Shown here piece by piece: positions 1 through 64,000 of a stretch of DNA of 64,000 nucleotides. The translations under genes were made by a program, and so were the position numbers. The notes under the pieces were generated by a model. The model ran no database searches. It had not been told where the DNA came from and worked only from the letters and a program-made list of their open reading frames with translations. The number at the start of each line of letters is the position of its first letter. Within the stretch, counting starts at the first letter, position 1. Location: the NCBI RefSeq assembly GCF_035222485.1, contig NW_026946671.1:1860001-1924000 (forward strand), written 5' to 3'. Source of the DNA: Podospora pseudoanserina (lineage: Eukaryota > Ascomycota > Sordariomycetes > Sordariales > Podosporaceae).

Positions 1-100
1 CAGAGAACTCAGCCCCAAGAAGAATCCTTCACCCATTCACAACATTTTCACTATCCATCCATTCACAACAAATTCACTATTCAACCTTCAGACAGACAAA

Positions 101-1519
101 ATGCTGCGAGGACGTGGTGCCCCACAGTCTGAACAGAGACAACCCCACTCTCCAGGAGCAGGGGTAAAGCGGTCGCAACCCCGCAATGGTATGTGCCCTG
201 CTGCTACGAACTTCCAAGGCGCATCCCACTCAATTACTCACATCACCTCTCATAAAACAGGCAAAGATCCCAATACAGCTTCAGAGGGAAAAAAGACCGG
301 CATGCGCTTCGCCTCACCTCGCCAGACAGTGGCCAGCATAGATGAGACCGAGGGGGTCGGCCTCATCATCACTGAGCCAGAGGATCTATGGCACGCCAAC
401 AACCTCATCGCAATTGGCGACACCGTCTATGCCCCCACTAACCGCAAGGTCGCCACCGAGACTCTCACAGGGTCAACATTCACTCAAAAAGTGCGCATCG
501 AGCTGGCCGTCAAGGTCACCGACACCTCTTTTGACCCCCGCGCCTCGGAACTTCGCGTGGCGGGCACTATTGTCAACGAAAATGAAATCGCTGCCGTGGG
601 ACAGTACCACACCATCACCCTCAAGCACACTGATCGCGACATCAAGTTTACCATATGGAAGGAACAAGGCTGGGACTCGGTGGCCCGCGCCCTGCTCGCA
701 GAGGCTGTCAGCGAGACGGCCAACAAGGACGTGGTGTTTGCAGTGGTGATGCAGGAGGGAATGGCCAATCTCTGCCTGATCACCGAGTCAAGAACATTGG
801 TCAAGCAGAGGATCGAGCACACCATCCCCAAGAAGAGGTCGTCGCGCAAGGAGGCCGAGGGAGGCATGTCAGACTTTTACGGGAAGATTCTGTCAGCCAT
901 ACTCAGCGCCATCGACTTCAACGAGCGCTCCGGCATCCCCAAGCAACTACTACTCGCCAGTCCTGGCTTCGTCGCGCATAACTTTCGAGATTACATGAAG
1001 GAGTATGCCGAGAAGAAAGCGAACAAGCCACTGGCGCGGTTGGCTACCGAGGCGGCCGTGATCCACACGAGCACTGGACATGTGCACAGTCTCAACGAGG
1101 TGCTCAAGAGCCCCGAGGCACAACGAACCATGCGAGACTCCAAGTTCACCAACGAGACAAAGCTGATGGACAATTTCTACCAAAAGCTTCGGCAAGACGA
1201 TGGGAGGGCGTGGTACGGTGTTCAGCCAGTCGCCAAGGCCATCAGAGAAGGTGCCGTGGGCCGTGGCGGCGGTGTGTTGATGGTGAACAGCGCCTTTTTC
1301 AAGAGCATGGACGTGGCGGAGCGGCAGAAATATGTTGCACTTGTCGACAAGGTCAGGGAAGATGGCGGCGACGTTAGACTGCTCAGCAGCGACCACGAGA
1401 GTGGCCAGCGGTTGGATGCATTGGGCGGGATCTGTGCGCTCCTGACATACCCGTTGCATGATCTTGATGAGGAGGATGAGGAGGAAGATGCGTCGGCGGC
1501 GGGGACGACAATAATATGA
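101..1519 (+). CDS. dom34: Dom34/pelota-like mRNA surveillance and ribosome rescue factor
   Basis: Pelota/Dom34 proteins are eRF1-like factors that, with Hbs1, split stalled ribosomes in no-go decay. Exons 101-188 and 261-1519 join across a 72-bp intron (GTATGT...ACAG), giving 448 aa. The Sm-like N-terminal domain starts near MRFASPRQ and contains EPEDLWHANNLI; the middle eRF1-like domain has LLLASPGF and HTSTGHVHSL and, as in Dom34, no GGQ; the third domain has RAWYG and LSSDHESG; the tail is acidic. About 40 residues precede the usual family start, so an ATG at 301 is an alternative. The intron is a multiple of three and lacks a stop, so it can also be read through. The N-terminal domain reads as rather diverged, so a paralog is possible. 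Family call is firm; orthology is not. Confidence 0.85.
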   Translation: MLRGRGAPQSEQRQPHSPGAGVKRSQPRNGMCPAATNFQGASHSITHITSHKTGKDPNTASEGKKTGMRFASPRQTVASIDETEGVGLIITEPEDLWHANNLIAIGDTVYAPTNRKVATETLTGSTFTQKVRIELAVKVTDTSFDPRASELRVAGTIVNENEIAAVGQYHTITLKHTDRDIKFTIWKEQGWDSVARALLAEAVSETANKDVVFAVVMQEGMANLCLITESRTLVKQRIEHTIPKKRSSRKEAEGGMSDFYGKILSAILSAIDFNERSGIPKQLLLASPGFVAHNFRDYMKEYAEKKANKPLARLATEAAVIHTSTGHVHSLNEVLKSPEAQRTMRDSKFTNETKLMDNFYQKLRQDDGRAWYGVQPVAKAIREGAVGRGGGVLMVNSAFFKSMDVAERQKYVALVDKVREDGGDVRLLSSDHESGQRLDALGGICALLTYPLHDLDEEDEEEDASAAGTTII

Positions 1520-2569
1520 AGCTGAGTCCGGTGTTTATCGGCAGACGTTGGCCTGCGGTGGGTTTCCGGCTCGGTAGCTGGTGGCTTTGATGGCGCTAGC
1601 ATCGGGTGCTGCCGAGGGTGTACTGTTCGCTTAACGACCTGGAACCTGGTACAACGTCATCAACATGATATATCTAGGATAACCAGGACCTAAGGGAATG
1701 CGGCATGAAGTTTGACGTACAGGAATAGATAGACAGAGTGCACGTTTTAATACCCAACAGCAAAGGACAATGGATTGTATCTTTGTTTTTATACATTATT
1801 CTGTCCTTGATGACATTTACAGAGTAGGTACTCGCGGCGCAGATCCACAGGGACGGATTTCGGGGGTTGCGCCACCGTTTGCGAGCAGTTGAAACCCATC
1901 GACCTTGATGATGTAACCTGTTGAGCCACTGTTGAAACAAACAAACATCACACCATCCTCAAGTTCTCTTTCTGTTCCGCGTATACGCCTGATTGCCACA
2001 CAACGGCCATTGTTGGTAGAGACCTCGTCATTCTCATTCTCGCATCGATCGGTACGCGTATACGGCCCCATCCCGATCGCCTGCGTCATCCAGTCTCCGC
2101 TCTCGCTCCCCGCAGTTCAGCTTTCCTTGCCCCGCCAAGCTGAGGTCGGACACGGACACACGGACAACTGTCAAATCCTCCGCTTGCTGCCGGTTCTCCT
2201 TCACCTTTACCCACCGTGCTCCAGGCTAGGCCGGTCAAGAAAACGGTAGACGGTAGATGCTAGACGGTAGACGGCAGACCACGGACGAAACCGGGCCAAC
2301 GACGTTGAAGGAAAGAAAGAGCAGCAGCCTTACACTGTCGCACAAAACACTGCCGCATAGAAAAAAGTTCGTTGCATGTGCCAACGTGACAGGGCTGGTT
2401 ATAGCCTGCAGATCGGCATCCGGGCCCCTCTCTCGAGTCCGATCAAGCTCCATCCATGCCTCCTGCGAAACGGCACGCCCAACAATTGTTACACGGCAGG
2501 CGTGTTGAGGTGGTGGTCAGCAGCAAAGGCTGAAATGCCAGAACAGTGTCGCTTGAACACAACGCCGAC
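1520..2569. other. intergenic stretch, 3' flank of dom34 and promoter of the WD40 gene
   Basis: No supported gene. The reverse strand carries a 90-codon open frame (1817-2089) without recognisable motifs. The right half has pyrimidine-rich stretches and many short repeats of the type tagacggtag (2250-2275), typical of fungal promoter and 5' UTR DNA. Confidence 0.5.
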
Positions 2570-5500
2570 ATGGCAAGCATTTGGTCTACCATAAAGGCGG
2601 CGGCCCCCTCTCGCACGCGGGCGCTGGAGCAACAGCACCAGCCCCAGTCCCAGCACCAGCCAAGCGAAAGTGAGCCGTCGCCAATACCGCCGGTCCGGGG
2701 TGTCGCTAGCAGGGCCTCATCGTTGTCACGATCCAGGGTCCCGGGAACAACGCCGCCGCCGCCGCAACAGTCGGTGCCAAGATCAACCAGCATCTCGGGT
2801 GAAATCCGAGGTAAGTCGCCTAGCCCTCCATTTGTGGATATCATCAAAATTACGAGTACCCCCAAAGGAGTAATGCCATATCATCACGTTTCCCCTGACC
2901 GTTTCCCCGTTCCGTTCCCCCATCCCACCATTGTCATCGCCCGTTGTTAGTTTGTCGAGTCGCCAGTCGCAAGGTCGCAGCTTGCAGCTCGCAGGACTGC
3001 TTGTTTTTGTTTGGTTAGAGCAGTCGGCGAGACATGCAAAGGCGAGGCCCTGGCAACTGGCATACGCGGCCGTGACGTTATCCTCCGTTTCTTCATCTGC
3101 TCCTCCCTTGCTTTCGGCAGCAGCCATGGCTACAAGCTTAGGAGCTCACGCGATGGCAACAGGCAGCAATAGTAGCAACCAACAGAGCCGTTCCTCTCCG
3201 ATTCCGTCCCCCAGTGCAGCCAACACCTCGACTACACAGCCCCCAAGTACCAGCAAAAAGACTTCGTCTAGGCTTTCGCGGAGCTACACTTCCATTGGGC
3301 TAACCGGCAAGGAGAAAGAAAGGGAAAAGGAAAAGGAAAAGGAAAAGGAAAAGGAAAAGGAAAAGGAAAAGGGCCTGGAACAAGACGTCGATGATGAGAA
3401 TGCAGACGACACTGGCGACCAAAGCACCGCCGCCGGTAACGGGACAGCTGGGCCGGGCATCACCATCGGAGTGAACCAAAGCGCACACACATCCTCACCA
3501 ATACCGAGTCCGGCTCTCGATCCCCTGTCACAGGTGAGTAGTGGTAATGGCCGTGGCGGTGGGGTGGACGCTTCACTGCAGCCTGTCTAACCGTATACGC
3601 GTATAGCAAATCTACCTACGACGCAACAGCGAGGTTCCCATACCAGGTCGACGCTCGATGCATATGGCCGAAGGGCTAGCACGATCCAGTTCGGACTTTT
3701 TGAGAGCTGTCACACCAGCAGGAGATGTGAGCAAAGACAAGAGGTAGGCCAACAGACTCCCGTGGCGAGGCAATGGGATTGAAGAAAGACACGGCTGACG
3801 GAGTGTGTTGAATTTATACAGCAAGAAAGGAGGTTCATTTCTCAGTCGTTTGAGCATGCGCGGTGGCCGCAAGAAGGACACAGCCGACTTTGATTCAGAC
3901 TCGGAATTTGGTGTCGAGGCCCGGATGGACGGCACCAATGCCCGAGTCTTCAGCCAGACGTTAAGCAACCCAGTCATGGGCGGAGGCTATGTCCCCCATC
4001 ACAAGGAACCGCCACGATACATTCGAACCAAGGCGACCAACAAGAAAGCAAGAGAGTTCAACCGCATGTTTCTGGCTCAAGAATTGGTCGGCACAAGACC
4101 TCCCAAAGATGAAGAGAAGGCCGACGCAACCAAGGCACCTGTTGTGACAGTCAGCGTGGCTGGTGGCGGCGATCGCAAGACAGCGAGGTCAGGCGGAGCA
4201 ATCTGGGCGACTGAGTTCAGCAGAGACGGGAAGTACCTGGCCACGGGCGGGCGAGACCACATTGTCAGGATATGGGCAGTCTTGACGACATGCGACGAGC
4301 GCCGGGCACACGAAGAGGATGAGAACGCCAATGGCGGACCTGGAGAACGGCTTAGTGCGCCGGTATTCAGGGACCGGCCGCTGATAGAGTTTGAGGGACA
4401 CACCGGGGAGGTCTTGGACCTCAGCTGGAGCAAGAACAACTTTTTGCTGTCGTCCTCGATGGACAAAACTGTCAGGCTATGGCATCTTAGTCGAAAAGAA
4501 TGCCTCTGCACGTTCAAGCACAAGGACTTTGTCACGCGGTTAGCCTTCCACCCCCGGGATGACCGCTTCTTCCTGGCCGGCTCCCTGGATACCATGCTGC
4601 GATTATGGAGCATCCCGGACAAGGCAGTGGCCTTCTCGGCCAACCTTCCCGATCTCATCACTGCGGTTGCCTTTTCCCCAGACGGAAAGATAGCGATTGC
4701 CGGGCTACTGAATGGCCTATGCATCTTTTTCGAGACAGAAGGACTCAAACAACAGACACAAATTCACGTACGCTCATCTCGTGGCAAAAATGCCAAAGGA
4801 AGCAAGATTACAGGCATCCAGACCATGCTTGTGCATCCACCAGCCCCGGCCTACCCAACTCATCAACCACCAGGTTCCAGTGCGGCCTCGCATGCTTCCA
4901 CTGACGTGCCCAGTAACGCCGAGGTGCGAGTGTTGGTCACATCCAATGACAGTCGAATCCGAATCTACAGTCTACGGGATCAGACCATGGAGGTTAAGCT
5001 CAAAGGGCACGAGAACTCCTGCAGTCAAATCGCAGCCACATTTTCAGACGATGGCAAATATGTGGTCTGCGGAAGCGAGGATCGCAAGGCTTTTGTTTGG
5101 AGTGTGACGGGCAAGGGGGTGCCGCTGACCACGGACAAGGACAAATCGCCTTGCGAGTATTTTGAAGCACACGGCGAGACCGTCACGACGGCTCTTTTTG
5201 CGCCAACACAAACGAGGATGCTTCTTGGTCAGAGCGGAGATCCGATTTACGATCTATGCAATCCACCACCTGTGGTTTTGCAGAGCCTGGATGAGGTTGC
5301 CAGTGCCGCAGCAAGCACCACCGGGTCTCAACTAGCACCCGCGTCAGATCACCTGGTAAAAAGGCCGGAGCCGAGTCCCGCTTATATTGCCAGATCTACT
5401 CATTACGATGGTAACATTCTCATCACAACAGGCGATACCGGCATCATTAAGGTCTTTCGCCAAGATTGCGCCTTCGCCAAGCGCAGACACGAGAGCTGGG

Positions 5501-6603
5501 AGACAGGAAGCACGTTCAGTCGGAAGCTAGCGCCCAGCAACGGATTCATGAGTGGAAACGGGCTAGGTCGCAGTGGCAGCGTGATGACAAGAACCAGCGG
5601 TGGCAGCGTCACACGTAGCCGAAGAGGGTCTCTTACCCAGCCATTCTCACCACAGCTTGGCCCAGTTGGCGGCAGCTCCGACCGAATTCTCAGCTGGCGC
5701 CAGGGGATCGAAAACGGAGGCGACAAGCGATCCAGCGCTCTATTAAATGGGAGCGCGACGCCAGCAGCTAGCGAAAGATCGATGAGCCCGGCCAAGGTCA
5801 TCCGGACGCCCCTGAGTTCACAGGTGAACTTGGCAAGCGAGGCCAGAAAACAGCCATATGCGAACTCGACCGTCACGTCAAGAAACAGGGCTGGCAGCAC
5901 CCTGACGAGCCCAACGGCCAGTGTGTTTAGTAACGCACCCTCGCGTGTCCCTTCGAGGCTCCTCAGAGAAAGACGCATGTCAAAGGAGCCGGAGGAGGAA
6001 ACGTCAGTGCCGCCGACTCCGAGCTTTACCTACATGCCAGCAAGTGAGAATGATCCGCCCGATTCTCCTGCAGGAACAGGGGTGGGTTCGGGGGGAGGCA
6101 GCACTACATCGTCATTTTGGAATCTGAACCGATGGCGAGGGATCACGGCCTTCAAAGTCAACGCTTCGTCGCCAAACCAAAGTGGTAGCGGTGTGGAGGG
6201 ACACAAACGCAGCGACAGCCGCAGTTCTATAGTGAAGCGGGTCCAAGGGGACGCCGGTCCTGGCGATCAGAAGGAACAAGGCAGCCCAGAACAGCGCGTA
6301 GGAACATCAAGGCGACAGAGCACAGGAACGGGGCTGTTACCAGCTGCTCATGTGGTGAGAAACAGCACTGATGGGAACGGAAAAGACAGGAAGCATCAGC
6401 GCATGTCTCTCCCAGCTGGAGCAGTCTTGAGCCAGGCCGACAGCGAGGCTGACGTCCGGTCCATCCCAGCGAATGGAGGGATGGTAGCGCCCGTCAACCC
6501 TCTGCAAGTGCGTCGAGATGGCTCTCCATACCGGCACCTCTGGAGTCGTGGAAGCTCGTCCCACGGCAGCGGAGGGAGACCTGGCTCAGATATGAGCAGT
6601 TAG
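2570..6603 (+). CDS. WDR44/Dgr2-type WD40 repeat protein
   Basis: Four exons (2570-2810, 3121-3533, 3607-3743, 3822-6603) join in frame to 1190 aa. The WD40 part, about residues 385-825, matches the WDR44/rabphilin-11 family (yeast Dgr2/YMR102C relatives): AIWATEFSRDGKYLATGG, HTGEVLDLSWSKN, SSSMDKTVRLWHLS, HPRDDRFFLAGSLD, HVRSSRGKN and LVTSNDSRIRIYSLRD are near-diagnostic. The N-terminal ~260 residues and the C-terminal ~370 residues are Ser/Pro-rich and look disordered; a Lys-Glu run lies near residue 140. Mammalian WDR44 binds Rab11 in endosome recycling; the fungal role is inferred only by family. The first intron is long (310 bp) for this genome, so a start at 3126 (MATSLGAHAM) is an alternative; the GTAAGT donor at 2811 and the exact phase favour the longer model. 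Confidence 0.88.
3311..3371 (+). repeat. GAAAAG hexanucleotide microsatellite inside a coding exon
   Basis: About eight near-perfect AAAAGG/GGAAAA units encode a Lys-Glu repeat in exon 2 of the WD40 gene. The six-base unit means length changes keep the frame. Confidence 0.9.
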
Positions 6604-7020
6604 AGATGTCTAGGGGATTGTATCTATACTACTGCATAAGAGCGAGCGTTTTGTTAGCATGGCGTTGGATAGGTTGTGACGCGTTTCGATGAAAGGGGGT
6701 TCCGAGACAAAATCGGAGCTTCAATGCCGTGTTGCGTTGGGTTCGCTGAGAATATACCATGAACCAAAAGTGAAGCAAATAATACTCCGTCATTCATGCT
6801 TGCTGAAAAGAGGGTATCCAGAAGTGCGCCACACAAGCCAGAGACAAGCTGGCCCACGGCCAACCCAGCGGCCAACCGTTTGTATCTCCAACGACATACC
6901 ACCACTTGCTTGGTGGTGGCTGCTGTATCTCTCTTCCCTGGTCTCTGTGCCAAAGCCTCGTTCGACCATGTCTGACCATATCATATCGTACCAAATTCAG
7001 CACTCCTTTTTCAACCCCTT
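6604..7020. other. short convergent intergenic region
   Basis: Lies between the 3' ends of the WD40 gene and the thioredoxin gene. No coding signal was seen; it presumably holds both 3' UTRs. Confidence 0.5.
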
Positions 7021-7584
7021 TTAAGCAGTGGCGGCAGCCTCCTCCTCCTTCTCCTCTTCCTTGGGAGTCTCCTCAGCCGAACCCTCGGCACCCTTCTTGG
7101 CCAGCTCGCCCAGCTCGTTGGCTAACAGGGTCAGGTTCCTGGGGTCGGCGCCGCGGATCTGGACGACGCGGTCGGCGTTCTCGCCCTCACCGAGCTTGAC
7201 GCTGACGCCGAGCTTGCGGCCCTGGACGTCGACGCCCTTGTCCACCTGGCCGTCGACGACGAAGACGAAGGAGGGCATGGCGGTGATGCCGTACTCCTTT
7301 GCGATGTCGGCCGAGGCGTCGACGTCGATTTTGGCGAAGGCGAGCTGGCCTGGGACGGAGTGAGACTTGGAGAGCTTGGCGAAGAGGGGGGCTATGGCTT
7401 TGCAGGGTCCGCACCTGGAGGGGCGAGATAGTTAGTAAAACGGCGGGGGGTATTGTAGTTGGTGGAAAGTAAGTAGAGGGGGGACAACATACCACTCGGC
7501 CCAGAAGTCGATGATGACGTATTTGGTGGAGGTGATGAGCTGGTTGAGCTCGTCCAGGGTGGAGATTTTGATTGGCTCAGCCAT
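7021..7584 (-). CDS. thioredoxin with a long acidic C-terminal tail
   Basis: Dithiol-disulfide oxidoreductase of the cytosolic redox system. Exons 7584-7493 and 7414-7021 join across a 78-bp intron (GTATGT...CCAG) that splits the Trp codon of the active site, giving WCGPC in a 161-residue protein. The start MAEPIKISTLDELN and the segments YVIIDFWAEWCGPCK, KIDVDASADIAKEYGI and the cis-Pro TAMPSFVFV are classical. Canonical thioredoxins have about 105-110 residues; here an extra ~45 residues end in a Glu/Ala/Lys-rich tail. The insertion-like GVSVKLGEGENADRV segment is also longer than usual. There is no N-terminal targeting signal. The gene is divergent from the decayed methyltransferase to its right. 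Confidence 0.93.
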
Positions 7585-8127
7585 TGTAGCGGTTTGTAGC
7601 GGGAGGAACTAAAAATGCCGTTGGTATAGGTGTGGGATATGGGAAAGCAGAAAAGAAGAGAAAAGTTCACGATTCCAGGGGTCGTAGAAATGGATATTTC
7701 ACGATGCGCAAAGGGTTCACTGAAAGAGATTAATAATGGGGGTGCGGGGTTTATGGCAGAGCTGCAGGACAGGGAGCGGGATTGCGATGGCGGGGTCTTT
7801 TCCACGCGTGCTGGGGAGCGCGATGCGGGGCAGTTTGGATCAATCGAGTCTGTACCATGTCTCAGCTCCATGTCCCACAGTTCACGGGCTCAACTCAGAT
7901 GCCAACTCGCCTCTGCAATTCATTTGTCACAGCTTGGGGGTCCTGCAAGCCGCCATGACAGCTGCTCGAAAACGGAAGGTGCCACTGTCGCTGATCTGCC
8001 GAACCCAGCCTCTCGCTTCTCACTCTGTGATTCACCATCGTGGAGATTCCATTTAAGCTTAAATCGCCAGACCTTCGGTGTCTCATCAGTCAAGTTCACT
8101 AAAGAAGTCATCTTGTAAACAGACAAC
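7585..8127. other. divergent promoter region between thioredoxin and the methyltransferase relic
   Basis: 543 bp without a supported gene. Open frames here overlap on both strands and show no motifs. Confidence 0.5.
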
Positions 8128-8850
8128 ATGGCCAACCTTGCCTCTGCAGAGATTAAAGCCCGCCTGGAGCGCTCATACGACACGATAGCAACCACCTACA
8201 ACACCTGGGCCGTTAACCATCCATGTTCGCTGAGGTCTCCTATCTAGATCGCCTCCTCAGTCTCTTGCAGACCGAAACCCAACAGATGACTCAGAAGCAC
8301 CAACCAAGTCGGCGCTGGAGCTGGGCTGCGGCAACGGGTACCCCATCCTCCAACACCTCTTTTCCGCCGGTTTGTTCGATTGCATTGTGGCAAACGACCT
8401 CTCCTCTGTACAGCTCAACTCGGTCAAGTCGGAACTGGAAGCGAAACATGACAATGTCTAGGCAGACTGGAGACAAGGGGATATGACATGTCTGTCGTTT
8501 AACCCCTGCTCCTTCGACATCATCATTGGCCTCTACACGCTTATACATCTGCCACGCTCCGAACAGCTGCTCATGCTGGAGAAGATCAGTCTCTGGTTGA
8601 AGCCGGGCGGGCTTGCCCTTGTCAACTTCAGTAAAGAGGACACGGAGGCCGACGTCATTGAGGAGTGGCTGGGTCGCGAAGAGGGCTGGATGTTCTGGTC
8701 CGGGTACGGAGCGGATAACATGCCGCGTTTGATCCAACAGGTGGACGGTTTGGAGATGGTGGTGGGTGAGCTCTGACCGGAGGACGAAGGCTCAGCTAAT
8801 ATGGAGTTTTATTAGGTTATCCTTCGCAAAATCCCGACACAATTAAAACC
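8128..8850 (+). pseudogene. decayed SAM-dependent methyltransferase
   Basis: The start MANLASAEIKARLERSYDT and NTWAVNH lead into a class I methyltransferase. Motif I ELGCGNGYPILQHL, ANDLSS, WRQGDMTCLSF, SFDIIIGLYTLIHLPR and LKPGGLALVNF are all readable, but not in one frame. The frame changes near 8235 and again around 8290-8315. The main part carries TAG at 8459 and TGA at 8774, and a later TAG at 8813 stands where relatives have Trp, followed by a readable VILRKIP. No GT-AG introns explain these breaks. This host gene is therefore very probably dead. Relatives are uncharacterised fungal methyltransferases; the substrate is unknown. Confidence 0.82.
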
Positions 8851-9443
8851 GAGACGATTTTCTCATAAAACGACCATGAAAATCTACACACCATGATTGA
8901 ACTTCGTGCGGACCATCTCATCCGCTGGGCGCCAAGGGAAAGTTCCTTGCGTACGCTATTGGATGACAGAAAGCCTCACTGGTTGCCTTGCAATGCACCG
9001 TCATCATGCGCCCAAGTAATCGAAACCGATAACGAGGAGGGAGGCTGCAAGCGCGCGGCGAGCTCTTCAACATTTAGAGTCAGAGGCCTTTGGGGCTGAG
9101 CTGAGCTGAATTCGGAACGAAACAACACCGAATTTCCAGTTCAGAGCCTTATCAGCTACTACATAGCTCCAAGCCGTGTGACCTCGATGCAGGGGAGATA
9201 TCGAAAGAAAGATAAGAATTTAACACAGCCCTTACCCCCAAGAAAAGGGAAGCCCTGCCTAGACGAAAGAAACGTCCGCCCACGCCACCAATCTGTCTGG
9301 TCGATTCACCTAAGTGTGTCGTGTGGCCAACAAGGGTCATAACTGGACTGTGGCTTGATGCGTATAGTTTTCGGGATGCCGCACATCCTGTTCCAAAAAT
9401 TATAATATATCTTGCATGGGACGCAGACAGACAACCGACTGTC
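8851..9443. other. intergenic region
   Basis: No supported gene. It holds the 3' end of the methyltransferase relic and the promoter of the next membrane-protein gene. Confidence 0.45.
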
Positions 9444-11404
9444 ATGATCATCACCACCCTTCCACTACTACGCTGGCATAGCACTCATATAGCTGGTTAT
9501 CTTATGGATGGAAACATCACTCTACGTTATGTCGGCGGGTTCGGTTTTGAAGGGCCCTATACATTTCTCCAAGAGGCGCTTGCAAACACAACTGACCCCC
9601 TGGCAAGTCCGTACCTCCAACTGGCCCACGATGGAAGCTACATCTCCATCACTCGTGATGCCTGCCTGGCCATCACAAACATGACAGCCGATATCTACAC
9701 GGCGTACGATAACCAGGGGATATGGAATAGACTTGTGAGTTTTTCTCATCATGTACTGTAGAAAAGATAATAAACTGACGACAACAGGTCACCTGGAAAT
9801 TCCCCCTTGTCTCCCTCCTCTTTCACTTCTCCCGTCCTCCCTTCCCCCTCCGAGTATGGACGAACACCAGTCTTTTCATGCTGATCCACCTCCTGGGCAG
9901 CCCTGTAACAAATATCGCGTCCCTCTTGCACACGCTTTCTTCCTGCCGGCACAGCGCAAAGAAGATGCAAAAGAAGCTACGAGATATCCAAAGAGACATC
10001 AAGGACGAGTTGGCGTCCTGGAGGCTGGAAAACCCCCTGGCGAGGGAGTTGGTACACAGCCACTCGGGAAAATCCACCAGCGAGCGCAAATTCGCCAGTC
10101 TGTGGAAGCAGCTGTCTCTGATCAAAGTCTCGTACGATGAATGGGGCGTCGAATCCTGCGAGTTCCTCATGCGTACGCTTGACAGCCTCTTCCTCGACCC
10201 TCTGCCCCTTCGTTACGGGTCAAGATCACTCGTTCAAAGAAGGGAAGTACTCGCCCAGATTAAAAAGGCGGCTGACATGCTCGCTGCTGATCGGGCGACG
10301 TATGTGCTTCCTATTTTCATCGCGCAGTTTGTGTTTATCGCCTCCATCAGCGCGGCGTTTTGGAGGGTGATTGGGGTTTTCCCTCAGGATGGGGAGTGGA
10401 CGAATGTGGAGGCTTATTCGATCGCCATGTCGGCGCCGTTTTTGTACATGGTGCCGGCTGTGTTTTTGAGCGCGATTATCGGGGTGAGTCAGACGGAGAG
10501 GAGTGTGGTGAGGGTGTTGAATGATTTGGGGGAGAAGCTGATGAAGGAGGAGTGGGTGGTTGAGAGGGGGGTTTCTTCGGGGACCGAGGGTGAGAAGGAA
10601 AGGGCGGCGGTGGTTTCGGTTGGTATTGCGGCTGGACGTGGGGCGTCTCCAGTAACGAGTGATACTGAGAGGGATGAGAGTCCTGGGAGTGAACAGTTGC
10701 TGCTGTTGACGCCTCGGGGCCAAGCGACAACTGCTGAACCGACAACAAATGTCAGCGCAGAGGCTGTAAATAGGGAATCGGTCAGGATACCGGTCGTGGT
10801 GGAGAAACAGCCCATCTTTCAGAGGGTGTGTCACGGGGGAATCTATGGCTGGCGGCCCGAGATCCTCACAGCACAACAGATACGACAGACATGGCGCCAC
10901 GTTGTTTTGGCCTTGAATCTCGTCATCATGTCTGTGGTTGTGGCATCATGGATATCTTACCGGGTGCCTCCGGAAGGATTCGACTGTCGTAACGCAGGGC
11001 AGGCGGCGCTCTTGATAATGTGGTTGCTCAGCTTTGTGCTGGACTGTGTCTTTGCATACTACATGGACCGCTGGGGCCATCTCGAGAGTGGGAAGGGATA
11101 CTGGTATGAGGCTGTGTTTATCAAGGACTTCATCGTGGGATGGGCGGCCGTTGTCATGATTTTGGTTGTCCAAGTAGGCATCTTCAACCGGTGCGACTGC
11201 TTCTCGCTTTGGGGAAAGGTCCCGGTTGCTCTGCCGCAGATTCCAGAGGTTGCTGCTGTGTTGATGCATCGTATTTCATTTGAGTGGCCTGCGGTGACAT
11301 TTGGATGGATTGCTATAGAGCTCGGCATTTGCGCCGTGATTTGGTGGACGTATAGAGATGCCTTTAGCGTGTATAACCAAGAGGACGGGGGTGAGGAGAA
11401 ATGA
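9444..11404 (+). CDS. fungal multipass membrane protein of unknown function
   Basis: Exons 9444-9734 and 9788-11404 join across a 53-bp intron (GTGAGT...ACAG) to 635 aa. The N-terminal ~95 residues look extracytosolic, with NIT, NTT and NMT glycosylation sequons. Membrane segments include FPLVSLLFHF, FIAQFVFIASISAAFW, FLYMVPAVFLSAIIG, VVLALNLVIMSVVVASWI, ALLIMWLLSFVLDCVFA, IVGWAAVVMILVVQVGIF and a last one near FGWIAIELGICAVIWW. A Ser/Thr/Glu-rich loop separates the third and fourth segments. This layout is common among unnamed ascomycete membrane proteins; I cannot assign a transport or signalling role. A start at 9504 (MDGNITLRY) is possible. Confidence 0.78.
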
Positions 11405-11835
11405 AGCCCGCCACCCGTCGGTCATTTCGTGGACGATGTAGCTATACGTACAATGCAGGAGATCAATACGCAACTATTTTGCTGTCATTATGGCCGTGCC
11501 AGGTGTGTTAACTGTCATTGAAGCCCTGTTGGCTCTTACTTTGAAGGCCATAAGATAATACAAAGGTGCCCCATTATCTTAAAAGGTCTTAAAGGTACCT
11601 AATGGCCAAGTTTTGGCGGTCAGTTCAAGCTGCCACAGAATAGCGCCCCCTGAGAATGCCGCCGGCATTTTGCCCCTGTCTCGGTCCATCGCCAAGTCAG
11701 GCAACCAGTGGTGGGTTCCACAACGCTAACATTCTGATCATAACCTGGCATTCGGGTATAAATAACGACATGCACCTTACCTACCTACCTACCTACCTAC
11801 CTACCTACTCTCGAACCCAGCTCAGTTCTCCCATT
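11405..11835. other. intergenic region with CTAC microsatellite
   Basis: 431 bp upstream of the DUF4246 gene. A (CTAC)n run at about 11777-11809 ends about 25 bp before the start codon, so it probably lies in the 5' UTR. Confidence 0.55.
11777..11809 (+). repeat. (CTAC)n microsatellite
   Basis: Eight tandem CTAC units, directly upstream of a start codon. Confidence 0.9.
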
Positions 11836-14340
11836 ATGGCCCGTACAACTCAGATTCATAGAGCCCAACGTGATGCTGCCAAGATCGCCCCTCGAACTTG
11901 TGTCGTTCAGCCAACCACACCCAATCCGGAAAAGCAACAGCCGTACCAGTATCCCGGCATCAATGTCGACCTCCGCCACCTCTTGCGGCACTGGACTCTC
12001 GAACCGGGCGTCGACTATTACCGTGTGGGGTGTTTCGAGGTATCTGGTGCCCACAGCGAGACACAGCCCATCATGGTTCGGGAGGTGGCCATGACCCTTC
12101 TCATGGACCGCTTGACCGACAAACCTGGCTGGCATGAAAAGGTCTTTGACGACGAAATCGTTGCCAAATGGAAACAGGAAGCTCTGAGAGCACACGAGGA
12201 TGACATTTGGAACTCCATCATCACCGATCAAATCTTGCAAAACCTCGAGGAAATACGGCAAGTACTGGCCAGCGGTGATCCTGACGAAATCGAAGGCTAT
12301 CCTTGGCACTGGGCTTACCATCCTCAAAAACCAGCGCGCCAGAGGATCATATCAGAGCAGGCGTTTGATTACGTATGTATTCTTTTCCTCATCAGAGTTG
12401 CGGCTTGGTACTCATACGACTCCAGTGTATTGCTGAGCTTCGCTGCAAAGCTGTCGAGTTCAACAAAAGTGGCCTGATCTTTACGCTCAACACAAACGAG
12501 AACATGGCCATCAAGTCGGACTCTGTTGTCACCGACGAGCTTCGTGAAGACCTCAGAGTCGCCTTCAACAAACTCGTGGCTGAGCAAGGCTCCAACCCTG
12601 ACTGGCACCCACGGGCTCAAGAGATGGTCCAGGACCTTGTTCACCCGTCCATGCACCCCTTTGTCTACGGGAAATCCCCATTTTTCCAAGACGAGGTTGT
12701 GGGGGTCGAGGATGCCGTTGAGAAGTGGGCTGGCAAGGGCCAGGTCATTGAGAAGCCGCTCACCAAACCCCGCGAAGAAATGAGCGACTTTCATGACTAC
12801 AACGGCCAAGAGTATGCGTTCTGGTCTGAGAAATACCAATGGCTTCCTGCCAACCTAGCCTTTCAGGACGATGGTACAGTCAGGTTCACCAGTTACATCA
12901 ACAACCTGCACCCAACGAGACACCCTGAGATCTATCGTACCATCGAGCGGCTCATTGACACGGCTATTCCGGCATGGGAACGGGTCTTGAGCGGAAAGGC
13001 CACCATCGGTGAACCCTACATCGAAAGGAGGTCCTCCAGCTATCGGAATTGCGGAAAGAAAGTCGTCCCAGTGCAACAGCGGTTTGGGCCCGCTCCAGTA
13101 TTCTGCAGCGCATATGACAACGACGCTTACGAGGCCCAGCCGGACGATTTGCGGCCCGGACTTATCAGGGAGTGGGAAGAAAAGAATGGCAGGCCTGTTC
13201 CATTGGATGATAACGAGCTATACGAGGTGGAGAGCTGGACAGGGCCAGATAAATGGACCTCCAACCCAGAGCAGTACGAGGGTCTTACTCTGGAAGAGCA
13301 GAAAGAGAGACTTTTACTCAATTACAAGTGGAAAGAAATTCGGGATGTTATCCTTCCAGAACCTCTGGGCTTTCAGCCAGTCACATACACCACCGAGCAC
13401 ACACTCAGTGAGAAGTTTAAGGAAACCGGTCTTCAGGTCATTGTGAAGATGGCTACGATTGAGCTTACCCCGGAAAAGCCCGACTTCCCGGTTGGAGGTT
13501 GGCACGTAAGTGAACCCCTATCTTTACTCCCTTCTGGATAGGTACTGACACCAAGCCTGGGGCTAGATTGAGGGCATGATGAGCGAGCACATTGTTGCCA
13601 CAGCTCTGTACTACCTTGATTCAGAGAACATCACCACGAGCTCCCTTGAGTTTCGCATGAAAGCAGATGAGCACCCGGATTTGGAAGATACTATCGGGCA
13701 GGATAACTATCGGCCTAATGAGGTCATGTTTGGTTGTCGGTTTAGGAACGGAGAAGCTCTGCAGAAGCTCGGCAACGTTGAAACGCGTCAGGGACGCCTT
13801 CTTGCCTTCCCAAATGTTTTGTGAGTGGATTCAATCCGAGGTAATAACCTGTTTTGACACATTCGTCTAACCTACTATCTACGAAACAGCCAGCATCGCG
13901 TCTCTCCCTTCAGTCTCCAGGACCGGACCAAGCCGGGACATCGACGCTTCATTGCTCTTTGGCTCGTTGATCCACACCAACGAATCATCTCCACTGCCAA
14001 CGTACCACCGCAACAGCTGGACTGGTGGGCAGAAGCCGTCTTTGGGGACAAGGACCAGGTGGCAAAGGGTGAGCTCCCTTCCGAGGTGTTTCAACTCTTG
14101 CTCGAGCAGGGGCTTGCCGACACAATTTCCCCGCCAAAGGAGGTGCTTGACAAGATGAACAATCGGTTGCCGCCTGAACTTGTGAACATGGTTCGCAAGC
14201 AGCGAGTTATGCCACAAGCTCTGATGACGAGAGAGGAGGCAAAGGAGCACAGGTTGAAGTTGATGGAAGAGCGGAGCACGTTTCACGAAGAGGCAGAGTC
14301 ATCCTGGACGGGGGTGCAGTTCAACTTTTGCGAACACTAG
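11836..14340 (+). CDS. DUF4246 family protein
   Basis: Four exons (11836-12372, 12426-13505, 13567-13820, 13890-14340) join in frame to 773 aa. Family landmarks in order: QPYQYPGINVDLRHLLRHW, DWHPRAQEMVQDLVHPS, KYQWLPANLAF, YINNLHPTRHPEIY, WERVLSGKA, VKMATIELTPEKPDFPVGGW, HIVATALYYLDSENIT, HRRFIALWLVDPHQRI and STANVPPQQ. Each intron is 53-69 bp with consensus ends, and the third splits a Phe codon. DUF4246 proteins are widespread in ascomycetes, often in several copies; their function is unknown. The central His/Asp pattern recalls oxygenase folds, but that is inference. Length is normal for the family and no break is seen. Confidence 0.92.
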
Positions 14341-14691
14341 TCATATCCCCATTATCTTAGGTAGTTATGGAAGTCATGCAGGTGCTTGTAGGTGTTGTCC
14401 AATGGTGGTGGTTATTCCCTGGAACGATACGACGCTGACCAAGCTATTTTCACCAAAGGAGATAGTTTGTGATCATGAGCACAACAACGAGCAAGGGGCT
14501 GCCCCTCACCGGCAGTTCATTTATATCCGTTGCAACTCTTATATCTTAACCGCCTGCATCGCACGTTGCAGCTGCGTTCACTATGACACCTAGGTAGCAG
14601 GTCTCCCGCGTCGCTACCAGACAGTAATAAATGAATCCGGGGTGCTTCCCGCACTTACGCAACTAATAAGAGTCTCTTCTTAGCCTCCACC
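14341..14691. other. promoter region of the MFS gene
   Basis: 351 bp with no coding signal. Confidence 0.45.
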
Positions 14692-16454
14692 ATGGCAGCA
14701 GAGGTAGACTCGGCTCTGCCCGCAGAAGACGCAATCCATACCGAGAAGGCCCTTGGTACACATCCTCATGAGGAGAACCCCCGGTTAGACAAGATCCTTA
14801 ACCGGAAGTTTGACCTTCACATTCTCCCTTGGTTATTTGGTATCTGGTCAGTGGATTCATATTCACATTCTCACGTTCTCACATTCTCACAACCCCAGGC
14901 TCTTCTCCTTCATCGACCGCTCCAACATAGGCAACGCCCGCCTCGCCGGCCTCCCCGAAGACCTCGGCATCGCCGGCGTCGGCACCCAGTTCAACCTCGC
15001 CCTCCTGGTCTTTTACATCCCCTACATTCTCGTCGACGTCCCCTCCAACCTCCTCCTCAAAAGGTTCCGCGCGGGCGTCTACCTCCCTTCTCTCATCACA
15101 GCCTGGGGCGTGGTATGCTTGTCCATAGGGTTTGTCAAGTCCTATGCCGGGCTGATCGTCTGCCGGCTGTTGCTGGGGTTGTTTGAGGGTGGGATTCTGG
15201 GAGGGGTGATCATTTACCTGGCCATGTTTTACAAGAGGCATGAGATGCTGTATCGGAGTGGGCTGTTTTACTGTGCGGCGCCGTTGAGTGGTGCTTTTGG
15301 GGGGTTGCTGGCGGGGGCGTTGGGGAATATTGAGGTGGGGGGGTATAAGAGGTGGCCGTGGATCTTCTTTGGTGGGTTGAAAAAGTCTGACGATTTTGTG
15401 TACCTAGGTGGGAATGATACTGACGATGTGAACAGTCGAGGGGGCGGCGACGGTGGTGTTTGGGATCGTTTGCTTCTTCTTCATGCCTGATACGCCGGCC
15501 GCGTCACGGTTTTTGACAAAAGAAGAACGGGACTGGGCACTGAAGAGGATGAAGATCGATGCGAGCGGCTCTACGGCTCTAGAGACAGTCGATGAGGAGA
15601 AGTTTGACTGGTTTTGGGTGTGGATGGCCATCAAGTCACCGCAAATGTGGTTCTGTGCTGGTGTTTGGTTCTTTTTGCTGGTGCCTCTCTACGTATGTCA
15701 TCAAGTGACAAGTTGCCTAAACGTTTACTGACAAGAACAGAGTTTCTCGTTGTTCTTGCCGTCAATCGTCGCCGGCATGGGCTACACGTCAACCACAGCG
15801 CAGCTCTTTACCGTGCCACCCAACATGGCCGGCTTCGTCGTGGTCATTCTCACTGCTCACTTCTCTGACAAGGTCAAAAATCGAGGCGGCTTCATTGCTG
15901 CCGGCACTTTGGTTGGGATAGCGGGTTATGTGATGCTCCTTGTATCTGAGCAGAATGTAGTCAAGTATGCCGGCACATTTCTGATTGCTATGGGAGTGTT
16001 TCAAGCTTCACCTATGCTGATGGTAGGTGTTGGCATTTGGCCAAATCTTCGGATGATGCTAACTTGGTTTCCAGGGTTGGGTTGCCAACAACCTGGCTCC
16101 TCACTACGTCAGGGCAGTGGGAGTGGGCATTGTGATATCCATCGCCAATTGCTCGGCATTCATTGGAACGTTTATCTACTTGCAACGAGATGCGTATGTC
16201 ACCCGCGGTAGCACTTTCTACTACAATGGTCCAAAAGCTGACATTTTACCTCTCTGAACAGGCCAAAATACGCCCTGGGCCATTCCATCAGTCTTGGTGC
16301 CTTGGTCATCACACTCTTCCTGACGGGCCTTCAGGTGGCATATCTCAGTTGGGAGAACAGAAAGCGTGAGAGCGGAAAAAGAGACGTTCGATTGGTGGAA
16401 GGCAGTGTGCATCGGCTCGGGCATCGTCATCCTGCTTTTCGCTACACACTGTAA
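14692..16454 (+). CDS. MFS permease, allantoate/nicotinate (Dal5/Tna1) type
   Basis: Six exons (14692-14846, 14899-15371, 15436-15692, 15741-16022, 16075-16193, 16262-16454) join to 492 aa; introns are 48-68 bp. The anion:cation symporter signature is clear: LDKILNRKFDLHILPWLFGI, FIDRSNIGNARLAGL, FNLALLVFYIPYILVDVPSN, CRLLLGLFEGGI, KRWPWIFFVEG, FFMPDTPAASRFL, GYTSTTAQLFTVPPNMAGF, GWVANNLAPHYVRAVG and NCSAFIGTFIYL. About 12 membrane segments. Proton symport of small organic anions such as allantoate, nicotinate or tartrate is typical; the substrate here is unknown. The cytoplasmic C-terminus is Arg/Lys/His-rich. Confidence 0.93.
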
Positions 16455-16607
16455 AAAGGAATCGACTGTAGAGAGCTCCAGGCACTATACGTACCTAAAC
16501 AGCACCAAAGTGTTGAATATGCATGAAGGTGTGTTAACCAAAGGCACTTGCTCCTTGTGCATCATCAACTTTGTGACCGCTGCACTTGATCCCCAGATCC
16601 CCACAGG

Positions 16608-16675
16608 TTGGCGCCAGTAGGTCTCGAACCTACTCTTGGTTCATATACGGCCTCACAAATTCTATTGCGCACCCT
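16608..16675 (-). other. tRNA-like relic or tRNA-derived SINE fragment
   Basis: Read on the minus strand, GTAGGTTCGAGACCTAC forms a perfect 5-bp T-stem with the loop TTCGAGA (pol III B-box GGTTCGAGACC), followed by TGGCGCCA in the acceptor 3' position. No matching 5' acceptor arm or clean D-arm was found upstream, so it is not a working tRNA. Confidence 0.4.
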
Positions 16676-16849
16676 CCGTTTACTCCCTGTGCGTCCTATC
16701 ATCGGGGCTAGGGCTATAGATGTGGAGTTCAGTCAACGGCAACATGGGAAAGGCTGCTCCTGGAACAACCTGGAGCAACCAAAGGCCACCAACACTGCGT
16801 TCAGCCATGCCTTCAACGAACTGAAGTTCTCGCACACCCTGTTGTTCAC

Positions 16850-16918
16850 CAAACTGAGCACTCAGTTAGCCAATCCCCAGTTGAGCACCCAGTTGAGCAC
16901 CCAGTTGAGTGCCTAGGT
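16850..16918 (+). repeat. short 12-bp minisatellite, unit CACCCAGTTGAG
   Basis: About three or four units of CACCCAGTTGAG, with flanking degenerate copies such as CACTCAGTTAG. The unit resembles CGCCCAGTTCAA at 22.9 kb, matching at 9 of 12 positions. Confidence 0.75.
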
Positions 16919-17560
16919 ACCTAGACAGCACAATGGCCTACACTTGTTCACAAGATCAAGGTAGCCTTTTGTATTAGGCTCTGGGGCAAATAAAGCGCAG
17001 ATATTTCTTCAAATTCACTCTCTCGTATGCCGATCCCAGATGTCACCATCCGCGCCCAAGAGGATAGTGCCGTCGCACTCGGCAGCTTCCCCAATGCGGA
17101 AGCTCGCTCTCATTCAGGCGGCCAGTTCCGAAATCCGGGGTGCATAATCCACTGCCGCCGATGAATACTACCGTTACCCAGTTTTTATTTCTTCACAATG
17201 CCCACGTCGTTTCATTCTTATTGCAACTGTCCACTGGTCTTTCGGCGCGGATGAGCACCGAAAGCAACAGCAAGCGGCATAGGAACGTTCGGGGGTGAGG
17301 GCTCCGAAAGTCAGTGGGCATTGACATAAATCCCACGAATGATCAGGTCGTGTTTACAAGAGGCTTGTTTAATATCGCCGGTAAATATACCCGTAGAGCA
17401 ACCATCCCGGCTCGGCAGTCCGCCGCGTGATTTCTAGTGAGCAGTATAAATCTCTCCGTTCACCTCTCCGTCAGGTCCATATACCTCTTTTCTTGGTATC
17501 AACATCCAACTCCCAATCCCTGTGCTGAACGTCATCATCTCGGGGATCACACTGCCCAAC

Positions 17561-18100
17561 ATGCGTATCCTTCTCCAGCTCTTTACCCTCCTCTGGGTCT
17601 ACACATCCTTCGCCACCGCAGCCATCAGCTGGAGCCTCCAGAAGGCGAGCAACCCGACCTCTGACCAGAACGACGCCTACGCCCGTATCGAGAATGCCAT
17701 GCGTCTCGCCGTTGCCAGATACAACAGGCTCGCTCCACGGGCAAACAAAGTCGTGACAGTCCAATACGTCCCCTCTGTCCAAACGGCAGACGGCAACTTC
17801 AACGGCAACATCCGCTTCGGATCAAACAGGTCCTATATGAATGAACGAGTTGCGCTACACGAGATCTCTCACACGCTAGGTGTGGGTACCACCAACGGGT
17901 TCAACCAGCGCTGCTCTCAAAACAACTGGCCGACAGCCACCCCCCTTCTGAAGAGCTGGGATGGGCAAGACGCAAAGATTAACTGCGGAGGCTCACACGT
18001 GTGGCCTTATGGTCTTAACCAGAATTCAGAAATGAGTGAAACGAACGCGAACAGACATTGTCAGCTCGTGAACGCGATGATCATTGATGGCATGTTTTGA
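17561..18100 (+). CDS. small secreted protein with zincin-like HExxH motif
   Basis: 179 aa, single exon. Starting at 17561 gives a clean signal peptide (MRILLQLFTLLWVYTSFATA); an upstream in-frame ATG at 17522 would bury it. The mature part has RIENAMRLAVARYNR, then HEISHTLGVGTTNGF (zinc-type HExxH), then CGGSHVWPYGLN and ETNANRHCQLVNAM, where a downstream His could be a third ligand. Four Cys residues could pair. The layout resembles small secreted zincin-fold proteins found in fungi and actinomycetes whose activity is untested. Peptidase activity is inference. A telomere-like repeat starts directly after the stop codon. Confidence 0.8.
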   Translation: MRILLQLFTLLWVYTSFATAAISWSLQKASNPTSDQNDAYARIENAMRLAVARYNRLAPRANKVVTVQYVPSVQTADGNFNGNIRFGSNRSYMNERVALHEISHTLGVGTTNGFNQRCSQNNWPTATPLLKSWDGQDAKINCGGSHVWPYGLNQNSEMSETNANRHCQLVNAMIIDGMF

Positions 18101-18137
18101 TGGGTTAGGGTTGTGAATTGGGTTAGGGTTAAGGTTA
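18101..18137 (+). repeat. interstitial TTAGGG telomere-like repeats
   Basis: GGGTTAGGGTT occurs twice, separated by GTGAATT, and is followed by AAGG. It lies between the stop codon of the secreted protein and the convergent dioxygenase gene. TTAGGG is the usual telomere unit of filamentous ascomycetes. Confidence 0.7.
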
Positions 18138-18210
18138 CTTGGAGTTTTGCACACACCATCCTCACAGGGGCTTTCCCCTGTCACCCGCTCAAAGAAAGAG
18201 AGAAGAGAAA

Positions 18211-19456
18211 TTACTCATCCCATCTGCTCTCCAGTCCATTGACCCCCCTCGGCCTTTCTGCCAGCGTCGTGATCCTGAACCCATGCCTCAACCCTTCCTG
18301 GGGCACGTGGACATTGTAATCGCTGATAGCAGTGTGACTTGTCACCCTATTATCCCAGAGTGCGACCGTCCCCTCCTCCCACTTGACCCTCACTTGAAAG
18401 TCCTGGCCAAACGTGATGTGGTGGAAAAGAAGCTTCAACAGCGCCTCGCTCTCCTCATCCTTCAGCCCCACAATCCTCTTGGTAAAACCCGGGTTGACAA
18501 AAAGTGCCTTTTGGCCTGTGGCAGGGTGAACCCGAACGATCGGGTGCTCGGTTTTCACTGGTTCGCGGCGCACAAACAGGCCGTCACGGCGGGCGCCTTC
18601 TGCTTGCGGAAAGCCGGAGTGCTCAGCGCGGAGGTTTTCAAGAAGCGCCTGGATGGGAGGGGAAAGACGGGCATACGCAGCAGTTTGGGACTCCCATGCC
18701 GTGTCACCTCCTGTAGGGGGCACCGAGAGCAAAGTCAGGATGGTGATCCCGGGGGGTTGGCGCTCGTAGGAAACGTCCGAGTGATAGCCGGTCGTGGTGA
18801 GACGGTTGCCTCGGCGGCGGTTTCTGTATTCGTTGTCGCTACCCAAATATATGTTATGCAATTCTTGCGATTCTTTGACGTGGGCACCGACGGGCTGAGA
18901 GAGAAGGGGTTAGAATCATCTAGACAGGGCAGGGAAGGGTAAAGGGGGGGGAGGGGGGGAGGCGCACATGAATGTGAAGAGGCCCAAAGTACCGGCCAAA
19001 CTCTTTTTGCTTCTCGATGCCAATGTCTTTGAAGTCCTGATCGCGGAAAACGACGACGCCTCTCTCGGCGATGAGGAGAGCCAACTCGTCCTTTTGGATG
19101 TCGTTGAGCTGACTCAGCTGAAGACCCCGGATTTCGGTTCCAATACCAGGCGTCAAATTGATCACTTTGAGAGCGGGGGCATTCTCTTTGGACAAGAGAT
19201 TGGGCTTTTCCTTGTTGGCGACGAGACCTCTGTCGTTGAACTCGAAGGGTTTGAGAGGGGGAAAAGTGGTCTCAGTGTCATAGACAGGGAGGTATGCCGA
19301 GTATTTGTACTAGGGAAGGCTGTTAGTTTTATGGACGCCATGGAGGTAGGGCATGACAGCAAGTACCTCCTCATGAATCTCCTCCTGGTAGGCCAGGGTC
19401 AACTTGAGAGGGGCACTCTCGGTGGCGGTGGTTTGAGTCTGCGTGATGGTCGCCAT
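18211..19456 (-). CDS. TauD/TfdA-type Fe(II)/2-oxoglutarate dioxygenase
   Basis: Exons 19456-19367, 19309-18968 and 18894-18211 join in phase 0 to 371 aa, with introns of 57 and 73 bp. Landmarks: PALKVINLTPGIGTEIRG, LALLIAERGVVVFRDQDF, FGRYFGPLHIHPVGAH, the iron ligands in TTTGYHSDVSYERQPPG (His-x-Asp) and TSHTAISDYN (distal His), and HGFRITTLAERP with the 2-oxoglutarate-binding Arg. Fungal relatives (yeast Jlp1 class) release sulfite from alkyl sulfonates for sulfur assimilation; other substrates are possible. All catalytic residues are present. The gene points away from the Dabb and reductase genes. Confidence 0.93.
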
Positions 19457-19690
19457 GTTGTGAATGTTGAGTTGGCTGAATCTGAACGTCTTCGTTCGTG
19501 GTTTATCAACACCCTTTTTATATCTCCTCGCTTGCTTCTGGCCTGATCCTATTTGCACACCTACGCGGCAATCGTGTATGCCGGTAAGTGTCAGCACGTC
19601 AACGACACGCATATGACGAACCAACCTCTCGATCTTGACGGTACGTCGTGGACAAAATATCTTTCACTGCACAAAAAACCAAATGACGCG

Positions 19691-19825
19691 TCGAAAGATA
19701 GTCAATACGCCTTAAAAGATAGTCAATAGACCTAAAAGGATAGTCAATAGGCATTAAAAGATTGTTTTTTTTTGATATGCCTTGAAAGATAGTTCAAAGG
19801 CCTACAAAATGGTTATGAGGCCTAT
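19691..19825. repeat. AAGGCCTATTGACTATCTTT minisatellite, locus 1
   Basis: About six degenerate copies in reverse orientation (AAAGATAGTCAATAGGCCTT-like), interrupted by a poly-T run near 19765. Same family as loci at 22.65, 23.0, 25.5, 44.4, 48.15 and 61.4 kb. Confidence 0.85.
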
Positions 19826-20211
19826 CGACTTTCTTGAACGCATAGTTCAGAATATAATGTGCGTTGATTTACCTTTGCATGGCCAATTATTTTGTCCACA
19901 ACGTGTGGCTGTCTGCTGTGTATCATGGGTGCGGGGTGTTGGAGTCGTGATTTGCACAGAAATGGCGATGGCTACGCCATCAGGCATTGACCACTGAAAC
20001 GACATCAACAGAAGCAGTGGCCTTATTTCCGGGACAGTGCAGTGGAAGCTCTGCCGGGATCGGGACCGAGCCGGCTCCGTGCGCCGCAGCTCGGCGTGGC
20101 TGTGCGTTGATGCCATTCAAGAAACGGCGATGCAATATCATGGGAAACTGTGAAGCCTCTGGAGATAGGTACCCGACGTTACTTTATAATTCAGCTAGCT
20201 GGCCAAACCCA

Positions 20212-20791
20212 CTAAAACACACCGCTGACATAGTCGAGCACGGTAATCTTTTCGACCAGAGGTTCAATCTCCTTCTTGAAAGCCAGATGGGCGGGGTCCT
20301 GTTCCACGTAGTAATTTCTATCATCCGTGTTTTCGAATTGCACAACGAAAGCATGTGTCATGCCATTCTTGTCCGAGAGGTCAGCCCATGAGACATGGCG
20401 AGGAGGCAAGAGTGGGAGGTACCTGGAGGTTTTCTGGGGAGTTATCTCGACCTCCTGTAATACTCTTGATATACGCGTGTTGCGAATTGGGCCGAAGGCA
20501 GTTTTCCTTGAGAGACAAGATCTTGGCACAGGCCTGATATCATGTGAGAAGGGTGTTTATTGGCCGGTAAACGACGGGGCTCACCACATCTACAGCTCCA
20601 TCATCAAGATCGGGCTTAAACTTGAACAGGACAATGTGTGTCACCGTTGTGGTCGAGCCTGGGGGTGCGAGGTTGTAGTTCATGGTGGATGCGAAGCCGA
20701 TGGGGTCGAAGAACAGAAACACGGAGAGAATGCAGAAGAGGGCGATGGTGATCCTCAACGCGTGAGGCCTGGCCCCGGAGATATTGACCAT
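20212..20791 (-). CDS. Dabb (stress-responsive A/B barrel) protein with N-terminal membrane anchor
   Basis: Exons 20791-20585, 20533-20423 and 20367-20212 join in phase 0 to 157 aa; introns are 51 and 55 bp. The barrel domain reads VTHIVLFKFKPD, LSLKENCLRPNSQ, YIKSITGGRDNSPENLQ, NGMTHAFVVQFEN, YYVEQDPAHLAF and PLVEKITVLDY. Before it lies a hydrophobic stretch (IALFCILSVFLFFDPIGFA), so the protein may be membrane-tethered; a start at the later Met (MNYNLAPPG) would give a soluble form. Dabb proteins are small dimers of largely unknown role, some acting as cyclases in natural-product pathways. Confidence 0.87.
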
Positions 20792-21545
20792 GTTGAACGG
20801 GTACAGAGTGGTTTGCGCAACGCTGCGGGCTTCCGGTGTGTCCTTCCCCAGAAGGTCATCGCGATTGAATCAGCATGTCTCAGTGGCCTGGCTGGGCCGA
20901 GCTGAGAAAGCAGCACGTGACACAAGAGCCCCGATAATACCCCTGAGCAGCGCCGCAGCCCAGACTGCTTCCGTGCTAGCCCGTCCAATAATCCATTGAA
21001 AGTGTGTTGATTCTCGTGAACCAACAGTCGTGATATCGTGAGATGGAGACGCGAAGGCACGTGAGGTTCTTGTGTCGGAGACTACGGTGACGTTCATTTT
21101 GCCTTGTAGTGACCAAGAGCCCCGCAATTTGCTTGGACGGCGTGGAGGGGCAGGGAGACGCCAGCAAGACCACTCGGCGCTGGCTTGGCACAGTCCAGGC
21201 CAGTGACCTGGATGAAGTCGATGATTGTCATTATTTTCTATCGACATTCTCATCCAAATTTCACCCTGTTTAGGTAGGTATGCACTAAACCACGGCGACG
21301 CATCCTCGGGACTCAAAAATTAACGCCAAGCCCCGAAAACGTCACCACGGCTGGCGGCTTCGATGGTGACGTGCACAAATGACCCGCAACATGCTCTGCA
21401 AGGTGGGGTGGCCCTTCGCCGATGCCTTCGCCGATGCCCACCCCGATCGATTGCTTGTTATCAGATCATCTGATAAAAAATCGCTCACGTTTCATGTCAA
21501 AACCAGAGACTGCTCAATTCACAACACCATTCAACTACTCTCATA
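20792..21545. other. divergent promoter region, Dabb gene and aldo/keto reductase
   Basis: 754 bp without a convincing gene. Reverse-strand frames of 100-148 codons lack motifs and overlap one another. Confidence 0.5.
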
Positions 21546-22520
21546 ATGACGCTCACCATCGACACCAAGCTCAAGCTCAACAGTGGCTACGATATCCCTC
21601 AACTGGGCTTCGGTGTCTACCAGACGTACGCTTCAAAACATGCCATTCTATCAGTGTTGAGTGTGACATGCTGACGCTCACTACAGCCCCCCTTCAGATA
21701 CAGCAAGATGCGTGTCCGAAGCTGTAAAGGCCGGCTACGCCCATGTGCGAGTCCCCCCTGTGGCATATGCGCAGTTACTGACCACCCCCAGATCGACTCT
21801 GCGGCATTGTACCGCAATGAAGGAGCTTGCGGCCAGGCCATTCGTTCCTTTTCCCGCGAGAAGATCTTCTTCACCACCAAGATCATGCCTTACACATTGG
21901 GCTATGAGAGTGTTCAGTCCCAGATTGACCGCATGCTCAACGAGACGGGGCTCGGGTATCTCGATCTCGTGCTCATCCACGCCCCCTACGGCGGCTCGGC
22001 CAAACGCAAAGAATCGTGGAAGGCCCTGGTGGAGGCTGTTGAGGCCGGCAAGGTCAGAAGCATCGGTGTAAGCAACTACGGCGTTGCCCATCTCGACGAG
22101 CTGGAAAGGCACATTGCCGAGTTGGAGGAGGAGCGCGGCGGCAAGGGCAAGGGCGGCGTCATCAGCGTCGGCCAGTGGGAGATTCACCCCTGGTGCCCCA
22201 GAGACGACATTGTCGAGTGGTGCAAAAAAAGAAACATTGCTGTCGAGGCCTACTGCCCCTTGGTCCAGGGCAACCGATGGGGTGAGCCCATTGTCAAGAA
22301 GCTTGCCGAGAAGCATGGAAAGAGCGAAGCTCAGATCCTGATTCGTTGGAGCTTGCAGACAGGCCTGGTCCCCCTGCCCAAGAGCGTGAAGTCTGAAAGA
22401 ATTGTCGCCAACGCTCAGGTCTACGACTTTGAGCTTACTGAGGAGGATATGAAGTCGTTAGACACTGGTGTGTACGAGCATGTGTCTTGGGATCCTACCA
22501 CCGCTCCACTTAAGGATTAA
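21546..22520 (+). CDS. aldo/keto reductase
   Basis: NADPH-dependent carbonyl reductase. Exons 21546-21625, 21687-21744 and 21792-22520 join to 288 aa; introns are 61 and 47 bp. Family landmarks: LNSGYDIPQLGFGVYQT, GYAHIDSAALYRNE (catalytic Asp and Tyr), FFTTKIMPY (Lys), LDLVLIHAPYGG (His), GKVRSIGVSNYGVAHL, VGQWEIHPWCP, AYCPLVQGNRWG and LVPLPKSVKSERI (cofactor binding). Length is slightly short but complete at both ends. The physiological substrate is unknown. Confidence 0.94.
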
Positions 22521-22642
22521 TTTCATCACGAGCGATAGTACCACCTAACCACGTCCGTTGTGGACCAAATGATAGAGACTGTCGCTAGCAGTAGGGCCCT
22601 AGGAGATAGCTAGCATACTTCTAGAGGTAGTGAGTAGGGCTT

Positions 22643-22705
22643 GACTACCTCCCTTGTATCTTAGTAGGCTTTTAAAGATAGTCCATATGTTTTCGGAAAT
22701 GGTGG
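22643..22705. repeat. AAGGCCTATTGACTATCTTT minisatellite, locus 2
   Basis: Two or three degenerate units with AGGCTTTTAAAGATAGTCC-like sequence. Confidence 0.6.
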
Positions 22706-22900
22706 GAAAGCCTTGAAATGATTATATGAGGTGTTTCTATTATGATCTACGCACTTTCTTCTACGTTGTGGTCTCTATCATTCTATTCACTACGGCATAT
22801 CTCACTACATCATGCCTTCTCCGTCCACCCCCCCTCTCCCTTGCACCCTCACCTTTCCCTTCCACTCTTTCCCGTCCCCTCCACCCTCTCCTCACCCCCA

Positions 22901-23008
22901 CGCCCAGTTCAACGCCCAGTTCAACGCCCAGTTCAACGCCCAGTTCAACGCCCAGTTCAACGCCCAGTTCAACGCCCTGCTCAACGCCCTGCTAAACGTC
23001 TAGTTGAA
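22901..23008 (+). repeat. 12-bp minisatellite, unit CGCCCAGTTCAA
   Basis: Nine contiguous 12-bp units. The first six are identical; the last three drift (CGCCCTGCTCAA, CGCCCTGCTAAA, CGTCTAGTTGAA). The unit length is a multiple of three, so it stays open in several frames, but no gene model uses it. Confidence 0.92.
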
Positions 23009-23015
23009 TATTGTA

Positions 23016-23312
23016 TCATTTTAAAAGGCCTACAACTTAAACTCAACACTTTTTCATTATCTTTTAAGGCCTACCGAGTATCCTTCAAGGCCTTTTAATT
23101 ATTTTCAAGGCCTATTTACTATCTTTTTAGGCCTATTGAATTTCTTTTAAAGCGTATTAACTATCTTTGAAGGCCTAATAACTATTTTTGGAGGCCTATT
23201 ACTTATTTTTAAGGCCTATTAACTATATTTTGAGCTAAATGAGCTATCTTTCAAGGCCTGCTGACTATCCTTCAAGACCTGTTGACTATTTTTAAAGCCT
23301 ATTATCTAGCTA
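23016..23312 (+). repeat. AAGGCCTATTGACTATCTTT minisatellite, locus 3 (largest)
   Basis: About thirteen or fourteen degenerate copies of a ~21-bp unit in forward orientation. AGGCC and CTATCTTT are the best kept parts. Confidence 0.88.
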
Positions 23313-23352
23313 GGTACCAAGCATCACTGACGATGTAGGGTGGTCTAGAATT

Positions 23353-24885
23353 TCAGGAACTTTGAACCGGGACAAAAACCACCAGTACGGCGAGGAATCT
23401 GTCGATGTCGTGTCAGCCTCTTCTTCTGTGGCTCCTACGAGGGGGTTCGTGGCCATGCATGATTCTGGTGCACTACCTGTTTGGTTCAGTGATTCAGGGG
23501 CTCAGGGTTCAGGGTTTAAATAGGGGTCATCACTGGAGTGCAAAGAAGAGTGTTAAGAGAGACAGAGAAGCTTACGCGGAGGTGGCCGTAAACACTTGAA
23601 CTCTTGTCCCTTCGGTCATGCACATGACTGCTATGGCGAAGAGGACTGTGAAGCATGTGATCATGGCCAGTTTATGGTACAAGTTGGGGACTATAGAGAG
23701 GCAAAGAATGGCGACAATTGGAAGCATGCAGGCCACCAAAGTTGCTCCGCGATAAGTCAGCTTGAGTAGCGTGTCGCCCGAGTATGCTCGAACGTTGTCC
23801 TTTCCGATGTTAGTAACCTGATAGGCTGGCTGGATGACCACCAATCTGAATGTTGACTCACGGTTCTTGACCTCCTTTTCTGCGCTTCTTTATCTGCATC
23901 CTGCACATGGTTGGTAGATGTCTTTTCGCTTTCCTCTTGACCGGCCGTAGACTCCGAATCGTCCGCTTCTCTCTTGTGGGGGTTTTTTACAGCTTCTCTA
24001 AAGGGAATGAGCTCCTCCGCGAGCCACCGTGTCAGGCCGTCGACATCCTTTCTCCAACGAGGTGCCACAAGGTCTGATCTGGTTGGCGGTTCTGTCTTGT
24101 TCCAGAAGCTGATGAGATTCATGAACTGTTGGCGAAGTGGGGGAGGCTCTGGCTTCTTTTGCTGATCCCCCCATATCTCGCTGCCAACTCCTTGAACAGT
24201 CATGTTTCCATGATCTTCGTCCTGGAGCCACTTCACTAGTTGTCGCATGTTGTGCGTACTGGGTTCAGGGAGCGTTGATATTTGGGAGTACTGCAGGAGT
24301 GCTTCGTCTATGCCCATGTGAGCCCACGACCCGAAATATTTGACGAGCTGAGGAGAATACAACAAGATTGAACATACCGTAGCCCTTCAAACATTCCCTC
24401 AATTTTCGAATCTTCAAAAACTGTTTACTGTTGGTGCCCGGTCCCCAGAAAATCTTCTCGGGTTCTTTGTGAAACTCAGACTCGCCATGAAGGTCGAGAC
24501 CATTCGAATCCCTGTCCAGCTCTTCCAGATCCTTCAATTGTTCCCTCAACACTGACAACTCGACTTGATAATACAAAAGGTTTTTGATGTGAAGGTCATG
24601 GAACCGCGAAAAGGCCGCAAAATCTGGTGTCTTCGTCATCAATCTTGCGAGATCAAGCCAGCCTTCAGCGGGGATTGGTTCCTCAATGGCAATCGATGCG
24701 AGTGATGGAGTCGTTTGGTGTTCCGCTCCGTCTATTGCTTGTGCCGGGTTGATCAAGGGATCCACTGACGCCGCTGTTACAGTTGTCGGAGCGCTGCTTC
24801 CACGCGACCTGTCACTCCCGATGGGACTGGTTGGGCTTGAGGGCTCTGAGCCTAGAGTTGAGCCTGCAAAGTCTGAGCGTGCCAT
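23353..24885 (-). CDS. DUF6594 membrane protein
   Basis: Exons 24885-24378, 24307-23862, 23817-23576 and 23398-23353 join in frame to 413 aa. The N-terminal 60 residues are Ser/Pro/Thr-rich. DUF6594 landmarks: GWLDLARLM, FAAFSRFHDLHIKNLLYYQ, LRECLKGYDEALLQYSQI, TLPEPSTHNMRQLVKWL, SDLVAPRWRKDVDGLTRWL, then TLVACMLPIVAILCLSIVP, CFTVLFAIAVMCM and RVQVFTATSA. The last exon is short and comes after a 177-bp intron; it supplies FLAVLVVFV, the usual final hydrophobic segment (YAAVLVVFV in relatives). Reading through the donor would stop right after TATSA. DUF6594 resembles other fungal membrane-associated immunity-like domains, but no function is established. Confidence 0.85.
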
Positions 24886-25529
24886 TTTGAAGCCTAAGCG
24901 TACGTATCTGGGTGATAATGATGGCTGTGGAGCAAATGATATTTGGAAAGCTCGAAGCGCAGCCTTTGCAACGGGTGATGGGAAGCCAGTCCAGAGACTG
25001 GGGATTGGAGTGGCAGTCTCATGGTTAAATGGATCTAGTTGACAGCCTGTGTAGCAGGAATGCCCACTGATGATGTGATCAAAACTGCACTTAATCTACT
25101 GTATTTCTTAACACGTCAAATCAAATGGCGGATGTGTTGTGCATTGCATCCTCGCATTGCAGCAGTTCCACGAAGTCTTATAGGCTGAGGGTTGACTGAT
25201 GCAGGCAGTTGACCTTCAAGCTTCCTATTTGCCGCCATATATCAGGTCGTGTTCAGCAGCTATAATCTGCCACTATGAGTGATATGCCCCTGGCCGAGAA
25301 CATGATAAGTCTCATGAGCACACTCTTGTTGATACGACAGTCGCTATCTCCTGATATTTGGAACCCTTTTGGTTCACATGAGGCGGAGTCCGACGTGTTG
25401 ATTTCTAAAGAGACTCACATATAATGACAAGATGGTTGTCGTTGGTGATGTGGCGCAATGGTGGTTAGCCTTGGTAGGCAGGAGTGGTTGACAATGCAAT
25501 AGAGATTGCACAAAGAATTTAAGCGCTTC

Positions 25530-25650
25530 AAAGATAGTTGATATGCCTTCGACGATCTTTTTAGGGCCCTCTGACTATCTTGAGAGGCCTATTTCCTATC
25601 TTTTAGAGGTATATTGCGTATTTTGAGGGGCCTGTTGACTCTTTCGCAAG
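25530..25650. repeat. AAGGCCTATTGACTATCTTT minisatellite, locus 4
   Basis: About five degenerate units in mixed states of decay (GCCTATTTCCTATCTTTTAGA, GGCCTGTTGACTCTTTCGC). Confidence 0.8.
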
Positions 25651-26524
25651 GCCTCAATCTCTTTGTTTACAACGTGACGGAATACCCAGCGGACTCGTGT
25701 GAACATCATGTACCTAGCTAGGTACCTACGTTTCCTGCATGGTCTAAATAGCTACTAGCCCTCACCAGGTCACGTAAACTGAGGAGAACCATACATGTGG
25801 TGCCACCAGGATCCTCGAATGCTACTTGTCTGATTACGAAGTGTGAGAGCAGAATCATGATCTGACTGAGGCACAAGGCTCTCGGCAATGACTACCGGAT
25901 AGTAATGGATGCCACACACCACAAGATAATTCCCGCAGCAAACTCTGGTAAGGGTGCGTGGCAGTGCACACACTTGTCAAATCAAGTCCCTGGTTGTGTG
26001 CGACACACCATGAGTAACATTGGAACCTAACATCTGAGCGCTGGTGTAGAACAGGCCCCAGATTGGAGAGCCCCAACAATCAGAGGACGTACCATGAGGC
26101 TCCATAGTCACCTACCATGGGATTGAAGGCAGGCTCCATGCATTGTAAATTCACAACTCAGAATTGCTGTATGTTGTGCATGCATAACTTCATGCATCCA
26201 TAGATTCAGGGGTATTGTTTACAATTTGTTTTGTGAACACACAGTTAACGATGGAATACACAAAGATAACTTTTGTTGTTCTATCCGGCGTTGTGAAAGG
26301 TCAAACGATGAAAAACAGAGACTCACGGGTCGAGCTGACAACTAACAGGTTGAGGCGTCACAGCTGATTGCCCCCCTCAAGTCCAGGTGTGCCTCATTTC
26401 GACCAGGGGGTTACCACCAAGGGCCAATCCCTTGGCCATAAAAGGGCAGGCAATACTTTCTTGACGCAGTAGATGGCCGAAATTGGACAGTATCGTTTGG
26501 GAAGGCCTGACGCCTCACCAAAAA

Positions 26525-26766
26525 TGAACAGGCCCTGAACACCATCTTCAGCTCTCCCACGTCGGGGCCCATCCACAGACCACCATCCAACTCCAAACCG
26601 TGGAAGTACTTGATGAGGTGATGCGTATCGGTGAGGGCGAGCCCCTCTTCTCTTTACCTATTGTAACTGGCCTCCTCACAGTGAAGAGCCCCGAACAAGC
26701 CGGTGATGATCACGACATAGCAAACAACATCACCAGGCTCTGCGGCACAACGGCCTCTTTGACCTG
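26525..26766 (+). pseudogene. possible coding relic of unknown origin
   Basis: A frame without ATG but with protein-like composition ends at TGA 26764-26766 (VEVLDEVMRIGEGEPLFSL, IVTGLLTVKSPEQAGDD). A stop lies just upstream and no splice partner was found. I do not recognise it. Confidence 0.25.
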
Positions 26767-27037
26767 AAAATTCTGGTTTCCGTGTGTACGCCACGCTCGA
26801 AAGAGTACATGCGAAAGTTCCCGTTCTTATGGTCCGAGCCTTGTTGTGTGTCTATCTCAGCTCAAGGTAGACAGATATAAGTTTCCACGCTGTTTGATCC
26901 CAGCTACACACAGGTCGACAGAAGCATTTGTCCATCTCAGCTTCAGAAAGACAGAAGGGTTTGTCTATCTCAGGATTATATAGACGAATTACCTCCTTCT
27001 ACCCACGCCAGTTACACGCATAACACCAAACGATAAG

Positions 27038-27460
27038 ATGTCCAGTACTGGAGGCGCTACTTTTGTCGATGGGCGCTGTAGGTTATTTCGTCTTTGAGTC
27101 AGCGTGACGGGGCACTTCAATAGACACTAACATTTATATATAGCGCCACAGGCCTGGAAGCTCGAAAAATCCAGACTAGATAAAGCTCTCACCGATGCGC
27201 AACGAACGCTCGATGGCCGCAAGAGAAGCGACCCGGAAGGCAAAGATCCGAGAACTGCGAATGCTGTTGCTCTAGCGCAGTATGCCGTTGATGTGGCGAA
27301 CATTCATGTGGCACAATACCACATACGTGTAGCTTTTGCCAGTGGAGATGTTGATGACAAGAAGAAGAAGTCTCTTCTGGAGCAGTTGGCTGAGTTGGAG
27401 ACGGAACTTCAGGAGTTGGCCCAGGGAAAAGCGAAGAAGGCTGCAAATGGCCAGAACTGA
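27038..27460 (+). CDS. small two-exon helical protein, unknown
   Basis: Exon 1 (27038-27077) encodes MSSTGGATFVDGR. A 66-bp intron (GTAGGT...ATATAG) leads into exon 2 (27144-27460), which is open for 105 codons up to TGA. The product has 118 aa. Exon 2 has no ATG of its own, so simple ORF scans miss it. The protein is highly charged and mostly helical: QAWKLEKSRLDKALTDAQRT, AVALAQYAVDVANIHVAQYH and a heptad-like LLEQLAELETELQELAQG at the end, suggesting a coiled coil. The intron has a CACTAAC branch-site match close to its end. No homologous family is recognised. Confidence 0.6.
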
Positions 27461-28061
27461 TGGTTTTCATACCTAGGTAAGGACAGCTATGTGCAAGGAC
27501 AAGGACAAGGATCTACACTCGTTTACAAGATCAGGATGTCCTTTGACGCTGGGTTTGTCGCAAATGGAGGACAGATCTTTCTTTGAACCAACCCTCTTGT
27601 ATGTCGGTTTCAAATATTTCTTCTGTGCATCAAAGTCAGTCTTTTCCGAGTGTAATCCTTTCCCACTCGCACCCACATTCAGGTGGCTTGAGATGCTTTC
27701 CAACGAGTAAGTAGGCAGTTCGGAAGGCAGGTTCCGTCAGCTAGCGATTGAAAGCATGAGGGAAGCGGGTTATCCCGCTGTTTACATCTCCATCGCAATT
27801 TATCCGATCATTTCGATGCAACACTTCCTCCCAAACCGGGTCTTCGTTCCCAAATTCCCGGGAATACCTGCCCCAGCTCCATTCCGTCCATTCTGAAAAG
27901 GCAAGTCGGACGACTGAACCGGGCCGGCTACGCCAAGGTCCCTGTGTGGGTGGGTATCATGAAAATGTCATAAAGTCTCACTTTTCCACCGTTGAAGCTT
28001 GGTGAAAAGCTTGACTCTTCTAGTCACCTTGGAATTGTTCAATCTCAACCTGGCTCTCAAG
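27461..28061. other. intergenic region upstream of the CBM1 gene
   Basis: About 600 bp without a supported gene. Overlapping 73-76-codon frames on both strands carry no motifs. Confidence 0.45.
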
Positions 28062-28984
28062 ATGCGTGTTTTCTCTGCTGTTCTCCTACTGACGGCCGGT
28101 GCGGCGGCCCAGCGCGGGCCATATGAGCAGTGTGGTGGTACCGGGCGACCAGACGAGAGCTGCAGTGCTGGCTGGCAGTGCACCACATACAAGTAAAGCC
28201 TCCTCAAGACTCCTATTCCCACATTGCGGTCGATGATTACTGACGCTTCCCAGCCCATATTATGCCCAGTGCGTTCCAGCAGCCACCTCCGCCCCGGCAC
28301 CAACCTCGACACCGGCACCGTCCCCCACACCTGTCCCATCATCTTCCCAGCTTATTACCTCCTCCTCTCGTGTAATCACCACTCTCACCACTGTCACTAC
28401 ACCCCCATCCATCACCACCTCTACCCAAGCCGGCTCAGGCTCCGGCCCGGTTGTCCCCACTCCAACCACGCTGCAATCAGGGTGGTACTGGATCCGCGCG
28501 GTCGCCACGCCCAACTACCGCTCTTATCTCCAGCCCCAGCCGACATCCACCCCCGTCCCCAGAGCAGCGGTCCTCGCCAACTCCAAGACGGCCGCCCAGT
28601 TCCAGCTCACCTCCGGCCAGCTAATCCAGAACAACTTTGGCAACTCCCCCAACCTCTACCTCAACGTCGAGAACCCCACCGACAAAACCCAAAGAAGACT
28701 CAGGACATGGTTTGACACCACACCAAACACCTATGGTACCTTTGGCTGGCAGGGCGACACCCTCACCTGGACCGTCAGTGACATCAACAGGCCCAACAGT
28801 GCTGCTTGGTTGGTCTGTGGTGATAGCAAGGAGGTCTTCATCAACACTGGGGCGTTCCTGTGGGATACACCTGCGGGATGTTTCGATCATACTGTAAGTT
28901 TGACTTTTCCCTTCATATGAGAAGTGAGCTAACAGCTGGGGGTGATAGATCCACTCGTACAATGGCGCCCAGGCCGATGTTTGA
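28062..28984 (+). CDS. secreted protein with N-terminal cellulose-binding CBM1
   Basis: Exons 28062-28192, 28254-28893 and 28949-28984 join to 268 aa; introns are 61 and 55 bp. A signal peptide (MRVFSAVLLLTAGAAAQ) is followed directly by a fungal cellulose-binding module: RGPYEQCGGTGRPDESCSAG, then WQCTTYNPYYAQCVP, with four Cys and the aromatic surface residues in place. A Pro/Ser/Thr linker (~70 residues) joins a ~140-residue domain with GWYWIRAVATPNYRSYLQ, FQLTSGQLIQ, YLNVENP and WFDTTPNTYGTFGWQGDTL. I do not recognise that domain as a catalytic family; it may bind or protect plant cell wall. The 3' end lies 87 bp from the convergent neighbour. Confidence 0.88.
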
Positions 28985-29071
28985 GATGGAGAAGATTTCG
29001 AAAAGTGATGTTTCAATGGGTTGATGGCTGCATAGTGATAGAGGAATCGAGATTAGAAAACAATCGAGACG

Positions 29072-30454
29072 TTATGGCCACATGGACTCATACATGTACA
29101 ACCAATCATCCCAATACTGTTCAAACCGCCCAGTCAGCCAGCTTCTTCCGTCTCCATCTCCACCAATCTTCCACGGTCTTGTGTGTAGGCCCTCAGTCTT
29201 GAGGTGACGCTTCAGAGCTACGTTCATGCTGAACGAACTTGGGCTGATGCCAAAGAAATAGTCACTCTCGACCAACACAACAAAGTCGATCAGGGCTTGT
29301 TGGTCCCAGGTCAGAGCCTCCAACATCAGCAGGTCCTCCCTCGAGTACTTGGCAAGCAGGTCATGTTTGGTGATGACACCCATGCCCAACCTCCTTTCAG
29401 CCTCTTCAACCAGCCTCGCTGCATCTGTCTTATTCCCCGTCGCCAAATAAGCAGCTTTGATCCCCGTTGCCTCAGATGCCGTCAGATACGCCTCTGTCTG
29501 GTTCCCAAAATCCGGCCACCGACTCAGCGCATCGCTCTCAGTTCTCAAATGTAACCCCACATACCGTCCGCTTCCCCCATGTCTTTTTGCAAACTCTCTC
29601 ATGTACCCCTTTGCTCTGAACCCCAAAGCCAGAATATCCTCCCTGAACCTCAACAGCCCTCCAAAACTGGCAGTGAATTCTGGCCCATCCTTCCAAGTAG
29701 GCCACTCAAACTGCACTCCCCAAGGAAACCTAACCGGCCGGGGGCTCATCTCGTTCAACTCAGGCCATCCAAACTCTTTCTCCGTCCTGTCCAGGTAACC
29801 GGAAAATGCCTTGTTGAATACCCCGACGTGTTTGTTGAGGTCCCGCTTATCACAGCCTCCCCTCTTCCCCAGATCATGTGGCCTGACCTTTTCGGCTTTC
29901 ACGGGGAGCTGTACGTTGGGGATGCTCTCATCATTATCGTAGACCGTGATCCGAGGGCAAGCCCTTTCCAGATTGGTTCGGAAGTGGTCCTCGTCAAAGA
30001 AGTAGGTGAACGGCTGGTAGTCCAGCATCAAATCTGCTAGATTCTTCTCGCTGCGAGTGCGGATGCGGGGCAGGACGATGCCGGTGGCGCCGGCTTCGAT
30101 ACCATAGCGGATGCAAGTGAGGATGTAATTCCGGATGTTACCAATTCCTCCCGAATTGTTGTCGCAAATAAACACCAGGCCGGGCCTCCAAATGGTCTGC
30201 TCCCGGCAGACACGCTCGAGAGGCCAGCGGACGAAGGGTGAGTCGGGGAGAGACAGATCGACCGGGTTTGGTTGGGGTTGCTGGTAAGGTGAGAGTGAGG
30301 TCCTGTAAGTGCTTTCGTACAAGCATATTTTGGGGAGGCGGCAAGACCAGATGGTGACCAAGGAGATGAGGCAGACAAGAAACAGAACGCCCCGAGGCCG
30401 GGAGACCAGAGAGGGAGACATGGCTGGGCTGATGAAGCCCATTTTTGTCTTCAT
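29072..30454 (-). CDS. O-fucosyltransferase-like type II membrane glycosyltransferase
   Basis: 460 aa in a single exon. A single N-terminal anchor (GVLFLVCLISLVTIWSC) with a short basic cytosolic end indicates a Golgi/ER type II protein. The lumenal part has FICDNNSGGIGNIRNYIL (nucleotide-sugar loop of GT-B O-fucosyltransferases), RYVGLHLRTESDALSRWPDF (HxR...D motif) and DFVVLVESDYFFGISPSSFS near the C-terminus. Fungi carry several uncharacterised members; acceptor and sugar are unknown. Met5 and Met13 are alternative starts. Convergent with the CBM1 gene. Confidence 0.83.
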   Translation of the reverse strand: MKTKMGFISPAMSPSLVSRPRGVLFLVCLISLVTIWSCRLPKICLYESTYRTSLSPYQQPQPNPVDLSLPDSPFVRWPLERVCREQTIWRPGLVFICDNNSGGIGNIRNYILTCIRYGIEAGATGIVLPRIRTRSEKNLADLMLDYQPFTYFFDEDHFRTNLERACPRITVYDNDESIPNVQLPVKAEKVRPHDLGKRGGCDKRDLNKHVGVFNKAFSGYLDRTEKEFGWPELNEMSPRPVRFPWGVQFEWPTWKDGPEFTASFGGLLRFREDILALGFRAKGYMREFAKRHGGSGRYVGLHLRTESDALSRWPDFGNQTEAYLTASEATGIKAAYLATGNKTDAARLVEEAERRLGMGVITKHDLLAKYSREDLLMLEALTWDQQALIDFVVLVESDYFFGISPSSFSMNVALKRHLKTEGLHTRPWKIGGDGDGRSWLTGRFEQYWDDWLYMYESMWP

Positions 30455-31178
30455 CTCATGAACAAAACATCCTGAGGCTCAGAGAATGGAGAAATGGAGA
30501 CGTGTTGATGTGCGGATAAATGGGCTTGGGGTCGAATGCCATGGCGGACAGTGACCCGCTTTTGCCCACGGAGGCACAACTCCGAGCCCATCACCCGGCA
30601 TCCAAGAGAGGGATGCTTCGATCGTAAAGCTTGTGGAGCTTGTGAAAGTGAAGAAGACAGTTAAAAGCCTGTGTCTTGTATTGATTTACAAAACATGACT
30701 TCATGTGATCAGAACGTTTGAGGCAGAGGTCATGAGATTGAATGTGGGTGGCCGATAAGACTTGTTCCAGCCTGAGAATGAGACAGCGCTGAATATCGAG
30801 ATTCTGTGAATAGTCAGCATTATAACTATAAATCGTTGCGATTTACAGCCCACAGGGAAAAGAGAGAGTGATAGACAATGTCCGCCAGACAGGAAATCGA
30901 GAGAGTTGACATCGCCGAGCTTCGTTACTTCCGTGTCCCTGAGTTGGGTCTTGGCATCAATCCCTGCTAGCGGGACTCAGGTGGGGTTGATGCGGGGTGA
31001 TAAGATGCCCCACTAAAAAGTTGAAAATCCACAAATTTTTGGTGGGCGGCCCTCGAGATTTTTGCGACCACGACGAACCCCGCCAGCCAGTCCCTCTCTC
31101 TAATTGTCGCATTGCCGCAAAGTAATTGAACACCCTACTCGACTGAATATCGCTACCTAGTCAAGAAACACCTTCGAA
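30455..31178. other. divergent promoter between glycosyltransferase and rrb1
   Basis: 724 bp. A 30-codon ORF starts at 30878 (MSARQEIERVDIAELRYF) but nothing supports its translation. The stretch just before rrb1 (31080-31178) looks like its core promoter and 5' UTR. Confidence 0.5.
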
Positions 31179-32648
31179 ATGTCCAAGCGCACTGCCGACG
31201 AAGACAGCGCCGGCCCCCTCAAGGGCCGCAGCCGCCCCGATGCTATGGACATCGACGATGACAAGACCAACGAGATGGGCGAGTTCGAGGACGAGTTCGA
31301 GGATGAGTTTGAGAGCGAGGATGAGATCATCGAGGCTGGTGTCGACGGCAGACCAGATGCCGAACGAGAGGCTGAGGAGGGCGCTATGGAGCTCGACAAC
31401 CCCCAGGGCACATTCATCGTCGGCAGAACAAAACTCGAGCCTGGCCAGACCCTCTCTCCCGATCCCACCACATACCGCATGCTTCACAACCTGAGCACAC
31501 CATGGCCATGCCTCTCCTTCGACATTATCCGCGACGGGCTCGGCGACAACCGCAGCGTCTACCCCATGACCATGTACACAGTAGCAGGCACCCAGGCCGA
31601 GAACACAAAGGCCTCGGACAACTCTCTCATGGTGATGAAGCTGAGCGCCCTGAGCAAGATGCAAGGCGGTGACGACGACGATTCCAGCGACGAGGAGGAC
31701 GACGATGAGGATTCCGACCCTCTCCTCGAGCACAAGAGTATCCCTCTCAACAGCACCACCAACAGGATACGAGCTCACCAGGCCCCTGCCACTGGTGCCT
31801 CGCAGACCCCGACCACCCTCACCGCGACCATGACCGAGTCCACCAATGTTTACATTCACGACATTACCCCCCACCTCGCCTCTTTTGATACCCCGGGTAC
31901 CATCATCACCCCCCAACAAAACAAGCCCGTCTGCACCATCCGCGCCCACAAGTCCGAGGGTTATGCTGTCGACTGGTCGACCCTTCACCCACAGGGAAAG
32001 CTCCTGACTGGTGACAACGACGGTCTCATCTATGTCACCACCCGCACCGACGGCGGCGGCTTTGTGACCGACAACCGCCCCTTCACCGGCCACACCTCCT
32101 CGGTAGAAGAGCTCCAATGGTCGCCCTCGGAAGCCTCCGTTTTCGCTTCTGCCTCGTCTGATGGCACCATTCGCGTCTGGGATGTCCGCAGCAAGGCCCG
32201 CAAGCCAGCGCTCAGCATGCAAGTTAGCAATGTCGACGTAAACGTCATGTCCTGGTCGAGACAAACCACCCATCTCTTGGCTTCCGGTGACGATGCTGGT
32301 GTGTGGGGTGTCTGGGATCTCAGACAATGGAAGTCGGATGGAAAGCCCACACCCATCGCCAGCTTCGACTACCACAAGGAGCAGATTACCAGTGTCGAAT
32401 GGCATCCCACTGATGACAGTATCGTTGCCGTCTCTGCTGGTGATAACACCGTCACCATTTGGGACTTGGCCGTCGAGCTGGATGACGAGGAGAGCAAGGA
32501 CACGGGTGGTGTTGCGGACGTGCCTCCCCAGCTTCTGTTTGTGCACTACCAGAACCTGGCCAAGGAGGTCCACTGGCACCCACAGATTCCCGGCGTGCTG
32601 GCTGCCACAGGCGAGGAGTTTAGCGTTTTCAGGACTATTAGCGTATAG
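31179..32648 (+). CDS. rrb1: ribosome assembly protein Rrb1 (GRWD1-type WD40 protein)
   Basis: 489 aa, intronless. Rrb1 is the nucleolar chaperone of ribosomal protein uL3 (Rpl3) in 60S subunit assembly. Landmarks: acidic N-terminus (MDIDDD, EFEDEFEDEFES), the CAF1C-like HAT motif region TTYRMLHNLSTPWPCLSFD, a second acidic patch (DDDDSSDEEDDDEDSDPLLE), and WD repeats: KSEGYAVDWSTLHPQGKLLT, HTSSVEELQWSPSE, SSDGTIRVWDVRS, VNVMSWSRQTTHLLASGDD, YHKEQITSVEWHPTDDSI and GDNTVTIWDLAVE, closing with LAKEVHWHPQIPGVLAATGE. The C-terminus is conserved and complete. Convergent with the catalase gene, 153 bp apart. Confidence 0.96.
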   Translation: MSKRTADEDSAGPLKGRSRPDAMDIDDDKTNEMGEFEDEFEDEFESEDEIIEAGVDGRPDAEREAEEGAMELDNPQGTFIVGRTKLEPGQTLSPDPTTYRMLHNLSTPWPCLSFDIIRDGLGDNRSVYPMTMYTVAGTQAENTKASDNSLMVMKLSALSKMQGGDDDDSSDEEDDDEDSDPLLEHKSIPLNSTTNRIRAHQAPATGASQTPTTLTATMTESTNVYIHDITPHLASFDTPGTIITPQQNKPVCTIRAHKSEGYAVDWSTLHPQGKLLTGDNDGLIYVTTRTDGGGFVTDNRPFTGHTSSVEELQWSPSEASVFASASSDGTIRVWDVRSKARKPALSMQVSNVDVNVMSWSRQTTHLLASGDDAGVWGVWDLRQWKSDGKPTPIASFDYHKEQITSVEWHPTDDSIVAVSAGDNTVTIWDLAVELDDEESKDTGGVADVPPQLLFVHYQNLAKEVHWHPQIPGVLAATGEEFSVFRTISV

Positions 32649-32801
32649 AGGATCTGCTTGGGAAATAAAACGCAAGATTACCACGCCACACACAGCAAAC
32701 ACCTGGACACACGACAGGAATGATCATTCAATGTGATGAAGAACCCCATTTGCCCCCAGCTCCTTACGATACTCACAGACAGACACAACAAACAAATTAA
32801 G

Positions 32802-34688
32802 CTAGTAGTTGTACACTGGTCCCGGCGGAGCGAAACCGGTCAGCTTTTCCCCGTTCAAAGGCTGGAACTTCTTCTCCTTGTACCACGTGTGCGCATTCTC
32901 AGCCAGACTCTTGACCTCGTTCATGTCAAACTGCGGCGCCGGCAGGAGCTGGAACACACCCTCCGAATAATCGGGTGAGATGTTGTACAGCTGGGCGAGA
33001 TATTTCTTCTGTTCCAGGTGTCAGCTACAAACTATTTCGTCCTCACTGATCTGAAGCATACCTGAATCTCTGGGTACTTGACAATGCCCAAGTACTTGGC
33101 CGTATTCTGAATCGTGTTCTCCCGCTGCTGGGGCGTCATTACCCTCGCCCAAAGCTGTGTTGCCTGCGTATAGTCATTCTTCTTTCCCTCATGCCAGTAA
33201 TGGCTCTTCCGGCTCATGATGTTGTCGCTGACAGCATACGGCGCCTCGGCTGCGTCGGGCCTGAACTTGTGAGCAAAGCTGTTGGGGGCATACTGCTTGT
33301 TACCGGCATGGTTGGCATCCGACCTCATGGGGCCGTCAAAGTTGAGCGAGGCGTAGCTCTTGGCCATGAAGGGGCAGTTGACGGGGATCTGGTGGAGGTT
33401 GACACCGATGCGGTGATATTGGGCGTCTCTGTAGAAGAACATGCGGAACTGGAGAAGCGGGTCGGGCGAATCCTCAATGCCGGGAACCATGCTGCCGGGG
33501 GAGAAGGCGGCCTGCTCGACGTCGCGGGTGAAGTTCTCGGGATTTTTGTTGAGGACGAGGCGGCCAAACTCCTTGAGTGGGAACTGGTCTCTGGGCCAGA
33601 CCTTGGTCACGTCAAAGGGGTCAAAGCCGAGAAGGTCGGGGTCGGCCTGCTCGGGCTGCATCACCTGGACGTAGGCAGTCCACTCAATCTCCTCGCCGGC
33701 CTCAATGGTGTCCCAGAGGTCACGCTTGGAATAATCTGGATCACGGCCGCACATAGCAACAGCCTCGGAATCGGTAAACTGCTTCTGGCCGTGTTTGGCG
33801 AGGAAGGTGTACTTGATGTACACGAACTTACCCTCCTTGTTGACCCACTTGAACGTGTGGCAGCCGTAGCCATGGTTGTATCGCCAGCCAACAGGAGTGC
33901 CGTGGTCTGAGAAGAACATGAGGCCGGCATGATTGGCCTCGGGTGTGTTGGCCAACAGATCAAAGAGAGCATCATAGTCGAGGAGGAAGTTGCGGGGGTT
34001 GCGGGACTGAGAGCGGATGACATCGGGGCCTTGAATGGGATCGCGGCAGAAGAAGACGGGGAAATTGAGGCCCACGATGTCGTAGTTGCCTTCGGTGGTG
34101 TAGAACTTGATGGCAAAGCCACGGGGGTTGCGGCCTTCGTCGGGAAACTCACGGCCAAAGGTGACGGTCGAGAAGCGGGTGAAGACGGGGGTCTTTTCAC
34201 CCACGCTGGAGAGGAAGTCGGCTTTCTGGGGTAAGGTCAGCACCTCTTCTGCTCGCAAAAGTTTCAACCTGAGAGATACCTACGGTGAGGTCAGTCACAT
34301 CCTTGGTACACTCAAAGTAACCAAAGGCACCAGAGCCGCATGGGTGAACCATACGCTCGAGGGGCTTGGACCGGTTAAAGTGCTGCTGCTTCTGGAAGAG
34401 AAACACATCGCTGGCTACGGGAATACCACCGATGGTCTTGCTGTGGACGGGGTCCGGGAATGGGATGGCTTCATTGTTGGTGAAGTAAAGGGCATCGTCT
34501 TCTCTCTTTCCGCCAGCTGAGGCACCGGACACCTTTGCGATGATGTCGGCGGGGCCCTCGTTGGCGCTCTGCATATGGGTCATACGAGGGTTGCGGCGCT
34601 CACCCACCAACTCGGCGGCAATGCCAGCAGCAGTCGCCTTGAGAGGGTGCTGGCGCGGGTCCATCTGGTTGGAGTTGAGGCCCGACAT
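32802..34688 (-). CDS. haem catalase, small-subunit type
   Basis: Decomposes hydrogen peroxide. Exons 34688-34284, 34225-33062 and 33008-32802 join in phase 0 to 591 aa; introns are 58 and 53 bp. The distal His is in ERMVHPCGSGAFGYFE; FSTVTFGREFPDEGRNPRGF and FAIKFYTTEGNYDIVGLNFP follow; the proximal haem Tyr is in RMFFYRDAQYHRIGVNLHQI. The C-terminus has no peroxisomal SKL signal and the N-terminus no secretion signal, so a cytosolic enzyme is likely. The usual Ala/Lys in the distal motif is replaced by Pro-Cys, seen in a subgroup of fungal catalases. About 591 residues is slightly longer than the ~500 core. Confidence 0.94.
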
Positions 34689-35611
34689 GGTGATTCTTGG
34701 CTGTGATGGTCTTCAGATTCGAAACAATCCGTAAAGGTTCTCGGGATGAAGTAACAGGAGAGCTGGGATAGGCAGCGGTCCTCGACCCAGATGCCCCTTC
34801 AACCCCTTTATATCACGGGCACCACCATCTTGGCATCTTCTTCATCACGACCATAAAACCCCACATGTCGATCAAAGACAATGACTTCCTGTACAACAGA
34901 CACTTCCCCGCATGAGGAAGTCGAGTCAATGAATCATCATGTTAGAGAAGGGTAGGAGGAAGCTTGCCCACAGGCTCGGCAAGCCGAAGCTGTCCAGGAA
35001 CAAAGGCTCCGGCTAGACACAAGGTGGTTGACTGGGGCCTGGAGCTATTGATGTTTGCGAATCTCGATACCATTGTCCAATAGGCAAGGGGCTGTTTTGT
35101 TGCTGCAGGAGGCTGTCTGTAATGATGACATCATCGATTGAACCTGTCGTTTTTTGACTGAAACAACCAACGAACCACAGTCCTCGGCGGTCAGTGCGAG
35201 GTGATTTGTGCTTCAGATTCTTATCACGGTCGCAAAAGGTTCATTGTCTCACAGGTTGATTTTGTGATGTTGAAGCTCGGTCTGAATGGCGCTGCTTTGC
35301 GGGGACATGAGTTGAGTCGAGTGGAGGACCAGTTGACTTATCGGTTGTGCTTATCAGCCCAAGTCCGGTAGAAGTGTCTGGTATCTCAACTTGGGGAATC
35401 TTGGGACGATGGAAAAGTTGAGATGGCTATATGTGAAGGTCCCAGCTCCTGGGATGGCTCTGTTCACTCTCACGTCTTCCTGACGTGAGTTCCTGTCCCA
35501 CCTGGCACTACCAAATCTCTACAAATATTGACCTACGATCCTTGGCGCAAAAGTTGTTTTTCCTCTTTTTGATATTCTTAAGCCGATCGAACCCTTGCCC
35601 ATTCCTCCACA
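34689..35611. other. divergent promoter between catalase and the hemerythrin-like gene
   Basis: About 920 bp with no coding signal. Two peroxide- or oxygen-related genes share this region, so joint regulation is conceivable, but no specific site could be identified. Confidence 0.45.
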
Positions 35612-36398
35612 ATGCTTGCAAGTCGCTTCCTGACCAAAAGACTCATCCCACGGCCAGGGTTTTCACCAGCTTCGGTCATCTCGGCCCGTGTCAGGCCCAT
35701 TCAGACGCAGAACGCCCTGGGTGTTGCTTGTATGGCCACAATCACCCAGGCTATTACCGACGACCACCGCCATATCCAGGATTGCTACAACGAAGTGGTC
35801 AACTCGAGTGACCCGGACCACCAGCAGCGTTGGGGCAATCAGTTCACGTGGGAACTCGCTCGTCACTCGGTGGGAGAGGAGCTGATTCTGTACCCTGCTT
35901 TCGAGTGGCACATGGGCACCGTGGGAAGCCAGATTGCCGAGACGGACAGAAAGGATCATCACCAGGTTCAGCTCCATCTCCGGGCGTGGCAGAGCTGCTA
36001 CTAACTCCATGAAGGTCAAGAAAATGCTCAAGGACTTTCAGAGCATGAGCTCTAGCGACCCCGATTATATACCAAGGATCAAGGAGCTTTGGTGCAAGCT
36101 CGAGGACCACATCAAGGACGAAGAAGGCTATGACCTGCCTGCTCTCGAAGAGAAACTGACACCTGAGCATTCCGAGTCCATGGCGAAAAGCTTTGGACGA
36201 ACCAAGCACTTTGTTCCCAGCCGCAGTCACCCCTTGGCTGGAGAGCATCCCCCGTTTGAATCGGTCGTGGGTTTGCTCACAGCCCCGATTGACCGCCTTA
36301 CCGACTTGTTCCGCAAATTTCCGGAGAAGGGGGAGGAGGCAAAGCCGAGCGGGCCAAGGATTGATATACCGCCAGGAAGCAATGTGATTCACGACTGA
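35612..36398 (+). CDS. hemerythrin-like HHE-domain protein, probably mitochondrial
   Basis: Exons 35612-35965 and 36015-36398 join in phase 0 to 245 aa. The 49-bp intron has an unusual GTTCAG donor but a perfect CTACTAAC branch site 11 bases before its end. The basic N-terminus (MLASRFLTKRLIPRPGF) looks like a mitochondrial targeting sequence. The HHE helices show ITDDHRHIQDCYNEV, WELARHSVGEELILYPAFE, DRKDHHQVKKML and KLEDHIKDEEGYDLPALE, which together give the His/Asp/Glu set for a di-iron site. Such proteins bind oxygen, NO or iron; the role in fungi is unknown. Upstream lies the divergent catalase. Confidence 0.88.
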
Positions 36399-37017
36399 GG
36401 GCTAAGGCACCTTGAAAGGGTTGCTTGTTTCCTACGCTGTTAATCTCGACGTGGCTAGACTGACCATGCCCGGATTGCTGGAACCGGGGGGTGAAAAGTG
36501 CTTGGAACTTGTACATATCTCGACAAGAGAAAACAAAAATTCTTCTCCCATTGAAGGAATTGCTATCATGCCGCGCTTTTCCAAAAACGGTACCTAATCC
36601 ATAATATCTATGGTCATCCCTAACATCTCCAAGGACTGTCGGGGCTTGGAGGTCCAAGACAGAAACCGAATCCGTGTGCCTCCCTACGGTCTCGCTCGCC
36701 TACCTTGGTATGATGGCTCCAGCTCGTTGACCCTCCTTCGACATTGTATATACCCTAGGTAAGCATTTACACCCCATGACCGATCCGTGATAACACCTGG
36801 CTGTAATGAGACAAGGCACCAATTAGCACATGTAAATAAACAATTTTAAGTCCTCTCATAAACAATAACTCCGTAACACGGTGCCTCCATCTAGGGGTAC
36901 CTTATCTAACTGTCGCAAAGCCATCCGCACTTCGCCATTTCCTCGCCGTATTTCATCCACATCATCCCGTCAGATTCCCGTGAGATTTGGAGAAACGCCC
37001 TCATAAATCCCTTGATG
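36399..37017. other. intergenic region
   Basis: 619 bp between convergent genes; no coding signal. CTAGGTA-type palindromic motifs occur near 36756. Confidence 0.45.
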
Positions 37018-37612
37018 TTAGGTATCGAACCGCTCCTCTCTCCCTCTCCCTCTCCCTCTCCCCTCTCCCCTCCCCTCTCCCTTCCATCTTAATTCTTGAA
37101 TACCTTTGATGACCAGCCCCCGGTAATTGGAGGCGGCGCGGCCGCGGGCTTCAGACTCGAATCTAGAGGGAACAGATATGTTAGTTATGTCCATGCTGGA
37201 ACACGAAAGTAAAGGCATAGTCAACCTACAAATTTCCCTGCCGGGGTTCGGCTTGAGGTGGCTTGGGTGATCCGCCAGTACCTTCTGTGAGCAGTTGCCC
37301 ACAAGCCAGTACTCGGCGGCCACCGGCCGCTTCAGTTTCCGCAGCTGTTGTGGGTTCCGCTGCGTTCGGGTCGTCAAGTTGCAGGCAGTGTGACGTCCCG
37401 GCCCTGGTCGTCTTGATAGTAGTCTGAGCTTTTCGCGGTGCTTGATTGCTTGCTGCCGGATCTCCAGCACCCTGCTTCTGGGAAGTGATACCAGGACCGC
37501 TGATAGAGATCCCCTCCACATATAGGCCGATCTCCGGGTCGGGGTCCCCCTTGCCTGGCCGACTTTGCCCGGTCTTCTTCTGCCCGCACTGTGGTTGAAT
37601 GCTGATGGGCAT
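37018..37612 (-). CDS. possible small basic protein, unknown
   Basis: Tentative two-exon model: 37612-37230 and 37162-37018, intron 67 bp (GTAGGT...CTAG), 175 aa. The start ATG has a favourable CACAATG context and follows a probable 5' UTR intron (37698-37634) and a CT-rich leader. The protein is Gly/Pro/Gln-rich (ISISGPGITSQKQGAGDP), then reads FESEARGRAASNYRGLVIKG, and ends in an Arg/Gly/Glu run encoded by a (CTCCCT)n microsatellite at 37037-37080. No family is recognised. A rival frame reads 238 codons across the region but is Arg/Ser/Cys-rich and lacks an ATG start. It could also be non-coding. Confidence 0.35.
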
Positions 37613-38280
37613 TGTGACAGCTGGGCTCCTGGGCTGTTGGACTTGTCGTCAGTCAGTAACCAGATGACAACTGCTTCGCATACAGAGATCAGACCTACCT
37701 TTGAAGCTCGAGATTGAATATAAATCGACGTCAACGATGGACGTGATATTGGTGGGAGTGAAGCGGATGTCTAGCGACTTAAGAGCGTGCCCGAAGACTC
37801 CAAACTTGTCAACTTGTTGCTGATTGTGGGTTCAAGGTTTGCTGATCGTAGGTCAGGAAGGATTGGGGCAAGACTGAAAATAACTGTCGACGCTTGGGGT
37901 TCGAGTCGAAAGTAACTCAAATAGTCAAGATGTGAGCTTGGTAAGTGCAACGAAACTCTAGAAGAGAGACCTGAGTTGCTGATGCTTGCGAGAGACAGTG
38001 AGAGGGAGAGAGTTCAGAGTGGTCTGTGGTGGTTTAAATAACTTAAAATTGGCAGACTCTTCTCGCTGACGATGCTCCCACTGTGGGGCACCCACTTGAT
38101 CTGTTCACTCATTGTGAGTTTTCAGGTGAGTAATAGTAGCAGAGCAACCAGATGTGGGTTTAGAAGAGCACCTTGTTTGTCACAAGGGGGCTGGAGAGAG
38201 ATGAGTGGAAGTGAATAGTGCGTCGCTGCCAAATTTTGCTCTGGCAGAAGCAACCACACAAACTCAATCTCTCCCAGTGA
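37613..38280. other. intergenic region, leader of the 37.0-37.6 kb gene
   Basis: About 670 bp. On the minus strand it holds a TATTTAAA box (near 38035), a CT-rich leader and the putative 5' UTR intron at 37634-37698. Confidence 0.4.
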
Positions 38281-38289
38281 CACCGCTTC

Positions 38290-39836
38290 ATTTGAAGATG
38301 CCGAAGCTCAGGCTCCCCTCCTCTGGAGAATGAGAAATACTACGAGGCTGAACATCGTGGCGGTGTCGAAGATCCCAACGATTACTATCCCAGCGGCTTC
38401 CATCCCGTCCTTCTGGGTGATTTTCTGGGCAAGAGCAATCGATGACGGGCCATCAACAAACAAGGAGCGGCGAACACGGCACTGTTTGGCTTTGCAGAGA
38501 CAGGGCCCCGGCCAAATGAAGGGCAGTCAAAATCTTTTCTGCGAAGGTCTCGCATCCGACAGCCGACATCGACCCCCACGAGCTGCCAGATCACCGAACC
38601 ACTGCAATGGCAGACATGGTCATCTCTAAGAACCTTGCCAAATGGTACCAGCCAGACGACCCAGCCCTTAGAAAACATCACATCGGCATCCCACTTGAGT
38701 ACTTCCGGATCAATGGTCCGAATGGCAAGCATCTCTGCCACGTTTCGCATCTTTATGGTCCCGCCATTCAACACGTCCACGACCTGTACTCGCCCTGTCA
38801 GTCCTTGCTGAAAGCCATCGCCTATCAGATCGTTGATTCCATGGCCTTTCTTCATCAGCACGGCATCTATCATGGCGACTTTCGACTCGCAAACGTCATG
38901 TTTTGCTTGCTTCCTGGAGTCGACAAACGGCCAGAGGAGAAGATGATCAAGCTCTAGGGCAAACCGAAAATAGTCCGAGTCCACGCAGTTGACGAGGAGG
39001 GGGAACGGGACTTTGAAATCGAACCGAACGTCCCTCCTTATCTCATCCAAACGGCCAACTTCGACCTTTCTTCCGGCGCCTGTTCTTACAATATCGCGGT
39101 TATTGACTTTGGCATGGCCTACTTCCTCGACAATCCACCCACCATCTGCGTCATCCCATTCGAGCTGTCCTACCCCGAAGGGATTTTTACCAACGGGCGA
39201 TTAGGTTGGCCGGCAGACATTTGGTCACTCGCCTGCACTATTCTTTGGACTGTGGCGGGAAGTTACCCATTCGGCGATGAAGACTCGGAGTCCACACCAT
39301 GGCTTGTCGTGGAGGACGTGGAAAGGCTTATGGGACCAATGCCACTGCGCTATCGTCCCCTGCTCACCAGCTGTGTTAGCGTCGGCAGAGAACTGAGTGA
39401 GCGACAGATGAATGACCCGTCCAAATACGCGACTTTCAATCGTCGGGAATCTCACGCCTCCACATACCATGGCGATCCTGACGTGATGAGAAACAGAATT
39501 TGTGTCAAACATGTGCTTCCCTAGACATCGGAGGAGTAAGAGGAGCTCGCCAAACAGGACGAGATCTGGAGGAAAACAGGACGTCTTCCCAAGTACATCA
39601 AGGCAGCAGGGACTGGAGGTGAAACGATCTGGCGCCCAAGCCTACTAAATGATCGCGAGGATGGCGAGGCTCTGTCGGACCTGTTGCTATCCATCTTCAA
39701 ATGGGAACCAACTGAGCGTGCGACTACCAAAACCCTGCTGGCACATCCCTGGTTTAAGGACCACCGCTCTCGTGGTTCTGACAGCAGTCAGCATCCCGGC
39801 AAGGATGGAACTATCTGGCTAGGGGAAAAGTGTTGA
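38290..39836 (+). pseudogene. decayed SRPK-like protein kinase
   Basis: The N-terminus reads EKYYEAEHRGGVEDPNDYYP and GFHPVLLGDFLGKSNR, as in fungal SR-protein kinases (YYPV..G..). The rest of the kinase is open mainly in one frame: GEHGTVWLCRDRAP, RAVKIFSA, IPLEYFRINGPNGKHLCHV, HQHGIYHGDFRLANVMF (catalytic loop), NIAVIDFGMAYFL (DFG), LGWPADIWSLACTILW, FKWEPTERATTKTLLAHPWF. It is interrupted by TGA at 38443, a frame change before about 38470, then TGA 38517, TAG 38955, TAG 39522 and TAA 39537. No introns remove these. The host gene is inactive; remaining stretches are still highly readable, so decay looks recent. Confidence 0.85.
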
Positions 39837-40669
39837 TGTGGATCTTGTGTGGTTTGCTTGTTGGGGTGGTATCCTTTCGACTTCGCAAGAGAGTTTTGGG
39901 CAACTAGAAAAGGGGGGGGATGAAGAGTGGGATAGGGCATTATTTGTCATTGTGTTATCAGGAGCCACAAATCTGAAAGGGGAGTTCTTGGAGTTTGTAT
40001 TGCTAGGCATGAGGGGGAGATAATCGGTGGAGCAGGTGTCAAGGAATAACCAGATGCTGAACGCCTAAAAAATCCAGGAAACAACTAGATTTCCACAAGA
40101 CCGAGATAGCATGAAGGTGGCCAATAGACCTTACATGTGAAAATCCCGTTGGTCCGCTCCGTCGATTTCATGTTTCCCTTGTTTGGGAGGGGTTCTGACA
40201 GATGCCATTTCAGGGCAGCAAAAACCGACTGCCGGACCTCCGGGGTGGGCAGCCAACAACAGCCATTGGTTGACCTCCTGTGCCGCCAAGATGGGAGAGG
40301 CATGGATAGCTACCGAAACTGGCAACCACACGGGTCAGGTGCCGGCCGATGATGTTTTCTGGATGGGGGCTTAAGACGGGGACCGGAAAACTGCATCGTG
40401 GGTGACGTTGGAGTGTCTCAGAGGGTAATGATTCGGGGCGATCAACGGCCCTCCGTTCTGCTTCCTGTCTTTTGCTATGACGGGATTCTTTCGACGGACC
40501 TCAACATGTAGCAGACAGGCGGATAACAGGGAAATGCGATGTGAAGATTGGGGGCTGAAGAAGAGTGAGAATGTCCTAGCTACCTATTTATGGCGATGAA
40601 CATTCCAGCCAACTGCCGTCCTGAGTTACATATAACTCATTCAAATGAAGACAAGAACCGCAAGCCAAA
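39837..40669. other. intergenic region
   Basis: About 830 bp between the kinase relic and the next secreted protein. A 63-codon frame at 40183-40374 has fairly protein-like composition (WIATETGNHTGQVPADD) but no supporting evidence. Confidence 0.45.
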
Positions 40670-41210
40670 ATGCATCTCACCATTTTTACACCTCTTCTGG
40701 CCTCTATCGTATTTTCCTGGGCACTAGCTGAAGACTTCAGCGGGCCTGGCCAAATTCGCACCCTCGATGTCCGCGAAAACAATCAAGATCTTGGCTGTTT
40801 GACCTCAAAAGGAAAATGGACCACGGTTGAGTCGCTCTGTGGCGAGTTCAACGCTCAGCGCGTGGGAAGTAACGATGAATTCCGTCTCTCATCAACGGGG
40901 GGAGGTAGCTGCGGCATTGATGGGGTCACATTCAAGTGTGGAATCCAGAGTGGGATCTTTGGCGTACGTGACCGCTGCCTCTTGGTGGCTGGCGACCTGG
41001 AAGGAGCAAGAAAGCTAACAATATAACCAACAGACATGGGGTACTGAAGGGCCGGTTAGTGGAAGAGAAGTCGTGCGGTATGGGGCCTATGGACTGATGG
41101 AAGGGTCCGAGAACAGCCCGCCCGATGCGAAAGATGAGGCAGTCGAAATTCACTTTTCGACAGGAAATGAGGGAGGAAAAGCGGTGTGGCTAGGCTGGAA
41201 GGCACTCTGA
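40670..41210 (+). CDS. small secreted cysteine-containing protein
   Basis: Exons 40670-40963 and 41034-41210 join in phase 0 to 156 aa across a 70-bp intron (GTACGT...ACAG). Signal peptide MHLTIFTPLLASIVFSWALA. The mature part has four Cys: LGCLTSKGKWTTVESLCGEF and GGGSCGIDGVTFKCGIQ, followed by a Cys-free acidic half (TWGTEGPVSGREVVRYG, EIHFSTGNEGGKAVWLGW). This is a typical small secreted protein or effector-like layout; no family name is recognised. Confidence 0.82.
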
Positions 41211-41319
41211 AGAGGTTGTGTGGTGTTGTTGAGTGTAATTAGAGATAGACCACGTTCAGTCCGGACGAACGCAATCGCTACCCCATGTCAAAAAGGCTCG
41301 TGACAGGACCACTGACTGA

Positions 41320-41835
41320 CTATTCGCCCTTGAACGCCTTTTCCAATCCCTCAATATCGAGCTTCTTCATCCCCATCATAGCCACTGATGCTCGTCCAGC
41401 TGCCGCCACATCCTCGCTGACTAGCATCTCCTTGAGCCTCTTGGGCACAACCTGCCACGACACGCCAAACTTGTCAGCCAGCCACCCGCACTCTTGCTTT
41501 GTGACATCTCCCCCCTCGCTCAGCTTCCCCCAGTAATAGTCGACTTCTTTCTGATCGGCACAGTCAATCATGAGGGACACGGCGTGATTGAAGGTGACGT
41601 GAGGCCCGCCATTCAGACCTGAGAAGCGGTGACCGTCAAGGTCAAACTCGACAAAGAGGATGGAACCGGGTTCCTGTCCATGAACTTCCTGGCCGGCCTT
41701 TGAATAGCGCTGGCTGCGCAGGATCTTGGAGTTGGGAAACACGGACGTGTAGAATTTGGCTGCTTCTTCAGCTTGAGTATCGAACCAGAGGACAGTGGTG
41801 AGGGTAAGGTTGCCAGCGTGAGTGGTGAGCGACAT
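41320..41835 (-). CDS. PhnB-like protein of the glyoxalase/dioxygenase fold
   Basis: 171 aa, single exon, start at 41835 (MSLTTHAGNLTLTTVLWFD). The longer frame starting at 41904 would add a non-conserved leader. Landmarks of the PhnB / 3-demethylubiquinone methyltransferase-like family: AAKFYTSVFPNSKI, SILFVEFDLDGHRFSGLNGG, HVTFNHAVSLMIDCADQ, EVDYYWGKLSEGG, CGWLADKFGVSWQVVP and a final AMMGMKKLDIEGLEKAF. The family shares the vicinal-oxygen-chelate fold, but most members have no known enzyme activity. Confidence 0.92.
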   Translation of the reverse strand: MSLTTHAGNLTLTTVLWFDTQAEEAAKFYTSVFPNSKILRSQRYSKAGQEVHGQEPGSILFVEFDLDGHRFSGLNGGPHVTFNHAVSLMIDCADQKEVDYYWGKLSEGGDVTKQECGWLADKFGVSWQVVPKRLKEMLVSEDVAAAGRASVAMMGMKKLDIEGLEKAFKGE

Positions 41836-42532
41836 TCTGCAGACAAGTAACGAGGTATGGAAGAGATGGAGAGGCTTGTTGAACGGCAAACAATAAGATG
41901 GCACATATTAAACATCATGGACAAAGAAGCCGGAGCGACTTCCTCCCGTCTTTGTGGCTTGCGATTACCCCTCCAAGTCCTCAGGCAGCAACGCCAACAA
42001 GGGCATGGTGGCGCCTCCAATGACGCGCTCCCGACAAGCGACTCGTGAAACAGATCCATCTGGACGTGACGCGTAGTCACCTGATGTCGTCACCCATCAC
42101 AGTTTTGTGCGGTTCGTGGGGGTCGGCATTTGTAGGGTTAGGGTCCTGCTAGACATCCCTGAGGCAGACATGATGACAACACCATTTCTTAAAGACGGGC
42201 AGGTTCAAAATGTCGACATATTAAGTAAGGGGCTATTTGCTTTAAGTTCCTTCTTTCATCTCTCAGGTCTTTTCTTTCTCGGTGTCCGCCGACTATTATT
42301 ACCAGCCGCGTTGGGTGACATCTCGAATCCTACAAACCAACCATCCGCCCTATTAAACAAGCGATGATACCCTGCTATATAGATACTGAGTTCGTATTCT
42401 GGAGCTTCGCCACACCTCGTCGCATGAGCGTACAACTCAACTTAATGCCAATTGCTCGCCCAGACAGTTGCAGTCCATATCCATTCCATCAATGTCGCTT
42501 TACAACAAACTTCATCACATACACGCGCCGCC
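41836..42532. other. divergent promoter region
   Basis: 697 bp; no supported gene. A single GTAGGGTTAGGGT motif lies near 42131. Confidence 0.45.
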
Positions 42533-43333
42533 ATGACAGAGCCATCACCAGCAACGGTCGAGACACCCCCCGAAACAGCACCATCGGCGGCGGTCGCGAA
42601 AACAGACGTTTTCACCGAACCGCGCACCTCTGCACAGATCAGAAAAGAAAACAGAGCCACAAATCCGGATCGCGCTCCCTATCACCGCATCTGGAGTCTC
42701 TTTTCCCGAGGAATATTGTTGGTCCTCGAGCTCGCAGCCATAGGGTACACCGCCTACGCACATAAGCTTGTCAATCGACCCGACTCACCTTTCGAGGGCG
42801 GCGTGAAGGACTTTGGTACAAGTTTTGCAGCTGTAGGTGGCGACCTTGAGGAGATGATAAGGTCTCAATGCTAACGCGTCAGGCAAAACAAGTTTGCAGT
42901 TGGTGTCGCCGTCAACCTCTCATGTGTCATTGCTTGTTTCATCGATAGATACGACGCCAGCGGGGCTGGGATTGCTGGCTTTTTGGACTTGATACCCGGC
43001 ATTCTTGGTATCGTTGCCTTCTTCAGTGTCGCATTAGCAGGATATGGTTACGGAGGAAGTGATTATTACGACAGAGTGGGCTACAAGGCAGAGAGAACGG
43101 CTGTTGCGCAGCTGTCTCTGGCTGTTGGGTATGATTCCTTGTCGATTCTTTTTGATGCAATCACTGACAAGCAACATAGCATTCTGCACATTCTGTCTTG
43201 CTTTGGGGCCTGTGTTGGGTGCTGCATTGTTTGTACTCGGCCAAAAAGCACAACAGTAAAGTCTCGCCCTCAAGGTGACAAGGAAGTTTCATCAAAGGGA
43301 GGGGAGCCCAAGATTGCAGCTGCTGGTGTTTGA
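42533..43333 (+). CDS. four-helix membrane protein of unknown function
   Basis: Likely exons 42533-42832, 42893-43128 and 43180-43333, 229 aa. The N-terminal 50 residues are Pro/Thr/Ala-rich and cytosolic-looking. Membrane segments: GILLVLELAAIGYTAYA, FAVGVAVNLSCVIACFI, IPGILGIVAFFSVALAGYGY and a weaker last one around LHILSCFGACVGCCIV. The second acceptor (ACAAG at 42892) was chosen because it is the one that keeps the membrane segments in frame. The 51-bp second intron is a multiple of three and could be retained. A different frame at the end (FCLALGPVLGAALFVLG) looks like a better fourth helix, but no splice pair reaches it, so the C-terminus is uncertain. MARVEL-like topology is a guess. 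Confidence 0.62.
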
Positions 43334-43496
43334 TCATGTGCCAGATGATGCTCTTGACAAGCAGTTATACATGATATAAGCACAAATATAGCACAAAAGT
43401 TTGGATATGAGGGGAGGTTCAACATTTCTTGATTTACATAATACTTTTTGACTCACCTAGGTACCTACACACCATCTCAGCACAGATGTGTGCCCA

Positions 43497-43976
43497 CTAC
43501 CTCAAGTTTTCCATGCCTTTAAGCAGCGCCGCCCTGAGCGGCTCCAGTCTATTACCCTCCACCCAGGAATCGCTGCCTCTCCAGATGCTCTGCAATTTAC
43601 ATAGGATGACATGCGCCTCTTTCAAGATGAACTCATCATTCAAGAGCTCTTGGGCGCTCTGGAAAGCACAAGCCCCAGCAGCATTTTGCACAACTCTAAT
43701 CACGAAGATGGCAGCGTAATCTGCTGGATTTAGGGGCCGGCCCAAGTCAGTCCAAGAGAAACCCACACCTCCATTGCTAAGCGCCAGGTTAATCCTAAGC
43801 TGAATGTCAGGGAAATGCGGGTCAAGTAGGTTGGGGGCTTGGTGAGCGAGAAGCTCGGAGGCGTAGTCAGCAAAGCAGGAGACGGCAAGGGCTGCTGCGG
43901 CTGGATTGGGGATGTTGAGCTCGCTCATCAAGAGCTGCCAGTAAGCCGGGACTTTGGTGTTAGGGTAAGGAGACAT
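43497..43976 (-). CDS. orphan protein, 159 aa
   Basis: Single open frame with balanced composition: MSPYPNTKVPAYWQLLMSEL, AAAALAVSCFADYASELLA, LRINLALSNGGVGFSWTDLG and DYAAIFVIRVVQNAAGACAF. No signal peptide, membrane segment or recognised domain; predicted mostly helical. It may be species-restricted. Confidence 0.6.
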   Translation of the reverse strand: MSPYPNTKVPAYWQLLMSELNIPNPAAAALAVSCFADYASELLAHQAPNLLDPHFPDIQLRINLALSNGGVGFSWTDLGRPLNPADYAAIFVIRVVQNAAGACAFQSAQELLNDEFILKEAHVILCKLQSIWRGSDSWVEGNRLEPLRAALLKGMENLR

Positions 43977-44602
43977 CTTTGGTGAGCTTTTTGTTGGAGG
44001 TTTCCTGTCTAGGTATATCTAGTGTTAGAGTGGAAAGAAGACGAGGCAGATGTCCACGCTGATACAACTCAGAGCTAAGGCGCGGTTTTAATAGCTCCAA
44101 GGGCGCGATGCCTTGTTATAGGACAATGCTATTGTGTTTCTAGATTGATTTCAAATAGAACAGACCAGTTGGGGTGTCTTTGTTCCTTCCCTTTCGACAC
44201 TGTTCAAACAATGTTCGACGTGATCAACAAAGAAATACCAGATAGAAGGTTGAACTGGGATTCTCCTCGAACTCTCGGTTTTCAACGTCGAGATTCTCTC
44301 ACGCTGTGGACAGAATAATGGGGACTTCTCCGTAGGGTGAAATCAAGGCAGGAAAAGAAAACAGACCCGTCCTTGACTATCATTGATACCTCTTTAAAGT
44401 ACTTTTAAAAACCTTTTGGCATTCTTTATCGATGTATCAGGTATCTTCTAATGCGTATCAACTATCTTTCAAGGCTTGCTGGTGATCTTCAATGACCCTC
44501 ATCTCAAAGTGATAGAGTGTATTATGTCTCCGCGACGTGCCTGTCTAGTAGGTTCCCAGGTTGGGAAGGTACCAGATCCCTCTCCCATTCGTTTCGTCTA
44601 GC
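43977..44602. other. intergenic region with AAGGCCT-family repeat
   Basis: 626 bp without a supported gene; holds repeat locus 5 at about 44384-44490. Confidence 0.5.
44384..44490. repeat. AAGGCCTATTGACTATCTTT minisatellite, locus 5
   Basis: Four or five strongly degenerate units; the best is GCGTATCAACTATCTTTCAA followed by GGCTTGC. Confidence 0.7.
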
Positions 44603-45415
44603 CTATTCAGCCTTCTGAACAACAAACTTGGTGCAATCATCCTGCGATCCCCGCTGCGCAATAGGCATGACCACTGGCTGATGGTTCCTAGCAGATATGA
44701 TGGTGCATACGCGGTACACACCCTCCAGCAAACCACCCGTTACCTCAGCCTGCAAACCGCCCTTCCCATTGCCTTCATCATCGACACCCTTAAAGTAGGC
44801 GAATTTAGTCGGGTCGGGAGGGTTGACAGAACGGAGACTTCCAATGTTCTGAATGGTGATGTGACAGTGCCCAATGATATCGCCGTTCTCATCGAGGTCT
44901 TGAGGGGCAGTGTAATATGCAACGCTGGGATTCACGAGAAATCCAGCCCTCAAATGGCGGGTTTGGATCGTGACATTGAACGTCTTTTGCGCAGGGATAA
45001 TGTCACCCGGTTGCGGATGGGTGATGATGGATGTGATCATGTTGGACGAGGCCGGTATCTTCCCCATGGGTATGCCATTGCAGGATCCAGCCGAATTCTG
45101 ACGGCCATTGGTGAGAGTTTGACCAACGCAGAAGTTGATAAAGTTGCTTGGATTTCTGCAGGGATCCGTTAGCCTTGCATCAAGAGTAAACATCGGACCG
45201 GGAGTGTCGTCTTACGTGTCCGATTTTGACAAGCCTGGTCGAATTCCCGTTGTTCCTTCCTCCAATCCGGTATACAAGCTTGCGCTCTGGACGGCTTTTG
45301 GAGAGAGACATGCTGGGCCGGGCTTTGGGTCATGCTTGGTTGAGCCGACAGTAACGGCTTTGACACTGCCAAAAAGTGCGAATGCCCCTATGGCGAGTGT
45401 ATGAGGTTTGACCAT
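44603..45415 (-). CDS. secreted fungal protein of a widespread uncharacterised family
   Basis: Exons 45415-45216 and 45155-44603 join to 250 aa. The 60-bp intron ends TGCAG with a GCTAAC branch site; an earlier AAG acceptor (42-bp intron) would add six residues. Signal peptide MVKPHTLAIGAFALFGSVKA. The conserved block reads NFCVGQTLTNGRQNSAGSCN, GIPMGKIPASSNMITSII, PQPGDIIPAQKTFNVTIQT, HCHITIQNIGSL, AYFKGVDDEGNGKGGLQAEV and NHQPVVMPIAQRGSQDDC. Such proteins are common in ascomycete and basidiomycete secretomes; biochemical function is unknown. Confidence 0.84.
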
Positions 45416-46127
45416 TTTGGGCTCCCTGTGAACTGACCTGGACAGTGTCAGATAGAATGGTTGTCGACAGGGAGATCAAGGTCAACATCAAGCACAGATG
45501 CGACAGGAAAGTAGGTTTTCTTTAAGGAAGAAGAGAATGTGACTTTAGCGCTTACCTCAGAAGCATCCCATTCCAAGAACTGTTGATTGGGTGCCAAGGG
45601 AAATATAGTGTCTAAGACCGGTTAAAATCAATTTGCTGCCCTCAATGGGAAGACCGAGATGCTCCGGCTTCAAGTAGATGGACGATGTCTACCAATGACA
45701 GATGATCATGCACTGAGTGAGGCGCAGGAATCAACCGATCGTTCTGACTGACATGAGCTTATTATAGTAGTGTATGCACAAACGAGGTAGCTGGCAGGCG
45801 GAGTCCACGCCCCAAGTACCAAACCTTTACAAAGGGCAAGGAACCGTCGCACCCCTTGCCACACGTCATGGACGAGAATGTACGCATTTCAAAACTGTCT
45901 GTACCACGCCCCCAATATAAGCCAAAGATTCTTCAAGGATAGGTACCTAGGTAAGTAGGTGGGTAACGTGGCACAAGATACCTACCTACCTACCTAGTTA
46001 TTATACGTGACCTCAAGCTATAGCAGGTAACTAGTCTATTGTCCACCTAGAGAGTTTAGTGGAGGCTGGTTGTATTACCTATTCAACTACCCCATAGAAT
46101 TGACTATTTTGTCCATGGCGTGTATAT
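45416..46127. other. intergenic region with TACC/GGTA repeats
   Basis: About 710 bp. Near 45941-46000 it holds GGTACCTAGGTAAGTAGG and a TACCTACCTACCTACC run. No supported gene. Confidence 0.55.
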
Positions 46128-47831
46128 CTACAGCGTGATTCCCTCGATCTTCCCTAAAATCCTCTCAACGAACTTTATCCCGACCACGATCAGATCCTGT
46201 TTGTTATGTGTGACGTCCGAGCTACCGAACTCATTATTCCCATCATCCAAACAGGTAAGACAATCCACCACGATCTCTGTATACAACCGCCCCATGCGCT
46301 GCGGGAGGGTCTGTTTTGCCAGCAAGACAAGATCCTCTTTGATCCATGACGTGGATCCTGGTAAATGGGCATGTTCAAAGTCCCGATCGCTCAGATGCTT
46401 TCTCAGCTGCAGTGAATATCCAGGAACAGGAGTTGGGACCGATGATGACGAGTTAGCGTGATTGGGGTGATGATAGGTTGACGAGGTCGAGCTACTGGTG
46501 GACGGGTACCAGACCAAAGACCGCCACAGTCCAATCTCAAGGAGGCACACACCCAGGCTATATATATCGTGCTGCATAACATATCTCTCCAAAATGCAAA
46601 GTCCCTGTCGTGCTGGATGCCGGTAAAGGTTCCGATACCAGGCTGTGTCACCGAGGCGGTTTGTCTCCATGTTGATGCTTCGAAATTGCGAGAAGCCGAC
46701 AAGAAAAGCCTGACCCAGTTCCAGGGGTCGCAGAGCAGCAAGAGCTGTTGGGAACAGCAGAATATTGTCCGGACGAATATTCTTGTGTACCAAGTCGCAG
46801 GTGTGCACGAAGCTGACAGAACGAACAAGCTGTTTTGCCAGTACGATGACCGAACTGAGACAAACAGGTCTTTGCTCAAGTAAGAGACTGCGAAGGGTTG
46901 TAGGCGGCTTGAGAGGGTCTGCCTGGGCCGGAGTATGATACACAATCTGGGGACCGGGGGGAAAGGTCTTGTTGTCGTCAATGATCTCTATGAGACCTTT
47001 GCAGCGTAGAAGGCCAAATATGCTTGGGTCAACGCTCTGGAGTCTCCTGCATAGTTGATAGGCGTCCGATGTAGTGTTTGTGTTGGTATTTGGGGCAATA
47101 CCAATGCCTTCCATGATATACAGACTTTGAGATTCTGGTCGGGCCACAACGTTGACGCTTGAAAAAGGAATGCTGGTTGCTGTGGTAAAGTCCCATCCTG
47201 TCTCATCCATGACGATGCTATTCGCACTTCTTATATCGGTGTTGATCGTGTAATCGATGGCCTTTCTTAACGCAAACATGTGATCCAGAGGGCTTGCGGG
47301 AGATTGGCTGTGTGGTAGCTGTCGGGATCTATCTTGTCCTAACTGCTGCAGTGCCGGGTCCAAGACCTTGCCGCCGATGAGCATAATCGTATACCACGAT
47401 GGATCGAATAGACTTTGCCAGCACTGTAACTCCGTCATCAAGGCATCCAACCCTCTTTTGGCCACAGCATATCTCCACCTGTCAAGCTGAAGCATTCTGG
47501 TCAGCACATGTCCCTGTCCAGTACTTGTGGAGGCGACTATTGATGAAGCCGCTGCTTCGAGCTGAGATACCGCCTGTAGCAGAGTTCCGCGTAGTCTTTG
47601 GAGAAGATCAAAATGACATTGTGCAAGTTCTTCAGTCAGATGATCTTTGATCCCGCGGAGGAAAACGAGCTGTATCTCTAGTTTCGTCCAAATCGTTTCG
47701 AGTAAAAGCACCTTATCACAGAGATCTTTCTTCGCAGTCCTGAAAGCTTGGCAGATGCGCAAGGTCTTGTTGGCAAGTTTGATGCAAATGTCGACGACAC
47801 TGACAACTGCGAGAGCGAGTTCTGCAGACAT
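46128..47831 (-). CDS. HeLo-like helical domain plus pseudokinase protein
   Basis: 567 aa, single exon. The first ~190 residues are a helical bundle beginning MSAELALAVVSVVDICIKLA, like the HeLo/prion-inhibition N-terminal domains of fungal incompatibility proteins (VSLAI..ldgC..G). From about residue 230 a protein-kinase fold follows: LCLSSVIVLAKQL-like helices, then LVHKNIRPDNILLF in the catalytic-loop position (HKN at 349-351 instead of HRD), LVGFSQFR where DFG belongs, GDTAWYRNLYRHP in the activation/APE region and HDIYSLGVCLLEIGLW. The Asp residues of HRD and DFG and an obvious ATP-binding Lys are absent, so catalysis is unlikely. Divergent neighbour is an active kinase with a YTH domain. 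Confidence 0.85.
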   Translation of the reverse strand: MSAELALAVVSVVDICIKLANKTLRICQAFRTAKKDLCDKVLLLETIWTKLEIQLVFLRGIKDHLTEELAQCHFDLLQRLRGTLLQAVSQLEAAASSIVASTSTGQGHVLTRMLQLDRWRYAVAKRGLDALMTELQCWQSLFDPSWYTIMLIGGKVLDPALQQLGQDRSRQLPHSQSPASPLDHMFALRKAIDYTINTDIRSANSIVMDETGWDFTTATSIPFSSVNVVARPESQSLYIMEGIGIAPNTNTNTTSDAYQLCRRLQSVDPSIFGLLRCKGLIEIIDDNKTFPPGPQIVYHTPAQADPLKPPTTLRSLLLEQRPVCLSSVIVLAKQLVRSVSFVHTCDLVHKNIRPDNILLFPTALAALRPLELGQAFLVGFSQFRSINMETNRLGDTAWYRNLYRHPARQGLCILERYVMQHDIYSLGVCLLEIGLWRSLVWYPSTSSSTSSTYHHPNHANSSSSVPTPVPGYSLQLRKHLSDRDFEHAHLPGSTSWIKEDLVLLAKQTLPQRMGRLYTEIVVDCLTCLDDGNNEFGSSDVTHNKQDLIVVGIKFVERILGKIEGITL

Positions 47832-48470
47832 GGTTCTTTGCAGTGCTATGGACCAGGTGACGCGATTTGTGAGGTTGTTGTAAGGTATGTTGTATCAGAT
47901 GGTAAGGTGGTGATGAAAATGCGGTCTGTGTCGGCTGGTTTTGGCGTGGCGCAGCTCGGGGAAAGGCGTCGTAGACATAATAATAGACAATGGAGCTATC
48001 CCGAAAGATGCTGACCAAAAACACCATGGATGTCTTCAACAGCCCTTCTAATATACCTATATCAAGCACCTCTAAAGGAGCTGAAAGGGTATGTGGACTG
48101 CCCTTGCAGGCATATTACTTGCCACGGTATCTAGGTAGGTAAGTATCTTTAAAGACCTATTAACTACCTTCAAAAGTCTGTGAACTATCTTCTAAATCCT
48201 CATCCAAAAGTACAGATTCCTTTTTTTTGTCCACGACGTATTCAGGGGTCGGCTGACCGCTGCCTGGCCGCCGCTTGCATGTGGCCAAGCAAGCCACAGC
48301 GCCATAGCTCGTTTCTGGACACGCGCTGAAGACAGGGGGCGCGCTGAAAACTAAAAACGCGCTCAAATCCAAGGCATGAGTACGGATGTTAAATACTGCC
48401 ATCGTTCCTCACTGTCGTATCACTTAGAGCCTGACTTACCCATATATGAGGTAGTTTGGATGCTGTGACC
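47832..48470. promoter_or_regulatory. shared divergent promoter of the pseudokinase and kinase-YTH genes
   Basis: 639 bp between two divergent start codons. It contains one AAGGCCT-family repeat cluster (48143-48203). No specific operator was identified; promoter function is inferred from position. Confidence 0.5.
48143..48203. repeat. AAGGCCTATTGACTATCTTT minisatellite, locus 6
   Basis: Three degenerate units (AAGACCTATTAACTACCTTC, AAAGTCTGTGAACTATCTTC), within the divergent promoter of the two kinase-fold genes. Confidence 0.8.
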
Positions 48471-50431
48471 ATGGCTGAAGGTATATCCGAGTTGGTTAAT
48501 TCCTCTCGGCTGGTGACAGAATTTTACCTCCCGAATTTTGTTGTCCACCATCTTGAAACTGGTAATGAAATCTGGGATCTGAGAGAAGAAATTGGCTATG
48601 GAGGATCTGGCGTGGTGCGAAAAGAGGAGCGTCGAGTTCACTCTAGTGGAAAGAAATATCAGGGTCCAATGGTACGAGCCGTGAAACAGATGAGAAAGGT
48701 TCCTCAAAACCCAGACCAAGGACAGTGGAATTATAGAGCCGAGTTGGAAGCAGTGGTGAAGTTCTCACAGCCAGAGGTATGCAAGCACGCGTGGTGGAAA
48801 TATCCAATGAAAGTTAACATTCAGCAACTTGCTAGTATGACCCTTTCTTTGTGCGCACCTTTGGGTGGTTCGAAAACCAAGAATCTGTGTTTCTGGCCAT
48901 GGAATATCTTCCATCGAGTGACCTAGAAAGATTCAGAAGGTCCTCGCCTCCGCTTTCCGAATTTGACACGAGCCTGATCGTGTGGCAGTTGATTCAAGGT
49001 GTGCGACACATGCACGATGCTGGGTTTGCACATCGAGACTTGAAGCCAGGGGTAAGTGGTGATACTACGTGTTCTTCATGTCCTCGACCATGTCACATGT
49101 GTCCCAATACATTCAGTCGTTATTGCCTGTAAATACCTAGCTCACATCGTCATACCCAGAATATACTCATCGCCTCAACATCCCCGATGTGGCACGTCAA
49201 AATCGCCGACTTTGGAATCAGCAAGCAAGCTATGCAGGGTGTAACACGCTTTCACACCATGCGAATCTTCGGGACCTTGGGATATATGGCACCCGAGGTA
49301 TTGGGTTACTATGCCAACAACACCGGAACCAACAATACCACGATTGCATACACTATGTCGGTCGATATTTGGGCTGTTGGTGTAATTGCAATGACCTTGC
49401 TGCTTGGGCGCAATATTTTTCCTTTGCCGGGCGACTACGCCAAATATGTCTTTGGACAACGGGCTCTTGACTTTGCCCGTGATCAAGGTGAGGTTTTGAC
49501 AGACGATTGCCAGGACTTCATAGCGGCCCTTCTTGCAGCGGATCCAATACTTCGACCGACTGCTGCTGCTGCCCTCGCCCACCCTTGGTTAATGCAGGCC
49601 ACCGAAGCAACTGAACCTTCTCCAGTAAGAGAGATCCCGGACTCGGAAGCAGACTCAGACGAGGACTCCGCTCCATCTGATTCACTACAGCCTTCCACAA
49701 AGAATCCGTGGGCGACAATCGGCAGTAGAACTTGGCCGAGCAAGGGATCGAAGACATACAGCGACGCGCTCCTGACGAAGTTCAAGTACCTCTGGCTTGA
49801 TATTATTCTTCTATCTCCCAAGTTCCATACTATTGAGTTCGAGAAGGTTTGTCTCTCTCCTTGTCCATTGGCCAGCCAATGGCACGATTTAACGGCGTTC
49901 TTCTTCACCTTAGACTCGGTTTTATGTTCTACGCTCCGATAACGCCATAGATATTGAGACAAGCGCTGCTCAGAGCGTGTGGACTTCTAGTCAGCGTGTC
50001 AACAAAATCCTTGACAAAGGATACCGGACATCCGAAGGCCATGTGGTTCTATTCTTCTCCGTGATTGGTAGGTAAGTAATCGTATCACATGATTCAAATT
50101 ACCTATTACTGGTGGAGGTAGGCAAGGTATCTTATAAAGATATGAAGCTGACACACACTGCACCAGTCGGCGATTCTGTGGAGTAGCACAGATGACCAGC
50201 GCACTGGATTGGGAGAATACTGACCCCCATTGGGTTGAGGATGTCTGGCAGGGACGGTTCACCTTGGCCTGGCTCAGTCATACAGAGCTCTCATTTGACC
50301 TTGTCAACCATGTCCCGGTAAAGGAGACCACACCTCGTTTCAGAGCTATCGCTTGTTACGATGGCACTGAGATCTCACCTGGATCCGCATATGAATTATT
50401 GAGAGTTTTTTCGGCGGCGGAAAGACGGTGA
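48471..50431 (+). CDS. Ser/Thr protein kinase fused to a YTH (m6A-reader) domain
   Basis: Five exons (48471-48776, 48836-49051, 49160-49850, 49951-50071, 50167-50431) give 532 aa. Kinase, residues ~36-318: Gly loop IGYGGSGVV, VRAVKQM (Lys), AHRDLKPGNILIA, KIADFGISK, FGTLGYMAPEVLG, SVDIWAVGVIAMTLLLG, RPTAAAALAHPWLM; all catalytic residues present. An acidic Ser-rich linker follows. YTH, ~390-525: SVWTSSQRVNKILDKGY, HVVLFFSVIGSRRFCGVAQM, HWVEDVWQGRFTLAWL. Trp415, Trp467 and Trp472 sit in the three aromatic-cage positions that hold N6-methyladenosine. YTH is readable only after splicing; the exon 4-5 join (GTAAGT...CCAG) is exact. The exon 3 donor at 49851 (GTCTCT) was picked because it restores family spacing; using GTTTGT at 49847 would lose the YTH frame. 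Confidence 0.82.
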
Positions 50432-50816
50432 TCGTGGACTTGAGTTTATCGGGATCCCACATCAAGGTGCCTGGGTACCTAGGTAAGATATTTGGGTGGC
50501 CTTACTCTGCGATCGGGTTCAGAGAGTTGCTAGATCCTGGTATCATTTCACTGGGTCAGATTGGTTACGTTATCTTATCAACCAGGACGAGGACTCCTAC
50601 CTAAGTGCCGCCGAGAGCCCGGCCAACACAGAAGGACACGGTCACCGCGAGGGAGCTTGATGGGGTAGTAACATTCTCAGGTACTTGTATATTCATGGCC
50701 AAAAGCACTATCCTTCTCAACCGACAAGTAGACTCTTGTCAAATTCAAGGAACTACAGCCAGACTCCATGAAACAAACCCCGGTTTCTCTTCACCCATCT
50801 CCATTCATCCCTCGCC
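50432..50816. other. convergent intergenic region
   Basis: 385 bp between kinase-YTH and the WSC gene. GGTACCTAGGTAAG near 50476; no gene. Confidence 0.5.
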
Positions 50817-51543
50817 TTAAATCCAGTGATACACGCTGAGTTTGCTTGAACCACCGCAAGTCTCGGTGGGAGCACCAGTACAGGCCAAATCACAATCCGT
50901 GTCTTCGAGTTGGACGCTCAAAGCATCTAGCTCATGGCCACAAAAGCATTCAGCCATGTATTGCAGTCCAAAGAAGACAAATCCAGAGTTGAGACAGTAA
51001 TCCGCACAGCGTTCGATTGTCATGGCCGCAGGGGAGAAGCCAAAGCCTCCAGCGAGAGCCCGATCGGGGGCCGGGAGCTCGCTAAAGCATCCTTGGTACA
51101 CTGGGGCGGAGACCTCAGGGTGAGGATAAGGCGTATGTGGAGGGGCCTCCTCAGAACTGCCCCAGAGAGAGATGCGGTTTGGACCTCCGCATGTCTGACC
51201 GGCGTCTCCAGTGCATTGCATGGAGCAATCTTCCGGGAAGGTAGGGAAGGAACCTGTGTCAAGAGAGTTGCCACAGTAGCTGTGAGACTTGTTAGATACC
51301 GAATGATACGGAAACGGGGAGAGCTTCTTTGACTTACCACTCGCCTCCATATTCTAGTCCCCAGAGGGTGAAATTACGGGTGGGATCGGTGCAGTATGTC
51401 TCGCAAGCCTCCACGGTCATCGCCTCAAAGTCCGCGGTGCTCGCGCCGGTCAAAGCCCGAGTGGGAATTTCCGTATAGCAGCCGTAGAAAGTTTGCCCGA
51501 CGACGGCGGGGACGAGGGCGGCAAGAGCGAGAATGGAGTACAT
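50817..51543 (-). CDS. secreted protein with two WSC domains
   Basis: Exons 51543-51338 and 51279-50817 join to 222 aa across a 58-bp intron that splits a Cys codon (GLEYGGEC-YCGNSL). Signal peptide MYSILALAALVPAVVGQ. WSC 1: FYGCYTEIPTRAL, MTVEACETYCTD, YCGNSLDTGSF, CSMQCTGDAGQTCGG. WSC 2: VYQGCFSELPAPDRAL, MTIERCADYCLNSGFVFFGL, ECFCGHELD, CDLACTGAPTETCGGSSKL. WSC domains bind carbohydrate in cell-wall sensors and glyoxal oxidases. There is no membrane segment or catalytic domain here, so this is a free binding protein. Confidence 0.93.
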
Positions 51544-54500
51544 CTTGATGGGTTGGAAAAGATCTTTGGTTGAGATTGTAGAGGATGTGGTGACTGATGA
51601 TGGGGGAAGAGATCAGAATGACAACATCGAGGGTGGTCGTCTTACTTATAGACTTCGAGGAATCATCCTCTTTGCTTCTTCATGGTTGTGGATATATTGT
51701 TGACTGAATGCGTTCCGTCTGGCCTATCTCCGGTGTCCCCAACACCATTGACTCGATACCACTCTGCATTGGTACTCTCCCAAGAAGGTAAACACGAAGT
51801 GCACCTGCATGATCGCATCTCGACGAGCCTCGAACGCCCAGCTAACGACAAAATGTCTGGCATGCAGAAAAGACAATATCACATGCAGCCCAAAAGAGAT
51901 ATACATGCAACTGGACCCCTGAATCCTTCGTACGATCCGTGGATCGAAATAGCCTCAATGTCTCGTCAAGATATCGCCAAGACCTTTGAGGTTGTGTAAC
52001 CAATGCTGATGGGAAAATCGTCATATGAAGGTAACTAGGCAAGGTACCTACAGACTTAGATAATTGACTGCGGTTCTTGATAGAAGTGTGCCCATAGTTT
52101 GGTATAATCCTTCATTACACTCAAGGTTGGTGCTAAGTCATTACCTACCTGGAAAACCAGATCTTCAACGGCGAGGGATGCGGATCGTTCCGTTCCCCGA
52201 GGTCCCTGAGCTTGCAAGGGTCTAAAGCAGAAAGCTGCATATGCCAGCCCTCGGATTACCACCCTGTGCCTAGTTAGTACGTACTTTTCTGCTTCTTACG
52301 CTCACCGATTTTCCACAACAAACGCCCAGTTGCAAAGATGGACTCACGCCGGGCGCCGGCAGGGAATATAATTCAATAGACAGTCAGCCACTTGCCAAAG
52401 TTCTTTGACTGGAAAAGTCCCGCCAGCAGGAAAAAAACAGTAAAGTAAGCGTGGCCAGAAGGGGGCGTGCTGCATTCACTGTTGCACAACATAGCCCAGA
52501 AATTGTAGGAGCCAGGACTCTTTGAACAGTGTCTAGAAGTTGCTTCGGTCAACGGGTTCGCCTCCAAAGATAGACAAGAGAAAGTAACGTTAGGTGGATG
52601 CGATGAGACCCTGATGCAGATCGATTGTGACGTGAGGCTCCCCCATGCACACATCCTTTGTAGCTGCAATATGTGAACCGCGGTTGCGGGATTGTTTTCC
52701 GCGCCATTCAGCGGTCAACGCGTGCAGGCGTGACATGGCCGATGCCAAACCATCGGGGGTTTTACCTATTACCCGTTTCGTTTTTATTACACCCGATCTG
52801 ATCTCCGTCCCATGCATGTCTCAGTGGGCCCCTGATTCCCCATTCTGTGGGGTTGTTCTACCAGGTCTTGCCGCCCCCTGAAGAGGCTGATGGCCTAGAC
52901 GACAGCTTGCCAGGGGCATGAATGCTACCCGAGTAACTAAGAAAAACCTAAGCGGGAAGGTGACGGTTCTTGAATAACACCTCGGGGAGGTAGGCCAAGC
53001 AAAATAAACGGTCTGGACGCAAAAGCTGAACAAATGATCTCCACCGAGTACTACATGACTTGACACCCAGTCTCTATTGTCAGACCACCCCGCCTGCGGT
53101 AGAGTTGGACTTCTCAGGTTGTAGTCACAGTGCAGTTGCATATTTGGCTGCAGAGCTATATCTGCAGGATATCAATATCGAGCAGAGATTTCGATGGGAT
53201 CCTCATCCGACTCGGCCGTGATTAGGAAATGCTTCGAGAAAGGACGCACGGCACCCAACGGGCATCACCCACTTGCCAGACTTGCAGAGCACCATTTCAT
53301 GCCGCTGTACCCTTTGATGAGGGATAGAATATCAACCTGTACAGTCTGGGTAAGCAGGAAATTCATCGGGACTGACGACAGCCTTTGCGTTCAAGTTGCA
53401 AAGCAGATGGAGTTTATGAACGCTCCTGGGAAAGGGCATCGGATGTTCCGGTAACATGGATCCTGTTTTAGTCACGACGGCCAAAGGATTACCTTAGCTT
53501 TGCCGCTGCCACAGTGCCACACCGGCCCAGTCTCACCAGATGCAAAGTTCTAGCCAACTTCCAATGGTGGCTGTATTGAGTCCAATATGGACGCTGTGTG
53601 GCTAGCTGACAGGCCCCAATTGACCTTTGAAGCTGACACAGAGTCTACTAGATATATTCATCGTGTATGACCCTGGATCGACTTGAAGCGCATCGGTAAT
53701 TACTCACAGGTTCCCACCTTCATGATGACAAGACTTTGTTCACCTAGCCACATACGCCATTTCACAGCCATTCTCGTCACCATGCTGCCTATTCACTCAC
53801 TTGAATCTTGAAACGACTTTCTGACATAGACACTGGTCCCACGCCTTCAAAAGCGTTGATACCATATAGACTGTGGGTGTGTAGTAGCCGCTAATCCTAC
53901 ACAAACACGCACATGATGACCAAGTACCAATTTCCACTACAGAGCAGACGTCATCGTCTCGGTACAGGCTGCCATGCTATCTCCCGGACTGATATATAAC
54001 GTTCTTACCGATGTCGCACTCCAATGGCCACCACAGCTATGGGTACCTCCCCCATGCTGACTCAAAACCAGGTCCCAACAACCTACTCAGGTATCCGGTT
54101 GTAGTCAGCATCCTACTGGTTCAATTTGATCATCTCCAACAGTGGTACAAGATCCCTACTCATATTACAGACCCTGGCCAATAGGCGACTTAATCTCTGG
54201 TGATGGTGTGATTTGTGGCTTGACGGTTTTTGTGGGGTGCCTACCATGTGCATTGACTGTAGATTAACGACATGTTTCCAGAAAGGCTAGCGATGTTTTG
54301 CATATATAAAGACAATACTCCAAATTCGAAAACATCTTTCTGCGAGAAGTCACATTCGTTGGTATTTAATTATTGTGATTGAGACAAGCCATTATTGTAC
54401 ACTGTTTAGCTGTACCGAACCAGGATTATTGAGAAGTGCCTTCGACTAATATCCCTCTCAGAGGTTCTGGATAGGGGTTCGTCACATCCACGCAACCCAC

Positions 54501-55860
54501 AGTGCGGTTGGGGCTTTCGACGTCGCCGATTATACAGTCTACTATGAGATTACGGGTGGTGAGGTTCGGGAGATAAAATGGAATTTCCCTGCGTGGTCAA
54601 TGTAATCAGATAGTTTCGCCAATTGATAGACTTTTTATACCTTGGGTCCCTTACTATCGTTTCTCAGAACCTATGGACCACCAAGTACTTGCTCCTGAAC
54701 CTCTAAATTACTTACAATAGTAGCTATATTAAGAGTCGTTATATACGATAAATAGCACAGCCTTTACTCACTACCTAGGCAATTCCATTCTAACCAATCA
54801 ACATAATGATGTCTTCAAATTTCTGCTCAGTGATACTTTTTTGATCCTGATCAACGTAAACGAGGCTACCAGGTCGGGAGGGTGCAGTGCATCAACGTCG
54901 AGTAACTGGTACGCACTATGGTGATTTCATGCAACGAAAAAAGGGTCCCCTTAAATCGTAATAGCTCGTAATAAAGAGTCTTCAGGTAAAATCAGGCATT
55001 TTGACTGAAATAGCTTGATAACCGTGTCAGAAGAGAGCTAGGTATGCTCTAGACCAAGCGATATTTTAGATGGGGGATCACCTTGAGTCTCTTCTGTAGC
55101 TTTTCCTGAACCGTAAAACTCAGCTACCTCCCAAGTTAAAAGACCTATTTTGCCAAATCGCCAACAATGCTGGTACAGCTCCATGCTGAAAATCCAAACT
55201 TCTTTGTAAGGTATCCAAGTAGAGTTGGCTGCCAATGTGCTCTCTCTAGGTAGCATATCATGCTCGTTGGGGCTTGTGGTGTTGACATTGCGGCCAAACG
55301 ACATCCCCATACCACCCCTTCCCGTGGAAACAATGTGATGCTTGTGTGTTTCTCCAACAAGTGGCAGCCCCAATATTCTAAAGCGTCAAAACCAACAAGA
55401 CGGTCTCCATGCTTGATATGACTTCAACTCCCGGGTAGCTCATCTTGAGCCAGCTTTGAACCAATGCTTTAACTGAAGCTAGCCTTTTGTGGTCGAAAGG
55501 TTGACCGTGGTGTTCGGAGCATTGCTGACAGGTCAAAAAAAGTGGCCAGCAAGGAGGTCGGCTTGGTCATTGTTGTCATGGACTCTCACCATGAGTTATA
55601 CTCTATCGTAACATCCTCTTTTCTTCTATGCCAGCTCAGATGTTCCAATGTATTTCCACAATATGTGTCCACGTGAATCTTCGCAACCCTACCACTTTGA
55701 CGGCATCCTGCATTGTCAGTGGAGCATGGAAACGAGAAGATGTTTGCGGCCGGCCACGAATCTTCGCAGAGAACTCCACCACACAAAAGCTTAGCACGTC
55801 GCCAAATACAAACCCTAATTCCACCCCACCACCACATATATCCAATCGGAACCATCCTCA
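51544..55860. other. long gene-poor region (4.3 kb)
   Basis: No gene could be supported. Several 60-110-codon frames (for example 53194-53454 on + and 52373-52669 on -) have no motifs, splice partners or conserved feel. No tandem repeat, transposase or reverse transcriptase was recognised. The last part is the 5' flank of a tRNA gene. Confidence 0.55.
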
Positions 55861-55952
55861 TCGGGTATGGTGTAGCGGTAACATCGTTGACTCTCACTTC
55901 TCAGAAGTGTCTGTTCTCTCAACAGCCCCGGGTTCGACTCCCGGTATCCGGG
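55861..55952 (+). tRNA. tRNA-Glu(CTC) with a 21-nt intron
   Basis: Acceptor TCGGGTA pairs with TATCCGG, D-stem GTGT with ACAT, anticodon stem GTTGA with TCAAC, T-stem CCGGG with CCCGG around the loop TTCGACT. The anticodon loop reads CTCTCAC with anticodon CTC after removing CTTCTCAGAAGTGTCTGTTCT, an intron at the standard position 37/38. A TTTTT run about ten bases downstream can end pol III transcription. Two G-T pairs in the acceptor stem are a little unusual. Confidence 0.88.
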
Positions 55953-56012
55953 TATCAACTTCTTTTTGGTTCATGTCAAGTCTATTCTTCGTATTATTAT
56001 TTCCTTCTCACC

Positions 56013-57037
56013 TCATAACCGTTGACTGATGGTCTCCAACCACAGCACCTCCTCAGGCCGCAATGTGATCCCCTCGGGTATTATGACCTCCCCACGTTTG
56101 ATGACCACCTCGGCATCCTCCCCCATCCCTCTTTCAGAATCAGTGCTGCTGATGGCCGATGCCCCAGGTTTTTCCAGCCTTGGCCTGCTTTCCTCTTCTT
56201 TTTGTCTCTGTTGCTCCTGTCTCGCCGCTTGGTTCCAGAACAACCCCGTCTCACTAGGTGACCACCAGTAGAATGGGAACCTCCGCTGAATGTTGTTAAC
56301 AAGCAGGGCCACTATCAGCATGAGGCCACACCCCAGTGAGACAGGCACCAACACATACCACCCTAGCCTGCTCACATCATCATCCACCACTGCCATCAGA
56401 GCCGTGGCTCCAGCAGGCGGGTGCACCGTTCCCGTCAGGGCCATAACCGCCGTGGCGAGACCGCATGACAGCGCCCCTCCCAGCCATCGAACACGCTCAA
56501 ACTCCTCCGGCCCCAGCAAGGCGAACAGTTTACAGACGATAATCCCCGTGATACTGGCTAATATCTGACCGAGGATGGCGTTGCGGGGCTGGGCAAGCGG
56601 CGACTCGATTGCGTAAAAGTCCAGCACGGCGGCAGCACCCTATGTTGATATCAGCAAACACATTCGAGAGAAACAAGAGCCGGAACACAACATACAAAAC
56701 TCCCAATGATAACCGGCACCCCCTTCTCCCCAAACGCCGGGATCTCCTGCCCTACCGCCCCGATCAAGGCCAAGCTGCTGAATATCCCCACCACGGCCCA
56801 GAATATCATGGGAATATTGCCCAGTGGGGGCTTCGGATGCGCCGCTGGAGGATGAGGGGTGCGGTACCCGAGGAAGTGCGCCACGGCCCGGGGAAAGCGG
56901 GGCAGGAATGAGGAAGGAAAGAACGGGTTGACGTGGGCGTCAACATCGAAGTGGAGTGTTGACCATGACGACCTTGGCTTCTCGGTGGGTGGTTTTCGGG
57001 TTACGTGCGTGTTGGAGGGTGAGCGGGTGAAGGACAT
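56013..57037 (-). CDS. HPP-family integral membrane protein
   Basis: Exons 57037-56696 and 56639-56013 join in phase 0 to 322 aa; the intron is 56 bp (GTATGT...CATAG). The signature TGTVHPPAGATALMAV contains the His-Pro-Pro motif that names the family. About five membrane segments: IFWAVVGIFSSLALIGAV, VPVIIGSFGAAAVLDFYAI, ILASITGIIVCKLFALLG, LSCGLATAVMALTGT and WYVLVPVSLGCGLMLIVALL. SPLAQPRNAILGQ is also conserved. Some plant and bacterial HPP proteins carry nitrite across membranes; fungal members are uncharacterised. The C-terminal ~80 residues are charged and cytosolic. Confidence 0.93.
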
Positions 57038-58156
57038 CTTGGCTGCGATGTCAGTGAACTGGATGGTGAAAAGGTCGATCTGATATTCTTTTCATGGCAT
57101 CTGGAGTGCTCGTGGGGTTTTAAGACGTGAGACAGGAGGGAGGAATTCCTGGGAGGAGCAACACCAGTCACACAACGGAAAGAGCGGGCAAAACCCTGGA
57201 CGATCGCATGGCTGACGAAGAATCCATCTTTATTAAGCGGTATGTTGCCATACAAAGCCATGGTGCCACGAGCGAGCTCTCAGGCTTCGAAAAGGGCAGG
57301 AAGGGTCAACCTGTGACTAAATGTTTTGCTCCAAAGCGAGCCAACCGTCAACTGTTTTCGTGGCTCTCTCTCGGCGTTTACGTCAGATTTGCTAAGGGAA
57401 ACTCCCAAAGAGGGATAGCGGCCGGGTGGATAGAGAGCCCAAGCCTTTTGACGCCTCGTGCCTCGGCCGCTGGCAGCCGACTGGGATAGGCTATTTCCGC
57501 GGAGGCTGAAAGTCAAAATCGTCTTCATCTCTTTGTCTCTTGTTCGAGCAGCTGTCTTGTCTCGATGCTTTTGGAGCATCAATGCCCTTGTTTTGATGGG
57601 GATGTCACAAAAGGGACGACCCAAGAGGAGGAAGTGGGGGGACCACCTACGGCATGCTATTGGTGTGCGCCGTGGGCGGGTTTTGCGGGATGAGAAGCCA
57701 ACTCCCCAAACATCGATCGAAAGCTTGCGGGGGTGGAGAACCATGCAAGTCGGCAATTCGGGAATATGGGGAAAGCAGCATCCCATGACGCTGACAGTTC
57801 CCGGACCGCTCGCTGCACAATAAGAGACAGTGATCTGTGTCTTGACACAGAATAGGTACACCATGGCATTTAAACGTCCACGGATGTAAGCTCGAGCTTC
57901 ATATTCAGACCATTCATGATGAACTCGCACCTGTACCGCTGAAGGAGACGACGGTCTTCCCGTAGCTTTTGCACTGCAGTCTACCGAACAAGATAAAGCC
58001 CCAATGAACCCCGATGATTCTACATTGAATGATGACACTGACATTAACAATTACATCATTTACGACAATATTTACATGTATAAAAGAACCATTTTGAGAC
58101 TCCCGCTAAAAAGAAAAATCATCCCACACTGATTTTTGGTGCAACAGAAGGCCGAA
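57038..58156. other. intergenic region between HPP and LtrA genes
   Basis: About 1.1 kb. A 256-codon frame on the minus strand (57280-58050) is Arg/Ser/Cys-rich, lacks motifs and overlaps 120-codon frames on the plus strand, so it is treated as chance. The rightmost part is the 3' UTR of the LtrA gene. Confidence 0.5.
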
Positions 58157-60413
58157 TCAATAGCCCTGCTGATACGGAGCCCGTCCATATCCTTGACCTT
58201 GCTGCCGTTGGTGATGCTGCTGATATCCTTGATGATACTGCTGCCGCTCTGGATATCCTGCAATATCTACCTCTTGATACTGTGGCTGTTGTTGAGAATA
58301 TACTTGTTGCTGCTGCTGCTGCTGCTGTTGAAGATATTGCTGCTCATACTGGCGTTGTTGCTCGGAAACCACCGGCGAGTCCTGCTGCTGGTACCCCGGC
58401 GCAGGCGCTTGATACCCTTCCTGTGGGTGAGCAGACCCAGCACCTGGATACCCGGTATCCTTCTCAGCCGGCGCAGCTCCAGTTCTGAAGCCCATCTGCC
58501 TGACAACACCCCACCCGGTCTTCTGCTTCTTCCGCTTGTCACCACCCAGGCGCTTGGTGTTGGCTCCATTGAAGAAAATCGGTGGTGGCTGAGGCAGATG
58601 GTTAAGGATGAGAACGACAAAGAGGGTAATGACAAGAATCGGCAACGGCCAGGGTGTCCCCCAGAGTTGAAGGACCTGCTCTGTGTTGAGGGTTATCAAC
58701 GTGACCAGGCAAAGGCCGACGCCAATGAGGAAGTTGAGACCTTTGCGGACATAGTTGAAGGGAGTCCAGCCTCCGTTGCGAGAGACGATGTAGAGGAGGT
58801 TCATTGTGATGAGTGTGAGCCCCGCGGCGACGTAGGCGTAGGTGAAAACGAGCTTGAACTTGCCCCAGTTCAGCTCCCAAACCCGTTCCTCTAGTTCCGC
58901 AGCGTTCTTGAAAACCTCGTCGCTACCTTCAAAGGCCGAGTACCCGTTGACATTGAATGTTGCAAAGAGTGAATTCTGCATAGCAGTAAGCAGTTCCGCC
59001 AAGGCGTTGATGATGTGGCTGACTGTTTCATTGTTCAAGAATTCCTCTTCTGGTACATCGTGGACTGTGGCCCAGAAGTCATCGGGGATTTCCATGAGCA
59101 ATGCCAACCCATCGCTGATCGATTGAGGGGTTACATCATATTTTGGCCTGTAGAGCTGAAACACCTCGTTGAGAGTTCCGTTGATGGTTGAGACGAACCA
59201 CGATGTGGTCACATTGAAGCCGGGGTCATCCCCTGCCTTCAAGGCGGTCATGAACATCTTGTTGGTAGAGAGATAAGTTTCGATAACTTTCCACCAGATG
59301 ACAAACTGCGATGAGCCGAGGATGAAAAGCTTTAAAAAGAGGTGGAAGGGGAAATGGAGGAATGACCACAGAAGCTCTTTATAAAGCGGCATCCTCAGGT
59401 TCCTCCTCCAGTCAAAGTAGATCATGTAAATGAGGTAGAGGTTGGAGATTCCCGCGGCCACGTTACCTATTGTGGCGCTTGTCCACGAATTGTGATTTAT
59501 CACAACCTTGGTGACGGCGCTCAGGACGGTGATGATCCCTTCGCCCATGAAGATGTAGCTGAGAAGCGACATGCGGGAGACGATGTGCGTGCCCGAGAAG
59601 CTCAGAACTTGAAACTTAAGGGATAAGACAATGGTGATGAGGGTCTCCAGGCCGATCATGATGAACCAAATGGCGTATAGCTTGCTGTCTGTGCCGTCCT
59701 TGAAGGCAAATGCAACGCCGAGATAGATGATGGCAGAAACAAGATTTAATGCCACCATCATCCCCATGGGTAGCCTGGTTTTCTTGAATCTTCGAATGTG
59801 CCACATGATGGATCCGTATTGTGAGGCCATGGCAAGCCGAGACGCCATGAGGATAAGGGAGAGGGTTCGGTATGTCTGGGATTTATTTTCGTATAGGGAC
59901 CACGTTGGTGCAACAACTGCAAAGCCAACCATGACACCAAAATGCACCGCTCGTATGGATCGTTCTGTGAACTTGACGGTTAGTCATATTCTCTATGAGT
60001 AATGCCCAGCCCGACAGGAGGGAAGACTTACCAAAAATACTATCCGTTATGAAGCGGACATCGAAGAGGCCCAATAGAGCCCAATTGCCCAGCCACAGCA
60101 GCACAAAGTAAGCGATGAAGCTGTTGAGCTGTTGCAAGTTGGTCACATCTTGCACCTCTGCAAAGACGCACAGAATTGCAGCAAAAAAGAGGTCGTAAAA
60201 GACCTCGATATTCGTCGCTTCGGCGTGCTTCTCAAACTCTGGGTGATCATCGTCCGACTCCCTCCAACCGAGGCTTTCGAGATTGGGGTTGCCCCCTTGA
60301 CCGTCGGCTGGCGATGGGCTTTCCTTGGGAAAAGACTTGACGCGGACAACAGGGCTCTTCATCAGAGGCACGTTGTCCTCGTCCGGATCGACTGTGAGGT
60401 GTTCGTTTGCCAT
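58157..60413 (-). CDS. LtrA-family multipass membrane protein with Gln-rich tail
   Basis: Exons 60413-60032 and 59964-58157 join to 729 aa; the intron is 67 bp (GTAAGT...ACAG). The start at 60413 (MANEHLTVDPDEDN) is preferred to one 31 codons upstream. The bacterial low-temperature-requirement A domain opens with NIEVFYDLFFAAILCVFAEV and continues with FIAYFVLLWLGNWALLGLFD, HFGVMVGFAVVAP and LSYIFMGEGIITVLSAVTKV. About 9-11 membrane segments; a large loop with NVTT, NGT and NET sequons separates two halves. The C-terminal ~130 residues are Gln/Tyr/Gly-rich (58308-58329 encodes a Gln run) and look disordered. Function in fungi is unknown. Confidence 0.92.
58302..58330 (-). repeat. CAG/CTG triplet run encoding poly-Gln
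   Basis: Nine CTG/TTG-type triplets in a row on the plus strand, read as Gln codons in the LtrA-family protein. Confidence 0.85.
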
Positions 60414-61500
60414 GGTGTGCGCGTATTGTCCCTGCCGTGGTGTGTCGTGTGGTAGGTAGGGTGGTAACCTGTGCCACTTCTTCTGGACAAGAAGGAATAG
60501 AAGCAAAGGGCTACAAGAGCTCGGTACGGAGAGAAATGTTCCCGATCATCATGGTTGCGGTCCTTAAGGATTTTGACCTTAAATCCTGGTGTCAGCAGCC
60601 TGATGCCAAGCATCGCCAGCGGATGAGAAGCTGACGCCGAGGACTGATGCGATGAGAAGGGCTACCCCTATTTGACATGGCTCCCTGTTCGATCTTCGGC
60701 AAACTGGCAAGGATCGGCTTTTGTCCAGCGCTTTCTGAGCAAGTGCCCGTTGTTGATCCACTGGCCCATCAAACCCTTTTCAGCCATTAATAGTGGGTTC
60801 TGGAACTGCCATTCCTTAGTTGTCCTCGTGGTAGAGTAAGAACTATAAAGGTAGCGCGCTGCCTTGCTTGGTGGAGCGGCTATGGGGTTGAGATCACGGC
60901 AGTTCTATTTTCGGCGAATATAATGGAGCTGCTTTTGGGAGGCTGTGGTTTTCCAGACAGGGGCAAAAGGCTTGAAAGAGTGCAGCCTGAAGTGGCGGCC
61001 TTTTGAGACCCAGGATCGGGATGAGCGATGTTGCGCTTGTTTCTGACGTTTTTGATCTTGATTGGCTTTGCTGCTTGGTATAAGGATTTAAGCTCTTTGA
61101 TCGAAAGCCAAGCGAGAGCCAAGGGAGCCAAGTGCTGAGCCAAGTCCACTGGTGTTACGGGTGGAACACGGTTAAGTCGGCATCAGGACTGTGGTCCAAA
61201 GGTTGAGGTGAGAACTGAACTGGTGCAAACTGCCCTGTGGTGTGAATTGGCGAAGGGGAGCGAGGAAAAGAAGAGAATATGGCGACCTTCTACCACACCC
61301 TCCCTGATTCCCTTTTGCTCAAGCACCATAATGACTAGCTGTGGTGTTTGCGTACCAGGTGGCTTTTCTTATCAGATTAGATCTATATAATCAATTTCTT
61401 CACGTGGAGGCATTACTCACTATCTTTCAAGGTACCTATTAATCAACATTTTGAAACATATTTACTATCTTCCAATGCCTGTTACATCTGGCACTACAAT
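60414..61500. other. intergenic region
   Basis: Promoter of the LtrA gene on the left; repeat locus 7 at about 61410-61490 on the right. No supported gene. Confidence 0.5.
61410..61490. repeat. AAGGCCTATTGACTATCTTT minisatellite, locus 7
   Basis: Three or four degenerate units (ACTCACTATCTTTCAAGGTA, TTTACTATCTTCCAATGCCT) next to the helicase relic. Confidence 0.7.
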
Positions 61501-61528
61501 ACAAAACAGGATAGCCGATGCGCCGAAG

Positions 61529-62755
61529 TTATTTGAGCACGGAGACCTTCGATAGGGACGCGAAGTGGTTGTTCAAATGCTGCCTCGTGTCCGTCGACAG
61601 AACCTGCTTCTCATCACCAGCCATGAAACATGGCCGCAACCCATTCCCCCAGACCAAGAGAGTATCCGGCTGCAGCATACTACCAGCCTCGTCCAACACC
61701 ACAGCCTCGGCGGTCCCGTTGAAATCCGCATACTGCTTGTCGCCGGCGGCATGTGGATCGTACAAACCACATCGGCCTCCTTGATCACCATCCCTAAGAG
61801 TCTGATGATCTTGATCTCCAGATCACGTGCGCTCTCCGCCGATTGTTGGCCCAAATCTGTTTCCTGCTCACCTTCAACCCAAGTAACAATCTCTGCGAAC
61901 TGATGGTCAGCGCGGATGGACTCTCTGAGCTCCCTGAGACGATAGGGCAAAAGAAAAGTGTTTCTTTCTAGCTGCTTCAGGGTGAGCCACAACCAGAATG
62001 CAGCGGATAGCTTGAACTGCCACTTGTTGGCCAATGATTGCCCCCCACCATGGCAGCAAGCGTCTGGGTCATGCCAGTTCCAGCACACCCCAGGATGACA
62101 TAGACGCCCATGCGAGCCACGGTAAAATATTCACGAGTTCATCTCGCAGTCCCTCAACCACGTAGCCAAGGCAGAGCTCCTTCGGCGTGGGGTAAATGTT
62201 GTCCACAACAGAGAAGCAAGGAAGTGACTGGGGCCGCCGAAGTGCCATGGTCGCCATGCCGTCCACAGGCTCATCTCCTGTTGCCTCCCTCGACGATGGC
62301 CGAAGGTTCATGTTGGCAGTTGCCAGAGACTTCCAGAACCCAGAACCGGTGAGAAGGTCGCGCTTGAGCAAGTGGCTTGAACCAGTCGTCGGGGTTGAAG
62401 TCCCGGTCGTATGGGTTACAACCGAACGCATTGTAAACAACGTTAACTCTTCTCTTGACAATACTGAGACCCACGTCGAACTTAGGTAGATTTGCTGAAG
62501 ACTCGGATAGTTCTTGGGGGCCCTCTGGCGAATTCCGAAGCCCAAGTCAAACCAATCGGGGCGTCGAACTATTAGGACAAGATCCGGGCGCGGCCTTATA
62601 GTGTTGTACTTATCCGTATCCAGGTAATACGGGGGCCAGACTTTGGTGTCCCTGTCCATCTCGGGGTCGTCCTCAATCTCAGTGGAAGAGGGCAACTTCA
62701 GTGGAAGACGGCAACTCAAAAGCAATTTCAAACCGAGCATTAACCCCGCCAACAC
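61529..62755 (-). pseudogene. decayed SF1 (Upf1/NFX1-like) helicase
   Basis: Pieces in three frames add up to a superfamily 1 helicase core. N-terminal part: DLVLIVRRPDWFDLGFGIRQ and SGFWKSLATANMN. Walker A reads VILGCAGTGMTQTLAAMVGG, with Met in place of the essential Lys. Then FLLPYRLRELRESIR, ADVVCTI and Walker B EAVVLDEAGSMLQPDTLLVW, with CFMAGDEKQV. The frame changes on both sides of the Walker A segment and again before Walker B. The downstream helicase motifs are missing or lost in the repeats beyond 61529. Related intact fungal helicases have more than 700 residues; their targets are unknown. Confidence 0.78.
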
Positions 62756-62982
62756 AGCGATCGATTAATGACTTGAACCGGAGACGATTAGAACCCTACA
62801 GACGCAAAGCGTTAGCAAACGAAAAATAACAACACGACAGCTCGTTCCCAAGCCCTCACATCCGGCTCCTAGCCACACAACAGTTCGTTTGCAGACCCTC
62901 ACATCCATCTCCTAGCCCTCGTTCCAGATTCCCAATCTCTCGCTCATGCCCCCGAGTCGCTTGCTCATGCCCCTAATTATCA

Positions 62983-63472
62983 CTAACAAACGCAATCCCT
63001 CTCTGGAGCCTTTGGCATGAGCTCGTTATACTTGGCGATGTCCCATGGCCTAAGAGAAATGTCAGTTCTAGTGCATTGACAAACCAGGACACGAAATGCA
63101 ATGCAACTTACCCGAACAGATACCCATTGAAAATGAGCGCCTTGTCCAAAGGCAACTTGCCGAAGAACCAGTTGTTGGTGTGCCTTACACAATCGAGAGA
63201 TAGGACAACGAGGGGGAACCGTCATCGGGCAGCAAATTCCAGCAGACGCACTCCATCAAAAAGACCATTGTTGAAAAGGGCCTTGTCGTCGGCGTCGGTG
63301 GCAGTGGTGGTCGGCATCCCGAGGTTGACCAACTGAGCAGACTTGCCATCCTTGACGTTAATGACAATCTCAGCGAGCTTCGATGGGTCCACTCGCTCGC
63401 CTTTGTTCACCATGGGCTGGAGAAGAGCCCTCTTGGTGGCTGACAGGGGCACAGCACGGGCAATAAACTCGC
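62983..63472 (-). pseudogene. N-terminal-type fragment, probably of the same decayed gene
   Basis: Reads KRALLQPMVNKGERVDPSKL, AQLVNLGMPTTTATDADDKA and LFDGVRLLEFAAR, then a TGA (63222-63224, CGA-TGA context), then WFFGKLPLDKALIFNGYLFG across an apparent GTAAGT...TTAG intron, and ends PWDIAKYNELMPKAPERD before TAG at 62983. Same strand and immediately upstream of the helicase relic, so a common origin is likely. I do not recognise the domain. Confidence 0.5.
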
Positions 63473-64000
63473 CATGTTAGACCCTGAAATCCAACCGCTG
63501 AGCACTGGTGATCTCTTCAGGGGAGCTGAAGTAGGTTGTTGAATCCGAAGGACTGCAAGGAATCGTGATCATGAATCCAACGAATGGTCGAGCAAGATTA
63601 TCCGCCTGCTAACCGTTGATGAACTGAGTCCATTGGTGGTAAATATTTGGCCTGCGGGGGTGGCAACCATGGTCTGTGAACAGGCAGCCTTCAGGGCTGG
63701 AACCGACAGGCAGCGGAGTCTGGCTTGGGAAGAGTGGAAGGTCCGAAGACTGCTTCAATAAGAATGGGAAAGCACGTCGCTGAGCGGAGTAATGACCACG
63801 GTCGAATGGCATCAGGGATCAAAACACAACGGGGAAGGAACGCATAGACACGGCCGATGAGCAGCACACCCGACTCGATAAAATAATGGTATAAATTCGT
63901 TTTTCTTAGCTCGCACCATGGTGTAGTCCGAGACTTGAATGTTCAATACATGACGCGATCACAAAACCTCTTCCGGCTCGACCACGGCTCAAAACACCTG
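63473..64000. other. right end of the window
   Basis: No supported gene. A 67-codon minus-strand frame (63609-63812) could be a further piece of the decayed gene, but it has no motif. Confidence 0.4.

Follow-up and report, generated by a model that had tools for sequence, protein, structure and literature searches.

A predicted Podospora pseudoanserina gene joining a serine/threonine kinase to a YTH domain

The locus and its gene model

The window analysed here is a stretch of 64,000 nucleotides from Podospora pseudoanserina (contig NW_026946671.1, positions 1,860,001 to 1,924,000 of the forward strand), in which a reading frame running from the ATG at 48471 to the TGA at 50429-50431 on the + strand is predicted to encode an N-terminal protein kinase domain and a C-terminal YTH domain. 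When rebuilt from the DNA, the gene consists of five exons joined via four GT-AG introns (59, 108, 67 and 95 bases, in order) into one frame of 543 amino acids, correcting the 532-residue model of an initial sequence-only reading. The exon-intron structure is that of the predicted splicing.

Exon 1 (48471-48776, +) carries the start codon and the kinase N-lobe, with the Gly loop, Lys72 and Glu91, and ends at the donor GAG/GTATGC. Intron 1 (48777-48835, +) contains a branch-like TTAAC 18 bases before its 3' end, and its acceptor, before 48836, is the only one of the five candidates tried that leaves the frame open. Exon 2 (48836-49051, +) continues the kinase up to HRDLKPG, and intron 2 (49052-49159, +) opens with a GTAAGT donor, the exon join rebuilding HRDLKPGN. 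The kinase C-lobe, with the DFG and APE motifs, is encoded by exon 3 (49160-49846, +) together with a linker of approximately 80 residues (321-403), the first part of which is acidic. Intron 3 (49847-49913, +; GTTTGT...TTAG) separates it from exon 4 (49914-50071, +), which encodes the first half of the YTH domain including W426, and intron 4 (50072-50166, +; GTAAGT...CAG, with a branch-like CTGAC) precedes exon 5 (50167-50431, +), which provides the second half, with W478 and W483, and the stop TGA. The YTH domain occupies these last two exons and not three, as had initially been proposed. In introns 1, 3 and 4, branch-like motifs are found 15-21 bases upstream of the acceptor.

Introns 2 and 4 have stronger donors than intron 3, the donor of which deviates from the usual consensus, GTRNGT. 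Retention of this intron would add 31 further codons up to the TAA at 49940-49942, yielding a kinase-only product of 434 residues. Both features would fit a regulated splicing of intron 3, with two products, one joining kinase and YTH domain and one with the kinase alone, which would make RNA targeting optional. However, similar stops are encountered in most retained fungal introns, and we regard such regulation as improbable.

The kinase domain

The Pfam scan of the rebuilt protein matched Pkinase (PF00069) at residues 37-318 with an E-value of 1.9e-48, covering positions 3-263 of the 263 of the profile, and a score of 165.6 bits versus a cut-off of 31.7. All of the kinase landmarks are in place, namely the G42 loop, K72, E91, D170 of the HRD motif, N175, D191 of the DFG motif and E220 of the APE motif, and K72, D170 and D191 bear out the Lys, HRD and DFG identified in the sequence-only reading. 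Among solved structures RAD53 is the best match (E 7.6e-30), followed by DAPK and CaMK. The N-terminal domain is, from these similarities, most likely a serine/threonine kinase of the CAMK/RAD53-like type, and, provided that a single fused gene is present, the conserved residues make a catalytically active enzyme probable. No FHA domain was matched in the Pfam scan of the 543-residue protein. Identity with the NCBIfam defence kinase MAD6 was considered and discarded (59 versus a cut-off of 460 bits), the match being to the kinase fold only.

One gene or two

The YTH domain (PF04146) was matched in the same scan at residues 404-537 with an E-value of 2.9e-30 over positions 1-134 of the 135 of the profile (105.2 bits versus a curated cut-off of 22.1), so that both profiles are matched over their full length with E-values that rule out chance. 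The joining of the two domains in a single protein, as put forward in the sequence-only reading, is strongly supported by the sequence. In the YTH frame a TAG lies immediately before 49914, where it forms the splice acceptor itself, the domain starts at the first codon of exon 4, and no ATG is present in this frame between 49914 and the end of exon 4, i.e. none ahead of the YTH core from which a separate protein might have been started. Since the stop is immediately upstream and no ATG precedes the core, the whole YTH domain is translatable only if it is spliced to an upstream exon.

The possible upstream exons were enumerated by taking every GT-AG join that connects the kinase frame to the frame of the YTH domain, along with ATG-started alternative first exons. 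Only two joins reach 49914 from the kinase frame. That from the donor at 49847 (AAG/GTTTGT, 67-base intron) is the best formed, and the sole alternative reaching the start of the YTH domain uses the donor at 49625 (CCA/GTAAGA, 289-base intron); both preserve the entire kinase domain. ATG-started first exons in other frames amount to a few short peptides deep within the kinase-coding stretch.

Genes lie close together in fungi, and neighbours are at times merged in gene models, so that the kinase and the YTH domain might be adjacent genes, or the latter a decayed remnant next to a kinase gene, joined on paper alone. However, only 67 bases separate the two parts, so that a terminator and a promoter would not fit between them. 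The stop and the missing ATG, as well as the poverty of first exons in other frames, also argue against two genes, as do the two YTH exons, which are both open, are connected by a matching phase-2 splice and encode a full-length domain. Because the YTH domain needs an upstream exon, and the plausible donors, with the kinase only 67 bases away, extend the kinase frame, two separate genes are very unlikely. Thus, the sequence makes one fused gene encoding kinase and YTH domain very probable.

The YTH domain and its m6A pocket

The best matches of the YTH domain among solved structures are YTHDF2, YTHDF1 and YTHDF3 (E 1.7e-19 to 1.6e-17), with weaker ones to yeast methylated RNA-binding protein 1 (8.4e-11), CPSF30-YTH (2.5e-9), YTHDC2 (2.5e-9) and YTHDC1 (1.4e-7), while no Mmi1 chain is found among the solved-structure matches. 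By these similarities the domain is of the YTHDF/Pho92 type. Alignment with human YTHDF2 gives 43 identical residues over 133 aligned positions (approx. 32%). The aromatic cage formed by W426, W478 and W483 aligns with W432, W486 and W491 of YTHDF2; all three cage tryptophans had been recognized before, but with numbers (415, 467 and 472) that are too low by 11. Also kept is D416, equivalent to YTHDF2 D422, which corresponds to D401 of YTHDF1, a residue facing N1 of m6A (PMC6112328).

Several other positions differ, YTHDF2 Y418, C433, R441, N462 and R527 being replaced by D412, T427, I435, I454 and Y520, respectively, while K416 is kept in kind as R410. In YTHDF2, R441 and R527 are contacts to the RNA backbone. 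The domain here carries a net charge of −3, versus +6 in YTHDF2. In the fission yeast Mmi1 protein, a negative groove along with the loss of the YTHDC1 N367 equivalent abolishes m6A binding (PMC6112328).

Judged by its residues the domain is intermediate, with the m6A pocket largely kept and a less basic surface. It is possible, if rather less than probable, that the fusion is real and the YTH domain does not read m6A, but serves as a module binding proteins or unmethylated RNA that localizes the kinase, as the Mmi1 precedent, the lost backbone residues and the negative charge would allow. However, the present protein retains the full tryptophan cage as well as the D422 equivalent, whereas Mmi1 has lost the equivalent of YTHDC1 N367, and the best matches are m6A-binding YTHDF domains. 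Thus, m6A reading by the YTH domain is plausible from its sequence, and, given the fused gene, m6A-dependent RNA binding is slightly favoured.

Relation to known proteins

The protein resembles YTHDF1-3 and yeast Pho92 in the YTH type, the three-tryptophan cage and the D422 equivalent, but differs from them in several RNA-contact residues and in the basic charge. YTHDF and Pho92 proteins have disordered N-terminal regions and are not known to carry a kinase. With RAD53/CHK2 and other CAMK-group kinases it has the kinase domain in common; however, RAD53/CHK2 carry an FHA domain, whereas here a C-terminal YTH domain is found instead. The principle is similar to that of PKR (EIF2AK2), in which an RNA-binding domain and a kinase are also combined in one chain. 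The double-stranded-RNA-binding domains of PKR are N-terminal and recognize the duplex rather than methylation, so that RNA-binding domain, ligand and domain order all differ, with no homology outside the kinase. YTHDC2 (a helicase) and CPSF30-YTH (a polyadenylation factor) are also natural fusions of a YTH domain to a catalytic or RNA-processing protein, but the fusion partner is not a kinase.

No kinase-YTH fusion was described in the open-access papers searched, in agreement with the earlier statement that no characterized protein of this kind was known, and the protein is a new pairing of two known families. A survey of fungal YTH proteins sorted 868 of them into three clades, with a Pezizomycotina-only clade of filamentous-ascomycete proteins, labelled 'PHO92', adjoining Pho92, and with approximately one-fifth of Pezizomycotina species carrying a PHO92 protein as well as a YTH1 protein (PMC10826363). 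This clade is a possible home of the kinase-YTH protein. The word 'kinase' is absent from the main text of that paper, where the domain architecture of the clade is not given. Since the clade was published without its architecture in the text, uncharacterized kinase-YTH relatives may already be present in databases. Magnaporthe has YTH1 and the more distant YTH2, and Cryphonectria has CpYTHDF1, the architectures of which are not given in the available portions of the reports (PMC11361730, PMC10055536). No relatives of the fusion were found in the viral, prokaryotic and plasmid collections scanned, as expected for a eukaryotic domain.

Proposed function

The arrangement of an N-terminal kinase, the linker and a C-terminal YTH domain in a single protein would allow the latter to bind m6A in RNA, thereby concentrating the kinase on methylated transcripts, where it may phosphorylate proteins of the messenger particle. 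Alternatively, the coupling may consist in RNA binding relieving an inhibition of the kinase, which would be switched on at methylated transcripts. Binding of m6A, activity of the kinase and a coupling of the two are inferred, and our proposal that the fused protein, when bound to m6A, acts as an RNA-directed kinase on methylated transcripts is the simplest mechanism and the most likely of the readings considered, but is given somewhat less than an even chance. A stronger version, in which methylated RNA itself would directly set the activity of the enzyme (an m6A-gated kinase), is unlikely; such a kinase might be shared by filamentous ascomycetes generally and might act on the machinery of translation or decay, or serve to sense foreign RNA.

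m6A readers act via recruitment of decay, translation or splicing factors. If the proposal were correct, a reader borne by a kinase would couple RNA methylation directly to signalling by phosphorylation. Filamentous fungi possess the writer MTA1 and extra readers, which are poorly understood, and the kinase-YTH protein may account for part of this unexplored set.

Neighbouring genes in the window

A WSC-domain protein (50820-51612, −; WSC E 6e-29, in two stretches) is encoded just downstream of, and convergent with, the kinase-YTH gene. The ORF at 2-1516 (+) contains all three eRF1-fold domains but neither the GGQ nor the NIKS motif, and is, from its sequence, most likely the ribosome-rescue factor Dom34/Pelota. 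A kinase-like fragment (IAVIDFGMA...; Pkinase E 2.4e-6) is present at 38958-39521 (+).

The divergent neighbour is a single-exon ORF of 567 residues (46131-47831, −), the start of which is 640 bases from that of the kinase-YTH gene. Its product contains a helical N-terminal region and a degenerate kinase C-lobe, in which HKNIRPDN replaces HRDLKPxN and no clear DFG is seen (Pkinase E 1.7e-4, below the cut-off), so that it looks like a pseudokinase. That it is paired with the kinase-YTH protein, e.g. as in the RIPK3-MLKL pair, is only a guess, and the idea of an MLKL-like partner was dropped, the single-sequence structural model having a mean pLDDT of 38. Short runs of TAGGTA/ACCTACCT repeats are found in intergenic DNA at 48120-48150 and 45940-46000, flanking the pseudokinase gene on both sides.
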